The notes below the pieces were generated by a model that made no database searches, was not told the DNA's origin, and was given only the letters and a program-made list of their open reading frames with translations. This document shows, in pieces, positions 1 through 64,000 of a stretch of DNA of 64,000 nucleotides (the first letter of the stretch is position 1; the number at the start of each line of letters is the position of its first letter). The stretch is from NCBI RefSeq assembly GCF_023952475.1, contig NZ_JALHRX010000001.1, forward strand, positions 372,001 to 436,000, read 5' to 3'. The position numbers and the translations under genes were made by a program. The DNA comes from Cupriavidus sp. WGlv3. GTDB taxonomy: Bacteria > Pseudomonadota > Gammaproteobacteria > Burkholderiales > Burkholderiaceae.

Positions 1-2
1 AA

Positions 3-404
3 CGGCCGTTCGCCGACGGCGCCGCGCTGGCGCAGGCGCTGCGCCAGGCCGTCGATGAAGCCGGCGAGGCGGCGCAGCTGAAGCTGGTGCGCGCCCACCC
101 GGAGCTGGCCGGCAAGGCCGCCGTGCGCGGCGAGCTGACCGCCGAGTCGACGCGCGAGCAGAGCGGTGCCGGCCTGAACCAATGCACGCCCGAGGAGTTC
201 GACCGCCTGCAGTCGCTCAACGCGGCGTACAACCAGAAGTTCGGCTTTCCGTTCATCCTCGCGGTGCGCGGCTACGACCGCCACGGCATCATCGCCGAGT
301 TCGCGCGCCGCGTTGAAAACACACCGCAGCAAGAGTTGCAAACTTGCATCAACCAGATCCATCGCATTGCACAGTTCCGTCTTGACGACTTAGTATCCGC
401 CTGA
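3..404 (+). CDS. uraD: OHCU decarboxylase UraD, C-terminal part
   Basis: The 3' end of a gene that begins before the window; the frame is open from base 3. UraD decarboxylates 2-oxo-4-hydroxy-4-carboxy-5-ureidoimidazoline to (S)-allantoin, the last step of the uric acid branch of purine breakdown, in the cytoplasm. Visible family signatures are HPELAGKAA, the STREQSGAGL stretch and the FGFPFILAVRG core, followed by the usual C-terminal helix that ends in QIHRIAQFRLDDL. About 133 codons are present of a protein normally near 170 residues. No terminator is obvious before the porin gene 180 bp downstream. The identification rests on these family motifs and I consider it secure; the start and any upstream purine genes are outside the window. 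Confidence 0.92.
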   Translation, partial: RPFADGAALAQALRQAVDEAGEAAQLKLVRAHPELAGKAAVRGELTAESTREQSGAGLNQCTPEEFDRLQSLNAAYNQKFGFPFILAVRGYDRHGIIAEFARRVENTPQQELQTCINQIHRIAQFRLDDLVSA

Positions 405-584
405 ACAAAAAAGCGTCACCTGTATAACAAAAAACGCTGTACCCCGATGCCGCCGGCCTCCCATGCAACACCCCACCGAGCCCCGGCCAGGCGGCACGAA
501 TAAAAGCACAAAGACATGACAAGAACCCGTCAGGGACCCAGTACACAACGTTCCAAGCAGGATCAAAACCACGGAGGTCTAACA

Positions 585-1652
585 ATGCAGAAGCAGTACA
601 AGCCGGCGCTCAAGCTGGCGGCGGTAGCGGCTACCCTTTTTTCCGGCGCGGCCATGGCCCAGTCCAGCGTCACGCTGTACGGCCAGGCCGACATGTTCGT
701 CGGCGGCGTGAAGAGCCCGGGCTCGGGCGAGCGCGCATGGGTGGCCAATTCGGGCGGGATGCAGACTTCTTACTGGGGCATCAAGGGCACCGAGGACCTG
801 GGTGGCGGCACCAAGGCCATCTTCGACCTGAACGGCTTCTTCCGTACCGACAGCGGCAACAGCGGCCGCTTCAACGGCGACTCGATGTTCAGCCGCAACG
901 CCTATGTCGGCCTGCAGAACGACAAGGCCGGCACCATCAAGCTGGGCCGCAACACCACGCCGTACTTCATTTCGACCATCCTGTTCAACCCGCTGGTCGA
1001 CTCGTACGTGTTCTCGCCGACGATCTTCCACACCTACTTCGGCGCGGTCAGCGGCGCCGTCGCCGATCCCGGCATCATCGGCGATTCGGGCTGGAACAAC
1101 TCGGTGGTGTACAGCACGCCGAACTTCGGCGGCCTGACCGCCAACTTCATCTACGGCTTCGGCGAGCAGCCGGGCGCCGCGGGCAAGCAGAAGTTCGGCG
1201 GCAACGTCCTGTACTTCAACGGCCCGTTCGCCGCGACCGTGGCCTACCAGCAGGTGCGCTTCAACAACGTGCCGACCGACATGTCCGACCTCGGCCTGTC
1301 GCGCCAGGACGCCGCGCAGATCGGCCTGTCCTACGACTTCAAGGTGGTCAAGCTGTTCGCGCAGGGCCAGTACATCAAGACCCGCGCCACCACCGCGCCG
1401 TCGGGCGACATCAAGCACATCGACGGCCAGTTCGGCGCCTCGGTGCCGATCGGCGCCGGCAACCTGCTGGCCTCGTACGCCTACGGCAAGGTCGACAACT
1501 CGCTGGGCGACTTCAAGCGCAATACCTTTGCCGTCGCCTACGACTACAACCTGTCCAAGCGCACCGACGTGTACGCCGCCTACTACTACGACAAGATCAC
1601 CGGCATCGAGCACGGCGATACCTTCGGCGTGGGCGTGCGCCACAAGTTCTGA
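585..1652 (+). CDS. Gram-negative general porin (Burkholderiales OmpC-like)
   Basis: Outer-membrane trimeric beta-barrel porin for passive uptake of small hydrophilic solutes, 355 residues. The protein starts with a classic signal peptide (KQYK charged start, hydrophobic stretch, cleavage after AMA before QSSVTLYGQAD). That mature N terminus and the final VGVRHKF with terminal Phe are hallmarks of the betaproteobacterial porin family (Porin_4). The start at 585 is preferred over an upstream in-frame ATG at 516 because GGAGGT lies at 573-578 and because only this start gives a signal peptide. A strong rho-independent terminator follows. The gene stands alone between uraD and a small orphan gene; substrate specificity cannot be read from sequence. 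Confidence 0.95.
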   Translation: MQKQYKPALKLAAVAATLFSGAAMAQSSVTLYGQADMFVGGVKSPGSGERAWVANSGGMQTSYWGIKGTEDLGGGTKAIFDLNGFFRTDSGNSGRFNGDSMFSRNAYVGLQNDKAGTIKLGRNTTPYFISTILFNPLVDSYVFSPTIFHTYFGAVSGAVADPGIIGDSGWNNSVVYSTPNFGGLTANFIYGFGEQPGAAGKQKFGGNVLYFNGPFAATVAYQQVRFNNVPTDMSDLGLSRQDAAQIGLSYDFKVVKLFAQGQYIKTRATTAPSGDIKHIDGQFGASVPIGAGNLLASYAYGKVDNSLGDFKRNTFAVAYDYNLSKRTDVYAAYYYDKITGIEHGDTFGVGVRHKF

Positions 1653-1680
1653 TGCGCTGAAGCGTCACCGGCAGCACTGG

Positions 1681-1707
1681 AGCCCGCCTTTCCGGCGGGC
1701 TTTTTCT
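1681..1707 (+). terminator. Rho-independent terminator of the porin gene
   Basis: Hairpin AGCCCGCC-TTTCC-GGCGGGCT followed directly by TTTTTCTTT, 28 bp after the porin stop codon. Confidence 0.9.
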
Positions 1708-1891
1708 TTGCGCACGGCGCGCCTCGCGCGCAATGGCTCCACTTCAATAATGCTGCGCTGCGCCACGCCTGCGGCGCTCCCACGCCGGATTGGAAACTGC
1801 CGCTCCATAGGCGGATTCAATTGGATTGGCCCCGGCGCGCTTCCTAGATTGGTGTTCCAGGCCTCAAAAACCAATGACAGCGAGGTGACAC

Positions 1892-2137
1892 ATGCGGCGA
1901 TACGCGAAGACCCGGTCTGAACTGATGGCCATCCTGAACCAGTGCCTCGACAACAACCCCGAGTGCGGCGAGTGCGAGCTGCACGCGGTGCGAATGCACC
2001 AGCCTGACCATACCGGTTGCAACTGGAGCGCCGAGGTCGATTTCCCGCAGGAGTCCATCGATAACCTGGGACACCAGCTCGCAGCGGCAAAATCGATTAT
2101 CGTGGTCATGCGCGAGCAGTACAACGTGCTGCAATAG
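1892..2137 (+). CDS. Small uncharacterised protein (81 aa)
   Basis: An 81-residue soluble protein with no family that I recognise. It has no signal peptide or membrane segment. It is fairly acidic, with three cysteines clustered near residues 18-30 (NQCLDN, ECGECEL) and a His-rich stretch just after them, so a metal or redox role is possible but unproven. GAGGTG sits a few bases before the ATG. The gene has its own terminator immediately downstream and lies alone between the porin and the convergent maeB. Ribosome-binding site, terminator and normal codon usage support a real gene; function is unknown. Confidence 0.65.
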   Translation: MRRYAKTRSELMAILNQCLDNNPECGECELHAVRMHQPDHTGCNWSAEVDFPQESIDNLGHQLAAAKSIIVVMREQYNVLQ

Positions 2138-2189
2138 CCACCATCCCAACCGGCCCTGGCCGCGCGGATGCGGCGGGGCAACAAACAAA

Positions 2190-2216
2190 AAGGCCGGGTC
2201 ATCGACCCGGCCTTTT
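2190..2216. terminator. Bidirectional terminator between the small gene and maeB
   Basis: AAAGGCCGGGTC-ATC-GACCCGGCCTTTT hairpin with a T run on the plus side and TTTTTGTTTGTTG on the minus side; serves both convergent genes. Confidence 0.9.
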
Positions 2217-2240
2217 GCATGGCAAACGCCGCGCGGCGAA

Positions 2241-4562
2241 TCAGCGCACCGCGTTGCACTCGGCCACGGCAACGGCCGTCATATTGACGATCCGGCGCGT
2301 GGTGGCCTGCGGGTTCAGGATGTGCACCGGCTTGGCCGCGCCCAGCAGGATCGGGCCCACTGTCACGCCCTGGCCGCCCGTGATCTTGAGCAGGTTGAAG
2401 GCAATGTTGGCGGCGTCCAGCGTCGGCATCACCAGCAGGTTGGCACTGCCGGCGAGCTTGGTCGACGGCAGGAAGTGGCGGCGCACGTCCTCGACCAGCG
2501 CGGCATCGCCCTGCATCTCGCCTTCGACTTCCAGGTGCGGTGCCTCGCGCGCGAGGATCTGCGCGGCCTCGCGCATCTTGCGCGCCGACGGGCGCGTCGA
2601 CGAGCCGAACATCGAGTGCGACATCAGCGCCACCTTGGGCTGCAGGCCGAAGCGCGCGATTTCTTCGGCGGCCAGCTGGGTGATGGCCGCCAGCTGTTCC
2701 GCGCTGGGGTCGTCGTTGACGAAGGTGTCGGTGATGAACAGCGTGTACTTCTCCAGCATCAGCGCGTTCATCGCCGCGAACACATGCGCGCCCGGCGCCA
2801 GGCCGATCACATCGCGCACGTGCTCGAGGTGCGCCTCGAAGCGGCCCACGGTGCCGCACAGCAGCGCGTCGGCGTCGCCCATGTGCATCAGCATGGTGCC
2901 GATCAGCGTGTTGGAGCGGCGCAGCGCCACCTTGGCCATGTCCGGGGTCACGCCGTCGCGGCCGCGCAGCGCGTGGTAGGCCTCATGGTAGGCGCGGTAG
3001 CGCGGATCGTCCTCGGGGTTGATCAGCTCGAAGTCCACGCCCGGCTTCAGGCGCAGGCCGGCCTTGTCGATACGCATCTGGATCACGTGCGGACGGCCGA
3101 TCAGGATCGGACGGGCCAGGCCTTCGTCGACCACGCCCTGCACCGCGCGCAGCACGCGCTCTTCCTCGCCCTCGGCATAGGCCACGCGCTTGGGCGCGGC
3201 CTTGGCGGCCGAGAACACCGGCTTCATGATCAGGCCGGTGTGGTAGACGTAGGTGGAGAGCTGCTGGCGGTACGCTTCCAGGTCCTTGATCGGGCGCGTG
3301 GCCACGCCGGACTCTTCGGCGGCCTTGGCCACCGCCGGCGCGATCTTCTCGATCAGGCGCTGGTCGAACGGCGTCGGGATGATGTAGTCCGGGCCGAACT
3401 TCAGCTCGCGCCCACCGTAGGCCGCGGCCACGGCATCGTTCAGCTCGGCCTCGGCCAGCTCGGCGATGGCCTTGACGCAGGCCAGCTTCATCGCTTCCGT
3501 GATCTTGGTCGCGCCGCAATCGAGCGCGCCGCGGAAGATGTACGGGAAGCACAGCACGTTGTTGACCTGGTTCGGGTAGTCCGAACGGCCGGTGGCGATG
3601 ATGCAGTCCGGGCGCGCGGCCTTGGCCACTTCCGGGCGGATCTCGGGCTCGGGGTTGGCCAGCGCCAGGATGATGGGCTGGTCGGCCATGGTCTTGACCA
3701 TCTCGCCGGTCAGCACGCCGGCGGTCGAGCAGCCCAGGAAGACGTCGGCACCCTTGACGATGTCGGCCAGCGTGCGCGCCGAGGTGTCCTGCGCGTAGCG
3801 GGCCTTGTTGGCTTCCATGTTGGCGTCGCGGCCCACATAGATCACGCCCTTGGAATCGACCACCGAGATGTTCTCGCGCTTCACGCCGAGACTGACCATG
3901 GTGTCGAGGCAGGCAATGGCCGCCGCGCCGGCACCGGACACGGCCAGCTTCACCTTGGCGACGTCCTTGCCAACCACCTTCAGGCCGTTGAGCAGCGCCG
4001 CGGTCGAAATGATCGCGGTGCCGTGCTGGTCGTCATGGAAGACGGGGATGTTCATGCGCTCGCGCAGCTTCTGCTCGATGTAGAAGCACTCCGGCGCCTT
4101 GATGTCTTCCAGATTGACGCCGCCCAGCGTGGGCTCCAGCGCGGCGACGATCTCGACGATCTTGTCCGGGTCGCGCGCGTCGAGCTCGATGTCGAACACG
4201 TCGATGCCGGCGAACTTCTTGAACAGGCAGCCCTTGCCCTCCATCACCGGCTTGCCGGCCAGCGGGCCGATGTCGCCCAGGCCCAGCACGGCGGTGCCGT
4301 TGGTGACCACGGCCACCAGGTTGGCGCGCGAGGTGTACTCGGCGGCGGTGGCGGGGTCCTTGGCGATTTCCTCGCAGGCGTAGGCTACGCCCGGCGAGTA
4401 GGCCAGCGACAGGTCGCGCTGGTTGGACAGCGCCTTGGTCGCGGTGACCTGGATCTTGCCCTTGGTCGGGCTGCGGTGGTATTCCAGCGCGGCGAGGCGC
4501 AGCTGCGCTTCAGGACTGTTCGGGGCATGTTGCGGTGCATCACCGCTGGTCTTGCTGCTCAT
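2241..4562 (-). CDS. maeB: NADP-dependent malic enzyme (MaeB type, with phosphotransacetylase-like domain)
   Basis: Oxidative decarboxylation of malate to pyruvate with NADP+, supplying NADPH and pyruvate during growth on C4 or C2 substrates. The protein is 773 residues from the ATG at 4562 ([10 protein letters not shown]). The malic N-terminal domain covers about residues 20-160 ([26 protein letters not shown]), then the NAD-binding domain to about 430 ([19 protein letters not shown]), then a phosphotransacetylase-like C-terminal domain ([27 protein letters not shown]). The last domain is known to be non-catalytic and regulatory in this class, responding to acetyl-CoA. An in-frame start 22 codons upstream exists but extends past the usual N terminus. 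A TAGAAT box on the minus strand at 4709-4714 is a weak promoter candidate. Confidence 0.95.
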
Positions 4563-4899
4563 TGGCTCGTCCGGAAAATGGCCCGGACCGGAAGCGCCCC
4601 TCTCCCGCCATGGTTCGGCCCGGCTCAAGCGACAAGCCGGCAGCGAAGGACAAGCTCTGGCAGCGAAACTGACGATTCCGGCCGCCAGGCCGGAAAAATC
4701 GAGCAGCTATTCTAGCCCACGCGCCCGCGCAAAGTACCACCGCGGCACGCCTGCGGGCGGCATTTTGCGCGGATTCTGGCCGTTAAACAGCTTTTACCAT
4801 TGGGTATGCAATGGCGGTGCAGAAGCATGCTCCTGCATGCATCCGCACGCATTGCACTGCCGGGCCTGGGACGGCCGGTGGCAGCTGATGGCGGTCGCG
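4563..4899. other. Intergenic stretch between maeB and the DUF4136 gene
   Basis: I see no convincing gene here. The minus strand carries a possible -10 (TAGAAT, 4709-4714) for maeB with no good -35. The right half is less GC-rich and holds short TGCATGC-type repeats around 4827-4850 without a clear function. No terminator hairpin with a T run was found for the lipoprotein gene that ends at 4900. Confidence 0.4.
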
Positions 4900-5604
4900 C
4901 TACTTAGCGTTCTTCTCCACCTCCAGCGTCACCCGGCGCGGACGGCCGCTGTCGGACGGGAAGTCGGTGAAGGCGCTGCGGATCAGGTAGGGCATCATCG
5001 CCGGCAAGCTGCCGTTCTCGGCCTGGTTCTGCGCGGTGACCTGCCAGACCCGCTTGCCGCTGGCCGCGTCCTTGAAATACACCCGCAGGCTGGAGAACGT
5101 CACCGGCACGTCGCGCACCACCGTCTGCGGCGGCCAGTAGCCCGGACCCCACGGGCCCCATGGCCCCCACGGCCGGTAGTAGCCCGGTCCCCAGTACGGA
5201 CCCCAGTACGGGCCCCACGGGCCGTACCACGGGTCCGGGTAGACCGTCTCGGCCACGCGCACCAGCCCCGGCGCCGAGTCGTAGTCCATGCTGACCAGGT
5301 AGCGCGCCTGCCGGGCTGGCACCTGCTCGAAGCCGACCCCGGCCAGCGCCGCCGCCAGCCATTGTTCATAGGTCTGCCGGTCAAGCTGGGCCGCCTGCTC
5401 GGCGCTGCGCTCGAAACTGTAGGTGCGCGGCGCGTCGTTCTGCCAGCCCGGCAGGCGGAACGCCGTGACATCGGTGGTCACGGTGCTGGCGCACCCCGAC
5501 AGCAGCAGCGCCGCCAGCAGCGCCAGCGCGCCCCACGTCCTGCGCAGCCCCGGCCACCGGCCCGCTGCCTCTTCATTGCCGACCCCGCCTGCGCGCTGCC
5601 ACAT
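4900..5604 (-). CDS. DUF4136 family lipoprotein with aromatic WGP-rich insert
   Basis: A 234-residue predicted outer- or inner-membrane-anchored lipoprotein. The signal peptide runs from about residue 20 and ends in the lipobox LLSGC with Cys38 as the lipidation site. The rest matches the DUF4136 layout: TDVTAF near the start, LVSMDYDSAP in the middle, and the C-terminal LPAMMPYLIRSAFTDFPSDSG that is typical of the family. Residues 121-160 form an unusual insert made almost only of W, G, P and Y with repeated GPYWGP and GPWGPW units. GAGGT lies 7 bp before the ATG. The long N-terminal region before the hydrophobic stretch may mean translation starts later. The gene stands alone; biochemical function is unknown. 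Confidence 0.85.
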   Translation of the reverse strand: MWQRAGGVGNEEAAGRWPGLRRTWGALALLAALLLSGCASTVTTDVTAFRLPGWQNDAPRTYSFERSAEQAAQLDRQTYEQWLAAALAGVGFEQVPARQARYLVSMDYDSAPGLVRVAETVYPDPWYGPWGPYWGPYWGPGYYRPWGPWGPWGPGYWPPQTVVRDVPVTFSSLRVYFKDAASGKRVWQVTAQNQAENGSLPAMMPYLIRSAFTDFPSDSGRPRRVTLEVEKNAK

Positions 5605-5811
5605 AGTGCTACCTCGCCCTTCTGTCCACTGAAACCCTGCGTGTCTCTGAGACCACGCCGGCGCCGCGGAATTCCCCGCGCCCGCTTGGTGCGGCGCCCG
5701 CCAGACCGCGCCCCGACCCCTTGGCTACAATGAGGACTTCAGCGCCATGCTCTGCTTGCTCGCGTGGCCGCCCCCTTTTTCCTAACGGTCTACCGAAGAC
5801 AGGATCCCTCC

Positions 5812-8523
5812 ATGCTGCGCACCGACACGCCCGTTACCGTCTATCGCAAGGACTATACCCCGCCGCCGTTCGCCATCGACCACGCCGCGCTGGTGCTGGA
5901 GCTCGATCCCCAGCGCACCGTCGTCACCAGCACGCTGCGCTTCGCGCGCACGGCGGGCGCCCCCGACGCGCCGCTGGTGCTGGCCGGCGAAGAACTCGAA
6001 CTGATCGGCGTCAGCCTGGACGGCAAGCCCGTGGCCAACGCCACCCAGGACGGCGGCACGCTGACGCTTGCCGGCCTGCCGGCGCAGGGCACGCTGGAAA
6101 TCACCACCGCGTGCCAGCCCGCGGCCAACACCACGCTGTCGGGGCTCTATGTCTCCAACGGCAACTTCTTCACCCAGTGCGAGGCCGAGGGCTTCCGCCG
6201 CATCACCTATTTCCTCGACCGCCCCGACGTGATGGCGACCTACCGCGTCACGCTGCGCGCCGACCGCGCCGCCTATCCGGTGCTGCTGTCCAACGGCAAC
6301 CTGGTGAGCCAGCGCGAACTGCCCGATGGCCGCCACGAAGCCGTGTGGGAAGACCCGTTCCCCAAGCCGTCCTACCTGTTCGCGCTGGTCGCGGGCAAGC
6401 TCGAATGCATCGAGCAACGGATCCAGTCCGCCTCCGGCAAGGACAAGCTGCTGCAGGTGTGGGTCGAGCCGCGCGACCTCGACAAGACCCGCCACGCAAT
6501 GGACTCGCTGGTCCATTCGATCCGCTGGGACGAGCGCCGCTTCGGGCTGGAGCTGGACCTCGAGCGCTTCATGATCGTCGCCGTGGGCGACTTCAACATG
6601 GGCGCGATGGAGAACAAGGGCCTGAACATCTTCAACACCAAGTACGTGCTGGCCAATGCGGAAACCGCCACCGACACCGACTTCGCCAATATCGAGGCAG
6701 TGGTCGGCCACGAGTACTTCCATAACTGGACCGGCAACCGCGTGACCTGTCGCGACTGGTTCCAGCTGTCGCTGAAGGAAGGCCTGACGGTGTTCCGCGA
6801 CCAGGAATTCTCGGCCGACATGATGGGCTCGGAATCGGGCCGCGCGGTCAAGCGCATCGAGGACGTGCGCGTGCTGCGCCAGGTGCAGTTCCCCGAGGAC
6901 GCCGGGCCGATGGCGCATCCGGTGCGCCCCGACAGCTACGAAGAGATCAACAACTTCTACACCGTCACGGTGTACGAGAAAGGCGCCGAGGTGGTGCGCA
7001 TGTACCAGACCCTGCTGGGCCGCGACGGCTTCCGCAAGGGCATGGACCTGTACTTCCAGCGCCACGACGGCCAGGCCGTGACCTGCGACGACTTCCGCGC
7101 CGCCATGGCCGATGCCAACGGCCGCGACCTGAGCCAGTTCGGGCTGTGGTACAGCCAGGCCGGCACGCCGGTGGTGACCGCGCGCACCGCGTGGAACGGC
7201 GACGACGGCAGCCTGACGCTGACGCTGTCGCAGCGCTGCCCCAAGGTCGGCATCGAGACCCGCGCCGGCACGCCCGACAAGCAGCCCTTCCATATCCCGT
7301 TCGCGCTGGGCTTGCTGGGCGCCGACGGCCACGACCTGCCGCTGCAGCTGGAAGGCGAAAGCGCGCCCGCCGGCACCACGCGCGTGCTCGACTTCACGCA
7401 GGCCGAGCAGAGCTTCCGCTTCATCAACCTGCCACGCGGCGCCGAGGCCCCGCTGCCGTCGCTGCTGCGCAATTTCTCCGCGCCGGTGATCGTCGATGCC
7501 GAGTACACCGACGCGCAGCTGACCTTCCAGCTGTCGCACGACAGCGACGCCTTCAACCGCTGGGAAGCCGGCCAGCGCCTGGCCACGCGCGCGCTGCTGC
7601 AGCTGGTGGCTGACGTGCAGGCCGGGCGCGAGCTCAGGCTCGATCCCGCGCTGGTGCGCGCCATGCGCGCGGTGCTGACCGACGACACGCTCAACCCCGC
7701 CTTCCGCGAGCAGGCCCTGGTGTTGCCGGCCGAGGCCTACCTGGCCGAGCGCATGGGCGTGGCCGATCCCGCCGCCATCCACCGCGCGCGCCAGTTCATG
7801 CGCGAAGGCCTGGCGCGCGCGCTGCAGGCGGACTGGCTGGCCGCCTACGAAGCCAATGCCACGCCGGGCCCGTATTCGCCCGATGCCGCTCCGGCGGCGA
7901 AGCGCGCGCTGCGCAACCTCGCGCTCGGCTACCTGGCCGACAGCGGCGACCCCGCGATGCAGGCGCTGGCCGACCAGCAATACCAGAATGCCGACAACAT
8001 GACCGACCGCTTCGCCGCGCTGTCGGCACTGGTCAACAGCTTCGCCCCCGGCCGCGAGCATGCGCTGGCGGACTTCTACCAGCGCTTCGAAGACGACGCG
8101 CTGGTGATCGACAAGTGGTTCTCGCTGCAGGGCATGCAGCGCGGCAGCGTCGGCCCGCAGCCCGGTGGCCCGCACGCGGGCAAGCGCACCATCGACACCG
8201 TGCGCGCGCTGATGGAGCATCCCGCCTTCAACCTGCGCAACCCCAACCGCGCGCGTTCGCTGATCTTCAGCTTCTGCTCCGGCAACCCGGCGCAGTTCCA
8301 CGCCGAAGACGGCTCCGGCTACCGCTTCTGGGCCGACCAGGTGCTGGCGCTGGACGCCATCAACCCCCAGGTGGCGGCGCGCCTGGCGCGGGTGATGGAC
8401 CGCTGGCAGAAATATGAACTGGCGTTGCGCGACCGCATGCGCGCCGAGCTGGAACGCGTCGCCGCCTGCAGCACGCTGTCGCGCGACGTGCGCGAGATCG
8501 TCGGCAAGGCGCTGGCCGGCTGA
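5812..8523 (+). CDS. pepN: Aminopeptidase N (M1 zinc metallopeptidase)
   Basis: Cytoplasmic broad-specificity aminopeptidase that trims N-terminal residues from peptides. The 903 residues are close to E. coli PepN (870). The substrate-binding motif GAMEN is at 264-268 and the zinc site HEYFHNW starts at His300, with His304 and the third ligand Glu323 in LKEGLTVF. The N-terminal beta domain (YRKDYTPPPF, FRRITYFLDRPDVM) and the all-alpha C-terminal domain (NPNRARSLIFSF) are complete. The ATG at 5812 is chosen over a GTG at 5764 because AGGA lies just upstream and MLRTDTP fits the family start. A TACAAT hexamer at 5726-5731 may be the -10. It is followed after 81 bp by fbp. Confidence 0.96.
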   Translation: MLRTDTPVTVYRKDYTPPPFAIDHAALVLELDPQRTVVTSTLRFARTAGAPDAPLVLAGEELELIGVSLDGKPVANATQDGGTLTLAGLPAQGTLEITTACQPAANTTLSGLYVSNGNFFTQCEAEGFRRITYFLDRPDVMATYRVTLRADRAAYPVLLSNGNLVSQRELPDGRHEAVWEDPFPKPSYLFALVAGKLECIEQRIQSASGKDKLLQVWVEPRDLDKTRHAMDSLVHSIRWDERRFGLELDLERFMIVAVGDFNMGAMENKGLNIFNTKYVLANAETATDTDFANIEAVVGHEYFHNWTGNRVTCRDWFQLSLKEGLTVFRDQEFSADMMGSESGRAVKRIEDVRVLRQVQFPEDAGPMAHPVRPDSYEEINNFYTVTVYEKGAEVVRMYQTLLGRDGFRKGMDLYFQRHDGQAVTCDDFRAAMADANGRDLSQFGLWYSQAGTPVVTARTAWNGDDGSLTLTLSQRCPKVGIETRAGTPDKQPFHIPFALGLLGADGHDLPLQLEGESAPAGTTRVLDFTQAEQSFRFINLPRGAEAPLPSLLRNFSAPVIVDAEYTDAQLTFQLSHDSDAFNRWEAGQRLATRALLQLVADVQAGRELRLDPALVRAMRAVLTDDTLNPAFREQALVLPAEAYLAERMGVADPAAIHRARQFMREGLARALQADWLAAYEANATPGPYSPDAAPAAKRALRNLALGYLADSGDPAMQALADQQYQNADNMTDRFAALSALVNSFAPGREHALADFYQRFEDDALVIDKWFSLQGMQRGSVGPQPGGPHAGKRTIDTVRALMEHPAFNLRNPNRARSLIFSFCSGNPAQFHAEDGSGYRFWADQVLALDAINPQVAARLARVMDRWQKYELALRDRMRAELERVAACSTLSRDVREIVGKALAG

Positions 8524-8604
8524 GCGCGGCCGGCCGACGCCCCCCGATGCCCGGTCCGGCGCGGCCGGGCATGTAGAATTGCGGCCATCCAAGGAGAACC
8601 AACC

Positions 8605-9621
8605 ATGACTCGCATCAGCCTGACCCGCTACCTGGTCGAGGAACAGCGCAAGCACAACACCATCCAGCCCGAACTGCGGCTGCTGATCGAAGTGGTCGCG
8701 CGCGCCTGCAAGGCCATTTCCAACGCCGTCAGCAAGGGCGCCCTCGCCGGCGTGCTGGGCTCGGCCGGCACCGGCAACGTCCAGGGCGAAACCCAGCAGA
8801 AGCTGGACGTGATCGCCAACGAAGTGCTGCTCGACGCCAACGAATGGGGCGGCCACCTGGCCGCGATGGCGTCGGAAGAAATGGAATCGTTCTACGAGAT
8901 TCCCAACCGCTACCCGAAGGGCGAATACCTGCTGATGTTCGACCCGCTCGACGGCTCATCGAACATCGACGTCAACGTCTCGATCGGCACCATCTTCTCG
9001 GTGCTGCACATGCCCAAGCCGGGCCAGACCGTGACCGAGGCCGACTTCCTGCAGCCCGGCACGCACCAGGTCGCCGCCGGCTACGCGGTGTACGGCCCGC
9101 AGACCACGCTGGTGCTGACGGTCGGCAACGGCGTGCACATGTTCACGCTGGACCGCGAGGCCGGCAGCTTCGTGCTGACCCAGTCCAACGTCACGATTCC
9201 GGAAGACACCAAGGAATTCGCCATCAACATGTCGAACATGCGCCACTGGGCCCCGCCGGTGCGCAAGTACATCGACGAGTGCCTGGCCGGCGACGAAGGC
9301 CCGCGCGGCAAGAACTTCAATATGCGCTGGGTGGCATCGATGGTCGCCGACGTGCACCGCATCCTGACCCGCGGCGGCATCTTCATGTACCCGTGGGACA
9401 AGCGCGAGCCGGAAAAGCCCGGCAAGCTGCGCCTGATGTACGAGGCCAACCCGATGGCGATGCTGGTCGAACAGGCCGGCGGCGCCGCCACCAATGGCGA
9501 GCAGCGCATCCTCGACGTGCAGCCGGAAAAGCTGCACCAGCGCGTCTCGGTGATCCTGGGCTCGAAGAACGAAGTGGAGCGCGTCACGCGCTACCACCAG
9601 GAAGCGCAAGCCAAGGCCTGA
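8605..9621 (+). CDS. fbp: Fructose-1,6-bisphosphatase, class I
   Basis: Hydrolyses fructose 1,6-bisphosphate to fructose 6-phosphate in gluconeogenesis. The protein is 338 residues, the normal length of class I enzymes. Visible motifs are the metal-binding [13 protein letters not shown] loop, the GAL-type N-terminal helix and the C-terminal [21 protein letters not shown] with the catalytic-site residues. AAGGAG precedes the ATG by 8 bp and a TAGAAT box at 8574-8579 may be its -10. A terminator follows. This is a single chromosomal copy without cbb genes around it, so I infer a gluconeogenic rather than Calvin-cycle role. Confidence 0.96.
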
Positions 9622-9641
9622 TACCGGCCAGGGCCAGCCTG

Positions 9642-9667
9642 AAACGGGGCGCTCCGCGCCCCGTTTT
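9642..9667 (+). terminator. Rho-independent terminator of fbp
   Basis: ACGGGGCG-CTC-CGCGCCCCGT hairpin (GC-rich stem) followed by TTTTTCG, 20 bp after the fbp stop. Confidence 0.85.
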
Positions 9668-9706
9668 TCGTGCCGGCGCCGGATGACATCGGCGACACAA
9701 GAGGGC

Positions 9707-9735
9707 TTCACAAGGCCGGAAAACGCTGCTACTAT
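9707..9735 (+). promoter_or_regulatory. Sigma70-type promoter of tRNA-Thr
   Basis: TTCACA (9707-9712), 17-bp spacer, TACTAT (9730-9735), about 30 bp before the mature tRNA 5' end. Confidence 0.6.
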
Positions 9736-9766
9736 TGCGGGCTGTTCCAGATCGCCGGAACATGTT

Positions 9767-9842
9767 GCCGAAGTAGCTCAGTCGGTAGAGCAGCTCATTC
9801 GTAATGAGAAGGTCGGGGGTTCGATTCCTCTCTTCGGCACCA
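9767..9842 (+). tRNA. tRNA-Thr (anticodon CGT)
   Basis: A 76-nt cloverleaf with encoded CCA. The acceptor stem is GCCGAAG/CTTCGGC, the D arm has AGCTCAGTCGGTAGAGC, the anticodon loop TTCGTAA places CGT at 9800-9802, and the T arm carries GGTTCGATTCC. It closely resembles the E. coli thrW product. A promoter lies just upstream and a terminator just downstream, so it is a single-gene unit. Confidence 0.97.
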
Positions 9843-9868
9843 CCAGAATTCCAGGGCCCAGCCCGCGC

Positions 9869-9902
9869 AAACCCGGACAGCGTCACGCTCTCCGGGTTTT
9901 TT
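9869..9902 (+). terminator. Rho-independent terminator of tRNA-Thr
   Basis: AAACCCGGA and TCCGGGTTT arms with an inner AGCG/CGCT stem, followed by a T run to 9902. It overlaps the 3' end of the small opposing gene that ends at 9883. Confidence 0.85.
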
Positions 9903-10140
9903 GTTGCCTGCGTTCTTGCGATGGCGGCGGTGTACAGGGGGGCAGCGGCAATGCCGCCGGCTGGCGCCCCAGCCGTTGCGCCCACCAGTAGCGGAAGGGG
10001 TGATCCAGATCGGGATAGAGCACCGGCTGGCTGAAGCAGCCGGCACGCTTCATCAGGAGATAGGCGGCAAGCATGGCCGCCCAGAAAGCTAGCAGTTCCA
10101 CGATCACGGCCGCCGCGGATGTCGGGGTGGCCGTTTTCAT
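9883..10140 (-). CDS. Small uncharacterised membrane protein (85 aa)
   Basis: An 85-residue predicted inner-membrane protein starting MKTATPT. Residues about 10-30 are a hydrophobic helix (VIVELLAFWAAMLAAYLLMK), followed by a soluble tail with YPDLDHPFRYWWAQRLG and a basic, Gln-rich end. I do not recognise the family. The Shine-Dalgarno sequence is weak (AAGGCGG). The last codons overlap the tRNA-Thr terminator, which is compatible with coding but lowers confidence. It could be a chance frame in GC-rich DNA, although the clear single membrane helix followed by an ordered tail argues for a gene. Confidence 0.45.
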   Translation of the reverse strand: MKTATPTSAAAVIVELLAFWAAMLAAYLLMKRAGCFSQPVLYPDLDHPFRYWWAQRLGRQPAALPLPPCTPPPSQERRQQKTRRA

Positions 10141-10208
10141 TATAGGTAGCCGCCTTCGGCATGGGGCCGATGGCGCACCCCGTGGATACCCTAGGCGCCG
10201 GGCATCGT

Positions 10209-11126
10209 TCAGTACACCTCCGGCACGATCATCTCCTTCGGCACCGGCTGGCGCACGTAATCCTCGTGTCTCTCGCGCCCGGGCAGCACCACCGTGGGGG
10301 TCTCCACTTCGGCATACGGCACCAGGCTCAGCAAGTGATGGATGCAGTTCAGCCGCGCGCGCTTCTTGTCGTCGGCCTGCACCACCCACCATGGCGCCTC
10401 GGCGATGTGGGTACGCTCGAGCATGATTTCCTTGGCCCGGGTGTAGTCTTCCCAGCGGCGCTGCGATTCCAGGTCCATCGGGCTGAGCTTCCACTGCTTG
10501 AGCGGGTCATGGATGCGGCTCAGGAAGCGCAGGCGCTGTTCGTCGTGCGTGATCGAGAACCAGTACTTGATCACCTGGATGCCGGAACGCACCAGCATCT
10601 TTTCGAATTCGGGCACGGAGCGGAAGAACTCTTCATACTGGTCGTCGGTGCAGAAGCCCATCACGCGCTCGACGCCGGCGCGGTTGTACCAGCTGCGGTC
10701 GAACAGCACGATTTCGCCGGCGGCGGGCAGCTGCGCGACGTAGCGCTGGAAGTACCACTGGGTGCGTTCGCGGTCGTTGGGCGCGGGCAGCGCGGCAACG
10801 CGGCACACGCGCGGGTTCAGCCGCTGGGTGATGCGCTTGATCACGCCGCCCTTGCCGGCGGCGTCGCGCCCCTCGAACAGGATCACGACCTTGTGCCCGG
10901 TGGCTGCGACCCAGCTCTGCAGCCGCACCAGTTCGCCCTGCAGCCGGAACAGTTCGCGGAAATATTTCCGGCGGCTGTCCTGCTCGGCCTGGTCGTCCAG
11001 GTGCACGGGATCGCCGAAGGCCTCACTGGCCTCGCGGTCGTCCAGTTCCAGTTCGATCTCTTCGTCGTAGTAGTCGGCCACCTCGTTGTGGATGCGCCGC
11101 ACCAGCTCTGCTTCACCCGGTCTCAT
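10209..11126 (-). CDS. ppk2: Polyphosphate kinase 2 (PPK2 family)
   Basis: Transfers phosphate between inorganic polyphosphate and nucleoside mono- or diphosphates. The 305 residues form a single PPK2 domain. Walker A is GRDAAGKGG (residues 86-94) and the Walker B/lid region is FDRSWYNRAGVERVMGF (142-158); the family motif TQWYFQRYVAQLP lies between them. GGGGAG precedes the ATG at 11126; the longer frame to 11228 has no such site. The acidic N-terminal 50 residues are usual for the short one-domain subgroup. Whether it prefers ADP, GDP or AMP cannot be told from motifs alone. It stands alone between a small membrane gene and a BBE-type oxidase. Confidence 0.93.
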   Translation of the reverse strand: MRPGEAELVRRIHNEVADYYDEEIELELDDREASEAFGDPVHLDDQAEQDSRRKYFRELFRLQGELVRLQSWVAATGHKVVILFEGRDAAGKGGVIKRITQRLNPRVCRVAALPAPNDRERTQWYFQRYVAQLPAAGEIVLFDRSWYNRAGVERVMGFCTDDQYEEFFRSVPEFEKMLVRSGIQVIKYWFSITHDEQRLRFLSRIHDPLKQWKLSPMDLESQRRWEDYTRAKEIMLERTHIAEAPWWVVQADDKKRARLNCIHHLLSLVPYAEVETPTVVLPGRERHEDYVRQPVPKEMIVPEVY

Positions 11127-11240
11127 CTGCTTGCTCCCCCTGTGGATACAACGCGGTCGCGGCGATGCTGGCATGGCCGTATTGCAGCCGCGTGAAGGCG
11201 GAGCAGGTCGCCCTGCCCCGCCCCGCACGTGTTACGCCTT

Positions 11241-12629
11241 TCAGCCCGCGGGATTGATGTTGTGGTTATGGCGGAACAGGTTGTCGGGATCGTAGCGCCG
11301 CTTCACTTCCACCAGCCGGTCGAAATTGGGCCCGTAGGCAGCGCCGACGCGGTCAACCTCCTCCTGCGTGAGGAAGTTGACATAGACGCTGCCCAGCGCG
11401 AACGGCGCCGCCGCGCGGAACACCTCGCGCGCCCAGCCGATGCACCGGTCGTCGTCCGCGGGGCTGTCCCAGCGCCCGTGCAGGTTCATGATGAACTTGG
11501 CGTCGCGATTGGCATAGGCGGTGGCGTCAGGCGCGACGCGGTTGGTCTGCCCGCCCATCGCGCCGATAAAGACCTCGCATTGCGGCGACGGCAGCTTGCC
11601 GATCTGCTCGATCAGCATCGCGATCAGCCCGTCGTCGAGGCCCGCGAAGTTGTGCGACTTCCAGTAGTTGCGCGCGCCCGGCGTCAGCAGCGGATCGAAG
11701 GCCTGCTGCCACGCGGTCAGCGGCATCGGCCCCAGGTGCTCGCCATACGGGGTGCCAAGTTGGCGCAGCGGCTCCACCAGTTGCGGCCCCTGCTCCGGCG
11801 GACCGATATAGCAGATTGCCAGCGCCGCCACCGGCTTGCCGTGCACCTCGGGCGGCAGGAACGGCAGCGGCGGCGCCTGCCGCAGCACCACCCACACGGT
11901 CAGTTCGTCGGGCATCGATTCATACAGTTCGCGATAGGCCGGCAGCACGCTGGCAGCCTGCTCCAGCGGATAGACGACCAGTCCCCCATAGACCTGCGGC
12001 CCGACCGGGTGCAGCCGGAACTCGAACATCGTCACCACGCCGAAGTTGCCGCCGCCGCCGCGCAGCGCCCAGAACAGGTCGGCGTTCTCGTCGCTGCTGG
12101 CGCGCACCAGCTTGCCGTCGGCGGTGACGACCTGCGCCGACACCAGGTTGTCGACCGTGGTGCCGAACTTGCGGCTGAGCCAGCCGAAGCCGCCCCCCAG
12201 CGTCAACCCGGCCACGCCGGTGGTGGAATTGATGCCGAGCGGCGTTGCCAGGCCCTGCGCCTGCGCTTCGTGGTCGAAGTCGCGCAGCGTGGCGCCCGGC
12301 TCTACCCAGGCGCGTTGCGCGTGGGGATCGATGCGCACCGAGCGCATCGGCGACAAGTCCAGCACCATGCCGCCCTCGCAGATCGCCAGTCCGCCAATGT
12401 TGTGGCCGCCACCGCGTATCGACAGCAGCACGCCGTGCTCGCGCGCGAAGTTCACCGCCGCCGCAACGTCGGCAGCGCCCGCGGCCTGCACGATCCACTG
12501 CGGGTGGCGATCGATCATCGCGTTCCAGATCCGGCGCGCGTCGTCATAGCCGCCGTCGCCCGGCTGGAGCAAGCGCCCGCGCAGCTGCGCCTTGAGTGCC
12601 TCAATATGTTCCTGCGATGGCTGAGCCAT
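11241..12629 (-). CDS. FAD-binding oxidoreductase, berberine-bridge-enzyme type
   Basis: A 462-residue flavin oxidase or dehydrogenase of the BBE/PCMH family. The FAD_binding_4 domain covers about residues 40-185, with IRGGGHNIGGL (His76 is the expected covalent flavin attachment site) and LGGGFGWLSRKFG. The C-terminal BBE motif YDPDNLFRHNHNINP is intact. The second covalent attachment cysteine of bicovalent members is missing: the aligned loop reads INSTTGVAGLT. No signal peptide is seen, so it is cytoplasmic. GGAGG lies 7 bp before the ATG at 12629. It is divergent from the CapA-like gene. The substrate is unknown; members of this family act on sugars, alkaloids or aromatic alcohols. Confidence 0.88.
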   Translation of the reverse strand: MAQPSQEHIEALKAQLRGRLLQPGDGGYDDARRIWNAMIDRHPQWIVQAAGAADVAAAVNFAREHGVLLSIRGGGHNIGGLAICEGGMVLDLSPMRSVRIDPHAQRAWVEPGATLRDFDHEAQAQGLATPLGINSTTGVAGLTLGGGFGWLSRKFGTTVDNLVSAQVVTADGKLVRASSDENADLFWALRGGGGNFGVVTMFEFRLHPVGPQVYGGLVVYPLEQAASVLPAYRELYESMPDELTVWVVLRQAPPLPFLPPEVHGKPVAALAICYIGPPEQGPQLVEPLRQLGTPYGEHLGPMPLTAWQQAFDPLLTPGARNYWKSHNFAGLDDGLIAMLIEQIGKLPSPQCEVFIGAMGGQTNRVAPDATAYANRDAKFIMNLHGRWDSPADDDRCIGWAREVFRAAAPFALGSVYVNFLTQEEVDRVGAAYGPNFDRLVEVKRRYDPDNLFRHNHNINPAG

Positions 12630-12846
12630 GATCTGCCTCCCGATGCTGGTTGGAAACATCGGACGACACGCGGCGTCAGGAGCAAAAAAATGGCCACGAG
12701 GACCGATGACTTCATCATTTAAGGCAGGCACCGCGAGAATGTAAATGCGCGCTGCGTCCGGCGCATTCCGCGGGTGGGGCCAAATCCTGGCGTGGCCGCG
12801 CGGCCTATCATGGAGGCACGGTGCCCGTGCGCCGTGCACCTGCACA

Positions 12847-13959
12847 ATGGACCCTGCCAGCCAACCTCCCCTGTTCCTGTGCGGCGACGTGATGACCGGT
12901 CGCGGCATCGACCAGATCCTGGCGCATCCCAGCCAGCCGCTGCTGCATGAATCGTATGTGCATTCCGCACTGGACTACGTGCGCCTGGCGGAACGCAAGG
13001 CCGGCCCGATCGCGCGCCCCGCCGGGCCGGACTATCCGTGGGGCGACGCGCTGGCGGAACTGGCAAGCCGCGCCGCGCGGCCGCGCATCGTCAACCTGGA
13101 AACGGCCATCACCACCAGCGACGATGCCTGGCCCGGCAAGTCCGTGCACTACCGCATGCATCCGCGCAACGTCGATTGCCTGCAGGCCGCCGGCATCGAC
13201 TGCGCGGTCCTCGCGAACAACCATGTGCTGGACTGGGGCCGCGCGGGCCTGGCCGATACGCTCGACGCGCTGGACGGCGCGCACATCGCGCACGCCGGCG
13301 CCGGTCCCGACGAGGCCAGCGCCGCACGCGCCGCGGTGCTGGCGCGGCCCGGCAGTGGTCGCGTGGTGGTGCTCGCCTTCGCCATGCCAAATGCCGGCAC
13401 ACCGGCCGCGTGGCGTGCCACCGCGGGGCACTCGGGCGTGAACCTGCTGGACGACTGGTCCGCGGCTGCGCAGCAACGCATTGCCGCGCAAGTCCATCAA
13501 CTGCGGCGCCCGGGCGATGTGATGGTGCTGTCGATCCACTGGGGCCCGAACTGGGGCTACCACATCGATCCCGCGCAGCGCGCCTTCGCCCGCGCGCTGG
13601 TCGAGCATGCCGGCATCGACATCGTGCACGGGCATTCCTCGCATCACCCGCTCGGCATCGAACTGCATGGCGGCAAGCCGATCCTGTATGGCTGCGGCGA
13701 TTTCATCAACGACTACGAGGGCATTGGCGGATACGATAGCTACCGCCCGGACCTGGCACTGATGGCATTCGTCAGCTTCGATGACGGCGGCAGCGCGGAC
13801 CTGCGACTGGTGCCCTTGCGGCGCAGCCACTTCCGGCTGGCGTATGCGCGCGAAGTCGACATGGCATGGCTGCAAGCCATGTTCGAAGCACAGGGAAGCG
13901 CGCTTGGCACACGCGTGGCGCGCAGCGGACTCCACGAGTTGCGGCTGTGGGCGGCATAA
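12847..13959 (+). CDS. CapA-family metallophosphatase (poly-gamma-glutamate synthesis-like)
   Basis: A 370-residue protein of the CapA/PgsA family, whose fold is that of calcineurin-like metallophosphatases. The metal-binding motifs are present in order: LCGDVMTGRGID near the N terminus, NLETAIT, LANNHVLDWG, SIHWGPNWG and HGHSSHHPLGIE, then GCGDFINDY. There is no membrane anchor, unlike capsule-type CapA. The ATG at 12847 begins just before the first motif; the longer in-frame start at 12745 adds an unconserved tail. No capB, capC or other capsule genes are nearby, so a role in poly-gamma-glutamate is not supported by context and the substrate stays unknown. Confidence 0.88.
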   Translation: MDPASQPPLFLCGDVMTGRGIDQILAHPSQPLLHESYVHSALDYVRLAERKAGPIARPAGPDYPWGDALAELASRAARPRIVNLETAITTSDDAWPGKSVHYRMHPRNVDCLQAAGIDCAVLANNHVLDWGRAGLADTLDALDGAHIAHAGAGPDEASAARAAVLARPGSGRVVVLAFAMPNAGTPAAWRATAGHSGVNLLDDWSAAAQQRIAAQVHQLRRPGDVMVLSIHWGPNWGYHIDPAQRAFARALVEHAGIDIVHGHSSHHPLGIELHGGKPILYGCGDFINDYEGIGGYDSYRPDLALMAFVSFDDGGSADLRLVPLRRSHFRLAYAREVDMAWLQAMFEAQGSALGTRVARSGLHELRLWAA

Positions 13960-14027
13960 GCGCAAGCCATCCCTGCCACGATTCCGATACTTGCCGGTAC
14001 TGGCAAAAGGGTCGGCGCAAAAACAGA

Positions 14028-14055
14028 AAGGCCAGCGCGATGGCTGGCCTTCCGG
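14028..14055 (-). terminator. Hairpin terminator downstream of the DUF342 gene
   Basis: AAGGCCAGC-GCGATG-GCTGGCCTT; the minus-strand 3' side continues TCTGTTTTT, so it best suits transcripts of the DUF342 gene, though it could also stop the CapA-like gene. The rest of 13960-14229 shows no gene. Confidence 0.7.
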
Positions 14056-14229
14056 TTCATTCAAGTGCCACGTGTGTCGGTTCGGTGTAACGCTTCCACA
14101 GAGTGCTGATCCGCTTCTGCATTCATTGCCCAACGCTAGCTCGGTCGCCCATCCTGCGGCACCCCAGGACATATCTGCAGGATAGTACAAATCCCCGCGG
14201 ATCAAAGCGCGATCAAGGAAGCGCGCGTT

Positions 14230-15843
14230 TCAGCCGACCGTGATGCGGTCGTCGAGCAGGCGGATCTGGCCGCCGGGCTTGTCTTCCATCACTTTGAGCA
14301 CGCGGCTGCCCACCTGCAGCGTGACCCCACCATGGATGCGCCGCGCGGCGTCGATGACGGCATCGGCGGCGGGCTGCATCTGCTGCCCCAGTTCGGTCAG
14401 GCGTGCCTCCAGCTCGAACAGGTCGCGCGACAGCTTGAACAGCGTCGCGCGCGCCTTTTCGCGCAGGTCGCCGACGGCGCGCTCCGGGTGCTTGGCAAAG
14501 AAATCCACCAGCTGCCTGACCTTGTTCTGCTCCTCCAGCATGCGCCGGCGCTCGGCCTCGAGCGCGGCGCGCTGCGCGTCGGCATAGGGATTGAGGCCCA
14601 CCTGGATGCTGGTGGCGGTGCCGGCCGGCGCGCCCAGCACCGCGGCGCGCACCGCCAGCAAGGCGCGGCTGCGGCCGCCGCTGATGCTGCCCTGCACGCC
14701 GGTGCCGCCCACCACGATGCGCTGACCCGCGGCGACATCGCTCTGTCGGATGCCGCTGTCGACGGTGACTTCGGTGCCGGCCTCGACCACCGCATTCTCG
14801 ATGAAGCGCGCCTTCACCGCGCCTTTGCAGCGCACGCTGGCGCGGCTGATGCCGCCTTCGGCATGGGCGCTTTCGGACTTGCCGATAATGCCGCCCTTGA
14901 CGATGACGTTGCCGCCGGCCTCGACGCTGGCGGCTTCGATGGTGCCTTCGACCACCACGTCGCCGCTGACATTGACCGACATGCCGGTGCGGATGTCGCC
15001 CGACACGCGCAGCGTGCCGTCGAAGGCCACGTTGCCGGAGTGCAGGTCCACCGATTCGACCTGCACCACGGGACTGACCGAGATGCCATAGACGCCGACC
15101 ACCGGCGATCCGGCAATCACCGCGCGCAGCAGTGCGGGGTCGTCCGCATCCGCCGCCGCGCCGGTCAGGCCCTCGGCAAACGGTGGGTCGTCGACCGCAT
15201 CGGCGGCAATCGGCTTGCCGAACACGTCGACGCCGGCATGGCCCGGCACCGCCGCAACGCGCCGCATCAGCGGCGTGCCGGGGCTGACCAGCAGCAGGTT
15301 GCCCAGCTCGCGCAAATCGACCTTGCCGGCATCGTCGTCGCTGTGCGCCGGCTTGCGCGGCTCCAGCAGGTTGATGAAGCGCGCGGGCTCGCCCTGCCGC
15401 GGCGCGATGCCTGCGGCGATGGTGCGCAATTCGCAGCCGCCTTCGGCCAGTGCGGCGTCCAGTGCGAGCGACTGGATCGGCGCCACCACGCCGCGCTCTG
15501 CCATGGCGCGGCGGATCTCGTCCGCGCTGACCGGCCGGCCGCCCTCCGGCGGCATCAGCGTCAGCCGCACGGCCAGGCCGTCGGCGCTGATGTCAAGCTC
15601 GAACGCGCCGTCGATCAGCGCGCCGATGGTGGCATCGATCTCGTGCTCGGCGCGCTGGCATTGCGCCAGGAACTGCGCCACCGCACGCGCATCCAGCCGC
15701 GCGCCGGACCAGCCCAGTCCCTCCAGGCACTGCTGCAGCGTGGCTGGGTCCGGCGGCAGCCGGCCAGGCTGCGGCGTGTAGCGTGCATGCACCTGTTCGC
15801 CCGGCTCGGCAAGCTCCAGGCGCAGTCCCGATTCATGCGTCAT
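14230..15843 (-). CDS. DUF342 (FapA-like) polymer-forming-type protein
   Basis: A 537-residue protein with the DUF342/FapA architecture. The N-terminal half (about residues 70-190) is a mixed alpha/beta region ending in GTPLMRRVAAVPGHAGVDVFGKPI. The middle (about 280-400) is a right-handed beta-helix of GxVxVxG-type repeats (VSGDVVVEGTIEAASVEAGG, then NVIVKGGIIG and CKGAVKARFI). The C terminus has a coiled coil (ALEAERRRMLEEQNKVRQ) and an all-beta end. AGGGGAC lies 3-9 bp before the ATG at 15843. Members are linked with surface or flagellar and two-component contexts in other bacteria, but no such gene is adjacent here and the function is unknown. Confidence 0.85.
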   Translation of the reverse strand: MTHESGLRLELAEPGEQVHARYTPQPGRLPPDPATLQQCLEGLGWSGARLDARAVAQFLAQCQRAEHEIDATIGALIDGAFELDISADGLAVRLTLMPPEGGRPVSADEIRRAMAERGVVAPIQSLALDAALAEGGCELRTIAAGIAPRQGEPARFINLLEPRKPAHSDDDAGKVDLRELGNLLLVSPGTPLMRRVAAVPGHAGVDVFGKPIAADAVDDPPFAEGLTGAAADADDPALLRAVIAGSPVVGVYGISVSPVVQVESVDLHSGNVAFDGTLRVSGDIRTGMSVNVSGDVVVEGTIEAASVEAGGNVIVKGGIIGKSESAHAEGGISRASVRCKGAVKARFIENAVVEAGTEVTVDSGIRQSDVAAGQRIVVGGTGVQGSISGGRSRALLAVRAAVLGAPAGTATSIQVGLNPYADAQRAALEAERRRMLEEQNKVRQLVDFFAKHPERAVGDLREKARATLFKLSRDLFELEARLTELGQQMQPAADAVIDAARRIHGGVTLQVGSRVLKVMEDKPGGQIRLLDDRITVG

Positions 15844-16029
15844 GCGTCCCCTGAATCGTCTGGCGGCGACGGCGGCTGCCGGCGCTCTGCTTGTTATCGA
15901 TACATCACCAACGGCAGGCGCGCCTGGAACTTTAGCCCACCACAGCGCAAGGGCGGCCACCGGGCGACTTTTCGGTAAACTGTCGCCATTCCGGGGCGCG
16001 CCGCGCCCCGCCGCCTGTGCAGTCCTCCA

Positions 16030-16872
16030 ATGTCAAATACCCACGAAATCCGCCCCGGCCAGTCCATCGAGCTGCTCAAGGAACTCCATATCCTTACGCG
16101 CGACGGCAAGATGAACCAGGACAGCCGGCGCAAGCTCAAGCAGGTCTACCACCTGTTCCAGTTCATCGAACCGCTGCTGCAGGAAGTCAAGGCCGCGCGC
16201 GGCCGCGTCACGCTGGTGGACCACGGCGCCGGCAAGTCGTATCTGGGCTTCATCCTGTATGACCTGTTCTTCAAGGCCCTGCAGGACGACTCGCACATCT
16301 ACGGCATCGAGACCCGCGAAGAACTGGTGAAGACCTCGCAGGCGCTGGCGGCGCGGCTGGGGTTTCCGGGGATGTCTTTCCTGAACCTGTCGGTGGCGGA
16401 TTCGATCACCTCGCCGCAGCTGCCGCCCACCGTCGACGTGGTCACCGCGCTGCATGCGTGCAATACCGCCACCGACGACGCCATCCGCTTCGCGCTGGCC
16501 AAGCGCGCGCAGCACATCGTGCTGGTGCCGTGCTGCCAGGCCGAGGTGGCGAGCGTGCTGCGCAAGCACAAGGGCAAGCTGCTGGCGGGCAATCCGCTCA
16601 CGGAGATCTGGCGCCACCCGCTGCATACGCGCGAGTTCGGCAGCCAGGTGACCAACGTGCTGCGCTGCCTGCAGCTGGAGGCGCACGGCTACCAGGTCAG
16701 CGTGACCGAGCTGGTGGGCTGGGAACACTCGATGAAGAATGAGCTGATCATCGCGCAGTACAAGGACCTGCCGCGCCGCCGGCCGGCCGAGCGGCTGGAA
16801 GAAGTGCTGGCCCGGCTGGGGCTGGAAGAAATGCGCGAGCGCTTCTTCACCGCGCCGGTAGCGGCGGCGTAA
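16030..16872 (+). CDS. SAM-dependent methyltransferase (Methyltransf_32 type)
   Basis: A 280-residue class I methyltransferase. The SAM-binding motif I is LVDHGAGKSYLGFIL (about residues 61-75), followed by IYGIETREELV for motif II and VVTALHACNTATDDAI for the acceptor region. The VPCCQAEV motif with paired cysteines is characteristic of the Methyltransf_32 group that includes METTL25/TRM13-like proteins, which often act on RNA or protein. The substrate is unknown here. The stop codon TAA (16870-16872) directly abuts the stop codon of the convergent DUF1415 gene with no base between. Confidence 0.85.
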   Translation: MSNTHEIRPGQSIELLKELHILTRDGKMNQDSRRKLKQVYHLFQFIEPLLQEVKAARGRVTLVDHGAGKSYLGFILYDLFFKALQDDSHIYGIETREELVKTSQALAARLGFPGMSFLNLSVADSITSPQLPPTVDVVTALHACNTATDDAIRFALAKRAQHIVLVPCCQAEVASVLRKHKGKLLAGNPLTEIWRHPLHTREFGSQVTNVLRCLQLEAHGYQVSVTELVGWEHSMKNELIIAQYKDLPRRRPAERLEEVLARLGLEEMRERFFTAPVAAA

Positions 16873-17484
16873 CTACGCCTTCCCGGGCTCGGATCCAGGC
16901 CCGGACCCCGGCTCGTCCTCGCCCGCCATCCAGCGCCGCCAGCCCTCGTGGCCAAGGCGGCGCATGACCGCCTGGTTGCGCTCGTAGATGTCCGCCGCAT
17001 CGGGGAAGGCCGCCGCCGCGCGCGCGATCGAGTCCTCGCGCAGCAGGTGCAGGATAGGGTATGGCGCGCGGTTGGTGTAGTTCTCGATATCGTCCGGCTC
17101 GGTCCCGGCAAACTGGTAGTGCGGATGGAAGCTGGCGATCTGCAGCGTGCCTTCCAGCCCCAGGCTGGCGAGCAGGCGCTCCGCAAAGTACAGCAGGTCG
17201 TTGAAGTCGAGGAAATCGGCCACCGCGTGCGGCAGGATCAGCAGGGTGGTGTCGATCTGCGCGGGGTCGGCATCGGCCAGCAGGCGCAGTTCGTGCTCCA
17301 GGTCATCCATCACGTCGGGCGCCTCGGTGACGGGGCTGACCACATAGCGCACCTGCTCCTTCACGTACACGCTCTTGGCGAACGGGCACAGGTTGAGCCC
17401 GATCACTGCGCGCTCGAGCCAATGGCGGGTGGCGGCAATGACGGCATCGTCGGAGTGGCTGGCGGGGTGCGTGGCGGAAGACAT
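16873..17484 (-). CDS. DUF1415 family protein
   Basis: A 203-residue soluble protein of the DUF1415 family, with the diagnostic WLERAVIGLNLCPFAK near the N terminus, LLILPHAVADFLDFNDLL in the middle and the FHPHYQFAGTEPDDIENYTNRAPYP region shortened here to its key parts: FHPHYQF, then NRAPYP. It ends in LGHEGWRRWM and an acidic tail. The start at 17484 is chosen because the two upstream in-frame codons before MSSATHP are not conserved. No function is established. It converges exactly on the methyltransferase gene, and it diverges from the flavoprotein at 17575. Confidence 0.87.
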   Translation of the reverse strand: MSSATHPASHSDDAVIAATRHWLERAVIGLNLCPFAKSVYVKEQVRYVVSPVTEAPDVMDDLEHELRLLADADPAQIDTTLLILPHAVADFLDFNDLLYFAERLLASLGLEGTLQIASFHPHYQFAGTEPDDIENYTNRAPYPILHLLREDSIARAAAAFPDAADIYERNQAVMRRLGHEGWRRWMAGEDEPGSGPGSEPGKA

Positions 17485-17574
17485 GATGGCAAGGTGCGGC
17501 AAACCGTCATTCTAGCGCTGCCGCAGGCTCTATAATCCGCGGCGGAAATACCCCTGCCCTGCCGAGCCCCGCCG

Positions 17575-18858
17575 ATGCCCTCTACCGCCACGCCCGCCCG
17601 CGACCATGCCACCCATGCCACTCCCGACGTCGCCGTCATCGGCGGCGGCCCGGCCGGGCTGATGGCGGCCGAAGTGCTGGCGGCGCACGGCGCCAGCGTC
17701 GCGGTCTATGACGCCATGCCGTCGGTCGGGCGCAAGTTCCTGATGGCCGGCAAGGGTGGCATGAACCTGACCCATGCCGAGCCGGAGCCGGCCTTCCTGG
17801 GCCGCTACGGCGCGCGCACCGGGCAACTGGCACCAATGCTGGCTGACTTCGGCGCGCAGGCGCTGCGCGACTGGGTGCATGGGCTGGGCATCGAGACCTT
17901 CGTCGGCAGCTCCGGCCGCGTCTTCCCGACCGACATGAAAGCCGCGCCGATGCTGCGCGCGTGGCTGCACCGGCTGCGCGAGTCCGGCGTGCAGTTCCAT
18001 ATGCGCCATCGCTGGCTGGGCTGGGACGATGGAGACGGCGCCCCGCATGCGCTGCGCTTTGCCACGCCGCACGGCGACACGGTCGTGCGCGCACGCGCCG
18101 TGGTGCTGGCGCTGGGGGGTGCCAGCTGGGCCAGGCTGGGTTCCGATGGCGCATGGGTGCCGCACCTGGCCGAGCGCGGCGTCGAGATCGCGCCGCTGCG
18201 TCCGGCAAATTGCGGGTTCGACGTGGCATGGAGCGAGGACTTTGTCGCGCGCTTTGCCGGCGCGCCGGTCAAGCCGGTGGCAATCGCGCTGAATGACCGT
18301 GACGGGCACGCGCACTACCGCCAGGGCGAATTCGTGATCAGCCGCGACGGCATCGAAGGCAGCCTGGTCTACGCGCTGTCCGCACCGATCCGCGACCGCA
18401 TCGAAGCCGATGGCGAGGCCACCATCCACCTAGACCTGCTGCCGTCGCACAGCGCCGAACAGGTCAGTGCGCAGGTCGAGCATCCGCGCGGCTCGCGTTC
18501 GCTGTCCAGCCACCTGCAGAGCCGGCTCGGCATTACCGGTGTCAAGGCCGGCCTGCTGCGCGAATGCCTGTCGCGCGAGGCCATGCTCGATCCCGGCACG
18601 CTGGCCGTGTCACTGAAGGCGCTGCCGTTGCGCGTGCTGCGCCCGCGCCCGATCGACGAGGTCATCAGCAGCGCCGGCGGCGTGCGCTTCGAAGCGATGG
18701 ATGCCAGCCTGATGCTGCGCGCGCTGCCCGGCGTGTTCTGCGCGGGCGAGATGCTGGACTGGGAAGCGCCGACCGGCGGCTACCTGCTGACGGCCTGCTT
18801 CGCCAGCGGCCGCACGGCGGCGCTGGGGGCCGCGGCTTATCTCAGGACACAGGCTTAA
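17575..18858 (+). CDS. NAD(P)/FAD-dependent flavoprotein, HI0933/BaiN family (TIGR03862 type)
   Basis: A 427-residue flavoprotein of the HI0933-like family. The FAD dinucleotide motif VIGGGPAGLMAAEVLAAHG is at about residues 20-38, followed by the family signature GRKFLMAGKGGMNLTH and the C-terminal FAD-closing motif GVFCAGEMLDWEAPTGGYLL. The type (TIGR03862) is the shorter form found in proteobacteria. The reaction is not established for this subgroup; relatives include BaiN, a bile-acid reductase. No signal peptide. The gene converges on a second FAD protein and their ends overlap by four bases (18855-18858). Confidence 0.88.
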   Translation: MPSTATPARDHATHATPDVAVIGGGPAGLMAAEVLAAHGASVAVYDAMPSVGRKFLMAGKGGMNLTHAEPEPAFLGRYGARTGQLAPMLADFGAQALRDWVHGLGIETFVGSSGRVFPTDMKAAPMLRAWLHRLRESGVQFHMRHRWLGWDDGDGAPHALRFATPHGDTVVRARAVVLALGGASWARLGSDGAWVPHLAERGVEIAPLRPANCGFDVAWSEDFVARFAGAPVKPVAIALNDRDGHAHYRQGEFVISRDGIEGSLVYALSAPIRDRIEADGEATIHLDLLPSHSAEQVSAQVEHPRGSRSLSSHLQSRLGITGVKAGLLRECLSREAMLDPGTLAVSLKALPLRVLRPRPIDEVISSAGGVRFEAMDASLMLRALPGVFCAGEMLDWEAPTGGYLLTACFASGRTAALGAAAYLRTQA

Positions 18859-20480
18859 ACCGCCCTGCCACCAACGATGCTCAGCGCCACCGCCTCGGCC
18901 ACTTCGATCCCATCGATGGCCGCGGAGTAGATGCCGCCCGCATAGCCCGCGCCCTCGCCCGCCGGGTACAGGCCCTTGACGTTGATGCTCTGGTAGTCGT
19001 CGTGATTGCGGCGGATGCGCAGCGGCGACGAGGTGCGCGTCTCGACCCCGGTCAGCACCGCGTCGTGCAGCGCAAAACCCGGCAGCTTCTTGTCGATCTC
19101 GGGAATGCCCTCGCGGATTGCCTCGATCACGTAGTCGGGCAGCGACGTGCTCAGGTCGGTCGGGGTCACGCCCGGCTTGTAGGAAGGCTCGACCGAGCCC
19201 AGCGACGTCGACGCGCGGCCGGCGATAAAGTCGCCGACCAGCTGGCCCGGCGCGTTGTAGTTGCGGCCGCCCAGCTCGAACGCGCGTTCTTCCCACTTGC
19301 GCTGGAACTCGATGCCGGCCAGCGGGCCGCCCGGGTAATCTTCGGGCGTGATGCCGACCACGATGCCGGCATTGGCATTGCGCTCGGCGCGCCTATACTG
19401 GCTCATGCCGTTGGTCACCACGCGGCCCGGCTCCGAGGCCGCGGCCACCACGGTGCCGCCCGGGCACATGCAGAAGCTGTACACCGAACGGCCATTGCTG
19501 CAGTGATGCACCACCTTGTAGTCGGCCGCGCCCAGCAGCTTGTTGCCGGCGAACTTGCCGAAGCGGCTGCGGTTGATCAGCCCCTGCGGATGCTCGATGC
19601 GGAAGCCCAGCGAGAACGGCTTGGCCTCCATGAACACGCCGCGCTCGTGCAGCATCTGGAAGGTGTCGCGCGCGCTGTGGCCCACCGCCATGATGACGTG
19701 GTCGGCCTCGAGGTATTCGCCGTTGGACAGCTTCAGGCCGCGCACCCGGCCGCCATCGATTTCGATATCGTCGACGCGGGTCTCGAAGCGGATCTCGCCG
19801 CCCAGCTCGATGATCTCGGCGCGCATCTTCTCGACCATGCTCACCAGCCGGAAGGTGCCGATATGCGGGCGCGCCTTGAACAGGATGTCTTCCGGCGCGC
19901 CGGCCCGCACGAACTCGTCGAGCACCTTGCGGCCATAGTGCTTGGGGTCCTTGATCTGGCTGTACAGCTTGCCGTCCGAGAAGGTGCCGGCACCGCCTTC
20001 GCCGAACTGCACGTTCGACTCGGGATTGAGCACGCTCTTGCGCCACAGGCCGAAGGTGTCCTTGGTGCGCTCGCGCACCGCCTTGCCGCGCTCCAGGATG
20101 ATGGGGCGGAAGCCCGACTGCGCCAGGATCAGGCCGGCCAGCAGGCCGCACGGGCCCATGCCGATCACCACCGGGCGCGGATACGTGCCGCCCTGCGGCG
20201 CGCGCGCGACGAAGTGGTACGCCATGTCGGGCGTCACGCTCCAGTTCGGCTTGCCGGCCATGCGATGGATGGCCGCGGCCTCGTCGCGCACCTCGATATC
20301 GATGATGTAGGTCAGCTTGATATCCGAACGCTTGCGCGCATCGTGGGCACGGCGGAATACGGTATAGCCGATCAGGCCGTCTCCCTTGACGCCGATCTGC
20401 GCGGCACCGGCGCGCACGGCGGCGTCGAGGTCGCTTTCGGTATGGTCGAGCGGGAGTTTGACTTCACTTAGACGTAGCAT
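18855..20480 (-). CDS. FAD-dependent dehydrogenase (COG2509 family)
   Basis: A 541-residue predicted flavoprotein. After an N-terminal domain of about 95 residues (MLRLSEVKLPLD, FRRAHDARKRSDI) comes the FAD motif VIGMGPCGLLAGLILAQSG, then FGEGGAGTFSDGKLYSQIK, a signature of the uncharacterised dehydrogenase family, and the C-terminal LYPAGEGAGYAGGIYSAAIDG that closes the FAD site. CMCPGGTVVAAASEPG holds two cysteines. The start at 20480 is preferred since MLRL is the conserved N terminus and 12 upstream codons are proline-rich filler. The substrate is unknown. Confidence 0.87.
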   Translation of the reverse strand: MLRLSEVKLPLDHTESDLDAAVRAGAAQIGVKGDGLIGYTVFRRAHDARKRSDIKLTYIIDIEVRDEAAAIHRMAGKPNWSVTPDMAYHFVARAPQGGTYPRPVVIGMGPCGLLAGLILAQSGFRPIILERGKAVRERTKDTFGLWRKSVLNPESNVQFGEGGAGTFSDGKLYSQIKDPKHYGRKVLDEFVRAGAPEDILFKARPHIGTFRLVSMVEKMRAEIIELGGEIRFETRVDDIEIDGGRVRGLKLSNGEYLEADHVIMAVGHSARDTFQMLHERGVFMEAKPFSLGFRIEHPQGLINRSRFGKFAGNKLLGAADYKVVHHCSNGRSVYSFCMCPGGTVVAAASEPGRVVTNGMSQYRRAERNANAGIVVGITPEDYPGGPLAGIEFQRKWEERAFELGGRNYNAPGQLVGDFIAGRASTSLGSVEPSYKPGVTPTDLSTSLPDYVIEAIREGIPEIDKKLPGFALHDAVLTGVETRTSSPLRIRRNHDDYQSINVKGLYPAGEGAGYAGGIYSAAIDGIEVAEAVALSIVGGRAV

Positions 20481-20547
20481 GGGGAACCCGGGAACTGCGG
20501 CCGGGGGGTTGGGCACACCAATGTGCCAGGCCGGCCGGAGCGCAATT

Positions 20548-20919
20548 TTATCGCCTTTGGCGCGCCGGGTCGGGAATCCGCAGCGGAGCAGGCCGGGCGG
20601 CCGGTCGCGGACGGTGCCAGCGCAGCGCCAGCCGCGCCCGCAACCGTGCCAGCCAACCCGGCGGCACCGTGACAGACAAGGCGCCGCCCCGGCTCGCCGA
20701 CACCGTCAGCCAGCCCCGCGCTGGAACGATCCAGGTGTCGCCCGCGCGCAGGCGCTGTTGCGGCATGTGGCAGTGGCCGGCGAGCCATTGCATCGGCCCG
20801 GCCAGCGCCATCTCGCCGGTGGCGACGTGCAGCACGGTTCCGGCCGCTACATGCAGCCGCAGGGCATGGCCGGCCGGCAGTGGCATCACGGTCGGGGTGT
20901 AGTCGAGATCGCCTGGCAT
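20548..20919 (-). CDS. DUF2917 domain protein
   Basis: A 123-residue small protein that fits the DUF2917 pattern: a short beta-rich, cupin-like domain (PLPAGHALRLHVAAGTVLHVATGEM, key residues only: LRL, GTVLHV, GE) then LRAGDTWIVPARGWLTVSA and a basic, Arg/Pro-rich tail from about residue 90. GGAG lies 7 bp before the ATG at 20919. It is divergently arranged with a MocR-type regulator, and a strong inverted repeat lies between them, so I infer it is regulated by that protein. The biochemical function of the family is unknown. Confidence 0.75.
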   Translation of the reverse strand: MPGDLDYTPTVMPLPAGHALRLHVAAGTVLHVATGEMALAGPMQWLAGHCHMPQQRLRAGDTWIVPARGWLTVSASRGGALSVTVPPGWLARLRARLALRWHRPRPAARPAPLRIPDPARQRR

Positions 20920-21034
20920 GGCAGGACTCCGGTAGCTGGCACAGGACTCCAGCGTATCGACCGGCTGCCGCGCGCGGCAGGCACACGACCTCACCGCCGC
21001 GACCGGAACAGCGACCAGGATTTCCCCCTGTTAC

Positions 21035-21070
21035 GATACAGAGCCCCCGCCTCTGTATCTGTACCGATAC
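21035..21070. promoter_or_regulatory. Candidate operator of the MocR regulator (GATAC sites)
   Basis: A perfect 9-bp inverted repeat GATACAGAG (21035-21043) and CTCTGTATC (21051-21059) with a 7-bp spacer, followed by a third GATAC half-site at 21066-21070. It lies 25-60 bp before the MocR start and about 115 bp from the DUF2917 start. Confidence 0.65.
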
Positions 21071-21094
21071 GGCCAACCGCGCCACGATGCCGCC

Positions 21095-22531
21095 ATGGAT
21101 ACCGCCCCACTCTATCGCCAGCTTGCCGGCCATTACCGTCGCGCCATCGACTCCGGCACGCTCGCCGCCGGCGACCGCATGCCGTCGGTGCGCGCGCTGA
21201 TGGCGCTGCACGGCGTGAGCCTGTCGACGGCGCTCCAGGCATGCCGGCAACTGGAAAGCGACGGCCTGCTCGAAGCACGGCCACGCTCGGGCTACTTCGT
21301 GGCCGCGCCGCGGCGCGCGGCGCTGGCCGCGCTGTCCGAGCCCGCCGCCGCGCTGCCCGACCCGGCCCAGTACGTCGGCATCCACCAGCGCATTTCCGGC
21401 CTGCTCGCGCGCGGCCAGCATGAGCACGTCCACACCAACCTGGGCGGCGCCTACTGCGCGCCCTCGCTATACCCGACCGAGGCCCTGCGCAGTGCCGCGG
21501 CGCGCGCGCTGCGCCGGCATCCGCAGCTGTTCGGCGAGGGCGTCGAGCCCGACGGCTACCAGCCGCTGCGCGCCGCGATCGCACGGCAGGCCCTGCACAA
21601 CCGCGTGCAGCTGGCCCCGGAGCAGATCGTCATCACCAACGGCTGCACCGAGGCGCTGAACCTGGCGCTGCGCGCGGTGGCGGGCCCCGGCGATGTGATC
21701 GCGGTGGAGTCCCCCACGTACTATGGGCTGCTGCAGATCCTGGAGAGCCTGGGCATGCGCGCGCTGGAAATCCCGTGCAGCCCGCAGACCGGGATCTCGC
21801 TCGAGGCGCTGGAGCTGGCCGCGCAGCACTACGACAACATCCGCGCGGTCGCGGTGGTGCCGAACCTGCAGAACCCGCTCGGCTGCATCATGCCCGACGC
21901 GCACAAGGCGCGGCTGGTGCAATGGTGCGAGGCGCGCGGCATCGCGCTGATCGAGGACGACTGCTTTTCCGCCACCGCCGACAGCGACGCGCCGCCGGCC
22001 GCGGCCAAGGCCTGGGACGGCAGCGGCAACGTGATCCACTGCGCTTCGCTGCACAAGGTGCTGGCGCCCGGCATGCGGCTGGGCTGGATCGCCGCGGGCA
22101 AATGGCAGGCGCGTGTCGAGATGCTGAAGTTCGGGCTGTCGCGGCCCAACGAGATGCTGTCGCAGATGGCGGCAGCCGATTTCCTGGCATCGGGCGCGCA
22201 TGACCGCCACCTGCGCCGGCTGCGCACGCGGCTGCGCGCGCAGCGCGAATGGTTCACGCAGGCCATCGCCGCCGGCTTTCCGGCCGGCACGCGGCTGGGC
22301 GCGCCGCGCGGCGGCATGCACCTGTGGGTGGAGCTGCCCGCGCAGGTCTCGTCCGAGGCGGTGTTCGACCAGGCGCTGCAAGCCGGCATCCGCGTGATGC
22401 CGGGCGTGATGTTCTCCAACGCCGGGCGCTTCGACCACTGCCTGCGCATCAACTGCGGCGCCCCGCGCTCGGCGCAGATCGAGCGCGCGCTCGGCACGCT
22501 CGCCGCGATCGTGCAGCGGCTGGCGGGCTGA
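21095..22531 (+). CDS. MocR-type GntR regulator with aminotransferase domain
   Basis: A 478-residue transcription factor. Residues 1-75 are a GntR winged helix (LYRQLAGHYRRAIDSG, AGDRMPSVRALM, SGYF). The rest is a fold-type I aminotransferase domain that binds pyridoxal phosphate: ITNGCTEALNLALRAV, PTYYGLLQ, PNLQNPLGCIM, IEDDCFS, and SLHKVLAPGMRLGW, where Lys is the expected PLP lysine. Such proteins sense a PLP- or amine-linked ligand rather than transaminate. It is divergent from the DUF2917 gene and both share an intergenic region with GATAC repeats. The effector and the regulon are unknown. Confidence 0.9.
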   Translation: MDTAPLYRQLAGHYRRAIDSGTLAAGDRMPSVRALMALHGVSLSTALQACRQLESDGLLEARPRSGYFVAAPRRAALAALSEPAAALPDPAQYVGIHQRISGLLARGQHEHVHTNLGGAYCAPSLYPTEALRSAAARALRRHPQLFGEGVEPDGYQPLRAAIARQALHNRVQLAPEQIVITNGCTEALNLALRAVAGPGDVIAVESPTYYGLLQILESLGMRALEIPCSPQTGISLEALELAAQHYDNIRAVAVVPNLQNPLGCIMPDAHKARLVQWCEARGIALIEDDCFSATADSDAPPAAAKAWDGSGNVIHCASLHKVLAPGMRLGWIAAGKWQARVEMLKFGLSRPNEMLSQMAAADFLASGAHDRHLRRLRTRLRAQREWFTQAIAAGFPAGTRLGAPRGGMHLWVELPAQVSSEAVFDQALQAGIRVMPGVMFSNAGRFDHCLRINCGAPRSAQIERALGTLAAIVQRLAG

Positions 22532-22723
22532 GCGATGCGCAGAGTGGCGCCCGGGGTTCGTGCCGGTGCCACGCCGATTTGCAACAACCCTCCCTTTTTG
22601 CCGGCGCCTCGCCTATCCTAATGCGCTGGTGTACAGGCGCCTGTCCGGCTGGTCCCCGGAGGCCCGATCGCATCGGTTGCACGGCCGCCGCGCACCTTCA
22701 CAACAAGAACAAGGAGAATGGCC

Positions 22724-24229
22724 TTGACCAGTACATCCGTGGCGCCGTCCGCCGGCCAGGGTAGCGGCGACCCTGCCCGCAACCTTCCCGACGATTACCA
22801 GGCCCTGTTCCAGCTGGCACCCGTTTCGCTGTGGCTGGAAGACTTCAGCGCGGTGCGCGAGTGCTTCGCGCAGTGGCGGCAGCAGGGCATCACCGACGTG
22901 CGCGCGCACCTGCGCGCCGACCCGCGGCGGGTGGCGCAGTGTTCCGCACTGATCCGCGTGATCGCGGTGAACCGGCGCACGCTGGAGCTGTTCCGCGCGG
23001 CCGACCTCGACGACCTGGTGGCCAACCTCGACACCGTGTTCCGCGACGACATGTTCGAGCAGCATGTCGAAGAACTTGGCCAGCTGTGGGACGGCGCCAA
23101 CGGCTTTGCCAGCCAGACCGTCAACTACGCGCTGGACGGCACGCGGCTCGACATCCAGCTGGAAGCCACGGTGATGCCGGGCCACGAACAGAGCTGGGAG
23201 CGCGTGCTGCTGTCGATCAAGGACATCACCCCGCGCCTGCGCGCCGAGCGCGAGCTGCGCCGCAGCGAGCAGTATGCGCTGGGCCTGTTCGAGCATTCGC
23301 CGGTGTCGCTGTGGGTCGAGGACTTCAGCGCGGTCAAGGTGCTGATCGACGAGGTGCGCGCCGCCGGTATCACGGACTTCCGCACCTTCCTCAACGTCCA
23401 TCCCGACTTTGTCTCGCGCTGCATGCAGGAAATCCGCGTGCTCGACGTCAACCAGCAGACCCTGCTGATGTTCGGCGCGGACAGCAAGGCCACGCTGCTG
23501 TCGCGGCTCGGCGACGTGTTCCGCGACGACATGCGCATCCACTTTGCCGAGCAGCTGATCGACCTGTGGCACGGCCGGCTGTGGCAGCAGCGCGAGGTCA
23601 TCAACTACGCGCTCGACGGCCGCGCCGTCGACGTGTTCATGCAGTGGTCGGTGTTCCCGGGGCGCGAAGCGGACTGGGACCAGGTGCTGGTGTCGCTGAC
23701 CGATATCACGGCGCGCAAGAAGGCCGAGGCCTATGTCGAGTTCCTTGGCAAGCATGACGTGCTGACCAAGCTCTACAACCGCGCCTACTATGAGGACGAA
23801 CTGGCGCGGCTGGGGCGCAAGGGCCCGTGGCCGGTCAGCGTGGTGGCGGTCGACCTGAACGGGCTCAAGGCCGTCAACGACCAGTTCGGCCACGCCGATG
23901 GCGACAGCCTGCTGCGCCGCACCGGCGAGGTGCTGAAGAAAGCGGTGGGCGAGCAGGCCTGCGTGGCGCGCACCGGCGGCGACGAGTTCATGGTGCTGCT
24001 GCCCGGCCGTGACGAGCGCGGCGCCGCCACCGTGGTCGAGCAGATCGACAAGGTGGTGGAGCTGAACAACCAGTTCTACCCCGGCACGCGGCTCAGCTTC
24101 TCCATCGGCCACGCCACCTGCCAGTCAGGCGAACGCCTCGGCGATATCGTCAAGCTGGCCGACAGCCGCATGTACCAGGCCAAGCGCGACCACTATGCCG
24201 CGCTCGCCAACGAACGCCGCCGGGACTGA
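22724..24229 (+). CDS. Diguanylate cyclase with two tandem PAS-like sensor domains
   Basis: Predicted to make cyclic di-GMP from two GTP. The sensor part consists of two homologous PAS-like repeats of about 150 residues, each opening with a near-identical motif (APVSLWLEDFSAVR and SPVSLWVEDFSAVK) and each ending in SIKDIT or SLTDIT. The GGDEF domain follows (HDVLTKLYNRAYY, RTGGDEFMVLL), with an intact GGDEF signature and no RxxD inhibitory site in the five residues before it. There is no membrane segment, so it is cytoplasmic. AAGGAG (22711-22716) leaves one base before ATG 22718 but seven before TTG 22724, so I take TTG as the start. It stands alone. Confidence 0.9.
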   Translation: MTSTSVAPSAGQGSGDPARNLPDDYQALFQLAPVSLWLEDFSAVRECFAQWRQQGITDVRAHLRADPRRVAQCSALIRVIAVNRRTLELFRAADLDDLVANLDTVFRDDMFEQHVEELGQLWDGANGFASQTVNYALDGTRLDIQLEATVMPGHEQSWERVLLSIKDITPRLRAERELRRSEQYALGLFEHSPVSLWVEDFSAVKVLIDEVRAAGITDFRTFLNVHPDFVSRCMQEIRVLDVNQQTLLMFGADSKATLLSRLGDVFRDDMRIHFAEQLIDLWHGRLWQQREVINYALDGRAVDVFMQWSVFPGREADWDQVLVSLTDITARKKAEAYVEFLGKHDVLTKLYNRAYYEDELARLGRKGPWPVSVVAVDLNGLKAVNDQFGHADGDSLLRRTGEVLKKAVGEQACVARTGGDEFMVLLPGRDERGAATVVEQIDKVVELNNQFYPGTRLSFSIGHATCQSGERLGDIVKLADSRMYQAKRDHYAALANERRRD

Positions 24230-24254
24230 GGGCCGGGCGCTTCAGGACTATGCT

Positions 24255-24521
24255 TCAGCCCGGCGTGCACTCGCCGCGCATCAGCGCCCATTCCTCGCAC
24301 TGCTTGCCCGACGGGAAGGTGCAGATGCCGGTCTGGCCAGCCGGCGTCGACACGATCTGCAGCTTGCCGCCGCGCTGCGCGCAGTTGACCGAGGCAGGGT
24401 TGGCCATGCCGATGGCGGCGCCGGTGCTGGCCGGGCTAGCGGGGCGCTCGGCGGGCGTGGTGGTGCAGGCGGCCGCGGCAAGGCTGGCGGCCAGCCAAAG
24501 GGCTACGGGAAGAAAGCGCAT
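24255..24521 (-). CDS. DUF333 family small lipoprotein
   Basis: An 88-residue lipoprotein. The signal peptide MRFLPVALWLAASLAAAAC ends in an AAAC lipobox followed by TTTPAE, and the mature domain is the DUF333 pattern ANPASVNCAQRGG, then GICTFPSGKQCEEWALMRGEC, with four cysteines likely to form disulphides. E. coli YoaF and HslJ-associated proteins are relatives of unknown role. GGAG is 6 bp before the ATG. The gene is followed downstream by the convergent cyclase and preceded by lpxO, whose terminator separates the two. Confidence 0.85.
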   Translation of the reverse strand: MRFLPVALWLAASLAAAACTTTPAERPASPASTGAAIGMANPASVNCAQRGGKLQIVSTPAGQTGICTFPSGKQCEEWALMRGECTPG

Positions 24522-24550
24522 CGGCATCTCCGGCAGGAAACAGGTCTGCA

Positions 24551-24581
24551 AAACGAAAGAGCCGGCTGGCGCCGGCTCTCT
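24551..24581 (-). terminator. Rho-independent terminator of the lpxO gene
   Basis: Stem AGAGCCGGC/GCCGGCTCT with a TGGC loop; on the minus strand it is followed by TTCGTTTTGC. Confidence 0.75.
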
Positions 24582-24587
24582 TGCTGC

Positions 24588-25490
24588 TTACAGGTAGACG
24601 ATCAAACCCACGCCCAGCACGATCAGGCCGAACTTGGCCACGTAGTACAGCTGGCGGTTCCACGCCTTGAAGCGGCGGCGATACTGGCCGCCCAGCCAGA
24701 CAAAGCGGAACAGGCGGTTGATCATGCCGGTCTGGTCGTGCTCGTCGTTGGGCGAGCTGGCCGCGGTCATGACCTTGCGGCCCATCCAGTGGTTGAATTT
24801 CGCGGCCCAGCCGTAGCGCATCGGGCGCTCGATATCGCAGAACAGGATCAGCCGGTTGGCGTCGCTGCGGTTCTCGGCCCAGTGCAGGTAGGTCTCGTCG
24901 AACACCACGCCCTCGCCGTCGCGCCAGCTGTGGCGCTCGCCGTCGACCTCGATATAGCAGCGGTCATCATTCGGCGTGGCCAGGCCCAGGTGATAGCGCA
25001 GCGAGCCGGCAAACGGGTCGCGGTGCGGATTGAGCTTGCCACCGGGCGGCAGCTCGGCGAACATCGCCGCCTTGACCGTGGGCAGTTCGCGCAGCAGCGC
25101 CACGGTCTTGGGGCACAGCTGTTCGGCCGACGGATGCTGGGCCTCGTACCACTTCAGGTAGAAGCGCTTCCAGCCGTACTTGAAGAAGGAATTGAAGCCG
25201 GCGTCGTCGTTCTTGTCGGCGGCCTTGATCTTGCGCATCGCCGCCAGGGCCAGGCCTTCATCGCGGATCTCCGGCCAGGCGGCGCGCAGCTTTTCCAGGT
25301 CGGGGAAATTGTCGACCGGGATGTACGGGGTACGCGGCACGCCCGAGAACGCGTACATGAAGCAATTGATCGGGGCCACCAGGGCCGAATGGTCCAGCAG
25401 CTGGCGCCACAGGCGCAGGCGCACCTTGCCGCGGAAGTGCACATACAGGATGGCACCGAGGTAGCCCGCGACGATTATCCACTTGATCAC
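24588..25490 (-). CDS. lpxO: Lipid A 2-hydroxylase LpxO (Fe2+/2-oxoglutarate dioxygenase)
   Basis: Hydroxylates the secondary acyl chain of lipid A at the inner membrane, using iron and 2-oxoglutarate. The 300 residues start at a GTG (25490), with AGGAGG ideally spaced six bases upstream; no ATG start fits, so the gene is easily mis-called too long. It has an N-terminal membrane helix (IKWIIVAGYLGAILYV) and a second at the C terminus (FGLIVLGVGLIVYL). The dioxygenase ligands are His156-x-Asp158 (NPHRDPF) and His203 (YLHWAEN), and Arg213 (NRLILF) binds 2-oxoglutarate. Such modification alters outer-membrane permeability and immune recognition. It stands alone with its own terminator. Confidence 0.93.
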   Translation of the reverse strand: MIKWIIVAGYLGAILYVHFRGKVRLRLWRQLLDHSALVAPINCFMYAFSGVPRTPYIPVDNFPDLEKLRAAWPEIRDEGLALAAMRKIKAADKNDDAGFNSFFKYGWKRFYLKWYEAQHPSAEQLCPKTVALLRELPTVKAAMFAELPPGGKLNPHRDPFAGSLRYHLGLATPNDDRCYIEVDGERHSWRDGEGVVFDETYLHWAENRSDANRLILFCDIERPMRYGWAAKFNHWMGRKVMTAASSPNDEHDQTGMINRLFRFVWLGGQYRRRFKAWNRQLYYVAKFGLIVLGVGLIVYL

Positions 25491-25634
25491 CGAAATCCTC
25501 CTGGTCAGCCGTCTCCGCCGCATGGCGCGGCCCGGCTGGGCGAAAACCCGTATTTTAGCGAAACGGCGGAGGCACCGCAGCTTGCGCCGGCTGCGGCACG
25601 CGCCGGGCCGGCGCACGTGCCGGCCAGCGGCGAA

Positions 25635-25946
25635 TCAGGCGTCGCCGCGCGACTGGCGGGCGATGCGCTCGATCAGCGCGCGCGCGTCGTCGGGCTGGCC
25701 CTGCAGCGTCAGCAGGCGCGCGTTGAGCACGAGGTTCTCCAGCACCAGCTTGGCGGTCGAGGCCCACATCGTGGCCAGCAGCGCTTCCACTGGCAGGCCG
25801 GACGCTTCGAGCTCGCTGGAGCGCTCGGCGATCAGGCGGCAGGCCAGCCGGCGCAGCGCGGCGTCGTCGAACGGCAGGTCGGCGTAGTCGATCGGGTCTT
25901 CCTTCTCGACTTCCGTCATCAGTTGCAGCAGGGTGTCTTCGGTCAT
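25635..25946 (-). CDS. Uncharacterised 103-aa protein
   Basis: A mostly helical soluble protein without signal peptide or membrane segment. Residues 1-25 are acidic (TEDTLLQLMTEVEKEDPIDYADLPFDD), written here in short form: TEVEKEDPIDYADL; then come amphipathic helices (ALRRLACRLIAERSSEL, LVLENLVLNARLLTL). I recognise no family. AGGAG lies 8 bp before the ATG. It is separated from lpxO by 144 bp and from the AhpD-like gene by 228 bp of DNA in which I see nothing. Real gene by its ribosome-binding site and codon usage; function unknown. Confidence 0.65.
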   Translation of the reverse strand: MTEDTLLQLMTEVEKEDPIDYADLPFDDAALRRLACRLIAERSSELEASGLPVEALLATMWASTAKLVLENLVLNARLLTLQGQPDDARALIERIARQSRGDA

Positions 25947-26174
25947 GGGCAGACTCCTGGCGGGGGGACGTCACACTACACGCAGAAAGCCATTGGCATA
26001 GCCTACCATCACGTCGGCCATGCGGTCGCTGCGGCCCAGGCACCACGCCTCCCATGCCGCCACCGCGGGCCGTTGCCAGATGTGCAGTCGCTGCAACCGA
26101 AGCTAATGCAGCGCGCGCCGGCTTGTCAATCGACAAGCCGGCGCGCGCTGGTCAGGCTGGCGGGAGTGCGGGCT

Positions 26175-26618
26175 TCAGAGCGCCGGCGGCTGGCGGCGGA
26201 AGCCGACGCCAAAGCGGTTCCACGCGTTGATGGCCGAGATCAGCAGCGTCAGGTCGGCCATCTCTTTTTCCGAGAACTGCTCGCGCAGCGCCTGGTAGTC
26301 CGCATCCGGTGCCTGGCTTTGCGGCAGCAGCGTCAGCGCCTCGGTCCACGCCAGCGCGGCGCGCTCGCGCGGGGTGAACCAGCCCACTTCACGCCAGGCC
26401 GGCAGCAGGTTCAGGCGGCGCTCGCTTTCGCCGTGCTTGCGCGCGTCGGTCACGTGCATGTCCAGGCAGAAGGCGCAGCCGTTGATCTGCGAAGCGCGGA
26501 TCTTGACCAGTTCCTTCAGCGTGGTTTCCAGCGAGCAGCGCGCCAGGTAGACCTCGACGCCGACCATTGCCTTGTAGGCGTCGGGAGCCACGTCTTGCCA
26601 GTTCATCCGTTCTTCCAT
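26175..26618 (-). CDS. AhpD-like carboxymuconolactone decarboxylase family protein
   Basis: A 147-residue alkylhydroperoxidase D-like protein. The redox/proton-relay motif is CAFCLDMH: Cys48, Cys51 and His55, preceded by LKELVKIRASQING, the family's core helix. Members reduce peroxides or act as peroxidases with thiol partners, or decarboxylate; the exact activity is not determined. GGAG lies 10 bp before the ATG at 26618. The gene is divergent from a MocR-type regulator only 143 bp away, an arrangement repeated in many proteobacteria, which suggests the regulator controls it. Confidence 0.88.
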   Translation of the reverse strand: MEERMNWQDVAPDAYKAMVGVEVYLARCSLETTLKELVKIRASQINGCAFCLDMHVTDARKHGESERRLNLLPAWREVGWFTPRERAALAWTEALTLLPQSQAPDADYQALREQFSEKEMADLTLLISAINAWNRFGVGFRRQPPAL

Positions 26619-26695
26619 GATCGATCTCCGGTTGGGTTCAGTTGGATTCAGCGGGCGCTGTGGCAGCGCCGACGGAATGAAAGATAGCCGCGCAC

Positions 26696-26741
26696 ATTGG
26701 CCCCGTACACTGCCAATTTCCGGCAGAATCAGTAGACCAAT
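26696..26741. promoter_or_regulatory. Candidate operator between the AhpD-like gene and its MocR regulator
   Basis: ATTGGC (26696-26701) and GCCAAT (26712-26717) form an inverted repeat with a 10-bp spacer; a further direct CCAAT lies at 26737-26741, 24 bp after the previous one. These sit in the 143-bp divergent spacer. Confidence 0.5.
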
Positions 26742-26761
26742 CGAGATCGACGCCATCCGCC

Positions 26762-28210
26762 ATGGAACTGCACCTGGCCCTGGACCATGCCGGCGACCTG
26801 ACCGCGCAGATCGTCCACCACATCCGCGACGCGATCCAGGGCGGCCGGCTCGAAGCCGGCGCGCGCATGCCGCCCTCGCGCCTGCTCGGCACGCAACTGG
26901 GCGTGGCGCGCAAGACCGTGACCACCGCCTATGAGCGGCTGGTGGCGGAAGGCTGGCTGCACGCGCGCGTCGGCGACGGCACCTATGTCGCGCCGGGGCT
27001 GGCGCGGCCGGCGGTGCGTATCGCCGCGGCGCCGGTGCTGCCGCCGGCGGTGCAGCGCTGGCTGGCCGTGCCGACTCCGTTCCTGGGGCCAACGGGCGGC
27101 GCCCGCTATGCCTTCCAGCCCGGGCAGGCCGATACCACCCGCTTTCCGCATGAAGCCTGGTCGCGCTGCGTACGCGCGGCGCTCACGGCTGAGCGCACAC
27201 GTGCGCCCGGCCCGGCCGATCCTGCCGGCGAGATGCCGCTGCGCCAGGCGATCGCGCGCCATATCGCCTTTACCCGCGGCGTGCAGAGCGCGCCGACCGA
27301 CATCCTCGTCACCAGCGGCGCGCAGCAGGGCATCGACCTGCTGGCCCGGCTGCTGCTCGGGCCGGGCGCGGTGGTGGCGATCGAGGACCCCGGCTATCCG
27401 ATGGCACGCGCCTTGTTCCAGGGCCTTGGCGCGCGCGTCGTGCCGGTGCCGGTCGACGACGAAGGCCTGGTAGTGGTAGCGCTGCCCAACGACGCCACCC
27501 TGGTCTATGTCACGCCCTCGCACCAGTCGCCGCTGGGCGTGCCGATGAGCCTGGCGCGGCGCCAGGCCCTGCTCGACTGGGCCGCGCGCCGCCATGCGGT
27601 GATCCTGGAAGATGACTACGACAGCGAGTTCCGCTACGGCGGCCAGGCGCTGGATGCGCTGCAGACGCTGGACCGGCACGGCCGCGTGGTCTACCTGGGC
27701 ACGTTCTCCAAGACCCTGGCGGCCAACCTGCGGGGCGGCTATGTGGTGGTACCGCCGTGGCTGATGCCGGCGGCGCGCAAGGTCAAGCACCTGATGGACT
27801 GGTACACGCCGACGCTGCTGCAGCAGGCGCTGGCGCGCTTCCTGTCCGAGGGTCACCTGCTGCGCCATATCCGGCGTTCGCACGCGCGCCATGCCCAGCG
27901 TCGCGCGCGCTTGCTGGCACGGCTGCAGGGCGACCTGTCACCGTGGCTGGAGCCGCTGCCGGCGGTGGCCGGCTTCCACCTGGCGGCACGGCTGCGGGTG
28001 CCGGTCGCCACCGAGGCGCTGGTGTCGATGGCGCGGCTGGCGGACCTGGAACTGGCCACGCTGGACCCGTGCTATGCCAGTCCGCCAGCCAGTTGCGCCG
28101 GGCTGCTGCTTGGCTTCGGCGCGATCGATCTGCTGGATATCGACCCTGCCCTGGACCGGCTGGCGATGGTACTCTCTGCCTTGGCTCCCACCCCGCCGCG
28201 CCCCGCGTGA
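26762..28210 (+). CDS. MocR-type GntR regulator (PdxR-like) with aminotransferase domain
   Basis: A 482-residue regulator. The N-terminal GntR domain (HHIRDAIQGGRLEAG, MPPSRLLGTQLGVARKTV, GDGTYVAP) is followed by the fold-type I aminotransferase domain: SGAQQGIDLLARLLLGPG, EDPGYPMARALF, YVTPSHQSPLG, EDDYDSEFRYGG and TFSKTLAANLRGGY, with the PLP lysine in FSK. This is the common PdxR/GabR-like layout. No pdxS/pdxT or gab genes are nearby; the only divergent target is the AhpD-like gene. I infer control of that gene, with an unknown effector. Confidence 0.9.
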   Translation: MELHLALDHAGDLTAQIVHHIRDAIQGGRLEAGARMPPSRLLGTQLGVARKTVTTAYERLVAEGWLHARVGDGTYVAPGLARPAVRIAAAPVLPPAVQRWLAVPTPFLGPTGGARYAFQPGQADTTRFPHEAWSRCVRAALTAERTRAPGPADPAGEMPLRQAIARHIAFTRGVQSAPTDILVTSGAQQGIDLLARLLLGPGAVVAIEDPGYPMARALFQGLGARVVPVPVDDEGLVVVALPNDATLVYVTPSHQSPLGVPMSLARRQALLDWAARRHAVILEDDYDSEFRYGGQALDALQTLDRHGRVVYLGTFSKTLAANLRGGYVVVPPWLMPAARKVKHLMDWYTPTLLQQALARFLSEGHLLRHIRRSHARHAQRRARLLARLQGDLSPWLEPLPAVAGFHLAARLRVPVATEALVSMARLADLELATLDPCYASPPASCAGLLLGFGAIDLLDIDPALDRLAMVLSALAPTPPRPA

Positions 28211-28364
28211 TGCGGCCGGCACCGGGAGACGCCAGCCACGCACGGCAAGCGGGTGACACACCTGCGACATGGCGCCTCAGTCATGCTTGCCGGGCGAATT
28301 TGCTGTGAACAAAACGGATGTACGAAAGTCTCATTCGCACTTCCAAACAACCCGAGTCGCGTTC

Positions 28365-28673
28365 ATGACCAAGCGTTTGTTGTCCGCCATGCGTCAGTAC
28401 GCATGGTTTGCAGGGGTGAAGCACCATGTCGTGCAGGGCGTCGAAGCCCTGGCCGAGTTGCTCAAGTCCCCTTCCGCCGCGGCGCGCGCCGTCGCGGCCA
28501 TCGTTGCCGAAACCGAGCAGGGCGTACAGGTCTGGGTCTCGTACTTCGGCAAGCCGCTGGACCCGCACACCAACTATGTGCTGTGGCCGAACCGGGCGTT
28601 GCGTCCGGCGCGGCGGCGCATCCAGGCCTCCCCCATCGAGCTGTTGCAGAACCAGCGACGGCGCGACGACTAG
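28365..28673 (+). CDS. Uncharacterised 102-aa protein
   Basis: A basic small protein (MTKRLLSAMRQYAWFAGV), with a helical middle (VEALAELLKSPSAAARAVAAIVAE) and the conserved-looking VWVSYFGKPLDPHTNYVLWPNRALRPA. I recognise no family. There is no clear ribosome-binding site for the ATG at 28365, so the start is uncertain. It ends 80 bp before another small gene. The non-repetitive C-terminal half favours a real protein. Confidence 0.5.
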   Translation: MTKRLLSAMRQYAWFAGVKHHVVQGVEALAELLKSPSAAARAVAAIVAETEQGVQVWVSYFGKPLDPHTNYVLWPNRALRPARRRIQASPIELLQNQRRRDD

Positions 28674-28753
28674 TTGCCCCGCGCAGGCCATTCCGGGCAG
28701 GCGGCGCCTTCACTACAATGGTTGGGGTATGCCGTCATCGACAAGGAGCCGAC

Positions 28754-29035
28754 ATGTCCGAACCGCTACACGACGAAGCGCTGGTCAATCTCTACCTGGA
28801 ACGCATCTCGGCCCTGTCGGTCAGCGCCTTCGATGGTGCCGACGTCAGCGGCGAACTCGATGCGGTGATGCGCGAAGCCGTGACCAGCTGCCAGGCCGCC
28901 GGCGGGCCGCAGGCACAGGGAACGCTGACGGTGCTCGCCGCGCGCTTGCGCGATCGCGCCGATGCCGCCGATCGCGAAGACCAGCCGCTGGTGCGCGATA
29001 CCTTCAGGCTTGCGGCGGAACGCGTGCCGGCCTGA
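28754..29035 (+). CDS. Uncharacterised 93-aa acidic protein
   Basis: A soluble, acidic, mainly helical protein (MSEPLHDEALVNLYLERIS, DREDQPLVRDTFRLAAERV). No family is recognised. AAGGAG (28743-28748) is ideally placed before the ATG, which decides this start against the longer in-frame GTG far upstream. It is the second of two small same-strand genes upstream of the initiator tRNA on the opposite strand. Confidence 0.65.
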   Translation: MSEPLHDEALVNLYLERISALSVSAFDGADVSGELDAVMREAVTSCQAAGGPQAQGTLTVLAARLRDRADAADREDQPLVRDTFRLAAERVPA

Positions 29036-29174
29036 CGCTCAGGCGCTGCAAGTCCATGCGTGCACTGGCCGCATTGTCATCGATGTCAAAACACTAAGGG
29101 AATCCGGCCGGTCGGCCTGCGGAACAACGCTTGAGGAATTGCGGCGGTTGCCGCGGATGGCTGCTGCCAGGCGT

Positions 29175-29250
29175 TGGTTGCGGGGGCAGGACTTGAACCT
29201 GCGACCTTCGGGTTATGAGCCCGACGAGCTGCCAACTGCTCCACCCCGCG
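29175..29250 (-). tRNA. Initiator tRNA-fMet (anticodon CAT)
   Basis: Read on the minus strand, it has the initiator features: an unpaired C1 against A72 at the end of the acceptor stem (CGCGGGG ... CCCCGCA), three consecutive G:C pairs in the anticodon stem (GGGCTCATAACCC) with CAT, and encoded CCA. Length is 76 nt. A promoter with TTGCCA and CATAAT boxes lies upstream. Confidence 0.97.
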
Positions 29251-29264
29251 TCTGAAGGAGATGG

Positions 29265-29293
29265 ATTATGGGTGATCCGCCGGCGCATGGCAA
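29265..29293 (-). promoter_or_regulatory. Promoter of the initiator tRNA
   Basis: On the minus strand TTGCCA (29288-29293), 17-bp spacer, CATAAT (29265-29270), ending 15 bp before the tRNA 5' end. Confidence 0.65.
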
Positions 29294-29390
29294 GCACTAT
29301 TTGCGTCGGCGCATCAAATTGTTCTCCGCCGCGGGCAAATCGATACATCACAACGTGATATAAACCGCTGCGCGCGATGGCTTGCCGCGC

Positions 29391-29651
29391 TTATTCAGCA
29401 GGCCCCAGCAGGCGATCAACCAGCGCATAGCCGGCGCCGAAGGCGGCCACCTCGGCCGCATGGCGCGTGGCGAACTGCTGCGGCCCGCTGGCGAGCAGTT
29501 CGGTATCGCCCGCATCGGCCGGATCGGCACCTTCCTGCGATACGCGTACTTCATAGCCCCAGCGGCCGATGCTGTCCTGCCCCTGCGGCGACACCAGGAC
29601 GTAGACGTCCATGCCGCGATATGCCTCGACGCGCCAGTCTGCGTTTTCCAT
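29391..29651 (-). CDS. Uncharacterised 86-aa protein
   Basis: A small soluble protein starting MENADWRVEAYRGMDVYVLV. The N-terminal half is beta-rich (YVLVSPQGQDSIGRWGYEVRVS) and the end is helical (ATRHAAEVAAFGAGYALVDRLL). No family is recognised with certainty. GGGAG is 8 bp before the ATG. It lies between the initiator tRNA promoter and tRNA-Arg. Codon use and site support a real gene; function is unknown. Confidence 0.6.
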   Translation of the reverse strand: MENADWRVEAYRGMDVYVLVSPQGQDSIGRWGYEVRVSQEGADPADAGDTELLASGPQQFATRHAAEVAAFGAGYALVDRLLGPAE

Positions 29652-29762
29652 GCGCCCGACTCCCGATCCGTGATGGTTCTTCGAGACTAGGAGGCGCCAC
29701 GCGCGACCGCAAGGCATAACGCGAGCGCGCGGCAAGACGGCACGCACACTTGAGCGGCAAAG

Positions 29763-29798
29763 AAAAAGGGCTTCCGTTTCCGGAAGCCCTTTTTCTTT
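29763..29798 (-). terminator. Rho-independent terminator of tRNA-Arg
   Basis: A 14-bp perfect stem AAAAAGGGCTTCCG/CGGAAGCCCTTTTT with TTTC loop, followed on the minus strand by further T and C residues; it could also work on the plus strand. Confidence 0.9.
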
Positions 29799-29807
29799 CT
29801 GCATAGG

Positions 29808-29884
29808 TGGCGCGGCTGGCAGGATTCGAACCCACGACCCCTTGGTTCGTAGCCAAGTACTCTATCCAACTGAGCTACAGCCGC
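29808..29884 (-). tRNA. tRNA-Arg (anticodon ACG)
   Basis: A 77-nt cloverleaf on the minus strand: acceptor GCGGCTG/CAGCCGC with encoded CCA, D arm AGCTCAGTTGGATAGAG, anticodon stem CTTGG/CCAAG with loop CTACGAA (ACG, wobble A expected to be edited to inosine), T arm GGTTCGAATCC. It is a single-gene unit. Confidence 0.97.
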
Positions 29885-29897
29885 ACGCGAGAAAAAG

Positions 29898-29925
29898 ATT
29901 ATAACCGAGTTTTCGTTTTTGTGAA
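29898..29925 (-). promoter_or_regulatory. Promoter of tRNA-Arg
   Basis: On the minus strand TTCACA (29920-29925), 16-bp A-rich spacer, perfect TATAAT (29898-29903), 13 bp before the tRNA 5' end. Confidence 0.75.
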
Positions 29926-30040
29926 GCCCCCTTCCAACTTTTTTGTGATCTTTATTGGGTCGGGTCGATGCGGCCCGCCCCCGGGGCAGCCTGCCAGCAG
30001 GCTTTTCCTATAATGGCAGACTGAAGAAGTGATCCGGACC

Positions 30041-30604
30041 ATGAACAAGGCATTTGTTAAAGAGTCCTCGGGCGACGAGGACGACGATCTTCCCGAAGGC
30101 GCAGCACCGCTCCCACCCGGCACCAAGAACTACATCACCGCGGACGGCTATGCGCGCCTGCGCGATGAGCTGATGCACCTGATCGATGTCGAGCGGCCCG
30201 ACGTGGTGCAGATCGTCTCGTGGGCGGCGTCCAATGGCGACCGCTCCGAGAATGGCGACTATCTCTATGGCAAGAAACGCCTGCGCGAGATCGACCGCCG
30301 CATCCGCTTCCTGACGCGCCGCCTGGACAAGGCCGAAGTGGTCGACCCGTCCCTGCAGGGCGACAACGACCAGATCTTCTTTGGCGCCACCGTCACCTAC
30401 GCGCACGCCTCGGGCGAAGAAACCACCATCACCATCGTCGGCATGGACGAGGTCGACCTCGACCACAACCACGTCAGCTGGATTTCGCCGATCGCCAAGG
30501 CGCTGCTCAAGGCGCGCGAAGGCGACACCGTGGCGTTGCGCACGCCGGCCGGCGTCGAGCAGATCGATATCCTGGAAGTCCGCTACCCGGCGCGCAAGCA
30601 GTAA
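30041..30604 (+). CDS. greB: Transcription elongation factor GreB
   Basis: Stimulates the RNA-cleavage activity of backtracked RNA polymerase. The 187 residues have an acidic N-terminal extension (MNKAFVKESSGDEDDD) then the GreA/GreB coiled coil: ITADGYARLRDEL, NGDRSENGDYLYGKKRLREID at its tip with the conserved acidic residues, and the C-terminal FKBP-like domain (ATVTYAHASGEE, SWISPIAKALLKAREGD). The ATG at 30041 gives the standard MNKAF start; the GTG at 30029 adds four codons. A perfect TATAAT at 30009-30014 lies 27 bp before the start. It converges on spoT. Confidence 0.96.
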   Translation: MNKAFVKESSGDEDDDLPEGAAPLPPGTKNYITADGYARLRDELMHLIDVERPDVVQIVSWAASNGDRSENGDYLYGKKRLREIDRRIRFLTRRLDKAEVVDPSLQGDNDQIFFGATVTYAHASGEETTITIVGMDEVDLDHNHVSWISPIAKALLKAREGDTVALRTPAGVEQIDILEVRYPARKQ

Positions 30605-30619
30605 GCCGGCGCCGGCGCT

Positions 30620-33157
30620 TCAATTGTCGTTGCGGTCGCGGAAGATGCGGATGACGTCGGGGTTGCGGCGCAGCCCGCGCATCACGTTGGCCAGGTGCAG
30701 GCGGTTCTGCACCTGGATGATGAACTGCATGTAGGTGGCTTCCTGCTGGCCGGCGTCCTGCTGTTCCATCGCCACGTGGGCAACGTTGGCGTCGGCGGCG
30801 GTCAGGTCCGCCGCGACGCGCGCGACGATGCCCTTGACGTTGCGCACCATCACCTTGATCGACACATCGAAGGCGCGCGTGGTCTTCTTGGCCCACATGA
30901 CCTCGATCCAGTGCTCCGGATCCTTGCTGTGCAGGCGCTTGGCGATCTTGCAGTCCTGCACGTGGATCTGCAGCCCTTCGCCCTTGCCCAGGTATCCGAC
31001 GATGGAATCGCCCGGAATCGGGCGGCAGCACGCCGAGAAGATGATCGACATGCCCTCGTCGCCGGTGATCGGCACCGCGGGCGCTTCCTCGCCGGCAAAG
31101 GTCTGCACCGCCGCCAGCAGCGCGCTGTCGACATCGCCGGACAGCTCCTGCAGCAGGATCTCCATGCGCTTGGCCACCACCGCCGGCACGCGCCGGCCCA
31201 GCGCCAGGTCGGCGAAGATGTCTTCGCGCTGCTTGTTGCCGGTCCACTGGATCATGCGGTCCCACACCGACTGCGGCACCGCCTTCAGCTCGATGCCGAG
31301 CTGGCGCGCCGACTGCTCCAGCAGGCGCTCGCCCAGCTGGATCGCCTCGTCCAGCTTGGTGGTCTTCAGGTAGTGGCGGATCGCCGCGCGCGCCTTGCCG
31401 GTGCGCACGAACGACAGCCACGCCGGATTCGGCTTGGAGTACGGCGCCGTCACCACCTCGACGATGTCGCCGCTCTTGAGCTCGGTGCGCAGCGGCAGCA
31501 TCTCGTTGTTGATCTTGACCGCGACGCACTGGTTGCCCAGGTCGCTGTGCACCGCGTAGGCAAAGTCCAGCGCGGTGGCGCCGCGCGGCAGCGCGCGGAT
31601 ATGGCCCTTGGGCGTGAACACGTAGACCGCGTCCGGGAACAGGTCGATCTTGACGTGCTCGAGGAATTCCTGCGAATCGCCGGTCTGGCTCTGGATATCG
31701 AGCAGCGACTGCAGCCACTGGTGCGCCTGCTGCTGGATATCGTTGGCGTGGTCGGCCTGGTGCTTGTACATCCAGTGCGCGGCCACGCCGGCCTCGGCGA
31801 TCTGGTGCATGTCGCGCGTGCGGATCTGGAACTCCACCGGCGTGCCGAACGGCCCCACCAGCGTGGTGTGCAGCGACTGGTAGCCGTTGATCTTGGGGAT
31901 CGCGATGTAGTCCTTGAACTTGCCCGGCATCGGCTTGTACAGCCCATGCAGCGCGCCCATCGCCATGTAGCAGTGCATCTGCGTTTCCACCACCACGCGG
32001 AAACCGTACACGTCCAGCACCTGCGAGAACGACAGCTGCTTGTCGTGCATCTTGCGGTAGATGCTGTACAGCGTCTTCTCGCGCCCGGACAGCTCGGCGA
32101 CGATGCCGGCATCGGCCAGCCCCTTCTGCGCGGCCTCGAGGATGCGCTTGACCACTTCGCGCCGGTTGCCGCGCGCGGCCTTGACCGCTTTTTCGAGCGT
32201 GGCGTAACGGAACGGCGAGCCGACCTTGAACGACAGCTCCTGCAGCTCGCGGTAGATCGTGTTGAGACCGAGACGGTGCGCGATCGGCGCATAGATCTCC
32301 ATGGTCTCGAGCGCGATGCGGCGGCGCTTCTCCGGCGGCACGAAGTCGAGCGTGCGCATGTTGTGCGTACGGTCGGCCAGTTTCACCAGGATCACGCGCA
32401 CGTCGCGCGCCATCGCCAGCAGCATCTTGCGGAAGCTCTCCGCCTGCGCCTGCTCGCGGCTCTGGAATTCGAGCTTGTCCAGCTTGGTCAGGCCATCGAC
32501 CAGTTCGGCGACCTTGGGGCCGAATTTCTCGGCCAGCTCGCTCTTGGTGATGCCCTGGTCTTCCATCACATCGTGCAGCAGCGCCGCCATGATGGACTGC
32601 ACGTCCAGCTTCCAGTCCGCGCACAGCTCAGCCACCGCCACCGGATGGGTGATGTAGGGCTCGCCGCTCTGGCGGTACTGGCCCAGGTGGGCCTCGTCGG
32701 AAAACTGGAAGGCCTCGCGCACGCGCGCCAGGTCGGGCGCCTTCAGGTACGCGAGCTTCTCCATCAGCCGGGTGATGGAGATGACCTGCTGGCGCGGCGG
32801 CACCGCCGGCTGCGAGGTCGGGCCGAAGAAGTGCCGGTATGACTGCGCCAGCACTGCATCGATAAACAGGCTGTCGGCTGCCGGCGGCGCCACTTGCTGC
32901 ACCGCGGCCAGTTCGTCCTGCACTGCCGCGCCGCGCGCCTTGCCCGGTGCCAGCGCGGGCGCGACGGCGCGCTCGCCGACGACATCGTCGCCGAGCGGAT
33001 CGGGAAGATTGGGAGCGCCGGTGCGCGCGTTCACGGAAGACTGGCCCGGAATGGTGCGCTTACGCGCCGCGGGCGGGGCCGCATCGCCAGGCGCCGGCAC
33101 GACGGCGGTCGGCGACGGCTGGGATGGAGGCTTGGAGGGCGGATGCGGCGATGGCAT
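30620..33157 (-). CDS. spoT: Bifunctional (p)ppGpp synthetase/hydrolase SpoT
   Basis: Makes and degrades the alarmone (p)ppGpp in the stringent response. The 845 residues have a proline-rich N-terminal extension of about 110, then the HD hydrolase (ITHPVAVAELCADW, LLHDVMEDQG, LADRTHNMRT), the synthetase (GFRVVVET, PGKFKDYIAIPKINGYQSLHTT with the KxKD-type charge pattern of bifunctional enzymes), a TGS domain (DLFPDAVYVFTPKG), a helical region and a C-terminal ACT domain. Both catalytic centres look intact. It is first to last in a block with rpoZ and gmk upstream, the usual gmk-rpoZ-spoT order. Start by family extent is uncertain because the N-terminal tail is variable. Confidence 0.95.
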   Translation of the reverse strand: MPSPHPPSKPPSQPSPTAVVPAPGDAAPPAARKRTIPGQSSVNARTGAPNLPDPLGDDVVGERAVAPALAPGKARGAAVQDELAAVQQVAPPAADSLFIDAVLAQSYRHFFGPTSQPAVPPRQQVISITRLMEKLAYLKAPDLARVREAFQFSDEAHLGQYRQSGEPYITHPVAVAELCADWKLDVQSIMAALLHDVMEDQGITKSELAEKFGPKVAELVDGLTKLDKLEFQSREQAQAESFRKMLLAMARDVRVILVKLADRTHNMRTLDFVPPEKRRRIALETMEIYAPIAHRLGLNTIYRELQELSFKVGSPFRYATLEKAVKAARGNRREVVKRILEAAQKGLADAGIVAELSGREKTLYSIYRKMHDKQLSFSQVLDVYGFRVVVETQMHCYMAMGALHGLYKPMPGKFKDYIAIPKINGYQSLHTTLVGPFGTPVEFQIRTRDMHQIAEAGVAAHWMYKHQADHANDIQQQAHQWLQSLLDIQSQTGDSQEFLEHVKIDLFPDAVYVFTPKGHIRALPRGATALDFAYAVHSDLGNQCVAVKINNEMLPLRTELKSGDIVEVVTAPYSKPNPAWLSFVRTGKARAAIRHYLKTTKLDEAIQLGERLLEQSARQLGIELKAVPQSVWDRMIQWTGNKQREDIFADLALGRRVPAVVAKRMEILLQELSGDVDSALLAAVQTFAGEEAPAVPITGDEGMSIIFSACCRPIPGDSIVGYLGKGEGLQIHVQDCKIAKRLHSKDPEHWIEVMWAKKTTRAFDVSIKVMVRNVKGIVARVAADLTAADANVAHVAMEQQDAGQQEATYMQFIIQVQNRLHLANVMRGLRRNPDVIRIFRDRNDN

Positions 33158-33239
33158 GGCGGCGGCCCGGGAAATCCAGCTGGGGAGCCTGGAACAGTGC
33201 TGGCACGATGCAGGGATGAGCCATGGGCCGCCTGGTCGA

Positions 33240-33443
33240 TCAGGTCGGGACCTTTTTCAGCATCTCGATGCCGACCTGGCCCGACGCGATCTCGCGCAGT
33301 GCCACCACGGTCGGCTTGTCCTTCGCTTCGACCTTGGGCGTGTGGCCCTGCACCAGCTGGCGCGCACGGTACGTGGCCGCCAGCGCGAGCTCGAAACGAT
33401 TCGGAATGTGTTTCAGACAATCTTCGACGGTAATACGCGCCAT
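33240..33443 (-). CDS. rpoZ: RNA polymerase omega subunit
   Basis: The 67-residue omega subunit, which helps fold and stabilise beta' and forms part of ppGpp binding site 1. [30 protein letters not shown] is the family start; in short form, ARITVEDCL and [16 protein letters not shown] is 6 bp upstream of the ATG at 33443. It lies between gmk and spoT, as in most proteobacteria, linking the ppGpp target and the ppGpp enzyme in one transcription unit. Confidence 0.96.
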
Positions 33444-33548
33444 ATCAAATCCACCTTGGGACAAAACCTTACGTTGGGTTGCTATTTTACAGCACGCGGC
33501 GGGAAACGCCGCCGGCGCCCCGCGCGGCTGTCATCGGCAGGCATCGTT

Positions 33549-34235
33549 TCAGTGGATGCCAAGCTCGATGAACAGCTCCGCGTGTCGCGCCTTCTGCGAG
33601 GAAAAGCGTAGCCGCGTGGCGCTGATGATGTTGCGCAACTGCTCCAGCGCATCGTCGAACACCTCGTTGATGATGACGTAGTCCGACTCCGAGGCGTGGG
33701 CCATTTCGCTGCCCGCGGCCAGCAGGCGGCGCACGATCACGTTGGGCTCGTCCTGGCCGCGCTTCTTCAGGCGCTCTTCCAGCGCGGTCAGCGACGGCGG
33801 CAGGATGAAGATCTCCACCGCGTTGGAAAAACGCTGGTGCACCTGCTGCGCGCCCTGCCAGTCGATCTCGAGCAGCACGTCGTTGCCTTGCGCCATCTGC
33901 TGCTCGATCCACACGCGCGAGGTCGCGTAGTAGTTGCCGTGCACCTCGGCCCATTCCAGGAAGTCGCCGCGGTCGCGCGCGCTGCGGAAGGCGTCGACGG
34001 TGACGAAGTGATACTCGCGACCGTCCTCTTCGCCCGGGCGCGGCGCGCGCGTGGTGTGCGAGATCGACAGGCGGATGGCCGGGTCCTGCGCCAGCAGCGC
34101 GTTGACCAGCGTCGACTTGCCCGCGCCCGAGGGCGCCACCACCATGAAGAGGTTGCCGGGGTAGACGGTGTCGATGGCGGTGTGGGAGGTCGCGTGGGCG
34201 TTCGGATTGGCGGCCGTTGGAGAAGTTGGGCTCAT
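33549..34235 (-). CDS. gmk: Guanylate kinase
   Basis: Phosphorylates GMP to GDP with ATP. The 228 residues contain the P-loop [11 protein letters not shown] (about 33-43), the GMP-binding [11 protein letters not shown] and EYHFV region, and WQGAQQVH. A 26-residue N-terminal tail precedes the domain. It is the second gene of the yicC-gmk-rpoZ-spoT run, 18 bp after yicC and 105 bp before rpoZ. ppGpp is known to inhibit this enzyme in many bacteria, which fits its neighbours. Confidence 0.96.
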
Positions 34236-34253
34236 GATGTTTCGGTGACTGTC

Positions 34254-35189
34254 TTACTCTAGATTCTGGACCTGCTCGCGCATCTGCTCGATCAGCAGCT
34301 TGAGCTCCATCGAGGCATCGGCCAGCTCCTTGGCGGCGGCCTTGGAGCCCAGCGTGTTGGCCTCGCGGTTGAGCTCCTGCATCATGAAGTCCAGGCGCTT
34401 GCCCACCTGGCCGCCCTTCTTCAGGATATGGCGCGTTTCGTTCAGGTGCGCCTGCAGCCGCGACAGCTCTTCGGCGATATCGATGCGGATGCCGTAGACG
34501 GTGGCTTCCTGGCGGATGCGCTCGGCGATCTCGTCGCGGCTCATCGACGGCATGCCGTTGGGCGCGGCCAGGTTGAAGGCCTCCTGCAGGCGCTCGGTCA
34601 GCTTTTCCTGGTGATGCGCGATCAGCTGCGGGATGGTCGGGGTCAGGCGCTCGACGATCGCCAGCATGGCGTCGATGCGCTCCGTCAGCGTGGCCTTGAG
34701 CGCGTCGCCCTCGCGCCGGCGCGCTTCGAGCAACTGGTCGAGCGCCTCGCGCGCGGCGCCGAGCACGGCCTCGCGCAGCGACTCCTGCGACAGCTCCGGC
34801 TCGACCAGCACGCCGGGCCAGCGCAGGATCTCGCCCATGCGCAGGGTGCCGGCGCTGCTGAAGGTGGCGGCCACGGTGGTTTCGAGCGCGCGGATCTGCG
34901 CCAGCAGTCCGTCGTTGAGCGCCAGCGTGGCGCCGCCGGCATCGGTGCGCTGCAAATTGATGCGGCATTCCAGCTTGCCGCGCGACAGCTGGGCCATCAG
35001 CATCTCGCGCAACGCCGGCTCGAACGCGCGGCACTCCTCGGGGGCCCGGAACAACAGGTCGAGGAAACGCGAATTGACAGTGCGGAATTCCACCGAAACA
35101 GACGCGGAGCGCCCGCTGGGCTCGCCCTGCGCGTTGGTCAATGGCGCCTGGCGCGTCGCCAGGCCGTAGCCTGTCATGCTGTGGATCAT
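34254..35189 (-). CDS. yicC: YicC/YloC family endoribonuclease
   Basis: A 311-residue protein of the YicC family, shown in E. coli and relatives to be an RNA endonuclease. It opens with MIHSMTGYG and has SVEFRTVNSRFLDL, the YicC N-terminal domain; the C terminus contains RLDFMMQELNREANTLGSKA, the DUF1732 signature. The start at 35189 gives the family's standard N terminus. The gene heads the gmk-rpoZ-spoT block and diverges from the protein kinase gene; upstream in-frame codons to 35294 are unconserved. Confidence 0.94.
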   Translation of the reverse strand: MIHSMTGYGLATRQAPLTNAQGEPSGRSASVSVEFRTVNSRFLDLLFRAPEECRAFEPALREMLMAQLSRGKLECRINLQRTDAGGATLALNDGLLAQIRALETTVAATFSSAGTLRMGEILRWPGVLVEPELSQESLREAVLGAAREALDQLLEARRREGDALKATLTERIDAMLAIVERLTPTIPQLIAHHQEKLTERLQEAFNLAAPNGMPSMSRDEIAERIRQEATVYGIRIDIAEELSRLQAHLNETRHILKKGGQVGKRLDFMMQELNREANTLGSKAAAKELADASMELKLLIEQMREQVQNLE

Positions 35190-35402
35190 TGGTTGTTCTC
35201 GTGATTGGCGCCGCACCGGCGCGAAGCGGCCGCGGCCTGCCGGTGGACGCCCGCTCGGCCGGCGCGCGGCGCAGCCTGCGGGGGGCGCCCTCAAAACGTT
35301 GAAAGGCGGGCAATAACGCCCGTATTTGTGTTCTTTACAAGTGACCGATTAGCCCGGACAATCCGGAGGCAAATCCGCGGGGGCAACTCCGGTCCTATTC
35401 CC

Positions 35403-36455
35403 ATGACAGAGCCAAAGGGCACGCCACAACCGAAGAGTGCACCGCTGCCCGTCGGCACGCTGCTGTCCAACTATCGTATTGTAAAGAAGTTGGCCAGCGG
35501 GGGGTTCAGTTTCGTCTACCTGGCCACCGACGAGACCGGCGCGCCAGTCGCCATCAAGGAGTACCTGCCGTCGTCGCTGGCGCGGCGCAACCCGGGCGAA
35601 CTGATCCCCGTGGTGCCCGACGAAAACGCCGCGGCGTTCCGGCTGGGCTTGAAGTACTTTTTCGAAGAGGGCCGCTCGCTGGCCCGCATTTCCCATCCCA
35701 GCGTGGTGCGCGTGGTGAACTTCTTCCGCGAGAACGCCACCGTCTACATGGTGATGAACTACGAGCTGGGCAAGACGCTGCAGGAGCATGTGCTGGCGGC
35801 CCGGCAGCAGGGGCGCGCCAAGGTGCTGCGCGAGCATTTCATCCGCAAGGTGTTCCACGACCTGATGAGCGGCCTGCGCGAAGTGCATATCCACAAGCTG
35901 CTGCACCTCGACATCAAGCCCGGCAACATCTACCTGCGCGAGGACGAGTCGCCGATCCTGCTGGATTTCGGCGCCGCGCGGCAGACCCTGACCATGGAGG
36001 CGGCGCGCTTCCAGCCGATGTACACGCCCGGCTTCGCCGCGCCGGAACTGTACGGCAAGCACACTGACCTGGGCCCGTGGACCGACGTCTACAGCCTGGG
36101 CGCGACGCTCTACGCCTGCATGGCCGGACTGCCGCCGCAGGAAGCCAACCAGCGCGAGAAGGACGACCGCATGGGCGAGGCGCTGATGCGGCTGCGCAGC
36201 AGCTACACCAACGGCCTGGTCGACCTGGTCGAGTGGTGCCTGCGGCTGGAGCCCTCGGGCCGCCCGCAAAGCGTGTTCCGGCTGCAGAAGGAATTGCGCG
36301 AACAGACCAACGCGCTGGGCGAACAGGCGCTGGCGCCGCCGACCCAGGCCCCGGCACCCGCCCCCATGCCGCCGGAAAAAGCGCCCGCGACCTCGCGCTT
36401 CCTGACGCTGCTGCGCCGGCGGGACGAGCCGGCATCCGGCGCGAGCGTCGACTGA
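35403..36455 (+). CDS. Serine/threonine protein kinase
   Basis: A 350-residue Hanks-type kinase, cytoplasmic, with no transmembrane segment. The kinase domain covers about residues 24-280: glycine loop ASGGFSFVY (31-39), catalytic Lys52 (AIKEYL), HLDIKPGN with catalytic Asp170, DFG at 188-190 and APE at 213-215. All catalytic residues are present. The last 70 residues are proline-rich and end in a basic patch (LRRRDEP). The start at 35403 is chosen because upstream codons are not family-like, though the ribosome-binding site is weak. It is followed 73 bp downstream by a PP2C phosphatase, so the two form a reversible phosphorylation pair; the targets are unknown. Confidence 0.93.
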   Translation: MTEPKGTPQPKSAPLPVGTLLSNYRIVKKLASGGFSFVYLATDETGAPVAIKEYLPSSLARRNPGELIPVVPDENAAAFRLGLKYFFEEGRSLARISHPSVVRVVNFFRENATVYMVMNYELGKTLQEHVLAARQQGRAKVLREHFIRKVFHDLMSGLREVHIHKLLHLDIKPGNIYLREDESPILLDFGAARQTLTMEAARFQPMYTPGFAAPELYGKHTDLGPWTDVYSLGATLYACMAGLPPQEANQREKDDRMGEALMRLRSSYTNGLVDLVEWCLRLEPSGRPQSVFRLQKELREQTNALGEQALAPPTQAPAPAPMPPEKAPATSRFLTLLRRRDEPASGASVD

Positions 36456-36528
36456 ATCACAAACCCGGTCGCGACGCATCCGCGCGCGCGGCCCGGCCAT
36501 CGAACCCCAAGAAAGCCAACCAGCCAAC

Positions 36529-37443
36529 ATGCGATTCTCTGTCTACCAGGAAAGCAGGAAAGGCGGCCGCCGCGTCAACCAGGACCGCATGGGCTATTGC
36601 TTCACGCGCGACGCACTGCTGATGGTGCTGGCCGACGGCCTGGGCGGCCACGCCCACGGCGAAGTCGCCGCGCAGCAGGCGCTGCAGACGCTGGCGCGCC
36701 AGTTCCAGCTGCAGGCGCGGCCCGCGGTGCGTAACCCGGCCGAATTCCTGCAGGACACCATCATGCTGGCGCACCGCGAGATCCACCGCTATGCCGAAGC
36801 CAACCAGATGGCCGACGTGCCCCGCACCACGGTGGTCTGCTGCCTGGTGCAGCACGGCCAGATCCACTGGGCCCATGCCGGCGATTCACGCTATTACCTG
36901 CTGCGCAAGGGCCGGCTGCTGACGCGCACGCGCGACCACTCCAAGATCGAGAACCTGCTGCAGCAGGAGCGCGTGCTGCCGATGGAGGTGGCCAACCACC
37001 CCGAGCGCAACAAGCTCTACAACTGCCTGGGCTCGCCCAACCTGCCGCTGATCGACCTGGGCGGTCCGGTGCGGCTGGAACCGGGCGACGTCGCCCTGCT
37101 CTGCTCCGACGGCCTGTGGGGCCCGCTGGACGAGCCGGTGCTGGTGGACAAGCTGTCGCGCTTGTCGGTGGTGCAGGCGGTGCCGGCGCTGATCGACCAG
37201 GCGCTGCAGCAGGCCGGCGAAGGTGCCGACAACACCACCGGCATCGCCATGATGTGGGAGCTGGACAACACCACCGCCGGCCAAGATGCGGTGATGACCG
37301 ACACCCTGCCGCTGAACGCCTTCACCACCTCGATCCTCGAACGCAACGGCACCGACAGCGACCTGTTGTCCGAGGAAGAGATCGAGCGCTCCATCGCCGA
37401 GATCCGTGCCGCCATCGACAAGACCAGCAACCTGATGCGGTGA
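36529..37443 (+). CDS. PP2C-type protein phosphatase (Stp1-like)
   Basis: A 304-residue metal-dependent Ser/Thr phosphatase. The PP2C motifs are present: [47 protein letters not shown] and [11 protein letters not shown], providing the Asp residues that bind the two manganese or magnesium ions. A C-terminal tail of about 55 residues contains a Glu-rich stretch ([14 protein letters not shown]). It is the natural partner of the kinase just upstream. The pair resembles PpkA/PppA or PrkC/Stp partners, but no type VI secretion genes are near, so a general signalling role is inferred. rph follows after 103 bp. Confidence 0.93.
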
Positions 37444-37546
37444 TGGCCCCCGCAAGGGCCGGCCGGGTTGGAGCGCCAGCGCGCACCGGCTGGCAGCGGT
37501 AGAATCGCGGTCTCTTCCCTTCTACCCCTTGCGGACAAACCATCTC

Positions 37547-38266
37547 ATGCGACCCAGCGGCCGCGCAGCCGATGCGCTGCGTTCCATCAGCCTTACCCGC
37601 CACTACACCCGCCACGCCGAAGGCTCGGTCCTGTGCGCCTTTGGCGATACCAAGGTGCTGTGCACCGCCAGCGTGCTGGCCAAGGTACCGCCGCACAAGA
37701 AAGGCAGCGGCGAAGGCTGGGTCACGGCCGAATACGGCATGCTGCCGCGCGCCACGCATACGCGTTCCGACCGCGAGGCCGCGCGCGGCAAGCAGAGCGG
37801 CCGCACCCAGGAAATCCAGCGCCTGATCGGCCGCGCCATGCGCTCGGTGTTCGACCTGGCGGCGCTGGGCGAATACACCCTTCACCTCGACTGCGACGTG
37901 CTGCAGGCCGACGGCGGCACCCGCACCGCGGCCATCACCGGCGCCTTTGTCGCCGCCCACGACGCGGTGGCGACCATGCTGCGTGACGGCCTGATCGCCG
38001 CCAGCCCGATCCGCGACCATGTCGCCGCGGTTTCGGTCGGGATGGTCGACGGCGTGCCGGTACTGGACCTCGACTACGCCGAGGACAGCAACTGCGACAC
38101 CGACATGAACGTGGTCATGACCGGCAGCGGCGGCTTTGTCGAGGTGCAGGGCACCGCCGAGGGCGCGCCCTTCAGCCGCGCCGACCTCGACGCCATGACG
38201 CGCCTGGCCGAAGCCGGCATCGCCCGCCTGGTTCAACTTCAGCGCGAAGCGCTGGGCCTGGCCTGA
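37547..38266 (+). CDS. rph: Ribonuclease PH
   Basis: Phosphorolytic 3'-5' exoribonuclease that trims tRNA and rRNA 3' ends. The 239 residues match the family length and carry [34 protein letters not shown] and the active-site [19 protein letters not shown]. The C-terminal [19 protein letters not shown] is intact, so, unlike the E. coli K-12 frameshifted copy, it should be active. It starts the rph-rdgB-hemW run, with 15 bp to rdgB. Confidence 0.96.
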
Positions 38267-38281
38267 GCCACGGAGCGCGCG

Positions 38282-38899
38282 ATGCAACGCCTGGTACTGG
38301 CCTCCAACAATCCCGGCAAGCTGCGCGAGTTCGGCGCGCTGCTGGCTCCGCTCGGCTTTGACGTGATGACGCAGGGCGAGCTCGGCATCCCCGAGGCCGA
38401 AGAGCCCTTTGCCACTTTCGTCGAGAACGCGCTGGCCAAGGCGCGCCATGCCAGCCGGCTGTCAGGCCTGCCCGCGCTGGCCGACGACTCCGGCATCTGC
38501 GTGCAGGCGCTGGGCGGCGCGCCCGGGGTCTATTCCGCGCGCTATGCGCAGATGGCAGGACAGGCCAGGTCGGACACCGCCAACAACGCCTACCTGGTCT
38601 CGCAGCTGGCCGGCAAGCTGAACCGGCACGCGTACTACTACTGCGTGCTGGTGTTCGTGCGCCACGCCGATGACCCGTGCCCGATCATCGCCGAAGGGGT
38701 GTGGCATGGCGAGGTCGTCGACGCGCCGCGCGGTGCGGGCGGCTTCGGCTACGACCCACACTTCCTGCTGCCGGCGCTGGGCAAGACCGCGGCCGAGCTG
38801 CCGCCGGAAGAGAAGAACCGCGTCAGCCACCGTGCCCAGGCGCTGCGCGCCCTGGTGGCCCGGCTGCAGGCCGAGGCCGCGGAGCTTGCCACCCGATGA
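38282..38899 (+). CDS. rdgB: Non-canonical purine NTP pyrophosphatase (RdgB/HAM1)
   Basis: Hydrolyses ITP, dITP and XTP to monophosphates and so keeps deaminated purines out of nucleic acids. The 205 residues carry ASNNPGKLREF, the substrate loop EEPFATFVENALAKARHA, LADDSGICVQALGG and the end GFGYDPHFLLP. Its last bases overlap the hemW start (ATGA, 38896-38899), a sign of translational coupling. Confidence 0.96.
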   Translation: MQRLVLASNNPGKLREFGALLAPLGFDVMTQGELGIPEAEEPFATFVENALAKARHASRLSGLPALADDSGICVQALGGAPGVYSARYAQMAGQARSDTANNAYLVSQLAGKLNRHAYYYCVLVFVRHADDPCPIIAEGVWHGEVVDAPRGAGGFGYDPHFLLPALGKTAAELPPEEKNRVSHRAQALRALVARLQAEAAELATR

Positions 38900-40128
38900 T
38901 TCCGATCGTACCGGCCTCCGCGTCCGTGCCCGTCGACAGCAAGCAGCTGTGGCTCAAGCCCGGGCAGATCAGCCTGCCCGGCTCGCCGCCGCTGTCGCTG
39001 TACGTGCATATCCCGTGGTGCGTGCGCAAGTGCCCGTATTGCGATTTCAACTCGCACGCCGCGCCCGGCGCCGACAACCACGAGATTCCGGAAGACCTTT
39101 ACCTGGACGCGCTGCGCGCGGACCTGGAGCAGTCGTTGCCGCTGGTATGGGGCCGTCCGGTGCATACCGTCTTTATCGGCGGCGGCACGCCCAGCCTGCT
39201 GTCGGCGGCGGGCATGGACCGGCTGCTGTCGGATATCCGCGCCCTGCTGCCGCTCGACGCCGATGCCGAGATCACGATGGAGGCCAATCCCGGCACCTTC
39301 GAAGCCGACAAGTTCGCCAGCTACCGCGCCAGCGGCATCAACCGGCTGTCGATCGGCATCCAGAGCTTCAATGACCGGCACCTGCAGGCACTGGGCCGCA
39401 TCCATGGCGGCACCGAAGCGCGCCGCGCCATCGACATCGCCCAGGCCAGCTTCGACAACATCAACCTGGACCTGATGTACGCGCTGCCCGGCCAGACCCT
39501 GCAGGAATGCCAGGCGGACGTCGAAGCCGCGCTGGCCTGCGGCACCACGCACCTGTCGCTGTACCACCTGACGCTGGAGCCGAACACGCTGTTCGCGAAG
39601 TTTCCGCCGGCATTGCCCGACGACGACACGGCGTACGAGATGCAGGACTGGATCGAAGCGCGCACCGCAGCGGCGGGCTATCGGCACTACGAGACCTCGG
39701 CCTACGCGAAGCCGCATCGCGAGGCGCGCCACAACCTCAACTACTGGCGCTTCGGCGACTACCTCGGCATCGGCGCCGGCGCGCACGGCAAGCTGTCGTT
39801 CCCCCAGCGCGTGCTGCGCCAGATGCGGCACAAGCATCCGGCAACCTACATGGCGCAGGCCATGGCCGGCAACGCGGTGCAGGAGGCGCGCGACGTCGGC
39901 GCCGACGAATTGCCGTTCGAGTTCATGCTCAATGCGCTGCGCCTGACCAACGGCGTACCGGCCTCGAGCTTCCACGACTACACCGGGCTGCCGCTGCACA
40001 CCATCAGCAAGCAGCTGGCCGAGGCCGAGAAAAAGGGTCTGCTGGAAGCCGACCTGACCACGATCCGCCCCACCGAACTGGGCCGGCGCTTCCTCAACGA
40101 CCTGCAGGAGATGTTCCTGAAAGACTGA
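38896..40128 (+). CDS. hemW: Radical SAM heme chaperone HemW
   Basis: A 410-residue radical SAM protein formerly called oxygen-independent coproporphyrinogen oxidase-like. The Fe-S motif CVRKCPYC has Cys42, Cys46 and Cys49, followed by DFNSH and GGGTPSLL. The HemW C-terminal domain (GIGAGAHGKL, FEFMLNALRL, LHTISKQL) is complete. HemW proteins bind and transfer haem rather than oxidise the ring. The ATG overlaps the rdgB stop as ATGA. A terminator-like hairpin follows and is shared with the convergent lipoprotein gene. Confidence 0.93.
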   Translation: MIPIVPASASVPVDSKQLWLKPGQISLPGSPPLSLYVHIPWCVRKCPYCDFNSHAAPGADNHEIPEDLYLDALRADLEQSLPLVWGRPVHTVFIGGGTPSLLSAAGMDRLLSDIRALLPLDADAEITMEANPGTFEADKFASYRASGINRLSIGIQSFNDRHLQALGRIHGGTEARRAIDIAQASFDNINLDLMYALPGQTLQECQADVEAALACGTTHLSLYHLTLEPNTLFAKFPPALPDDDTAYEMQDWIEARTAAAGYRHYETSAYAKPHREARHNLNYWRFGDYLGIGAGAHGKLSFPQRVLRQMRHKHPATYMAQAMAGNAVQEARDVGADELPFEFMLNALRLTNGVPASSFHDYTGLPLHTISKQLAEAEKKGLLEADLTTIRPTELGRRFLNDLQEMFLKD

Positions 40129-40150
40129 GCGGCCCCATGCCGGCAGCGAT

Positions 40151-40180
40151 AAAAAAAGGCCACGCTAGCGCGTGGCCTTT
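40151..40180 (-). terminator. Terminator between hemW and the glycine-zipper lipoprotein gene
   Basis: AAAGGCCACGC-TAGC-GCGTGGCCTTT hairpin; on the minus strand it is followed by T residues (TTTTTTT), so it mainly serves the lipoprotein gene, but it also lies just after hemW. Confidence 0.85.
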
Positions 40181-40208
40181 CACTTCTGGCAAACGTCAGG
40201 CTGGCAGG

Positions 40209-40727
40209 TCAGTACGGCGTGGCCATGTCGTTGGCCACGCGCGCACGCATGCCCACTTGCAGGCTGCCCAGGTTGGACTGCGTCACCGTGGCGAGGCGGC
40301 CGTCATCGAGCCGCACGTTGACGCGATAGGCCGTCTGCGTATTGCTGCCCGCACGCTTCTCGATCTGGTTGCCGGCCACGGCGCCGACCACGGCACCGCC
40401 GATGGTCGCCGCGGTCTGGCCGCTCCCGCCGCCGATCTGGTGGCCCAGCAGGCCGCCCGCGGCGCCGCCGATCACGGTGCCCAGCAGGCCCGAGCTGCCT
40501 TGCGTGGTGGTGACCGGCTCGATCGATTCCACGCGGCCGTAGTATACCGCGCCGGCCGGTGCCTGCGAGGTGTGCGGGTTCTGGTAACCCGGGGGCGGCG
40601 CGTTGTAGCCGGTGTTGTAGCCCTGGTCGTAGCCGCTGTTGTACGGCGCCGCACAACCGGCCAGCGCAGCCGCCGCGGCCACCGGAACGATCAGCCATGT
40701 TTTGCTAGGGGTTCGCATTTTGCGCAT
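40209..40727 (-). CDS. Glycine-zipper 2TM outer-membrane lipoprotein (SlyB/Pcp-like)
   Basis: A 172-residue lipoprotein. The signal peptide ends in LAGC and is followed by repeats rich in G, Y and N (NSGYDQGYNTGYNAPPPGY in part). The glycine-zipper domain has LLGTVIGGAAGGLLGHQIGGG, shown here by its GxxxG-type spacing, then a second helix GGAVVGAVAGNQIEKR and a small C-terminal beta domain (YRVNVRLDDGRLATV). AGGAG sits eight bases before the ATG at 40727. Such proteins support outer-membrane integrity. It stands alone upstream of the tRNA-Ser gene. Confidence 0.9.
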   Translation of the reverse strand: MRKMRTPSKTWLIVPVAAAAALAGCAAPYNSGYDQGYNTGYNAPPPGYQNPHTSQAPAGAVYYGRVESIEPVTTTQGSSGLLGTVIGGAAGGLLGHQIGGGSGQTAATIGGAVVGAVAGNQIEKRAGSNTQTAYRVNVRLDDGRLATVTQSNLGSLQVGMRARVANDMATPY

Positions 40728-40992
40728 TTTGAGTTCTCCTCTGTTGCCAGGCGAAAGCCGGGGATGCGGCACACACCGCAGTGCCCGGTACGACCATATG
40801 AGCGCTGGCGCGATATGAAGGTTCCGCCATGTCAGACAGAGTCCGACAGCACAGCAGAGGATGTGGCAGCAACTGCGGCTGCGCCCGAGCCGCGACGCAA
40901 GTCGCCATCAGGGCGCGCGGGCCTTGTATAATGCGCGGCCAGACCGTTGCGTCTGCATGCGGCAATGCGCCGGAGGCCCCGCCCTTTCGCGC

Positions 40993-40998
40993 TACAAT
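40993..40998 (+). promoter_or_regulatory. Possible -10 element for tRNA-Ser
   Basis: TACAAT 15 bp before the tRNA; a second, perfect TATAAT lies at 40927-40932. Neither has a good -35, so assignment is tentative. Confidence 0.35.
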
Positions 40999-41012
40999 GC
41001 CCGCCCTTTTCC

Positions 41013-41102
41013 GGAAGCGTGGCCGAGTGGTTTAAGGCAGCAGTCTTGAAAACTGCCGATGGGGTGACCCATCCGTGAGTTCGAATCTCACCGCTTCCGC
41101 CA
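41013..41102 (+). tRNA. tRNA-Ser (anticodon TGA)
   Basis: A 90-nt class II tRNA with a long variable arm (GATGGGGTGACCCATC). Acceptor GGAAGCG/CGCTTCC with encoded CCA, anticodon loop CTTGAAA with TGA, and T arm GAGTTCGAATCTC. A strong terminator follows directly. Confidence 0.97.
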
Positions 41103-41108
41103 GACAAG

Positions 41109-41146
41109 AAAACGGCCCGCACCAGCGACTGGTGCGGGCCGTTTTT
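41109..41146 (+). terminator. Rho-independent terminator of tRNA-Ser
   Basis: A 17-bp stem starting AAAACGGCCCGCACCAG with a CGA loop and a TTTTT tail. It touches the last base of the opposing gene ending at 41146. Confidence 0.9.
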
Positions 41147-41520
41147 CATTGGGCGTCGTCGTGCAAGCCTTGCTTCAGCAGCCGGTAGGCTTCGGCCTCG
41201 GAGATTCGCAGCCGGTATTTCGTGGCCAGCACGCGCGCCAGCCCGCGGGCCGCGCCCGGAGGGCTGTGCCGCAACTGCTCGCGGTAGGCCTCGACTTCAT
41301 AGCGCAGGCGCCAGCGCCGGCTGGCCAGGTAGAGCACGCCCATCAGGCCCCAGCTGCGCCAGAACTGGCGCACGTGGACCTTCTCATGCTCGATCAGCGC
41401 CTGGGTGGCGCCGGGGCGCAGCAGGATCAGCGGACCGGGCGTGAAGCCGTCAAACCCGCGCGGGATCAGCCAGCGGGTTTCGATGACCAGGCACAGGGGC
41501 GAGCGGCAGCAGCGGAGCAT
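41146..41520 (-). CDS. Uncharacterised 124-aa protein with HExxH motif
   Basis: A small protein that carries HEKVH (His45, Glu46, His49), the classic zinc-peptidase signature, and about 26 residues later the acidic helix YEVEAYREQL that could supply the third ligand. The stretch LIEHEKVHVRQFWRSWGLMG also has a hydrophobic middle that may be membrane-associated. I do not recognise a named family; it may be an orphan minimal metallopeptidase. The ribosome-binding site is poor and close to the ATG, so the start is uncertain. It lies between tRNA-Ser and the osmoprotectant ABC operon, on the same strand as the operon. Confidence 0.7.
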   Translation of the reverse strand: MLRCCRSPLCLVIETRWLIPRGFDGFTPGPLILLRPGATQALIEHEKVHVRQFWRSWGLMGVLYLASRRWRLRYEVEAYREQLRHSPPGAARGLARVLATKYRLRISEAEAYRLLKQGLHDDAQ

Positions 41521-41572
41521 GCCTCTAGCATAGCGCGCCGGCCGTGCCCGCGCGTGCGGTCTGGCTGCGCGC

Positions 41573-42748
41573 TCAGGCGGCTGCGCGCAGCGGCGCGGCC
41601 GCTGCAGCCAGGGTCGCCCGCGCGCCGGCCTGGCCGCGCGAGCGGCCCGAGCTCAGGTAGCCGGCGATCGATTCCTGCGTGACCTCGCCCAGGTAGGCGC
41701 CGTCGGCGCCCATCACCGGCAGCCAGCTGGTGTTGTGCTGGTACATGCGCGACAGCACGATGCGCAGGTGCTCGTCGAACGCGGCCGTGGCGGCGAACGG
41801 GCGCATTACCTCGCGGCATGTGCCCTGGCCCGACCGCGCGTCGCGGCGCGTGACGTAGCCCAGCGCCACCTGCGCGTCGTCCACCACCGGCAGGTGGCGC
41901 ACGTCGGCGTCGTCCATCACGGCGAGCGCCTCGGCCAGCGGCATGCCCGGATGGCAGCTCGGGGGCATGGTGGCGGCATCGCCGGCGCGCACCAGCAGCA
42001 GCCGCTTGAGCGTGTTGTCATGGCCGACGAAGGCCTGCACGAACTCATCGGCCGGGTGCGCCAGCAGCGCGTCGGGGTGGTCGAACTGCACCAGCTTGCC
42101 GCGGCGGAACACCGCGACCTTGTCGGCCAGCTTGATCGCCTCGTCGATATCGTGCGAGACCATGATCACGGTCTTGCCGAGCTGGCGCTGCATCTGCAGG
42201 AATTCGTTCTGGATGCTCTCGCGGTTGATCGGATCGACCGCGCCGAAGGGCTCGTCCATCAGCAGCAGCGGCGCGTCGGCCGCCAGCGCGCGGATCACGC
42301 CGATGCGCTGCTGCTGGCCGCCGGACAGCTCGCGCGGATAGCGCGACAGCAGCCGGACGGGATCGAGCTGCACCATCGCCATCAGCTCGCGCGCGCGTTC
42401 GCGGCACTGCTTCTTGTCCCAGCCCAGCAGGCGCGGCACCACCATGATGTTCTCTTCGATGGTCATGTTGGGGAACAGGCCGATCTGCTGGATCACGTAG
42501 CCGATCTTGCGGCGCAGGGTCACGCCGTCGAGGCCGCGCGTATCCTCGCCTTCGATGCGCACCGTGCCCGAGGTCGGCTCGATCAGCCGGTTGATCATCT
42601 TCAGCGTGGTGGTCTTGCCGCAGCCCGACGGGCCCAGGAAGACGCAGATCTCGCCGCGCGGCACCGTCAGCGAGACGGCGTCGACGGCGCGCATCTCGGT
42701 GCCGTCTTTCTGCGGGAAGGACTTGGTGAGTTGGTCGAGTTCGATCAT
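41573..42748 (-). CDS. Osmoprotectant ABC importer, ATP-binding protein with CBS domains
   Basis: A 391-residue ATPase of the OpuCA/ProV/YehX type. Walker A GPSGCGKTTTLKM, the IQQIGLFPNMTIEEN Q-loop, signature LSGGQQQRIGVIRALA and Walker B LLLMDEPFGAVDP are intact. The C-terminal third has two CBS domains (ALAVMDDADVRHLPVVDD; LRIVLSRMYQHNTSWLPVMGA), which in OpuA sense ionic strength. The start at 42748 overlaps the stop of the permease gene before it by four bases (TCAT on the plus strand). It is the last gene of the four-gene operon. Confidence 0.94.
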   Translation of the reverse strand: MIELDQLTKSFPQKDGTEMRAVDAVSLTVPRGEICVFLGPSGCGKTTTLKMINRLIEPTSGTVRIEGEDTRGLDGVTLRRKIGYVIQQIGLFPNMTIEENIMVVPRLLGWDKKQCRERARELMAMVQLDPVRLLSRYPRELSGGQQQRIGVIRALAADAPLLLMDEPFGAVDPINRESIQNEFLQMQRQLGKTVIMVSHDIDEAIKLADKVAVFRRGKLVQFDHPDALLAHPADEFVQAFVGHDNTLKRLLLVRAGDAATMPPSCHPGMPLAEALAVMDDADVRHLPVVDDAQVALGYVTRRDARSGQGTCREVMRPFAATAAFDEHLRIVLSRMYQHNTSWLPVMGADGAYLGEVTQESIAGYLSSGRSRGQAGARATLAAAAAPLRAAA

Positions 42749-43395
42749 AGACGGATCCCCTTCGGCGTCAGCGCCCGCTGCAACCACTGCAGGAAGGCGT
42801 CCGCCACGATGGCGAGCAGGCTGACCAGGACCGCGCCCACCGCCAGCTTGCTCATGTTGCTCTGGCTGATCGCCTGCAGGATCAGCACCCCAAGGCCACC
42901 CGCGCCGATGATGGCGGCAATGGTGGCAACCCCGATATTCATCACCACGGCGGTGCGCACGCCGCCAAGGATCACCGGCACCGCCAGCGGCAGGTCCACC
43001 AGCCGCATGCGTTCCCAGGTGGTCATGCCGATGCCGCGGCCCGCTTCCTGGATGCCGGGGTCGACATTGGCCAGCGCGGTATAGGTGTTGCGCATGATCG
43101 GCAGCAGCGAGTACAGGAACACCGCCGTCACCGCGGGCACGTAGCCGAGCGCATGGCCAAAGCGCGCGAAGATCGGGATCATCAGCCCGAACAGCGCGAT
43201 CGACGGCAGCGTCAGCACGATCGTCGCCAGCGCCAGCAGCGGCGTCGCCAGCGCGCGGAAGCGCGTGATCAGGATGCCCAGCGGCACCCCGATCAGGATC
43301 GCCAGCCCCACCGCCGAGCCCACCAGCGCGAGGTGCTCGCCGGTCAGCTTCAGCAGCGTGGGCCAGCTGTGTTGCAGGTATGCGAACAAGTCCAT
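42745..43395 (-). CDS. Osmoprotectant ABC importer, permease
   Basis: A 216-residue permease of the OpuCB/YehW type with about five to six membrane helices (LALVGSAVGLAILIGVPLG, LLALATIVLTLPSIALFGLM). The cytoplasmic coupling loop EAGRGIGMTTWERMRLVDLPLAVPVILGG, in short form EAGRGIGM...LPLAVPVI, is the BPD transporter EAA motif. A good GGAGG site overlaps the stop of the upstream binding-protein gene. It works as a heterodimer with the other permease gene at 44365. Confidence 0.93.
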   Translation of the reverse strand: MDLFAYLQHSWPTLLKLTGEHLALVGSAVGLAILIGVPLGILITRFRALATPLLALATIVLTLPSIALFGLMIPIFARFGHALGYVPAVTAVFLYSLLPIMRNTYTALANVDPGIQEAGRGIGMTTWERMRLVDLPLAVPVILGGVRTAVVMNIGVATIAAIIGAGGLGVLILQAISQSNMSKLAVGAVLVSLLAIVADAFLQWLQRALTPKGIRL

Positions 43396-43405
43396 GCGGC
43401 CCTCC

Positions 43406-44350
43406 TCAGATCAGTCCGTGGCCGCGCAGGAAGTCCTCCGCCACCTTGTCAACCGGCTGCTGGCCGATGTCCACCTTGTAGTTCATCTCGGTCATGCTCT
43501 GGTTGTCGAGCCTGGCCGCGAGTGCGTTGAGCAGGCCCGCCAGTTCCGGATGCTTATCGAGCACTGGCTTGCGCACCACCGGCGCCGCGTTGTACGGCGG
43601 GAAGAAGTGCTGGTCGTCCTCGAGCAGCACCAGGTCGAAGCCCTTGACGCGGCCGTCGGTGGCGTACACCAGCCCTAGTTCCACCTGGTTGTTCTTCAGC
43701 GCGGTGTAGACCAGGCCCGGATCGAGCTGGATCACGTCGCGGCGCGAAAACGGCAGCTGGTACTGCGCCTTGAGCGGCTCCAGCCCGTCCGGGCGCGCGG
43801 CGAATTCCATGTCGACGGCGAACGGATGGCTGGCGTCGCCGGCCTTGCGCATCTGCTCGGCAAAGGCCGACAGCGTGGTCGCGCCGCTGGCGGCCGCGCG
43901 CTCCTTCGGCATCGCCAGCGCATAGGTGTTGTTGATGCCCGAGGCGTCCAGCCACACCAGCCCGCGCGCGCCGTCCATCTGCTTGACGCGCGCATAGCTT
44001 TCCTGCGCGTCGAGCTTCTCCTCGACCTTGTTGAACACGATCAGCGCGGTGCCGGTGTAATCCCACACCACGTCGAGCTGGTCGTTCTCCATGGCCTGGC
44101 GCATCAGCGTGCTGCCCAGGCCGGCGGTCAGCTCGGCGTCGAAGCCCTTGGCGCGCAGGTACTTGGTGGTCATCGAAGACAGCAGCAGCTGTTCGGTGAA
44201 GTTCTTGCCGCCCACACGGACGGGCGCGCCCGCGGCCCGGGCTTCGGGCGCGGTGGCCAGCGCCAGGCCGGCGGCGAAGGCGGTGACCGCTGCCACCAAC
44301 AACACCACCCGGCGCGCGCGGCGGCGGATGTATTGCATTTGCTTTTCCAT
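43406..44350 (-). CDS. Osmoprotectant (glycine betaine/choline-type) substrate-binding protein
   Basis: A 314-residue periplasmic binding protein of the OsmF/YehZ/OpuCC family. A twin-arginine-like or Sec signal (RRRARRVVLLVAAVTAFAAG, cleaved near ARAAG) leads to VRVGGKNFTEQLLL, the family's first motif, then YTGTALIVFNKVEE and GLVYATDGRVKGFDL, and the end VDKVAEDFLRGHGLI. The substrate cannot be decided; quaternary amines are likely from the family. Start 44350 is the most upstream reasonable one; a second ATG at 44338 is possible. It lies between the two permease genes. Confidence 0.92.
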   Translation of the reverse strand: MEKQMQYIRRRARRVVLLVAAVTAFAAGLALATAPEARAAGAPVRVGGKNFTEQLLLSSMTTKYLRAKGFDAELTAGLGSTLMRQAMENDQLDVVWDYTGTALIVFNKVEEKLDAQESYARVKQMDGARGLVWLDASGINNTYALAMPKERAAASGATTLSAFAEQMRKAGDASHPFAVDMEFAARPDGLEPLKAQYQLPFSRRDVIQLDPGLVYTALKNNQVELGLVYATDGRVKGFDLVLLEDDQHFFPPYNAAPVVRKPVLDKHPELAGLLNALAARLDNQSMTEMNYKVDIGQQPVDKVAEDFLRGHGLI

Positions 44351-44364
44351 TTCAGTATCCCGGT

Positions 44365-45081
44365 TCAGTGCGCCAGGCCGCGGCGGCGCAGGTAGAGCTG
44401 GCCGGCGGCGGCAAACAGTGCATCGAGCGCCAGCGCCAGCAGCGCGGTGGCGGCGGCGCCCAGCAGCAGCAGCGGCTGGTTGTTCAGGTAGATGCCCGGG
44501 AAGATCAGCTCGCCCAGGCTGTTGGCGCCGATCAGAAACGACAGCGGCACGGTGCCGACATTGATCACCAGCGCGATGCGGATGCCGGCCAGCATCACCG
44601 GCAGCGCGTTGGGCAGTTCCACGCGCAGCAGGCGCTGGGCCGGCGTCATGCCGATGCCGCGCGCCGCTTCCAGCAGCGTGGGCGAGACATTGCGCAGGCC
44701 CTCGTAGGTATTGCGTACGATCGGCAGCAGCGAGGCCAGCCACAGCGCCAGGATGGCGGGCCGCTCGCCGATGCCGAGCACGGCCAGCGCCAGGGCCAGC
44801 ACCGCCAGCGACGGCACGGTATTGCCGACATTGAAGACCTGCATCAGCCGGTCGGCCCAGCGGCGCATGCACGGGCGGCTCAGCGCGATGCCCGCCGGGA
44901 TGCCGGTGGCCAGCGCCAGCGCCATCGACAGCACCACCAGCCGCAGGTGGTCGCCGACGTCGTAGAGCAGGCGCTCCTGGTACTGGCGAATCACATCGAC
45001 GCCGATCCACGCCACCAGTGCGACCAGCGCGGCAAGCGTCAATCCCGCCCAGGCCAGCGCCCGTGCCGATTGCTTTGACAT
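44365..45081 (-). CDS. Osmoprotectant ABC importer, permease
   Basis: A 238-residue permease related to YehY/OpuCD, the first gene of the operon. It has a signal-anchor helix (AWAGLTLAALVALVAWIGV) and further helices (GDHLRLVVLSMALALATGIPAGI). The EAA loop reads EAARGIGMTPAQRLLRVELPNALPVMLAG, in short form EAARGIGM...LPNALPVM. A strong GGAGGGGAG site precedes the ATG at 45081. It is transcribed from the promoter near 45470. Confidence 0.93.
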   Translation of the reverse strand: MSKQSARALAWAGLTLAALVALVAWIGVDVIRQYQERLLYDVGDHLRLVVLSMALALATGIPAGIALSRPCMRRWADRLMQVFNVGNTVPSLAVLALALAVLGIGERPAILALWLASLLPIVRNTYEGLRNVSPTLLEAARGIGMTPAQRLLRVELPNALPVMLAGIRIALVINVGTVPLSFLIGANSLGELIFPGIYLNNQPLLLLGAAATALLALALDALFAAAGQLYLRRRGLAH

Positions 45082-45445
45082 ACTCTCCCCTCCTCCGGGC
45101 CAAAAAGCGCGCAGCACGCCACTTTCCGGCGACGGAAAACAATATGGGCTGGTGCGTGCGGAGATGGGGCGCCACCAGGCCCGGTTCAGATTGCATTGCC
45201 GCCATGACCGGCACGATTGCCGGCGGACGGTCTGTGGATTCGTCCGCCGTGGGCGGGGAATCGCGATTGACGGGATGCCGTTGGACGGCAGTCCCTGAAG
45301 CGGCGCAACCGGCGGTGCAAGCACATCGCGAACGGTTGGCCAGTGGCAGCGCAAGTATTGAAGTTTTCCGACGCGCCGCCGGTCCATCGGCCGTTGACTG
45401 GCAAGGGCTGGCGGGTTTTTACCCACCCTGCTTCTCGCATCAACG

Positions 45446-45493
45446 GATGACAAAGAGAGCGCTATTATAGCGATCTTCATCGATCTTGTCATC
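45446..45493. promoter_or_regulatory. Nested inverted repeats at the osmoprotectant promoter
   Basis: GATGACAA (45446-45453) pairs with TTGTCATC (45486-45493), and inside lies the perfect palindrome CGCTAT-T-ATAGCG (45460-45472), which covers the -10 box of the minus-strand promoter. The layout suggests a regulator-binding site. Confidence 0.6.
45464..45492 (-). promoter_or_regulatory. Sigma70-type promoter of the osmoprotectant operon
   Basis: On the minus strand ATGACA (45487-45492, 5 of 6 matches to TTGACA), a 17-bp spacer, and perfect TATAAT (45464-45469). Confidence 0.7.
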
Positions 45494-45752
45494 TTTGGCC
45501 TTTCCGGGGACGATCTGGCACCGATTTTCGGGCTTCCCGGCGCCGCTGCCGGAGGCCCCGGACACGACACATGCAGCGCCGCGATCGTTCTGAAATCAAT
45601 ACAGCGGCTCACAAGACTTGGCGCACCAGCAGAACAATCTGTTGCCCGTGCGCCCTCTACTCTTTCCCCGCCAAACCACTAAATTGACGAGGTAGCTGAA
45701 ACGACGGACCGGCCGGCCAACGCCACCGCGGACCGCCCCACAGGAGCAAGAC

Positions 45753-46670
45753 ATGGACACCCGTACCCTCACCACCATTCCCGCCACCGCCGCGGAAAGC
45801 GTGCAGCGCTCGCGCACCGTCGACCGCGTGGTGCGCGGCATCGCCACCTCGGACGGCGCCGGCGTCAAGCTGACGCGCGTGCTGACGCAAAACCTGCAGC
45901 GCCGGCTGGACCCGTTCCTGATGCTCGATGCCTTCGGCACCGACAGCAAGGACGACTACATCGGCGGTTTCCCCGATCACCCCCACCGCGGCTTCGAGAC
46001 CATCACCTACATGCTGGCCGGGCGCATGCGCCACCGCGACAGCGCCGGCAACGAGGGCCTGCTGCAGAACGGCGGCGCGCAGTGGATGGTGGCGGGCGCC
46101 GGCGTGGTCCACTCCGAAATGCCCGAGCAGGAGGACGGCCGCATGGAAGGCTTCCAGCTGTGGCTGAACCTGCCGGCCGCCGACAAGATGACGGCGCCGT
46201 GGTACCGCGACCTGCCCGCCGCCGAGATCCCGACGGTGGCGCTGGAGCATGGCGCCACGGTACGCGTGCTGGCCGGTGCCAGCCATGGCGTGGGGGGCGC
46301 GATCACGCGCCCGGTGACCGAGCCGGTCTACCTGGACGTCGACCTGCCGGCCGGCCAGTCCTTCGCGCAGGCGCTGCCGGCCGGGCACAACGCCTTTATC
46401 TACGTGTACCGCGGCGAAGTCTCGGTCGGCGCGGGCGACGACCGCGCCGTGGTCGCGGCGCAGCGCATGGGCGTGCTGGACAACGCCGGCCAGGCTGACG
46501 GCGTCATCGTCAGGGCCGAGGCCGACGCGCGCTTCCTGCTGATCGCCGGCCGCCCGCTGAACGAGCCGATCGCGCAGTACGGCCCGTTCGTGATGAACAC
46601 GCAGGAGCAGATCTACCAGACTCTGGCGGATTTCCGGGATGGGCGGTTTGCGACTGCTACGGGCGCGTAA
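45753..46670 (+). CDS. Pirin family protein (bicupin)
   Basis: A 305-residue pirin-like bicupin. The N-terminal cupin carries the metal site His76, His78 (FPDHPHRGFETITYM), His120 and Glu122 (GVVHSEMPEQ). The C-terminal cupin ends in RFLLIAGRPLNEPI, and the family tag FVMNTQEQI follows. Several bacterial pirins are quercetin dioxygenases or redox-regulated, so an iron- or manganese-dependent oxygenase or regulatory role is possible. AGGAG lies 5 bp before the ATG; a strong terminator follows. Confidence 0.9.
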   Translation: MDTRTLTTIPATAAESVQRSRTVDRVVRGIATSDGAGVKLTRVLTQNLQRRLDPFLMLDAFGTDSKDDYIGGFPDHPHRGFETITYMLAGRMRHRDSAGNEGLLQNGGAQWMVAGAGVVHSEMPEQEDGRMEGFQLWLNLPAADKMTAPWYRDLPAAEIPTVALEHGATVRVLAGASHGVGGAITRPVTEPVYLDVDLPAGQSFAQALPAGHNAFIYVYRGEVSVGAGDDRAVVAAQRMGVLDNAGQADGVIVRAEADARFLLIAGRPLNEPIAQYGPFVMNTQEQIYQTLADFRDGRFATATGA

Positions 46671-46966
46671 TCCGGCGTCCGATCTGCTCGCCAGCGTCAC
46701 AAGACCGCCGCCTCCGGCAAGGAGGCGGCGGTTTTTTTGTGCTGCGCCGGCATGCGACTTGCAACCACCCGCCAATCCGTTGCACAGACTGGACACCAGC
46801 CCGATTCGGGCCTTGCGGACCCCGCGCACTTATATAATTCGTCACCAATATCCGGCATCACGAACCGATGATGAATGCTGCAATGCGTCGCGGCGATGCT
46901 GCGCCACGCACTGCCGCGCTTTGACGCATCCCCGTTGCTGCCACAACAACAACCCGAGCCGCCTCA
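46671..46966. other. Upstream region of the nucleoside-type ABC operon
   Basis: After the pirin terminator the plus strand has a perfect TATAAT (46833-46838) in a relatively AT-rich patch, about 130 bp before the GTG start at 46967. No good -35 is seen at the right distance. I looked for a purine riboswitch and saw none. Confidence 0.4.
46704..46738 (+). terminator. Rho-independent terminator of the pirin gene
   Basis: ACCGCCGCCTCC and GGAGGCGGCGGT arms with a 5-nt loop and a run of T residues. Confidence 0.9.
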
Positions 46967-48535
46967 GTGACATCACAACTCCCTCCCCGGCTGGCGCTGG
47001 CCCATATCAGCAAGCGCTACCCGGGCGTCGTCGCCAACGACGACGTCAGCCTCAGCGTTGCGCCCGGCGAGATCCATGCCGTGCTGGGTGAAAACGGCGC
47101 CGGCAAGTCCACCCTGATGAAGATCATTTTCGGCGCGGTTCGTCCGGATGCCGGCGAGGTGCACTTCAACGGGGCGCCGGTCAGCATCGGCAGCCCGCAC
47201 GACGCCCGCAACCTGGGCATCGCCATGGTGTTCCAGCATTTCTCGCTGTTCGACACGCTCACCGTCACGGAAAACATCGCGCTGGGCCTGCCGGCCGCCC
47301 AGCAGGGCAACATGAAGCAGCTGGCCGAGCGCATCCGCGCCACCGCCGAGCGCTACGGCCTGCCGCTGGAGCCCAACCGCCATGTGCACACGCTGTCGGT
47401 GGGCGAGCGCCAGCGCGTCGAGATCGTGCGCGCGCTGCTGGCCAGCCCGCAGCTGCTGATCCTGGACGAGCCCACCTCGGTGCTGACGCCGCAGGCGGTG
47501 GAAACGCTGTTCGTCACGCTGCGCCAGCTGGCCGCCGAAGGCACCAGCATCCTCTACATCAGCCACAAGCTCGACGAGATCCGCGCGCTGTGCCATCACG
47601 CCACCGTGATGCGCATGGGCAAGGTCACCGGCGTGTGCGATCCGCGCCAGGAAACCGCAGCGTCGCTGTCGCGCCTGATGATCGGCGGCGAGCCGCCGCG
47701 CGAGGCGCGCGTGGCCGCGCAGCGCGGCTCGGTGCGCCTGAGCGTGCAGGGCCTGTCGCTGCCGCGCGCGCATGCGTTCGCGACCGAGCTGAGCCAGGTT
47801 GCGCTCGATGTCCACGCGGGCGAGATCGTCGGCATCGCCGGGGTCTCGGGCAACGGCCAGCAGGAATTGCTGGCCGCGCTGTCCGGCGAGGACACGCGCG
47901 CCGACGCCACCTCGGTGCAGCTCGATGGCAAGCCCGCGGGCCGCCTCGATGCGCGCCAGCGCCGCCGCGCCGGACTGGCCTTCGTGCCGGAAGAGCGCCT
48001 GGGCCGCGGCGCGGTGCCGGGCATGAGCCTGGCCACCAATATCCTGTTATCGCACCAGACCCCGCCCTATGTCCGGCAAGGCATGATCTCGCCCGGCGCC
48101 GCCAGCGGGCTGGCGTCGGCGGTGATCAACCGCTTCCGCGTCAAGGCCAGCGGGCCGCACGCGCTGGCGCGCAGCCTGTCGGGCGGCAACCTGCAGAAAT
48201 TCATCGTCGGCCGCGAGATCGAAAGCGGCCCGAGGGTGCTGATCGTGGCGCAACCCACCTGGGGCGTCGACGTCGGCGCCGCGGCGCAGATCCACAACGA
48301 GATCCTGGCGCTGAAGGCCACCGGCTGCGCCATCCTGGTGGTGTCGGAAGAGCTCGACGAGCTGTTCGCGATCTGCGACCGGCTGCACGTGATTGCCAAG
48401 GGCCGGCTGTCGCCATCGCTGCCGACCGAGACCGCCACGCGCGAGCAGGTCGGGTTGTGGATGAGCGGCTTGTGGCCAGGCGGACCGGCCCAGGCCCATG
48501 CCCAGGCAGGCATGGAGGTGGCAAGCCATGGCTGA
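46967..48535 (+). CDS. Nucleoside-type (BMP family) ABC importer, ATP-binding protein
   Basis: A 522-residue double ATPase of the sugar/nucleoside importer type (YufO/NupA-like). The first half has GENGAGKSTLMKI, LSVGERQRVEIVRAL and LILDEPTSVLTP. The second half has the usual weaker P loop GVSGNGQQELL, and the signature LSGGNLQKFIVGRE. Start is a GTG at 46967 that gives the family N terminus (LPPRLALAHISKRYPGV); no strong ribosome-binding site is seen. It overlaps the next gene by eight bases. With the two permeases and the BMP lipoprotein it forms one importer, probably for purine nucleosides or bases. Confidence 0.92.
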   Translation: MTSQLPPRLALAHISKRYPGVVANDDVSLSVAPGEIHAVLGENGAGKSTLMKIIFGAVRPDAGEVHFNGAPVSIGSPHDARNLGIAMVFQHFSLFDTLTVTENIALGLPAAQQGNMKQLAERIRATAERYGLPLEPNRHVHTLSVGERQRVEIVRALLASPQLLILDEPTSVLTPQAVETLFVTLRQLAAEGTSILYISHKLDEIRALCHHATVMRMGKVTGVCDPRQETAASLSRLMIGGEPPREARVAAQRGSVRLSVQGLSLPRAHAFATELSQVALDVHAGEIVGIAGVSGNGQQELLAALSGEDTRADATSVQLDGKPAGRLDARQRRRAGLAFVPEERLGRGAVPGMSLATNILLSHQTPPYVRQGMISPGAASGLASAVINRFRVKASGPHALARSLSGGNLQKFIVGREIESGPRVLIVAQPTWGVDVGAAAQIHNEILALKATGCAILVVSEELDELFAICDRLHVIAKGRLSPSLPTETATREQVGLWMSGLWPGGPAQAHAQAGMEVASHG

Positions 48536-49637
48536 TGTGCGCACCCTGCTGCCCCGTTCCCCCCTGACGCTGGCGCCGCGCGGCATGCCCTCGCGCGCCA
48601 TGGCCTACGCCTCGCCGGTGCTGGCGCTGGCGCTGACGCTGCTGTTCGGGGCGCTGCTGTTCCTGGCGCTCGGCAAGGATCCGGTGGCCGCGCTCAAGGT
48701 GTTCCTGGCCGATCCGCTGCGCGACCAGCGTGCGATCGGCGAGGTGCTGCTCAAGACCGTGCCGCTGGTGCTGTGCGCGCTGGGCCTGTCGGTGTGCTAC
48801 CGCGCCAACGTGTGGAATATCGGCGCCGACGGCCAGCTGATCGCCGGCGGCATCTGCGCCGGCGCGGCGGTGCTGGTTTTCGATGTGCCGGGACAAACCA
48901 TGAACGGCACCGTGGTGCTGGTGCTGGCGTCGCTCGCCGGCATCGCCGGCGGCATGGCGTGGGCCTCGCTCACCGCGCTGCTCAAGGACCGCTTCAACGC
49001 CAACGAGATCCTGGTCTCGCTGATGCTGACCTATATCGCGCAGCAGCTGCTGCTGTGGGTGGTCAACGGACCGCTGAAGGATCCCAACGGCATGAACTTC
49101 CCGCAATCGAAGGTGTTCTCGTCCGAGTACCTGCTGCCCAACCTGATGTCGGGTTCGCGGCTGCATGCCGGCTTTGTGGTGATGCTGCTGCTGGTGGCGG
49201 TGATGACGGTGTTCGTGTTCCGCAGCTTCGCCGGCTACCGGCTGCAGGTCGGCGGCACCGCGCCGGCGGCGGCGCGCTATGCGGGCTTCTCGGCGCGCAG
49301 CGCGCTGTGGAGCGCGCTGCTGATCTCGGGCGCCACCGCCGGCCTGGCGGGCGCGTTCGAAGTGGTCGGGCCGATCGGGCAGCTGCTGCCGTCGATCTCG
49401 CCGGGCTATGGCTTCACCGCCATCATCGTCGCCTTTATCGGGCGGCTGCATCCGGTCGGCACCGTGTTCGGCGGCATCATGATGTCGCTGTTCTATATCG
49501 GCGGCGAGATGGCGCAGTCGCGCCTGGGCCTGCCTTCGGCGCTCGGCTGGGTGTTCCAGGGCATGCTGCTGTTTTTCCTGCTGGCGTGCGACACGCTGAT
49601 CGACAACCGCCTGCGCTGGCGCGCCACCACGGCCTGA
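48528..49637 (+). CDS. Nucleoside-type ABC importer, permease 1
   Basis: A 369-residue inner-membrane permease of the YufP type with about ten helices (VLALALTLLFGALLFLAL, VLLKTVPLVLCALGLSV). The BPD_transp_2 signatures NVWNIGADGQLIAGG and AARYAGFS and the C-terminal PGYGFTAIIVAFIGRLHPVG are present. GGAGG lies upstream and the start overlaps the ATPase gene end. It forms a heterodimer with the following permease. Confidence 0.93.
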   Translation: MADVRTLLPRSPLTLAPRGMPSRAMAYASPVLALALTLLFGALLFLALGKDPVAALKVFLADPLRDQRAIGEVLLKTVPLVLCALGLSVCYRANVWNIGADGQLIAGGICAGAAVLVFDVPGQTMNGTVVLVLASLAGIAGGMAWASLTALLKDRFNANEILVSLMLTYIAQQLLLWVVNGPLKDPNGMNFPQSKVFSSEYLLPNLMSGSRLHAGFVVMLLLVAVMTVFVFRSFAGYRLQVGGTAPAAARYAGFSARSALWSALLISGATAGLAGAFEVVGPIGQLLPSISPGYGFTAIIVAFIGRLHPVGTVFGGIMMSLFYIGGEMAQSRLGLPSALGWVFQGMLLFFLLACDTLIDNRLRWRATTA

Positions 49638-49655
49638 GCGGAGCCCACCAAGAAC

Positions 49656-50576
49656 ATGGAACAACTCGCCCCCCTCATCGCCACCGCCATCAACGCCGGC
49701 ACGCCGCTGCTGCTGGCGGCGCTGGGCCTGCTGATCAACGAACGCTCGGGCGTGCTCAACCTGGGCGCCGAAGGCATGATGCTGGTCGCCGCGGTGGCCG
49801 GCTTCATGGTCGGCTATCAGACCCAGTCGCCGCTGCTCGGCTTCGCCGCCGGCGCGCTGGCCGGCATGCTGATGGCCACGCTGTTCTCGTGGCTGGCGCT
49901 GGTGCTGGCCACCAACCAGGTCGCCACCGGACTGGCGCTGTCGATCTTCGGCACCGGCCTGTCGGCCTTCATGGGCCAGCGCTTCGTCGGTTTCGCCATG
50001 CCGGCGCAGGCCAAGGCCGTGCCGGGACTGGCCGACCTGCCCTTCGTCGGTCCGGCGTTCTTCCAGCATCACTGGATGGTGTATTTCAGCCTGCTGCTGT
50101 GCTTCGCCATCATGTGGTTCCTGTTCCGCTCGCGCGCCGGGCTGACGCTGCGCGCGATCGGTGAATCGCCCGAGTCCGCGCATGCGCTGGGCTACCCGGT
50201 GCGCACCATCCGCTTCGGCGCGCTGCTGTTCGGCGGCGCCTGCTGCGGGCTGGCGGGCGCCTACCTGTCGCTGGTCTACACCCCGATGTGGGTCGAGAAC
50301 CTGGTCGCGGGCCGCGGCTGGATCGCGCTGGCGCTGACCACCTTTGCCACCTGGCGCCCGGGCCGCGTGCTGGTGGGCGCGTGGCTGTTCGGCGCCGTGA
50401 CCATCCTGCAGTTCTACCTGCAAGGCGTGGGCGTGTCGGTGCCGTCGCAGTTCCTGTCGATGCTGCCCTACGCCGCCACCATCGTGGTGCTGGCGCTGAT
50501 CTCGCGCAATCCGGCGTGGATACGCCTGAACATGCCGGCGTCGCTGGGCAAGCCGTTCCGCCCCGGCAACGCCTGA
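49656..50576 (+). CDS. Nucleoside-type ABC importer, permease 2
   Basis: A 306-residue permease of the YufQ type. It carries the signature GLLINERSGVLNLGAEGMML and several helices (AVAGFMVGYQ, LLLCFAIMWFLFRSRAG), plus the C-terminal GRGWIALALTTFATWRPGRV. The gene starts 18 bp after permease 1. It completes the membrane part of the importer. Confidence 0.93.
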   Translation: MEQLAPLIATAINAGTPLLLAALGLLINERSGVLNLGAEGMMLVAAVAGFMVGYQTQSPLLGFAAGALAGMLMATLFSWLALVLATNQVATGLALSIFGTGLSAFMGQRFVGFAMPAQAKAVPGLADLPFVGPAFFQHHWMVYFSLLLCFAIMWFLFRSRAGLTLRAIGESPESAHALGYPVRTIRFGALLFGGACCGLAGAYLSLVYTPMWVENLVAGRGWIALALTTFATWRPGRVLVGAWLFGAVTILQFYLQGVGVSVPSQFLSMLPYAATIVVLALISRNPAWIRLNMPASLGKPFRPGNA

Positions 50577-50630
50577 TCGTTTTTCTGACGGAAATCCCCG
50601 AGCCATCAACCATTCACTAAAGGAAAAATC

Positions 50631-51776
50631 ATGATCGTCACGCGCAGGAAGACCCTGGCGGCGCTGGCCGCCACCGCCGTGCTGGCCCTGGCCGGCTGCG
50701 GCAAGAAAGAGGCCGACAAGCCCGCCGAACCCGCCGGCGCCGCTTCCGCGCCCGCTGCCGGGCAGGCGGCCGAGCCGCTCAAGGTCGCCTTCGTCTATAT
50801 CGGCCCGGTCGGCGATGCCGGCTGGACCTTTGCGCATGACAACGGCCGCAAGGCGGTCGAAGAGAAGTTCGGCAACAAGGTCAAGACCACCTTCGTCGAG
50901 AACGTGCCCGAATCCGCCGCCGATGCCGAGCGCGTGTTCCGCGACCTGGCCAGCCAGGGCAACAAGCTGATCTTCGGCACCACCTTCGGTTACATGGAGT
51001 CGATGCTCAAGGTGGCGAAGGAATTCCCGGACGTGAAGTTCGAGCACGCCACCGGCTTCAAGACCGCCGCCAACCTGGCCCAGTACGACGTGCGCACCTA
51101 TGAAGGCGCCTACCTGGCGGGCGTGGTCGCCGGCAAGATGAGCAAGACCGGCAAGATGGGGGTGGTGGCGTCGGTGCCCATCCCCGAGGTGATCCGCAAC
51201 ATCGACTCGTTCACGCTGGGCGCGCGCAGCGTCAACCCCAACGCCACGGTCAAGGTGGTGTGGGTCAACAAGTGGTTCGATCCGGGCAAGGAACGCGAAG
51301 CCGCGACCACGCTGATCGGCCAGGGCGTCGACATGCTGATGCAGAACACCGACTCCGCCGCCGTGGTGCAGACCGCGCAGGAGAAGGGTGTGCATGCCTT
51401 CGGCTGGGACAGCGACATGACCAAGTTCGGCGACAAGGCCCACCTGGCCGCGTCGGTGATCTCGTGGGGCGTCTACTACAACAAGGTGGTGGAAGACGTG
51501 CTGAACAACCAGTGGAAGAACAGCACCACGTGGTGGGGCCTGAAGGAAGGCATGATCGACCTGAAGAGCTACAACGCCGACGTGCCGGCTGAGGTCAAGG
51601 CCCTGGTCGACGAACGCAAGAAGGGCATCATCGACGGCACCGCACCGATCTGGAAGGGTCCGATCAAGGACAACACCGGCAAGGAACAGCTGGCCAAGGA
51701 CCAGGTCGCCGACGACAAATTCCTGCACGGCGTGAAGTTCTATGTCGAGGGCGTGGAAGGGAAAATCCCGGGTTGA
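50631..51776 (+). CDS. BMP family lipoprotein, nucleoside-type substrate-binding protein
   Basis: A 381-residue lipoprotein of the Bmp/Med family (purine nucleoside-binding in several species). The signal peptide ends in LALAGC (Cys23) followed by GKKEADKP and a linker rich in A, P and E. The binding domain starts at about residue 50 (LKVAFVYIGPVGDAGWTFAH), with GYMESMLKVAKEFPDVKFEHATG and DSDMTKFGDKAHL motifs. AAAGGA lies 6 bp upstream. It lies 54 bp after permease 2 and is read as part of the same operon. The ligand cannot be named from the sequence. Confidence 0.93.
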   Translation: MIVTRRKTLAALAATAVLALAGCGKKEADKPAEPAGAASAPAAGQAAEPLKVAFVYIGPVGDAGWTFAHDNGRKAVEEKFGNKVKTTFVENVPESAADAERVFRDLASQGNKLIFGTTFGYMESMLKVAKEFPDVKFEHATGFKTAANLAQYDVRTYEGAYLAGVVAGKMSKTGKMGVVASVPIPEVIRNIDSFTLGARSVNPNATVKVVWVNKWFDPGKEREAATTLIGQGVDMLMQNTDSAAVVQTAQEKGVHAFGWDSDMTKFGDKAHLAASVISWGVYYNKVVEDVLNNQWKNSTTWWGLKEGMIDLKSYNADVPAEVKALVDERKKGIIDGTAPIWKGPIKDNTGKEQLAKDQVADDKFLHGVKFYVEGVEGKIPG

Positions 51777-51876
51777 GCATCTGCGCGCACCTCCGGAACT
51801 TGAAGCCCGCGAGACCGGCCCAACCTCTCTGCGTATGCGCCGGTCTCGGGCGCCCGCCATGTGAAGGAGGCCTCTC

Positions 51877-52170
51877 ATGTTGAAGCGTTTTTCGGCCCTG
51901 TGGACGCTGGTTCGCCGCGACGGCCGCCTGTTCTGGTACGCGCTGCGCCATCCGGATGCGCCCGCGTGGCTCAAGCCCGCCGCCATCGGCCTGCTGTTCT
52001 ACGCGATCTCGCCGATCGACCTCGTGCCCGACGTGGTTGCCGGCCTGGGGCTGGTCGACGACGTGGTGCTGATCCCGCTGGCCGTCCACCTGATCCTGAA
52101 GCGCCTGCCGCCGCATATCCTGCGCCAGGCGCAGGCGCGCGCCACCGCCACCACGGTCCGGCCGCACTGA
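51877..52170 (+). CDS. DUF1232 (YkvA-like) small membrane protein
   Basis: A 97-residue protein with the DUF1232 motif YAISPIDLVPDVVAGLGLVDDVVLIPLAVHLILK, shortened here to SPIDLVPD and DDVVLI. One or two membrane helices are predicted. AAGGAGG is ideally placed before the ATG. Function is unknown. It follows the BMP operon on the same strand but with its own site, and is followed by a strong bidirectional terminator. Confidence 0.9.
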   Translation: MLKRFSALWTLVRRDGRLFWYALRHPDAPAWLKPAAIGLLFYAISPIDLVPDVVAGLGLVDDVVLIPLAVHLILKRLPPHILRQAQARATATTVRPH

Positions 52171-52180
52171 AGCAACCAAC

Positions 52181-52221
52181 AAAAAAATCCCCGGGACACC
52201 GCGTGTCCCGGGGATTTTTTT
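52181..52221. terminator. Bidirectional terminator between DUF1232 and qorA
   Basis: AAAAAAATCCCCGGGACAC and GTGTCCCGGGGATTTTTTT arms with a CGC loop; T runs on both strands. Confidence 0.95.
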
Positions 52222-52241
52222 AATTCACGCGCAGAACGCTT

Positions 52242-53219
52242 TCAGTGCGGCAGCAGGATGGTCGAGCCGGTGGTCTTGCGCGCTTCCAGGTCGCGGTGCG
52301 CCTGCGCCACCTCGGACAGCGCGTAGCGCTGGCGGATGTCGACCTTGACCTTGCCGGTGGTGACGGCGTCGAACAGGTCGGCCACCATCGGCTCGAGCAG
52401 TTCGCGGTGCACCACGTAGGTCATCAGCGTCGGCCGCGTCAGCCGCAGCGAGCCCTTGTTGCCCAGCACCGACAGGTCGAACGGCGGCACCGGACCCGAG
52501 GCGTTGCCGAAGCTGACCATGGTGCCGCGCGGCGCCAGGCAGTCGAGCGAGCCGCGGAAAGTATCCGCGCCGATCGAGTCATAGACCGCCGGCACGCCCT
52601 TGCCGTTGGTGATCTCCCGCACCCGCTCGACGAACGACTCGCGCGTATAGACGATGGTGTGGGCGCAGCCGTTGGCGCGCGCCAGTTCGGCCTTTTCGTC
52701 GCTGCCGACGGTGCCGATCACGGTCACGCCCAGCGCCTTCAGCCACTGGCACGCGATCAGCCCGACGCCGCCCGCGGCCGCGTGCAGCAGCACGGTGTCG
52801 CCCGGCTGCACCTTGTAGCTGTCGCGGATCAGGTACTGTGCCGTCAGGCCCTGCAGCATCATTGCCGCGGCGGTGTCGAACGGGATCGCATCGGGCAGCC
52901 GCACCACGATGTCGGCCGGCATTACCCGCACCTGCGCGTAGGCGCCGGTGGGACGGCCGGCATAGGCCACGCGGTCGCCCACGGCCACGTGGCGCACGCC
53001 CTCGCCCACCGCCTCGACCACGCCGGCGCCTTCCATGCCCAGCCCGCCCGGCAGCGGCTGCTTGTACAGCCCGGTGCGGAAATAGACATCGATATAGTTC
53101 AGGCCCACCGCCTCGTGGCGCACGCGCACTTCGCCGGGGCCGGGGTCGCCCACCTGTACATCGACCCACTGCATGACTTCGGGACCGCCGGTCTGCTCGA
53201 TCCGGATGGCTTTGCTCAT
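52242..53219 (-). CDS. qorA: NADPH:quinone oxidoreductase, zinc-free MDR family
   Basis: A 325-residue quinone reductase of the medium-chain dehydrogenase/reductase superfamily without zinc ligands. NYIDVYFRTGLYKQPLPGGLGMEGAGVVEAVG and GDRVAYAG mark the N-terminal catalytic domain; LLHAAAGGVGLIACQWLKALG is the NADPH dinucleotide motif. Its length matches QorA. AAGGAGC lies 8 bp before the ATG at 53219. The next gene upstream on the strand is mgsA, 50 bp away. Confidence 0.94.
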   Translation of the reverse strand: MSKAIRIEQTGGPEVMQWVDVQVGDPGPGEVRVRHEAVGLNYIDVYFRTGLYKQPLPGGLGMEGAGVVEAVGEGVRHVAVGDRVAYAGRPTGAYAQVRVMPADIVVRLPDAIPFDTAAAMMLQGLTAQYLIRDSYKVQPGDTVLLHAAAGGVGLIACQWLKALGVTVIGTVGSDEKAELARANGCAHTIVYTRESFVERVREITNGKGVPAVYDSIGADTFRGSLDCLAPRGTMVSFGNASGPVPPFDLSVLGNKGSLRLTRPTLMTYVVHRELLEPMVADLFDAVTTGKVKVDIRQRYALSEVAQAHRDLEARKTTGSTILLPH

Positions 53220-53269
53220 CTGCGTCGCTCCTTGTTTTGGTGAGGCATCGATCGGGAATGCGTGGAATT

Positions 53270-53677
53270 TCAGCCGGCCTGCGCCGCGCCGTTCTCGCGC
53301 GCAAGCCCGGCCAGCAGCAGCTCGGCGCTGGCCACGTTGGTCGCGCACGGCACGTTGTGCACGTCGCAGGCGCGCACCAGCGCGTTGATATCGGGTTCGT
53401 GCGGCTGCGGCGTCATCGGGTCGCGCAGGAACACCACCGCGCTGACGCGCCCTTCGGCCAGCTGCGCGCCGATCTGCAGGTCGCCGCCCCACGGCCCCGA
53501 CAGCATGCGCGAAACGTCGAGCCCGACTTCGTCGATCAGGCGCCCGCCGGTGGTGCCGGTGGCAAGCAGTTCGCACTGCGACAGGAAGTCGCGATGGCGT
53601 GCGGCGAAGGCGACGATGTCGTCCTTCTTGTGGTCATGGGCGATCAGCGCTATGCGGGGCATACGGGGCCGGGTCAT
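53270..53677 (-). CDS. mgsA: Methylglyoxal synthase
   Basis: Converts dihydroxyacetone phosphate to methylglyoxal and phosphate. The 135 residues are slightly shorter than E. coli MgsA (152) but all catalytic residues are in place: His14-Asp15 (AHDHKKDD), Asp66 (GGDLQIG), His93 and Asp96 ([11 protein letters not shown]), and the phosphate-binding [15 protein letters not shown] is 8 bp before the ATG at 53677. The start at 53677 is preferred as the upstream frame shows no family residues. It lies between qorA and an SDR gene, all on the minus strand. Confidence 0.95.
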
Positions 53678-53723
53678 CAGGGCGTCCTTTTGCGAGGTAC
53701 GGGAAACGGGAGGAAACTGCTGG

Positions 53724-54512
53724 TCAGAACGTGCCAGGGAAAGCGCCGCCGTCGAGCAGGATGTTCTGGCCGGTGATGTAGCCGGCATGGCGGCTGCACA
53801 GGAAAGCGCAGGTGGCGCCGAACTCGGCCGGCTCGCCGAAGCGGCGCGACGGGTTGGCCGCGGCGCGGCGCTGCGCCACTTCCTCGACGCTCAGGCCGGC
53901 CTTCTTCGCGCCGCCTTCCATGGTCTTGAACAGCCGGTCGGTATTGAACGGCCCCGGCAGCAGGTTGTTGATGGTGACGCCGTGCTGCGCCACTTCGCGC
54001 GCGACGCCGGCAACGAAGCCGGTCAGGCCGGAGCGCGCGCCGTTGGACAGGCCCAGCACATCGATCGGCGCCTTGACCGCGCCGCTGGTGATATTGATGA
54101 TGCGGCCCCACTTGCGCGCGATCATGCCATCGACGGTAGCCTTGATCAGCTCGATCGGGGTCAGCATGTTGGCGTCAAGCGCGGCCAGCCAGTCGCTGCG
54201 CTCCCAGTCGCGGAAATTGCCCGGCGGCGGGCCGCCGGCGTTGTTGACCAGGATGTCGAGGTCGCCGAGTTTGGCGGCGGCGTCCAGCGCCGCCTTGCGG
54301 CCCTCGGGCGTGGTGATGTCGGTCGCCACCGCGATCACGCGGCGGCCATGGCGCGCGCGCAGGTCGGCCGCGGCCTTTTCCAGCGCCTCGGCGCCGCGCG
54401 CCACGATCACCACGTCGACGCCCTCGGCCGCCAGCGCGTCGGCGCAGGCGAAGCCCAGGCCCTTGCTGGCGCCGCATACCAGCGCATGCTTGCCGCGCAG
54501 TCCCAGATCCAT
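53724..54512 (-). CDS. SDR-family protein with non-canonical active site
   Basis: A 262-residue short-chain dehydrogenase/reductase. The cofactor motif VCGASKGLG (about residues 12-20) and NNAGG (90-94) are normal. Ser143 (ITSG) is present, but at the positions of the catalytic Tyr and Lys the protein has Ser156 and Arg160 (LSNGARSG). This matches the BKR-like SDR subgroup with an atypical centre, so it may not be a normal oxidoreductase. Start at 54512 has GGGAGA upstream. It lies upstream of mgsA on the same strand; the DMT transporter is further upstream on it. Confidence 0.9.
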
Positions 54513-54567
54513 GTGTTTCTCCCTAGTCTGTTGTCTGTGACGGACCCGCGCCGGGCGGGCCCGCAAA

Positions 54568-55467
54568 TCAGTTTTTCCTTGCCGACAGCAAGTACATGCC
54601 GCCCAGCACCAGCGCGCTGCCGGTCAGCTGCACACCGCTGACGGGCTCGCCGAGCAGCCAGAAGGCCAGCAGCAGCGTCGACACCGGCCCGATCATGCCG
54701 GCCTGCGACGCCATCGGCGCGCCGATGCGCGACACCGCCACCATGGTCAGCGACACCGGCAGCACGGTGCAGAACACCGCGTTGACCAGCGACAGCCACA
54801 ACACCGGCGCCGGCTGCGCCAGCTCCGCCAGCGGCCGGCCCAGCACCAGGTACTGGATCACGCAGCAGGCGGTCGACACGCACATGGCATACGCCACCAG
54901 CCGCAGCGAACCGATGCGCCGCACCAGCTCGCCGCTCAGGATCAGGTAGATACCATAGGTGATGGCGCTGCCCAGCACCAGCGCGCCGCCCAGCCACACC
55001 TGGCTGCCGCTGACATCGAGGTCATGCGCGAACACCAGCACGATGCCGGCATAGGCCAGCAGCAGCGACAGCCACTGGTGCCTGCCGATCGGCCGGCGCA
55101 ACAGCAGCGCCGTAGCCAGCAGCACGAACGACGGCGTCAGGAACAGGATCAGCCGCTCCAGTCCGGCGGTGATGTACTGCAGCCCTATGAAGTCCAGGAA
55201 GCTGGACAGGTAGTAGCCGATAAAGCCGAGAAACACCACCCGGCCCCGGTCGGCCCACGACAGCGGCGCCAGCCGGCGCGACTGCCACCAGCCGATCGCC
55301 ATGAACAGCGGCACCGCGAACAGCATGCGCAGCGTGATCACCATCACGGCATCGACGTTGTAGCGGTACATCAGCTTGGCGACGATCGCCTTGGCCGAAA
55401 ACAGCACCGCGCCCACGGCGGCGATGACGAGACCGGAGCGCTGCGGCGAAGGCAGCGCGGCGGGCAT
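54568..55467 (-). CDS. EamA/DMT superfamily transporter
   Basis: A 299-residue inner-membrane protein with ten predicted helices in two EamA repeats. The repeat starts are GLVIAAVGAVLFSAKAIVAKLMY and GALVLGSAITYGIYLILSGEL, written in short form: AVGAVLFSAKAIVAK and GSAITYGIYL. Conserved DMT features GLERLILFLTPSFVLLATALLL and PVSTLLLAFWLLGEPVSG are seen. Most such proteins export metabolites or amino acids; the substrate is unknown. The start at 55467 gives a proper N terminus. It is divergent from the nicR-like gene. Confidence 0.9.
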   Translation of the reverse strand: MPAALPSPQRSGLVIAAVGAVLFSAKAIVAKLMYRYNVDAVMVITLRMLFAVPLFMAIGWWQSRRLAPLSWADRGRVVFLGFIGYYLSSFLDFIGLQYITAGLERLILFLTPSFVLLATALLLRRPIGRHQWLSLLLAYAGIVLVFAHDLDVSGSQVWLGGALVLGSAITYGIYLILSGELVRRIGSLRLVAYAMCVSTACCVIQYLVLGRPLAELAQPAPVLWLSLVNAVFCTVLPVSLTMVAVSRIGAPMASQAGMIGPVSTLLLAFWLLGEPVSGVQLTGSALVLGGMYLLSARKN

Positions 55468-55661
55468 GGCGAGAGACTTGTGGGAGGCGGGCACGAAGAA
55501 TACGGGGGAAAGCGGACCGGCACGGCGGCCCCGCAAAACGACCCGACGATTGTATTCGAAAAGGCGCGAGGGCATCGGACGCCGCCCCGGCCGCGCGCGC
55601 CACCTGTTTTGCGGCCTTCCTCGGTATACTCTGGGTCACCTTCAGCCACCGCGCCTGCTTC

Positions 55662-56138
55662 GTGCCCCAGCCCGCCGACACGCCTTCCGGCAAGCCCGCC
55701 GCCGACTATGACTTCACCGAGCAGGTGGGCCACCTGCTGCGGCGCGCCTACCAGCGCCATGTGGCGATCTTCCAGCAGACCATCCCCGATTCACAGCTGA
55801 CCGCGGCGCAGTTCGTGGTGCTGTGCGCGGTGCGCGACCGGCAGCCGTGTTCGATGAACGAGGTGGTGCGCGCGACCGCGATCGACCAGGCCACGGTGCG
55901 CGGCATCATCGACCGGCTCAAGTCGCGCAAGCTGATCGCGGTCTCGCATGATCCCAACGACCGGCGCAAGGTGGTTGTGACGGTCACGCCCGCCGGGCTG
56001 GCCCTGATCGACGAGACCGTGCCGTTCGCGAAGGAAATCTCGGAGCAGACCTTCGGCAGCCTGAATCCGGCCGAGCGCGTGGCGGTGACTTACCTGCTGC
56101 GCAAGATGAGCGAGATTGACGAGGGGAATGGCGGCTAG
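55662..56138 (+). CDS. nicR: MarR-family regulator, NicR-like
   Basis: A 158-residue MarR protein with a winged helix: LRRAYQRHVAIFQQ, LTAAQFVVLCAV, CSMNEVVRATAIDQATVRGIIDRLKSR as recognition region, and the wing DPNDRRKVVVTVTPAG. It is the best candidate for NicR, the repressor of nicotinate degradation genes in Pseudomonas putida, since it is in the nic locus and of the same family (Bordetella BpsR is a homologue). Start is a GTG at 55662, with no clear ribosome-binding site; a TATACT box lies about 32 bp upstream. Assignment rests on context and family, not on identity scores. Confidence 0.7.
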   Translation: MPQPADTPSGKPAADYDFTEQVGHLLRRAYQRHVAIFQQTIPDSQLTAAQFVVLCAVRDRQPCSMNEVVRATAIDQATVRGIIDRLKSRKLIAVSHDPNDRRKVVVTVTPAGLALIDETVPFAKEISEQTFGSLNPAERVAVTYLLRKMSEIDEGNGG

Positions 56139-56157
56139 CGCCGCCGAGGGTTTTCTC

Positions 56158-56181
56158 CCCTCTCCCGCTTGCGGGAGAGGG
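56158..56181. repeat. Perfect hairpin, REP-like intergenic palindrome
   Basis: CCCTCTCCCGC-TT-GCGGGAGAGGG, 11-bp perfect arms with a 2-nt loop and no T run, in the 52 bp between the convergent nicR-like and nicB genes. Palindromes of this sequence type are repeated in many high-GC proteobacterial genomes. Confidence 0.7.
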
Positions 56182-56190
56182 AGTACACAA

Positions 56191-58479
56191 TCAGCTTTTG
56201 TTTGCGGACATCGATGCCATCGCCGCCAGCACCGTCTCCGGCACGAACGGCGGCCGGCGCAGGCGCACCCCCAGCGCATCGAACAATGCATTGGCAATCG
56301 CCGGCGCGCCCGGCAGCGAGGCCGATTCGCCCGCGCCTAGCGGCGGCTCTGACTGGCGCGGCATCAGCACCACCTCGATCGGCGGGATTTCCGGGAAGGT
56401 CAGCAGCGGATAGCTGCCCCATTCGCGGCTGGCGACACCGTCGGCATCGAAGCGGACCTGCTCCTTCAGCACGCGGCTGAGGGTCTGCACCACATTGCCG
56501 TGGACCTGGTGGCGCACGCCGTCGGGATTGACGACCATGCCGGTGTCCTGCCCCACCACCACCTTGTCGATGGTGATGCGGCCCGTGCCCGCGTCCACGG
56601 ACAGGTCCACCACCCACGCGGCCCAGGCCGCGCCGAAGCCGGGAAAACGGCTGTGGATGTAGCGCGCGTAGGCCACGCCCCGGCCGCGCAGCCGTCCTTC
56701 GGCATCCGGCACGCCGCGCGCTCCGGCCGCGCCGCGCTGCCAGCCGGCCGCGTCGGCGACGGCGCGCAGCAAATCCGCGGCGCGTTCATCCGGCAGGTGG
56801 CGCAGGCGGAATTCCACCGGATCGGCGCCCGCCTCCGCCGCCAGCTCGTCGATCACGCTCTCGTGCGCGAACGCATTGGGCAGCGCCGACACGCCGCGCA
56901 GCCACGACGCGCGCACGATCGCCGGCGTGTCGTCGCAGCCGATGCGGCGTGCGGCATACGCGTAGGGCGGCACCGCGGTGCGGTCGCCCATCTCAAGCGT
57001 GCGCGGCGCGTTGGGCACGACTCCGGTCAGCACCAGCGCCAGCGTGGGCGCGTCGTTGGACGGATAGCGGCTGGTGAAGTCGTAGCCGAGCAGCGCGCCA
57101 TCGGCGCCGAGCGTGGCGCTGACATCCATCAGCTGGGCCGCGCCCTTGGGCTCCCACAAGTGTTCCTGCTCGCGCGACAGCTGCACGCGCACCGGCCGCC
57201 CCACCGCACGCGACAGCAGCGCGGCGTCGGCGCAGACGTCGTCGGCACAATTGCGGCCGTAGCAGCCGGCGGCCTCCATGCGCACGATCTCGATGCTGTC
57301 CTCGCCGAGCCCGCACAGCCTGGACAGGTCGATACGCAGCATGTGCGGGTTCTGCGTGCCGGACCATACCGTCAGGCCCTCGTCGTGCCAGTCGGCCACG
57401 GCGCAGGACGGGCCGATGGAGCCGTGCATCTGGTACGGCCACACGTAGCGACGCTGCAATACCGTACCGGCGCCGCCGGCGGGCAGGTTGCCCTCGCTCA
57501 GCAGCTCGCGCCGCGTGGCCGGGTTAGCGCGCAGCGCCGGCTCCGGGTCGTCCAGCGCGGGCAACGGCGGCACCGGCTTCCAGTGAACGCGCAGCCGGCG
57601 CGCGGCCTGCACCGCATATTCCTCGCGCTCGGCCACCACGCCGACAAAGTCGCCCTGCACCACCACCTCGACCAGGCCGGGCAAGTCGCGCACCGAATCG
57701 CGGTCGATGGCCAGCAGACTGTTGCCGACGAAGGTGCCGCTGTCGCGCCCGGCATACGGTGGGCGCACCACGCGGCCGTGCAGCATGCCGGGGACGCGCA
57801 CGTCGTGGACGAAGGTCAGCGCCCCGCGCGCCTTGTCGGGGATATCGACGCGCGGCGCCGCGCGGCCGACGATGCGGTAGGACTCGACCGGCTTGACCGG
57901 CACGTCTTCGGCCAGCGGCAGCTCTACGTGCTCGCCGGCCACCAGCGCGGCGTAACGGATGCTGGCCTGCGTGCCGCGCACGCGGAATACGCCGCTCTCC
58001 GCTTCCAGCGCGGAGGCGTCGACGCCGAGCTGCAGCGCCGCGCGCGCCAGCAGCCACGCGCGCGCCTGGGCCGCCGCGCGGCGCAGCGGCAGCGCCGAGA
58101 TCTGGATCGAGGCGCTGGCGATGGTCGGGCCCTGGTTGGGCGTGGCCTCGGTATGGCCCAGCACCATGCGCACGTGATCGAGGGGTACATCGAGTTCTTC
58201 GGCGACGATCTGCGCCAGCGCGGTGCGGATGCCGGTGCCGAGGTCGACGTGGCCGTTGAAGGCCAGCACCTCGCCGCTGTCGCGCACGGCGATAAACAGG
58301 TCCGGCAGCGCGGGCACATAGTCCGACGCCGCGCCGGGCTGGCCCGGCGCCGGGCGCGCGGCCGCCTGCGGGGCGCGCGTCACCAGCAGCACGCCGGTGG
58401 CCTGCAGCAGCGCCAGCCGCAGTGCGCGTGGCGTGGCGGCGTCGGCCTGTGCCGGGGGTTGCAGCTGCGTTGCCGTCAT
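56191..58479 (-). CDS. nicB: Nicotinate dehydrogenase large subunit NicB, molybdopterin domain only
   Basis: The molybdenum subunit of nicotinate dehydrogenase, which hydroxylates nicotinate to 6-hydroxynicotinate. The 762 residues carry FNGHVDLGTGIRTALAQIVAEEL (short: GHVDLGTG), APRVDIPDKARG, RMEAAGCYGRNCADD and the active-site Glu in PPLGAGESAS. Close resemblance to the front two thirds of P. putida NicB is evident from memory. The protein ends right after the molybdopterin domain, without the C-terminal multi-haem cytochrome c part. nicA, the [2Fe-2S] subunit, is not next to it. GGAGAG precedes the ATG at 58479. Divergent from nicS. Confidence 0.88.
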   Translation of the reverse strand: MTATQLQPPAQADAATPRALRLALLQATGVLLVTRAPQAAARPAPGQPGAASDYVPALPDLFIAVRDSGEVLAFNGHVDLGTGIRTALAQIVAEELDVPLDHVRMVLGHTEATPNQGPTIASASIQISALPLRRAAAQARAWLLARAALQLGVDASALEAESGVFRVRGTQASIRYAALVAGEHVELPLAEDVPVKPVESYRIVGRAAPRVDIPDKARGALTFVHDVRVPGMLHGRVVRPPYAGRDSGTFVGNSLLAIDRDSVRDLPGLVEVVVQGDFVGVVAEREEYAVQAARRLRVHWKPVPPLPALDDPEPALRANPATRRELLSEGNLPAGGAGTVLQRRYVWPYQMHGSIGPSCAVADWHDEGLTVWSGTQNPHMLRIDLSRLCGLGEDSIEIVRMEAAGCYGRNCADDVCADAALLSRAVGRPVRVQLSREQEHLWEPKGAAQLMDVSATLGADGALLGYDFTSRYPSNDAPTLALVLTGVVPNAPRTLEMGDRTAVPPYAYAARRIGCDDTPAIVRASWLRGVSALPNAFAHESVIDELAAEAGADPVEFRLRHLPDERAADLLRAVADAAGWQRGAAGARGVPDAEGRLRGRGVAYARYIHSRFPGFGAAWAAWVVDLSVDAGTGRITIDKVVVGQDTGMVVNPDGVRHQVHGNVVQTLSRVLKEQVRFDADGVASREWGSYPLLTFPEIPPIEVVLMPRQSEPPLGAGESASLPGAPAIANALFDALGVRLRRPPFVPETVLAAMASMSANKS

Positions 58480-58512
58480 CGTTTCATTCTCTCCGTCACC
58501 GCTCACCTGATC

Positions 58513-58537
58513 TGGCCAAACCGGGCCACCGTTATAC
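58513..58537 (+). promoter_or_regulatory. nicS/nicB intergenic promoter and inverted repeat
   Basis: TGGCC (58513-58517) and GGCCA (58524-58528) with a 6-bp spacer lie just before a TTATAC -10 candidate (58532-58537) that would drive the TetR gene starting at 58571. A TetR autoregulatory site is plausible. Confidence 0.45.
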
Positions 58538-58570
58538 TGCGCCAACAGGCACCCAGCAGAACCACCCACC

Positions 58571-59326
58571 ATGACCACCAAGACTCCGGCCGCGCCCGCC
58601 ACCCCGCGGGCGGCAGCCGGCACCCGGGCCCGGCAGGCGCAGGACAGCCGCGAGCGCATCCTCAAGGCTGCCATCAAGGTCTTCGCCCAGCGCGGCTACG
58701 ACGGCGGCCGCATCGAACGCATCTCGTCGCTGGCCAAGACCTACGACCGGATGATCTACTACTACTTCGGCAGCAAGGAGAAGCTGTTCGTCGAAGTGCT
58801 GGAGACCATCTACCTGCAGCTCAACCAGGCCGAGCAGCAGCTGGAGCATGAGCTCGATGCCGCCGACCCCGTGCGCGCGCTGTCGCAGCTGATCGACTTC
58901 GTCTGGCAGTACTACCTGGACCATCCCGAGTTCGTCGCCATCCTGACCAGCGAGAACATGAGCCAGGGCAAGCACGCAAAGAAGTCGGTGCGGCTGCGCG
59001 AGATCTCCAGCTATGCGCTGTCGGTGCTCGACGGCATCCTTGCGCGCGGCAAGGACGCCGGGCTGTTCCGCGCGGACGCCGGCGCGCGCGACGTGTATAT
59101 GGTGATCGCTTCGCTCGGCTACTTCTATAACTCCAACCATCATACGCTCAGCGCCTTCCTGGGCGAGCCCATGATGAGCCCGCCCGCGCTGGCGCACTGG
59201 CGCGATGTGATCCAGCAGACCGTGCTGCGCACGGTGGCCGTGCCCGGCGCCGTGCCGGAGGCGCATGTGCCACCCGCCGCCGCGCCGCGCAAGGCGGCAC
59301 GCGCCAGGCGCGCGGCGGCAGGCTGA
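58571..59326 (+). CDS. nicS: TetR-family regulator, NicS-like
   Basis: A 251-residue TetR protein. The N-terminal HTH spans about residues 26-75 (ERILKAAIKVFAQRGYDGGRIERIS, short: ILKAAIKVFAQRGYDG; then TYDRMIYYYFGSKEKLF). The ligand-binding part includes the TetR_C_3-like DHPEFVAILTSENMSQGKH. The tail is basic and Ala-rich. It is divergent from nicB and convergent with nicF, the position of NicS in the P. putida nic cluster, where it controls the nicAB genes. Residue-level identity is not assessed. Confidence 0.75.
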   Translation: MTTKTPAAPATPRAAAGTRARQAQDSRERILKAAIKVFAQRGYDGGRIERISSLAKTYDRMIYYYFGSKEKLFVEVLETIYLQLNQAEQQLEHELDAADPVRALSQLIDFVWQYYLDHPEFVAILTSENMSQGKHAKKSVRLREISSYALSVLDGILARGKDAGLFRADAGARDVYMVIASLGYFYNSNHHTLSAFLGEPMMSPPALAHWRDVIQQTVLRTVAVPGAVPEAHVPPAAAPRKAARARRAAAG

Positions 59327-59353
59327 GACCGGCACGGGCGCCATCGGCCAGGC

Positions 59354-59989
59354 TCAGGCGGCGGCGCGCACGCCTGCCATTTGCGCCAGCGCCTGGTCGC
59401 GCGTCAGCACCGTGGCGTATTTCTGCGCCATGTCGAACAGGTTGGCCTCGTGCGGCCCCAGTGCGCGGTCGCCCACGCAATCCGACACCACCAGCGGGCG
59501 GAACCCCAACGACATGGCATCGACCACGCTGGCGCGCACGCAGCCGCTGGTGACGCAGCCCGCCACCAGCAGCGTCTGCACGCCGCGCTGCGTCAGCCAA
59601 GCCGCCAGCGAGGTGCCGAAGAACGCCGACGGCACCGTCTTGCGCACCACCAGCTCGCCCGCCGCGGGCGCCAGCTCGGGCACGATCTGGCTGTTGTGGC
59701 CGTCTTCCTTCAGCGTCAGCATGCCCGGCACCTTGAGCGTGAAGATGTTGTGGTCGCTGTCGTCGTCGGCGAACACGATGCGGCTGTGCGCCACCGGCCA
59801 GCCCTGCTCGCGCGCGGCGCGCAGCAGCGGCTGGGTGTTGCGGATGGCTTCAGGGATATTGCCGCCGCCGAACACCGCCGGATCGGCAAAGCCGTTGACG
59901 AAGTCGATGATCAGCAGCCCGTACGGCGCCTTCAGTTCCATCGCCGCGCCGAAGCCCTGGCGCTGGTAAGTCTGCACTGCGTCATCCAT
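59354..59989 (-). CDS. nicF: Maleamate amidohydrolase NicF
   Basis: Isochorismatase-like hydrolase that converts maleamate to maleate and ammonia. The catalytic triad of the fold is visible: Asp29 (IIDFVNG), Lys117 (VVRKTVPSAFFGT) and Cys150 (VTSGCVRASVV). The 211 residues match NicF. The start at 59989 overlaps the end of nicX by eight bases, which suggests translational coupling. It is the last gene of the nicE-nicD-nicX-nicF run on the minus strand. Confidence 0.92.
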   Translation of the reverse strand: MDDAVQTYQRQGFGAAMELKAPYGLLIIDFVNGFADPAVFGGGNIPEAIRNTQPLLRAAREQGWPVAHSRIVFADDDSDHNIFTLKVPGMLTLKEDGHNSQIVPELAPAAGELVVRKTVPSAFFGTSLAAWLTQRGVQTLLVAGCVTSGCVRASVVDAMSLGFRPLVVSDCVGDRALGPHEANLFDMAQKYATVLTRDQALAQMAGVRAAA

Positions 59990-61070
59990 GGCGCGAGTCC
60001 TTGTCTGCCTGATAGAGCGAGGCGGCCGGGGCATGGTGCCCGTCCATCACCTTGCCGCGCACCACCACCGGCTCGCCGTCGAGGCTGACGGTGCAGTGAC
60101 GCACGGGGATATCGATATGGCAGGCGGTGGTGCGGCTGCCGCCGGCTTCGTTGTTGGGGCCGAACGAGCACAGGAAGTTGCCCTCGTAGGCGCGTGCATC
60201 CATGCCGATGGTGGCCTCGCGGTCGTACATCGCCAGCGCCGACCAGCTCGCGCGCGGCTGCAGGCCCCAGCCGATATGCGACATGGCATACGCTTCCGGA
60301 TCGTTGAACGAGGCCATGTAGTCGGCCAGCAGCTCGGCATCGACGCCGCCTTCGATGCGGCGCACGTAGCCGGCCTCGACCGTGATGCGGATCGGCGCCT
60401 GCAGATACGACTTCATCGGCAGCAGGATGTCGCCGCGGTCCAGCACGATGGTGCCGTCGGTGCCGCCCTCGTCGGGCCAGGTCAGCACGAAGCCGCTCGG
60501 CCAGTGGTCCCAGCGCCCGGGCTCGTCGACAAAGCCATACTCGCTGATCGCGGGAAATTCGCCCAGGCGGCAGCGCAGGTCCATGCCGGCATCGGACACG
60601 ATATGCATCTCGCGCGCCTTGCCCAGCCGCTGCGTGGCGGCCTTGACGCGCGCGCGGTCGGCCTCGGTCGGCACCAGCCGCGCCAGCACCTCTGGGGGCT
60701 CCACCGCCAGCAGGATCTTGGTGCCGCCGGACAGGATCTCGTGCTGCTCGGGCGAGAACAGCAGCGTCATCAGGTCCAGCACCAGGTCGCTCGCCTTCAG
60801 CGCGGCGATCGCCGCCGGATTGCCGGTCAGCGGCGTGGTGCCCAGGTAGGCCAGCGCATCGCGGCTCAGCGCCTTCTCGCCGTTGACGGGCGGCAGGTCG
60901 AGCCGGTTGACGATGGCGCCCATCGACTGCGCCGCCACCATTGCCGTGCGCAGCGTCTGCGGATGCGTCGCGGCGCCGGTGAGCACGGTGACGGTCTGTC
61001 CGCGCTGCAGCTTCGACAGCGTCAGCACCTGCTTCCACGCTGCCGTCAGGTCGTAATCGCTTACGGGCAT
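59982..61070 (-). CDS. nicX: 2,5-dihydroxypyridine 5,6-dioxygenase NicX
   Basis: Extradiol ring-cleavage enzyme that opens 2,5-dihydroxypyridine to N-formylmaleamate. The 362 residues carry the non-haem iron ligands His265 (MSHIGWGL), His318 and Asp320 (CHIDIP), at the same positions as I recall for P. putida NicX. GLVT-type active-site motif PNNEAGGSRTT is also present. It lies between nicD (28 bp) and nicF (overlapping). Confidence 0.95.
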   Translation of the reverse strand: MPVSDYDLTAAWKQVLTLSKLQRGQTVTVLTGAATHPQTLRTAMVAAQSMGAIVNRLDLPPVNGEKALSRDALAYLGTTPLTGNPAAIAALKASDLVLDLMTLLFSPEQHEILSGGTKILLAVEPPEVLARLVPTEADRARVKAATQRLGKAREMHIVSDAGMDLRCRLGEFPAISEYGFVDEPGRWDHWPSGFVLTWPDEGGTDGTIVLDRGDILLPMKSYLQAPIRITVEAGYVRRIEGGVDAELLADYMASFNDPEAYAMSHIGWGLQPRASWSALAMYDREATIGMDARAYEGNFLCSFGPNNEAGGSRTTACHIDIPVRHCTVSLDGEPVVVRGKVMDGHHAPAASLYQADKDSRHG

Positions 61071-61098
61071 GTTCGCTCCCTATCCATCAATTCAGCGT

Positions 61099-61929
61099 TC
61101 AATTCAGCGACGCGCCGAGGAAATCGCCGAAGGCGCGGTAGAAGCCGGCCTCGTCGTCCCACGGGATCATGTGCCCGGCATTGGCGACGTGCGCGACCAG
61201 CAAGCCCGGCAGCAGCGTGCGCATCTCCTGCACGTCTTCCGCGCGGATCACGTCGCCGCGGCCGGCGGTCATCAGCAGCGCCGGCACGGCGAGCTGCGGC
61301 AGGTCGGCGTGGATGTCGTCCTCGTGGAAGCCGTTGAAGCTGGCCAGGATCGCGCGCTCGTCGCAGGTATGCAGCCATTGCGCGCGCAGGCGCAGCTGGT
61401 CCTCGGTCCAGGTCGGGCAGAAGGCGCGCATGCCTTCGGCGTCGATGCCGTGCTGCGCCAGCCGGATCGAATCGATGTACCACGGCAGTTGCGACGGGTA
61501 GGCGCGGCGCCCCGGACCCGACACCGGCGGATCGACCAGCACCAGCCGCGTCAGGCCCGCGGGCTTGGCGCGCGCGGCGCGGATGCCGATGCGCGCGCCC
61601 ATCGAATGGCCGACCACGGCATAGCGCTGCAGTCCCAGCGCCTCGGCAAAGGCGACCACGTCGGCGGCCTGCGCATCGAGGCCGTAGTCCAGCTCCGGGC
61701 CGGACTGCGACAGGCCGCGGCCGCGCACGTCGAGCACATAGGTATCGAACTGCTGGCCGAAGCGCTCGCCGACAAAGCCCCAGGTCACCGCGGGACTGGT
61801 GATGCCCGGCACGATGATGACGGCATCGCGCTGCGCGCGCGCGCCCGCCTGCCCGCCATAGCGCAGGTAGTGCTGGCGGATGCCGTTGGCGTGGACGTGG
61901 GCGCCGTAGAGAAAGGTGCTGTCTGCCAT
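61099..61929 (-). CDS. nicD: N-formylmaleamate deformylase NicD
   Basis: Alpha/beta hydrolase that removes formate from N-formylmaleamate to give maleamate. The 276 residues contain the nucleophile Ser109 (VVGHSMGAR), Asp133 (LVDPPV) and His253 (NAGHMIPWD), an intact triad, and the oxyanion region VPGITSPAVTWGFVGE. All three triad residues show the same eight-residue offset from the P. putida enzyme as I recall it. nicE ends 11 bp upstream. Confidence 0.94.
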   Translation of the reverse strand: MADSTFLYGAHVHANGIRQHYLRYGGQAGARAQRDAVIIVPGITSPAVTWGFVGERFGQQFDTYVLDVRGRGLSQSGPELDYGLDAQAADVVAFAEALGLQRYAVVGHSMGARIGIRAARAKPAGLTRLVLVDPPVSGPGRRAYPSQLPWYIDSIRLAQHGIDAEGMRAFCPTWTEDQLRLRAQWLHTCDERAILASFNGFHEDDIHADLPQLAVPALLMTAGRGDVIRAEDVQEMRTLLPGLLVAHVANAGHMIPWDDEAGFYRAFGDFLGASLN

Positions 61930-61940
61930 GGCCCGCTCCT

Positions 61941-62708
61941 TCAGTACGCGCCCGACAGCAGCGCGCCGGCGCCCGGCACCACCGGCTCCAGCCCCAGGCG
62001 CTTGAGCAGCGCATAGGTGGTGGCAACGGCGGCGGTGACGACCGGCTTGCCGGTCATGGCCTCGACCTTCGCTACCGCCGGCAGCGACGGCATCTGCACG
62101 CAGGCCGACAGCACGATCACGTCGGCATCGGCGGTGTTCATCTGCGCAACGATCTCCGGCAGCCTGGCCGGGTCATGGCGGCCGACCTCCAGGTTGTCGG
62201 GGATCTCCAGCGCGCGGTAGTCGACCACCTCGTAGCCTTCATTGCGGATGTAGTCCACCACCAGTTCGGTCAGCGGCTTCATGTACGGCGCCACCACCGC
62301 GATGCGCTTCGCGCCCATCACCTTGAGCGCATCGACCAGCGCACCGGCGCTGGTGATCACCGGCGCGTCGCCGCCGTTCTCGGCGGTATGCGCCTGCAGG
62401 CGCTGCTCGGAGACACGGTGGTAGCCGTGGCCCATCGCCATGATCGCCACCAGGCAGGCGTAGCCGAGCACGTCGACGCGGGCGTCGCTCAGTTCCACCG
62501 CGCAGCGGTCGGATTCCGCATCCATCGCGGCCAGTTCTTCCTTGACCACCTTCTTCATCCGCATCCGGCTCGAGTGGAAGGTGAAGCGCTCCGGGCGCAC
62601 CAGCTGGCGCGCGGCCAGCATCGCCGGGATCTCGGTTTCCATGGTGGTGTTGGAGCTCGGCACGATCTGGCCGATTCGGAAAACTGTCTGCACTGTCGAC
62701 TCCGTCAT
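61941..62708 (-). CDS. nicE: Maleate isomerase NicE
   Basis: Asp/Glu racemase-fold enzyme that isomerises maleate to fumarate. The two catalytic cysteines are Cys85 (GYACLVAI) and Cys203 (SACVQMPSL); the N terminus has the FRIGQIVPSSNTTMETEIP signature. The 255 residues start at 62708 with AAGGG upstream. It is the first gene of the minus-strand operon and faces nicC across a 361-bp regulatory region. Its fumarate product enters the TCA cycle. Confidence 0.94.
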   Translation of the reverse strand: MTESTVQTVFRIGQIVPSSNTTMETEIPAMLAARQLVRPERFTFHSSRMRMKKVVKEELAAMDAESDRCAVELSDARVDVLGYACLVAIMAMGHGYHRVSEQRLQAHTAENGGDAPVITSAGALVDALKVMGAKRIAVVAPYMKPLTELVVDYIRNEGYEVVDYRALEIPDNLEVGRHDPARLPEIVAQMNTADADVIVLSACVQMPSLPAVAKVEAMTGKPVVTAAVATTYALLKRLGLEPVVPGAGALLSGAY

Positions 62709-62793
62709 CTGTTTGTCTGCCCTTGGTTGCGCTTTGGTCGCGCTCGCGGTCGGTCTGCCTGCAGCAGGCCTAGGGGCCTGCATGCTGCGAACG

Positions 62794-62822
62794 ATTGTAG
62801 TGTACACACTTTATATAGGCAA
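62794..62822 (-). promoter_or_regulatory. nicE operon promoter with operator
   Basis: On the minus strand TTGCCT (62817-62822), 17-bp spacer, TACAAT (62794-62799). The spacer contains the 12-bp site AGTGTACACACT (plus strand, 62799-62810), so a bound regulator would block RNA polymerase. Confidence 0.7.
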
Positions 62823-62852
62823 ACACATTCTGCATCGGCAGCGATTCACTCG

Positions 62853-62868
62853 TTCAGTGCACACTGAA
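62853..62868. promoter_or_regulatory. 16-bp palindrome, third candidate site
   Basis: TTCAGTG-CA-CACTGAA, perfect 7-bp arms with a 2-bp centre. It shares an AGTG..CACT core with the two 12-bp sites and lies between the two promoters. Confidence 0.55.
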
Positions 62869-62925
62869 TCCATGAATCCCTGTTTTTGCGCATGATTTCG
62901 CCATTGCAGCGCATCATTGCAATGA

Positions 62926-64000
<1,075 letters not shown>

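Follow-up and report, generated by a model that had tools for sequence, protein, structure and literature searches.

The nic cluster in the window and its cytochrome-free NicB

We analysed a 64,000-nucleotide stretch of Cupriavidus sp. WGlv3 DNA (contig NZ_JALHRX010000001.1, positions 372,001 to 436,000; hereafter the window), which carries a nic cluster from position 55662 onward. A nicR-like MarR regulator (55662-56138, plus strand) stands convergent with nicB1 (56191-58479, minus strand), whose frame starts with ATG and encodes 762 amino acids. Across a divergent promoter region of 91 bp (58480-58570) lies a nicS-like TetR regulator (58571-59326, plus strand), named by resemblance and position. 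The minus strand then carries a nicF-like isochorismatase-fold amidase (59354-60034); a nicX-like ORF (59982-61070) that had no Pfam or NCBIfam match and takes its name from its cluster position; a nicD-like alpha/beta hydrolase (61099-61929); and a nicE-like isomerase related to Amdase and EutA (61941-62807), bounded upstream by its first start codon, with a true start that may lie downstream. On the plus strand, a nicC-like FAD monooxygenase (62986-64000) runs past the window end; its complete frame spans contig positions 434986-436230, with a true start probably downstream of the listed TTG. Two GTGTACAC palindromes, one on the nicE side (62800-62807) and one on the nicC side (62992-62999), are putative NicR operators; the palindrome was not found in the 91-bp nicB1/nicS gap. 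A promoter and terminator scan of the stretch from nicC through nicA and nicB2, the two genes that follow it, gave counts near chance.

The original prediction described nicB as a molybdopterin subunit without cytochrome c, ending about 45 residues after GAGESAS and separated by 91 bp from a regulator rather than adjoining nicA. This description held: GAGESAS starts at residue 715 and is followed by 41 residues to the C-terminal end, a Pfam search returned MoCoBD_2 and MoCoBD_1 only, with no match to a cytochrome c or Fer2 domain, and no CxxC motif was found anywhere in the 762 amino acids. The neighbor across the gap, which is exactly 91 bp, is the divergent TetR gene. With both MoCoBD domains and the cofactor and catalytic-Glu motifs, NicB1 belongs to the xanthine-oxidase-family molybdopterin large subunits. 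Judged by eye, its N terminus showed no RR leader.

A palindromic repeat lies downstream of nicB1, outside the enzyme genes (56158-56181), with the hairpin core CTCTCCCGC-TT-GCGGGAGAG at 56160-56179; when the window was shuffled 100 times, the core palindrome occurred at a mean of 0.00. The hairpin predicted after nicB is thus present, but it does not mark a lost boundary, since its core is one of 75 dispersed copies genome-wide, as compared to 0 of the reversed control. These counts rule out a deletion scar.

nicA and nicB2 beyond the window

Of the three options given in the original prediction, two come close to what we found: an electron transfer chain encoded elsewhere, and another Fe-S/cytochrome pair serving the subunit. 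A genome search for a NicA-like [2Fe-2S] protein and a haem cytochrome found both close at hand, directly after nicC and past base 64000. The gene nicA (contig positions 436319-436816; 10320-10817 of the mapped locus L028) lies on the same strand as nicC (plus), starts 319 bp past the window end directly 3' of nicC, and encodes a [2Fe-2S] subunit of 165 amino acids. Its stop is overlapped by the GTG start of nicB2 (contig positions 436813-439764; L028 positions 10814-13765; also plus strand), which encodes 983 amino acids comprising a degenerate molybdopterin half, a TM-like segment, and a cytochrome c with three haem motifs. In Pfam, this NicB2 matched MoCoBD_1 at 25.3 bits, below the 27-bit cut-off, and MoCoBD_2 was not listed. 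All three genes of a tripartite NicA/NicB1/NicB2 enzyme stand at one nic locus, and no single NicB with Moco and cytochrome c domains adjoins nicA as in Pseudomonas-type NicAB.

The finding of NicA and a cytochrome-bearing nicB2 directly after nicC refutes the loss that the original prediction had read from the window gene. An Fe-S and a cytochrome gene in that place, or in one conserved order in all relatives, had been named as the sign of an ordinary split. The genes stand so in this genome and in the majority of the split loci that we mapped; a single order in all relatives did not hold, as the gene order differs in Advenella (L174) and Salinicola (L220). Part of the loci used here were chosen by hand from the matches listed so as to span genera, and these are not a random sample.

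The degenerate half of NicB2

To define the degeneracy, we set 45 NicB2, taken as stop-free frames, against 117 catalytic homologues, of which 72 are fused, 41 are NicB1, and 4 come from three-gene clusters; NicB2 started at the first start codon after nicA, which makes the lengths approximate (L190 and L196 were without upstream sequence). Five cofactor or active-site motifs, kept by 116-117 of the 117 catalytic homologues, were missing from the 45 NicB2. Motifs m1 and m4 occurred in 116/117 and m2 and m3 (GCYGRN) in 117/117 catalytic homologues, as compared to 0/45 NicB2 for each. The pattern of m6, GxGE[S/A], matched 117/117 and 4/45, all four within the cytochrome half, and GxGE was missing at its own place; a glutamate stood in the catalytic-Glu column of the whole alignment in 9 of the 45 NicB2, but without GxGE. 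Conversely, at least three CxxCH motifs were present in 45/45 NicB2 and 72/72 fused proteins and in 0/41 NicB1. NicB2 therefore falls outside the xanthine-oxidase-family large subunits by these motifs, whose tests also argue against a second subunit with catalytic function. An assembly error specific to the window genome is likewise rejected, as the motif-less form recurs in the 45 NicB2 from many genomes.

The degeneration is uneven. Of 192 near-invariant residues, 30 persist in NicB2 (each in at least 80% of the 45 sequences; the fragment L214 left out), 17 of them within residues 537-640. The C-terminal tail, just before the TM-like segment, kept all 8 of its near-invariant residues, and the N-terminal Moco lobe kept none of 33. 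About 580-650 residues precede the first haem in Cupriavidus, and 406-457 in some Burkholderia/Caballeronia-type loci; because of this shortening, much of the dead half is dispensable in the latter, which weighs against the explanation favored below. A smaller frame set, whose B1 class pools 30 NicB1 of the split type with 4 subunits from three-gene clusters, was kept without NicB1 frames below 700 aa (L099, L130, and L131) and without cytochrome frames below 780 aa (the free cytochromes of L113, L114, and L137, and the frames of L123, L143, and L146, which were not found whole). L130 and L131 are cut by the locus end, and the NicB1 of L099 proved intact.

Of 60 Cupriavidus genomes, 41 had both nicB genes among the matches listed, 18 had neither, 1 (a 78%-complete genome) had NicB2 only, and none had NicB1 only. 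The NicB2 match of one genome, G053, runs up to the contig boundary and contains an internal stop; it was counted in the co-occurrence and left out of the 45 NicB2. The best 80 named loci comprised 14 split loci, 65 fused loci, and 1 fragment (L214). A separate full NicB1 accompanied 11 of the 14 split loci, while it was partial in L220, and contig ends truncate L190 and L196. The gene nicA preceded nicB2 in the split loci with upstream sequence covered. None of these 14 NicB2 was without the molybdopterin half; the remaining NicB2 were selected with a cut-off of 780 aa and say nothing on NicB2 lacking it. In the tree, split NicB1 formed one clade (support 98). In the cytochrome tree, fused rows of Pseudomonas, Tatumella, and Acetobacter conturbans fell among split ones, with 3 changes, so that the tree fixes neither the order of events nor the number of origins. 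The trees were built without the fragments L184, L188, L199, and L214, and the NicB1-clade tree also without 25 redundant named loci.

With fused rows in the alignment, AF2 modelled the dead half with a xanthine-oxidase fold (mean pLDDT 83.8), and the model matched large subunits of that family with Z up to 27.5 at an rmsd of about 4 Å. From the 14 NicB2 rows alone, mean pLDDT was 56, a weak control because the cytochrome was modelled poorly too.

The dead half might be a slowly eroding relic, held in frame with the cytochrome and serving only as an N terminus for the TM-like segment. Its median dN/dS of 0.257, about three times the 0.084 of the NicB2 cytochrome, indicates relaxation (11 sequences and 55 pairs for each part, as for NicB1, whose median was 0.144; the NicB1 and NicB2 species lists differ in one of the 11). 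Such erosion would fit the insertions, and the much reduced length, of the dead half in some genera, as well as an identity of only 29-38%, where matched, between dead halves outside Cupriavidus and that of the window genome. However, dN/dS was below 1 in all 55 pairs (maximum 0.409), which demonstrates relaxed but clear purifying selection, and the retained residues, the intact tail, and the presence of the half in every split-type NicB2 of the best 80 named loci also count against a relic. We regard this reading as possible but on balance unlikely.

We consider it improbable that NicB1 and NicA-NicB2 are two enzymes, with NicB1 hydroxylating a different substrate through an Fe-S partner other than NicA, and nicA-nicB2 representing a decayed nicotinate dehydrogenase. 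In favor of this reading, the genome holds 12 Fer2_2 matches, nicB1 and nicA lie 5.8 kb apart, and their upstream regions differ. Against this reading stand the Cupriavidus co-occurrence, the constant place of nicA before nicB2 in the covered loci, and the 54-65% identity of NicB1 to fused NicB proteins, set beside a NicB2 without a recognisable active site. A true loss, in which the NicB1 cytochrome is gone and the dehydrogenase inactive, was the third option of the original prediction. The one point in its favor is that the window itself lacks the module, and we reject it as hardly credible: every tested motif of NicB1 is intact, its dN/dS is 0.144, and genes for NicA and a tri-haem cytochrome follow shortly after the window end.

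A probable split nicotinate dehydrogenase and its relatives

We therefore favor, as the likely explanation, a nicotinate dehydrogenase divided between two nicB genes, with the window nicB supplying the catalytic half: a fused NicB was duplicated, the copies degenerated in complementary ways, and the dead half docks NicA-NicB1. At the level of sequence, both genes, their domains, the complementary motif loss, the near-perfect co-occurrence within the genus, and purifying selection are in place; from these we infer a single complex, its electron path, the docking role, and the duplication with its direction. The ancestor would have been a fused gene, as in Pseudomonas, with a molybdopterin half, a TM-like segment, and a tri-haem cytochrome c, and was probably duplicated. 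One copy, NicB1, would have shed the TM-like segment and cytochrome while keeping the Moco and active-site motifs; the other, NicB2, would have kept the former and shed the N-terminal Moco lobe and the tested active-site motifs. Nicotinate would be hydroxylated at the Mo centre of NicB1, with electrons passing through the [2Fe-2S] clusters of NicA and the three NicB2 haems to the respiratory chain. The degenerate half, presumably still folded, probably anchors NicA-NicB1 at the membrane-bound cytochrome.

More tentatively, Cupriavidus-like and several other Burkholderiales may possess an obligate NicA-NicB1-NicB2 hetero-assembly with a built-in pseudoenzyme. Here, a NicB-NicB contact would have become a NicB1-NicB2 contact, NicB2 would have given up catalysis to dock the assembly at the membrane and let its electrons out, and loss of the Tat leader would leave the catalytic site cytoplasmic and the haems periplasmic, so that electrons must cross the membrane. 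The two parts would also stand behind different promoters, NicB1 beside nicS and NicA-NicB2 behind nicC with conserved GTGTACAC palindromes. These topology calls are based on hydropathy and leader sequences judged by eye.

The split dehydrogenase that we favor would guard against mistaking the window nicB for a truncated enzyme or an orphan, and NicB2 for another catalytic subunit, in the pathway of nicotinate (vitamin B3) breakdown, which this enzyme starts and which occurs in several Burkholderiales genera. Fused, three-gene, and split forms with longer or shorter dead halves offer a natural series for a duplicated molybdoenzyme becoming a catalyst and a dead partner. The enzyme also raises an electron-transfer question, as the Mo centre is apparently without an export leader and the haems are expected in the periplasm. 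An apparently dead catalytic half is nevertheless kept by many related bacteria.

The enzymes themselves are already named in print. In the accessible text, a "tripartite" NicA/NicB1/NicB2 nicotinate hydroxylase is named for Burkholderia gladioli and Bordetella (PMC10269826) and nicA/nicB1/nicB2 for Delftia acidovorans Cs1-4 (PMC4572682), each with three proteins at the nic locus like the window genome. The Delftia order, as given there, is also alike, starting or ending with nicB1 and carrying nicB2-nicA-nicC at the opposite end; its nicB1 is labelled an aldehyde dehydrogenase, unlike our reading (PMC4572682). The accessible parts of both papers make no mention of a degenerate molybdopterin half in NicB2 (PMC10269826, PMC4572682). 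We found no description of such a half, or of a dead xanthine-oxidase-family partner, in the literature, although 2018 Bordetella or 2008 P. putida papers may hold one.

Three-gene NicA-NicB-cytochrome clusters (L113, L114, and L137), which the NdhS/L/M three-subunit enzyme perhaps also resembles, although the accessible text calls its third subunit a flavoprotein (PMC10331938), have a Mo subunit without cytochrome, like NicB1. Unlike the window genome, they carry a free cytochrome (435 aa in L113 and L114) and adjacent genes, and by eye their Mo subunits bear a Tat-type leader, which was not seen in NicB1. By eye, RR residues also persist in a few fused NicB N termini.

The nearest solved complex is 8gy3, the Gluconobacter oxydans membrane-bound aldehyde dehydrogenase, three different chains of which were the best PDB sequence matches of NicB1 (8gy3_C), NicA (chain B), and the NicB2 cytochrome (chain A). 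Its Mo, Fe-S, and tri-haem cytochrome subunits are homologous to the three of the window genome, and we take it to be a membrane-bound AldFGH-type dehydrogenase. Unlike NicB2, its cytochrome chain of 444 residues is without a molybdopterin-like half, and its Mo subunit has an RR-type leader in the alignment, which NicB1 does not. One copy of each chain is listed, and the ancestral contact between two molybdopterin halves that the docking idea borrows is therefore not given.

The fused layout described in the original prediction fits the nic cluster of Pseudomonas fulva, whose NicB of 1187 aa carries MoCoBD_2, MoCoBD_1, and cytochrome c in a single frame; that of Pseudomonas guariconensis is also 1187 aa long. 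The Moco half of these two proteins shares 59-60% identity with NicB1, and their cytochrome part 59-61% with the NicB2 cytochrome. While Pseudomonas NicAB has a single fused catalytic gene adjoining nicA, the window genome has two genes with complementary losses.

NicB1 and the genes beyond the window

The nicB gene of the window (nicB1; 56191-58479, minus strand) is an ORF with an ATG start that encodes a protein of 762 amino acids. Pfam detected MoCoBD_2 and MoCoBD_1 and no other domains, no CxxC motif was found in the whole 762-residue protein, and its C terminus lies 41 residues beyond the GAGESAS motif at residue 715. This confirmed that NicB1 is a molybdopterin (Moco)-only subunit, as originally predicted. 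Its neighbors are a MarR gene (nicR-like) and a divergent TetR gene (nicS-like) 91 bp away, and the window further carries nicF-, nicX-, nicD-, nicE-, and nicC-like genes; these names were given by resemblance and position, and the nicX-like ORF had no match in Pfam or NCBIfam. The palindrome CTCTCCCGC-N2-GCGGGAGAG at 56158-56181 has 75 genomic copies with varied loops, some as close pairs ~95 bp apart, and looks like a dispersed palindromic repeat.

The original prediction had also read this arrangement as a loss of NicA and of the cytochrome. In the window genome (162 contigs, 6.75 Mb; the window is C1:372001-436000), the DNA just past the window end contains the gene for a [2Fe-2S] protein and another NicB-like frame. 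Within L028, the mapped nic locus of this genome, nicC ends at 10231 and is directly followed by nicA (L028:10320-10817) and nicB2 (L028:10814-13765), whose GTG start overlaps the nicA stop. NicB2 is 983 amino acids long, with the first of its three haem motifs at residue 607. Genes for an Fe-S subunit and a cytochrome immediately after nicC are what the original prediction itself had named as evidence against a loss, and that reading was abandoned. The usual split order, in which nicB1 lies on the nicR side and nicA-nicB2 comes after nicC, recurred in relatives, but not in all of them: in Advenella (L174), a divergent nicB1 adjoins nicA with nicC further along, and in Salinicola corii (L220), nicC is divergent from a split-type nicA-nicB2.

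The split itself is not new, because PMC10269826 describes the enzyme of B. gladioli and Bordetella as tripartite (NicA, NicB1, and NicB2), and PMC4572682 lists nicA, nicB1, and nicB2 in Delftia acidovorans. The window observation is real, and it is ordinary in that others had already named the split. Its one interesting feature is a retained, apparently dead molybdopterin half joined to the cytochrome (hereafter the dead half). We found no mention of a degenerate molybdopterin half in NicB2 in the literature searched, a scope outside which key subscription papers fall.

The molybdopterin half of NicB2

Alignment of NicB2 with catalytic homologues demonstrated that its N-terminal Moco lobe is missing, that GCYGRN and RGVSA-PN are lost, and that there is no GxGE at the catalytic-Glu position, while the tail AAAAxANAxxDATGVRxRxPPF is retained immediately ahead of a TM-like segment. 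Five motifs, which in this family bind Moco or serve catalysis, were counted across a set of 162 proteins, of which 45 were NicB2 and 117 were catalytic (72 fused NicB with Moco and cytochrome c in one protein, 41 NicB1, and 4 from three-gene clusters). The catalytic proteins retained m2, m3 (GCYGRN), and m6 (GxGE[S/A]) in all 117 cases and m1 and m4 in 116 each. Motifs m1-m4 were found in 0 of 45 NicB2, and the m6 pattern in four, every one within the cytochrome half; glutamate occupies the catalytic-Glu column of the whole alignment in nine NicB2, without the GxGE context. NicB2 kept 30 of the 192 near-invariant residues of the catalytic proteins, distributed as 0/33 in the N-terminal lobe, 10/14 in region 537-582, 7/14 in region 583-640, 8/8 in the tail, and 5 elsewhere. 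The sole Moco-domain match of Pfam on the NicB2 of the window genome was a sub-threshold MoCoBD_1 (25.3 bits vs 27), while for fused Pseudomonas fulva NicB all three domains scored, the two Moco domains as well as cytochrome c. NicB2 thus does not resemble a further catalytic subunit.

The length of the dead half, counted up to the first haem, varies from 406-457 residues in Burkholderia/Caballeronia-type loci, where it is shortest, to about 580-650 in the window's genus and a few others, where it is longest. In a set of 11 close relatives, the median dN/dS of this half was 0.257 (range 0.168-0.409), as compared to 0.084 for the cytochrome, 0.094 for NicA, 0.080 for NicC, and 0.144 for NicB1. 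These values come from a simple pairwise counting method applied to GC-rich genes, and the NicB1 set differed from the NicB2 set by one species. Selection on the dead half is relaxed yet present.

AF2 modeling of C. necator NicB2 gave a mean pLDDT of 83.8, with 33 of 40 ten-residue blocks in 21-420 averaging >80, from a 49-row alignment (14 NicB2 and 35 fused) in which the fused rows aid the fold. With the 14 NicB2 rows alone, the mean was 56, cytochrome included, and several blocks within residues 21-90 and 141-220 averaged 87-93. The dead half of the 49-row model (residues about 17-539) aligned with xanthine-oxidase-family large subunits over ~420-480 residues (Z up to 27.5, rmsd about 4 Å).

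Distribution, regulation, and origin of the split

Among 60 genomes of the window's genus, NicB1 was present in 41 (72% identity or more) and NicB2 in 42 (58% or more); 41 carried both and 18 neither (Fisher p about 2e-14, ignoring kinship). The exception, a genome 78% complete (G049), has a NicB2 fragment without NicB1. The genus is presumably Cupriavidus, whose named loci were the closest to it. Maps of hand-picked loci revealed, besides the split, nicA adjoining a fused NicB gene (L104-L110) and clusters of three adjoining genes, one of which encodes the cytochrome as a separate protein (435 amino acids in L113 and L114, with L137 truncated at the locus end). The best 80 loci of a named scan comprised 14 split, 65 fused, and 1 fragment. 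The split ones belong to Cupriavidus, an Oxalobacteraceae isolate, Advenella, Caballeronia, Paraburkholderia, Burkholderia ubonensis, Paracidovorax, Delftia, Achromobacter, Salinicola, and one MAG, and the fused ones include Pseudomonas, Bradyrhizobium, and Rhizobium. Salinicola is a gammaproteobacterium, and its split locus, where the NicB1 match is partial in the stretch examined, possibly reflects horizontal transfer. Around many fused loci, no other nic genes were found in the stretch examined per locus, and thus the substrate there may differ. Two same-genus genomes (L122 and L128) carry a further Mo/Fe-S/cytochrome cluster with a NicA-like gene between the free cytochrome and the Mo subunit; at 36-60% identity to nic proteins, it probably encodes a different hydroxylase.

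The palindrome GTGTACAC occurs exactly twice in the window (62800-62807 and 62992-62999), in both cases between nicE and nicC. Of 20 loci checked, 17 have a pair of such sites between these two genes (one in L145, none in L136 and L138), while the nicB1-nicS gap, measured in 12 loci, contained none in any of them. They are putative NicR operators, and nicA-nicB2 would be transcribed together with nicC. Given the regulation described in PMC10269826, the two halves of the enzyme may answer to two regulators. The nicB1-nicS gap (58480-58570) contains TATACT as a short conserved element, which reads CGTTATACTG in close relatives and is possibly part of a promoter or operator. No nicS-like gene was found beside nicB1 in same-genus L093 and L097 or in mapped split loci of other genera (e.g., L103 and L129-L145); therefore, nicB1 control must differ there.

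In a quick Moco tree (67 rows), the 22 split NicB1 formed a single clade with a support of 98, whose sister group was fused NicB from the same family. The cytochrome tree (slower method, 93 rows) required three changes of the split label, with a long-branch warning, and fused Pseudomonas/Tatumella and Acetobacter conturbans rows were interspersed with split ones. Thus, a single origin is favored by the former and unsupported by the latter. We infer both a duplication of NicB and its direction.

Topology and proposed electron path

Judged by eye, the Mo subunits of the four three-gene clusters have an RR-type leader, of which the NicB1 of the window and most of the fused N termini examined show no more than a decayed remnant; some fused rows retain RR, and L168 still appears Tat-like. 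Hydropathy revealed in fused NicB and NicB2 a hydrophobic segment preceded by basic residues just ahead of the haems (in the window genome's NicB2, L028:12446-12538, residues about 545-575). If it spans the membrane, catalysis would be cytoplasmic and the haems periplasmic.

We propose that electrons would pass from the Mo of NicB1 through the [2Fe-2S] of NicA to the NicB2 haems, with the dead half as an extra module. According to PMC3958847, a paper of 2014, the crystal structures of the family known up to that time were dimeric, with PaoABC as the exception, lacking dimerization through the Moco domain. NicB1 may thus contact NicB2 via an old dimer surface, although the nearest complex, PDB 8gy3, lists one copy of each chain, which counts against the dimer idea. 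The match to 8gy3 suggests the proposed path: the cytochrome of the 49-row model aligned with 8gy3_A (Z 39.6, rmsd 3.1), and the best PDB sequence matches of NicB1, NicA, and the NicB2 cytochrome were chains C, B, and A, all supplied by this one complex, a Gluconobacter aldehyde dehydrogenase.
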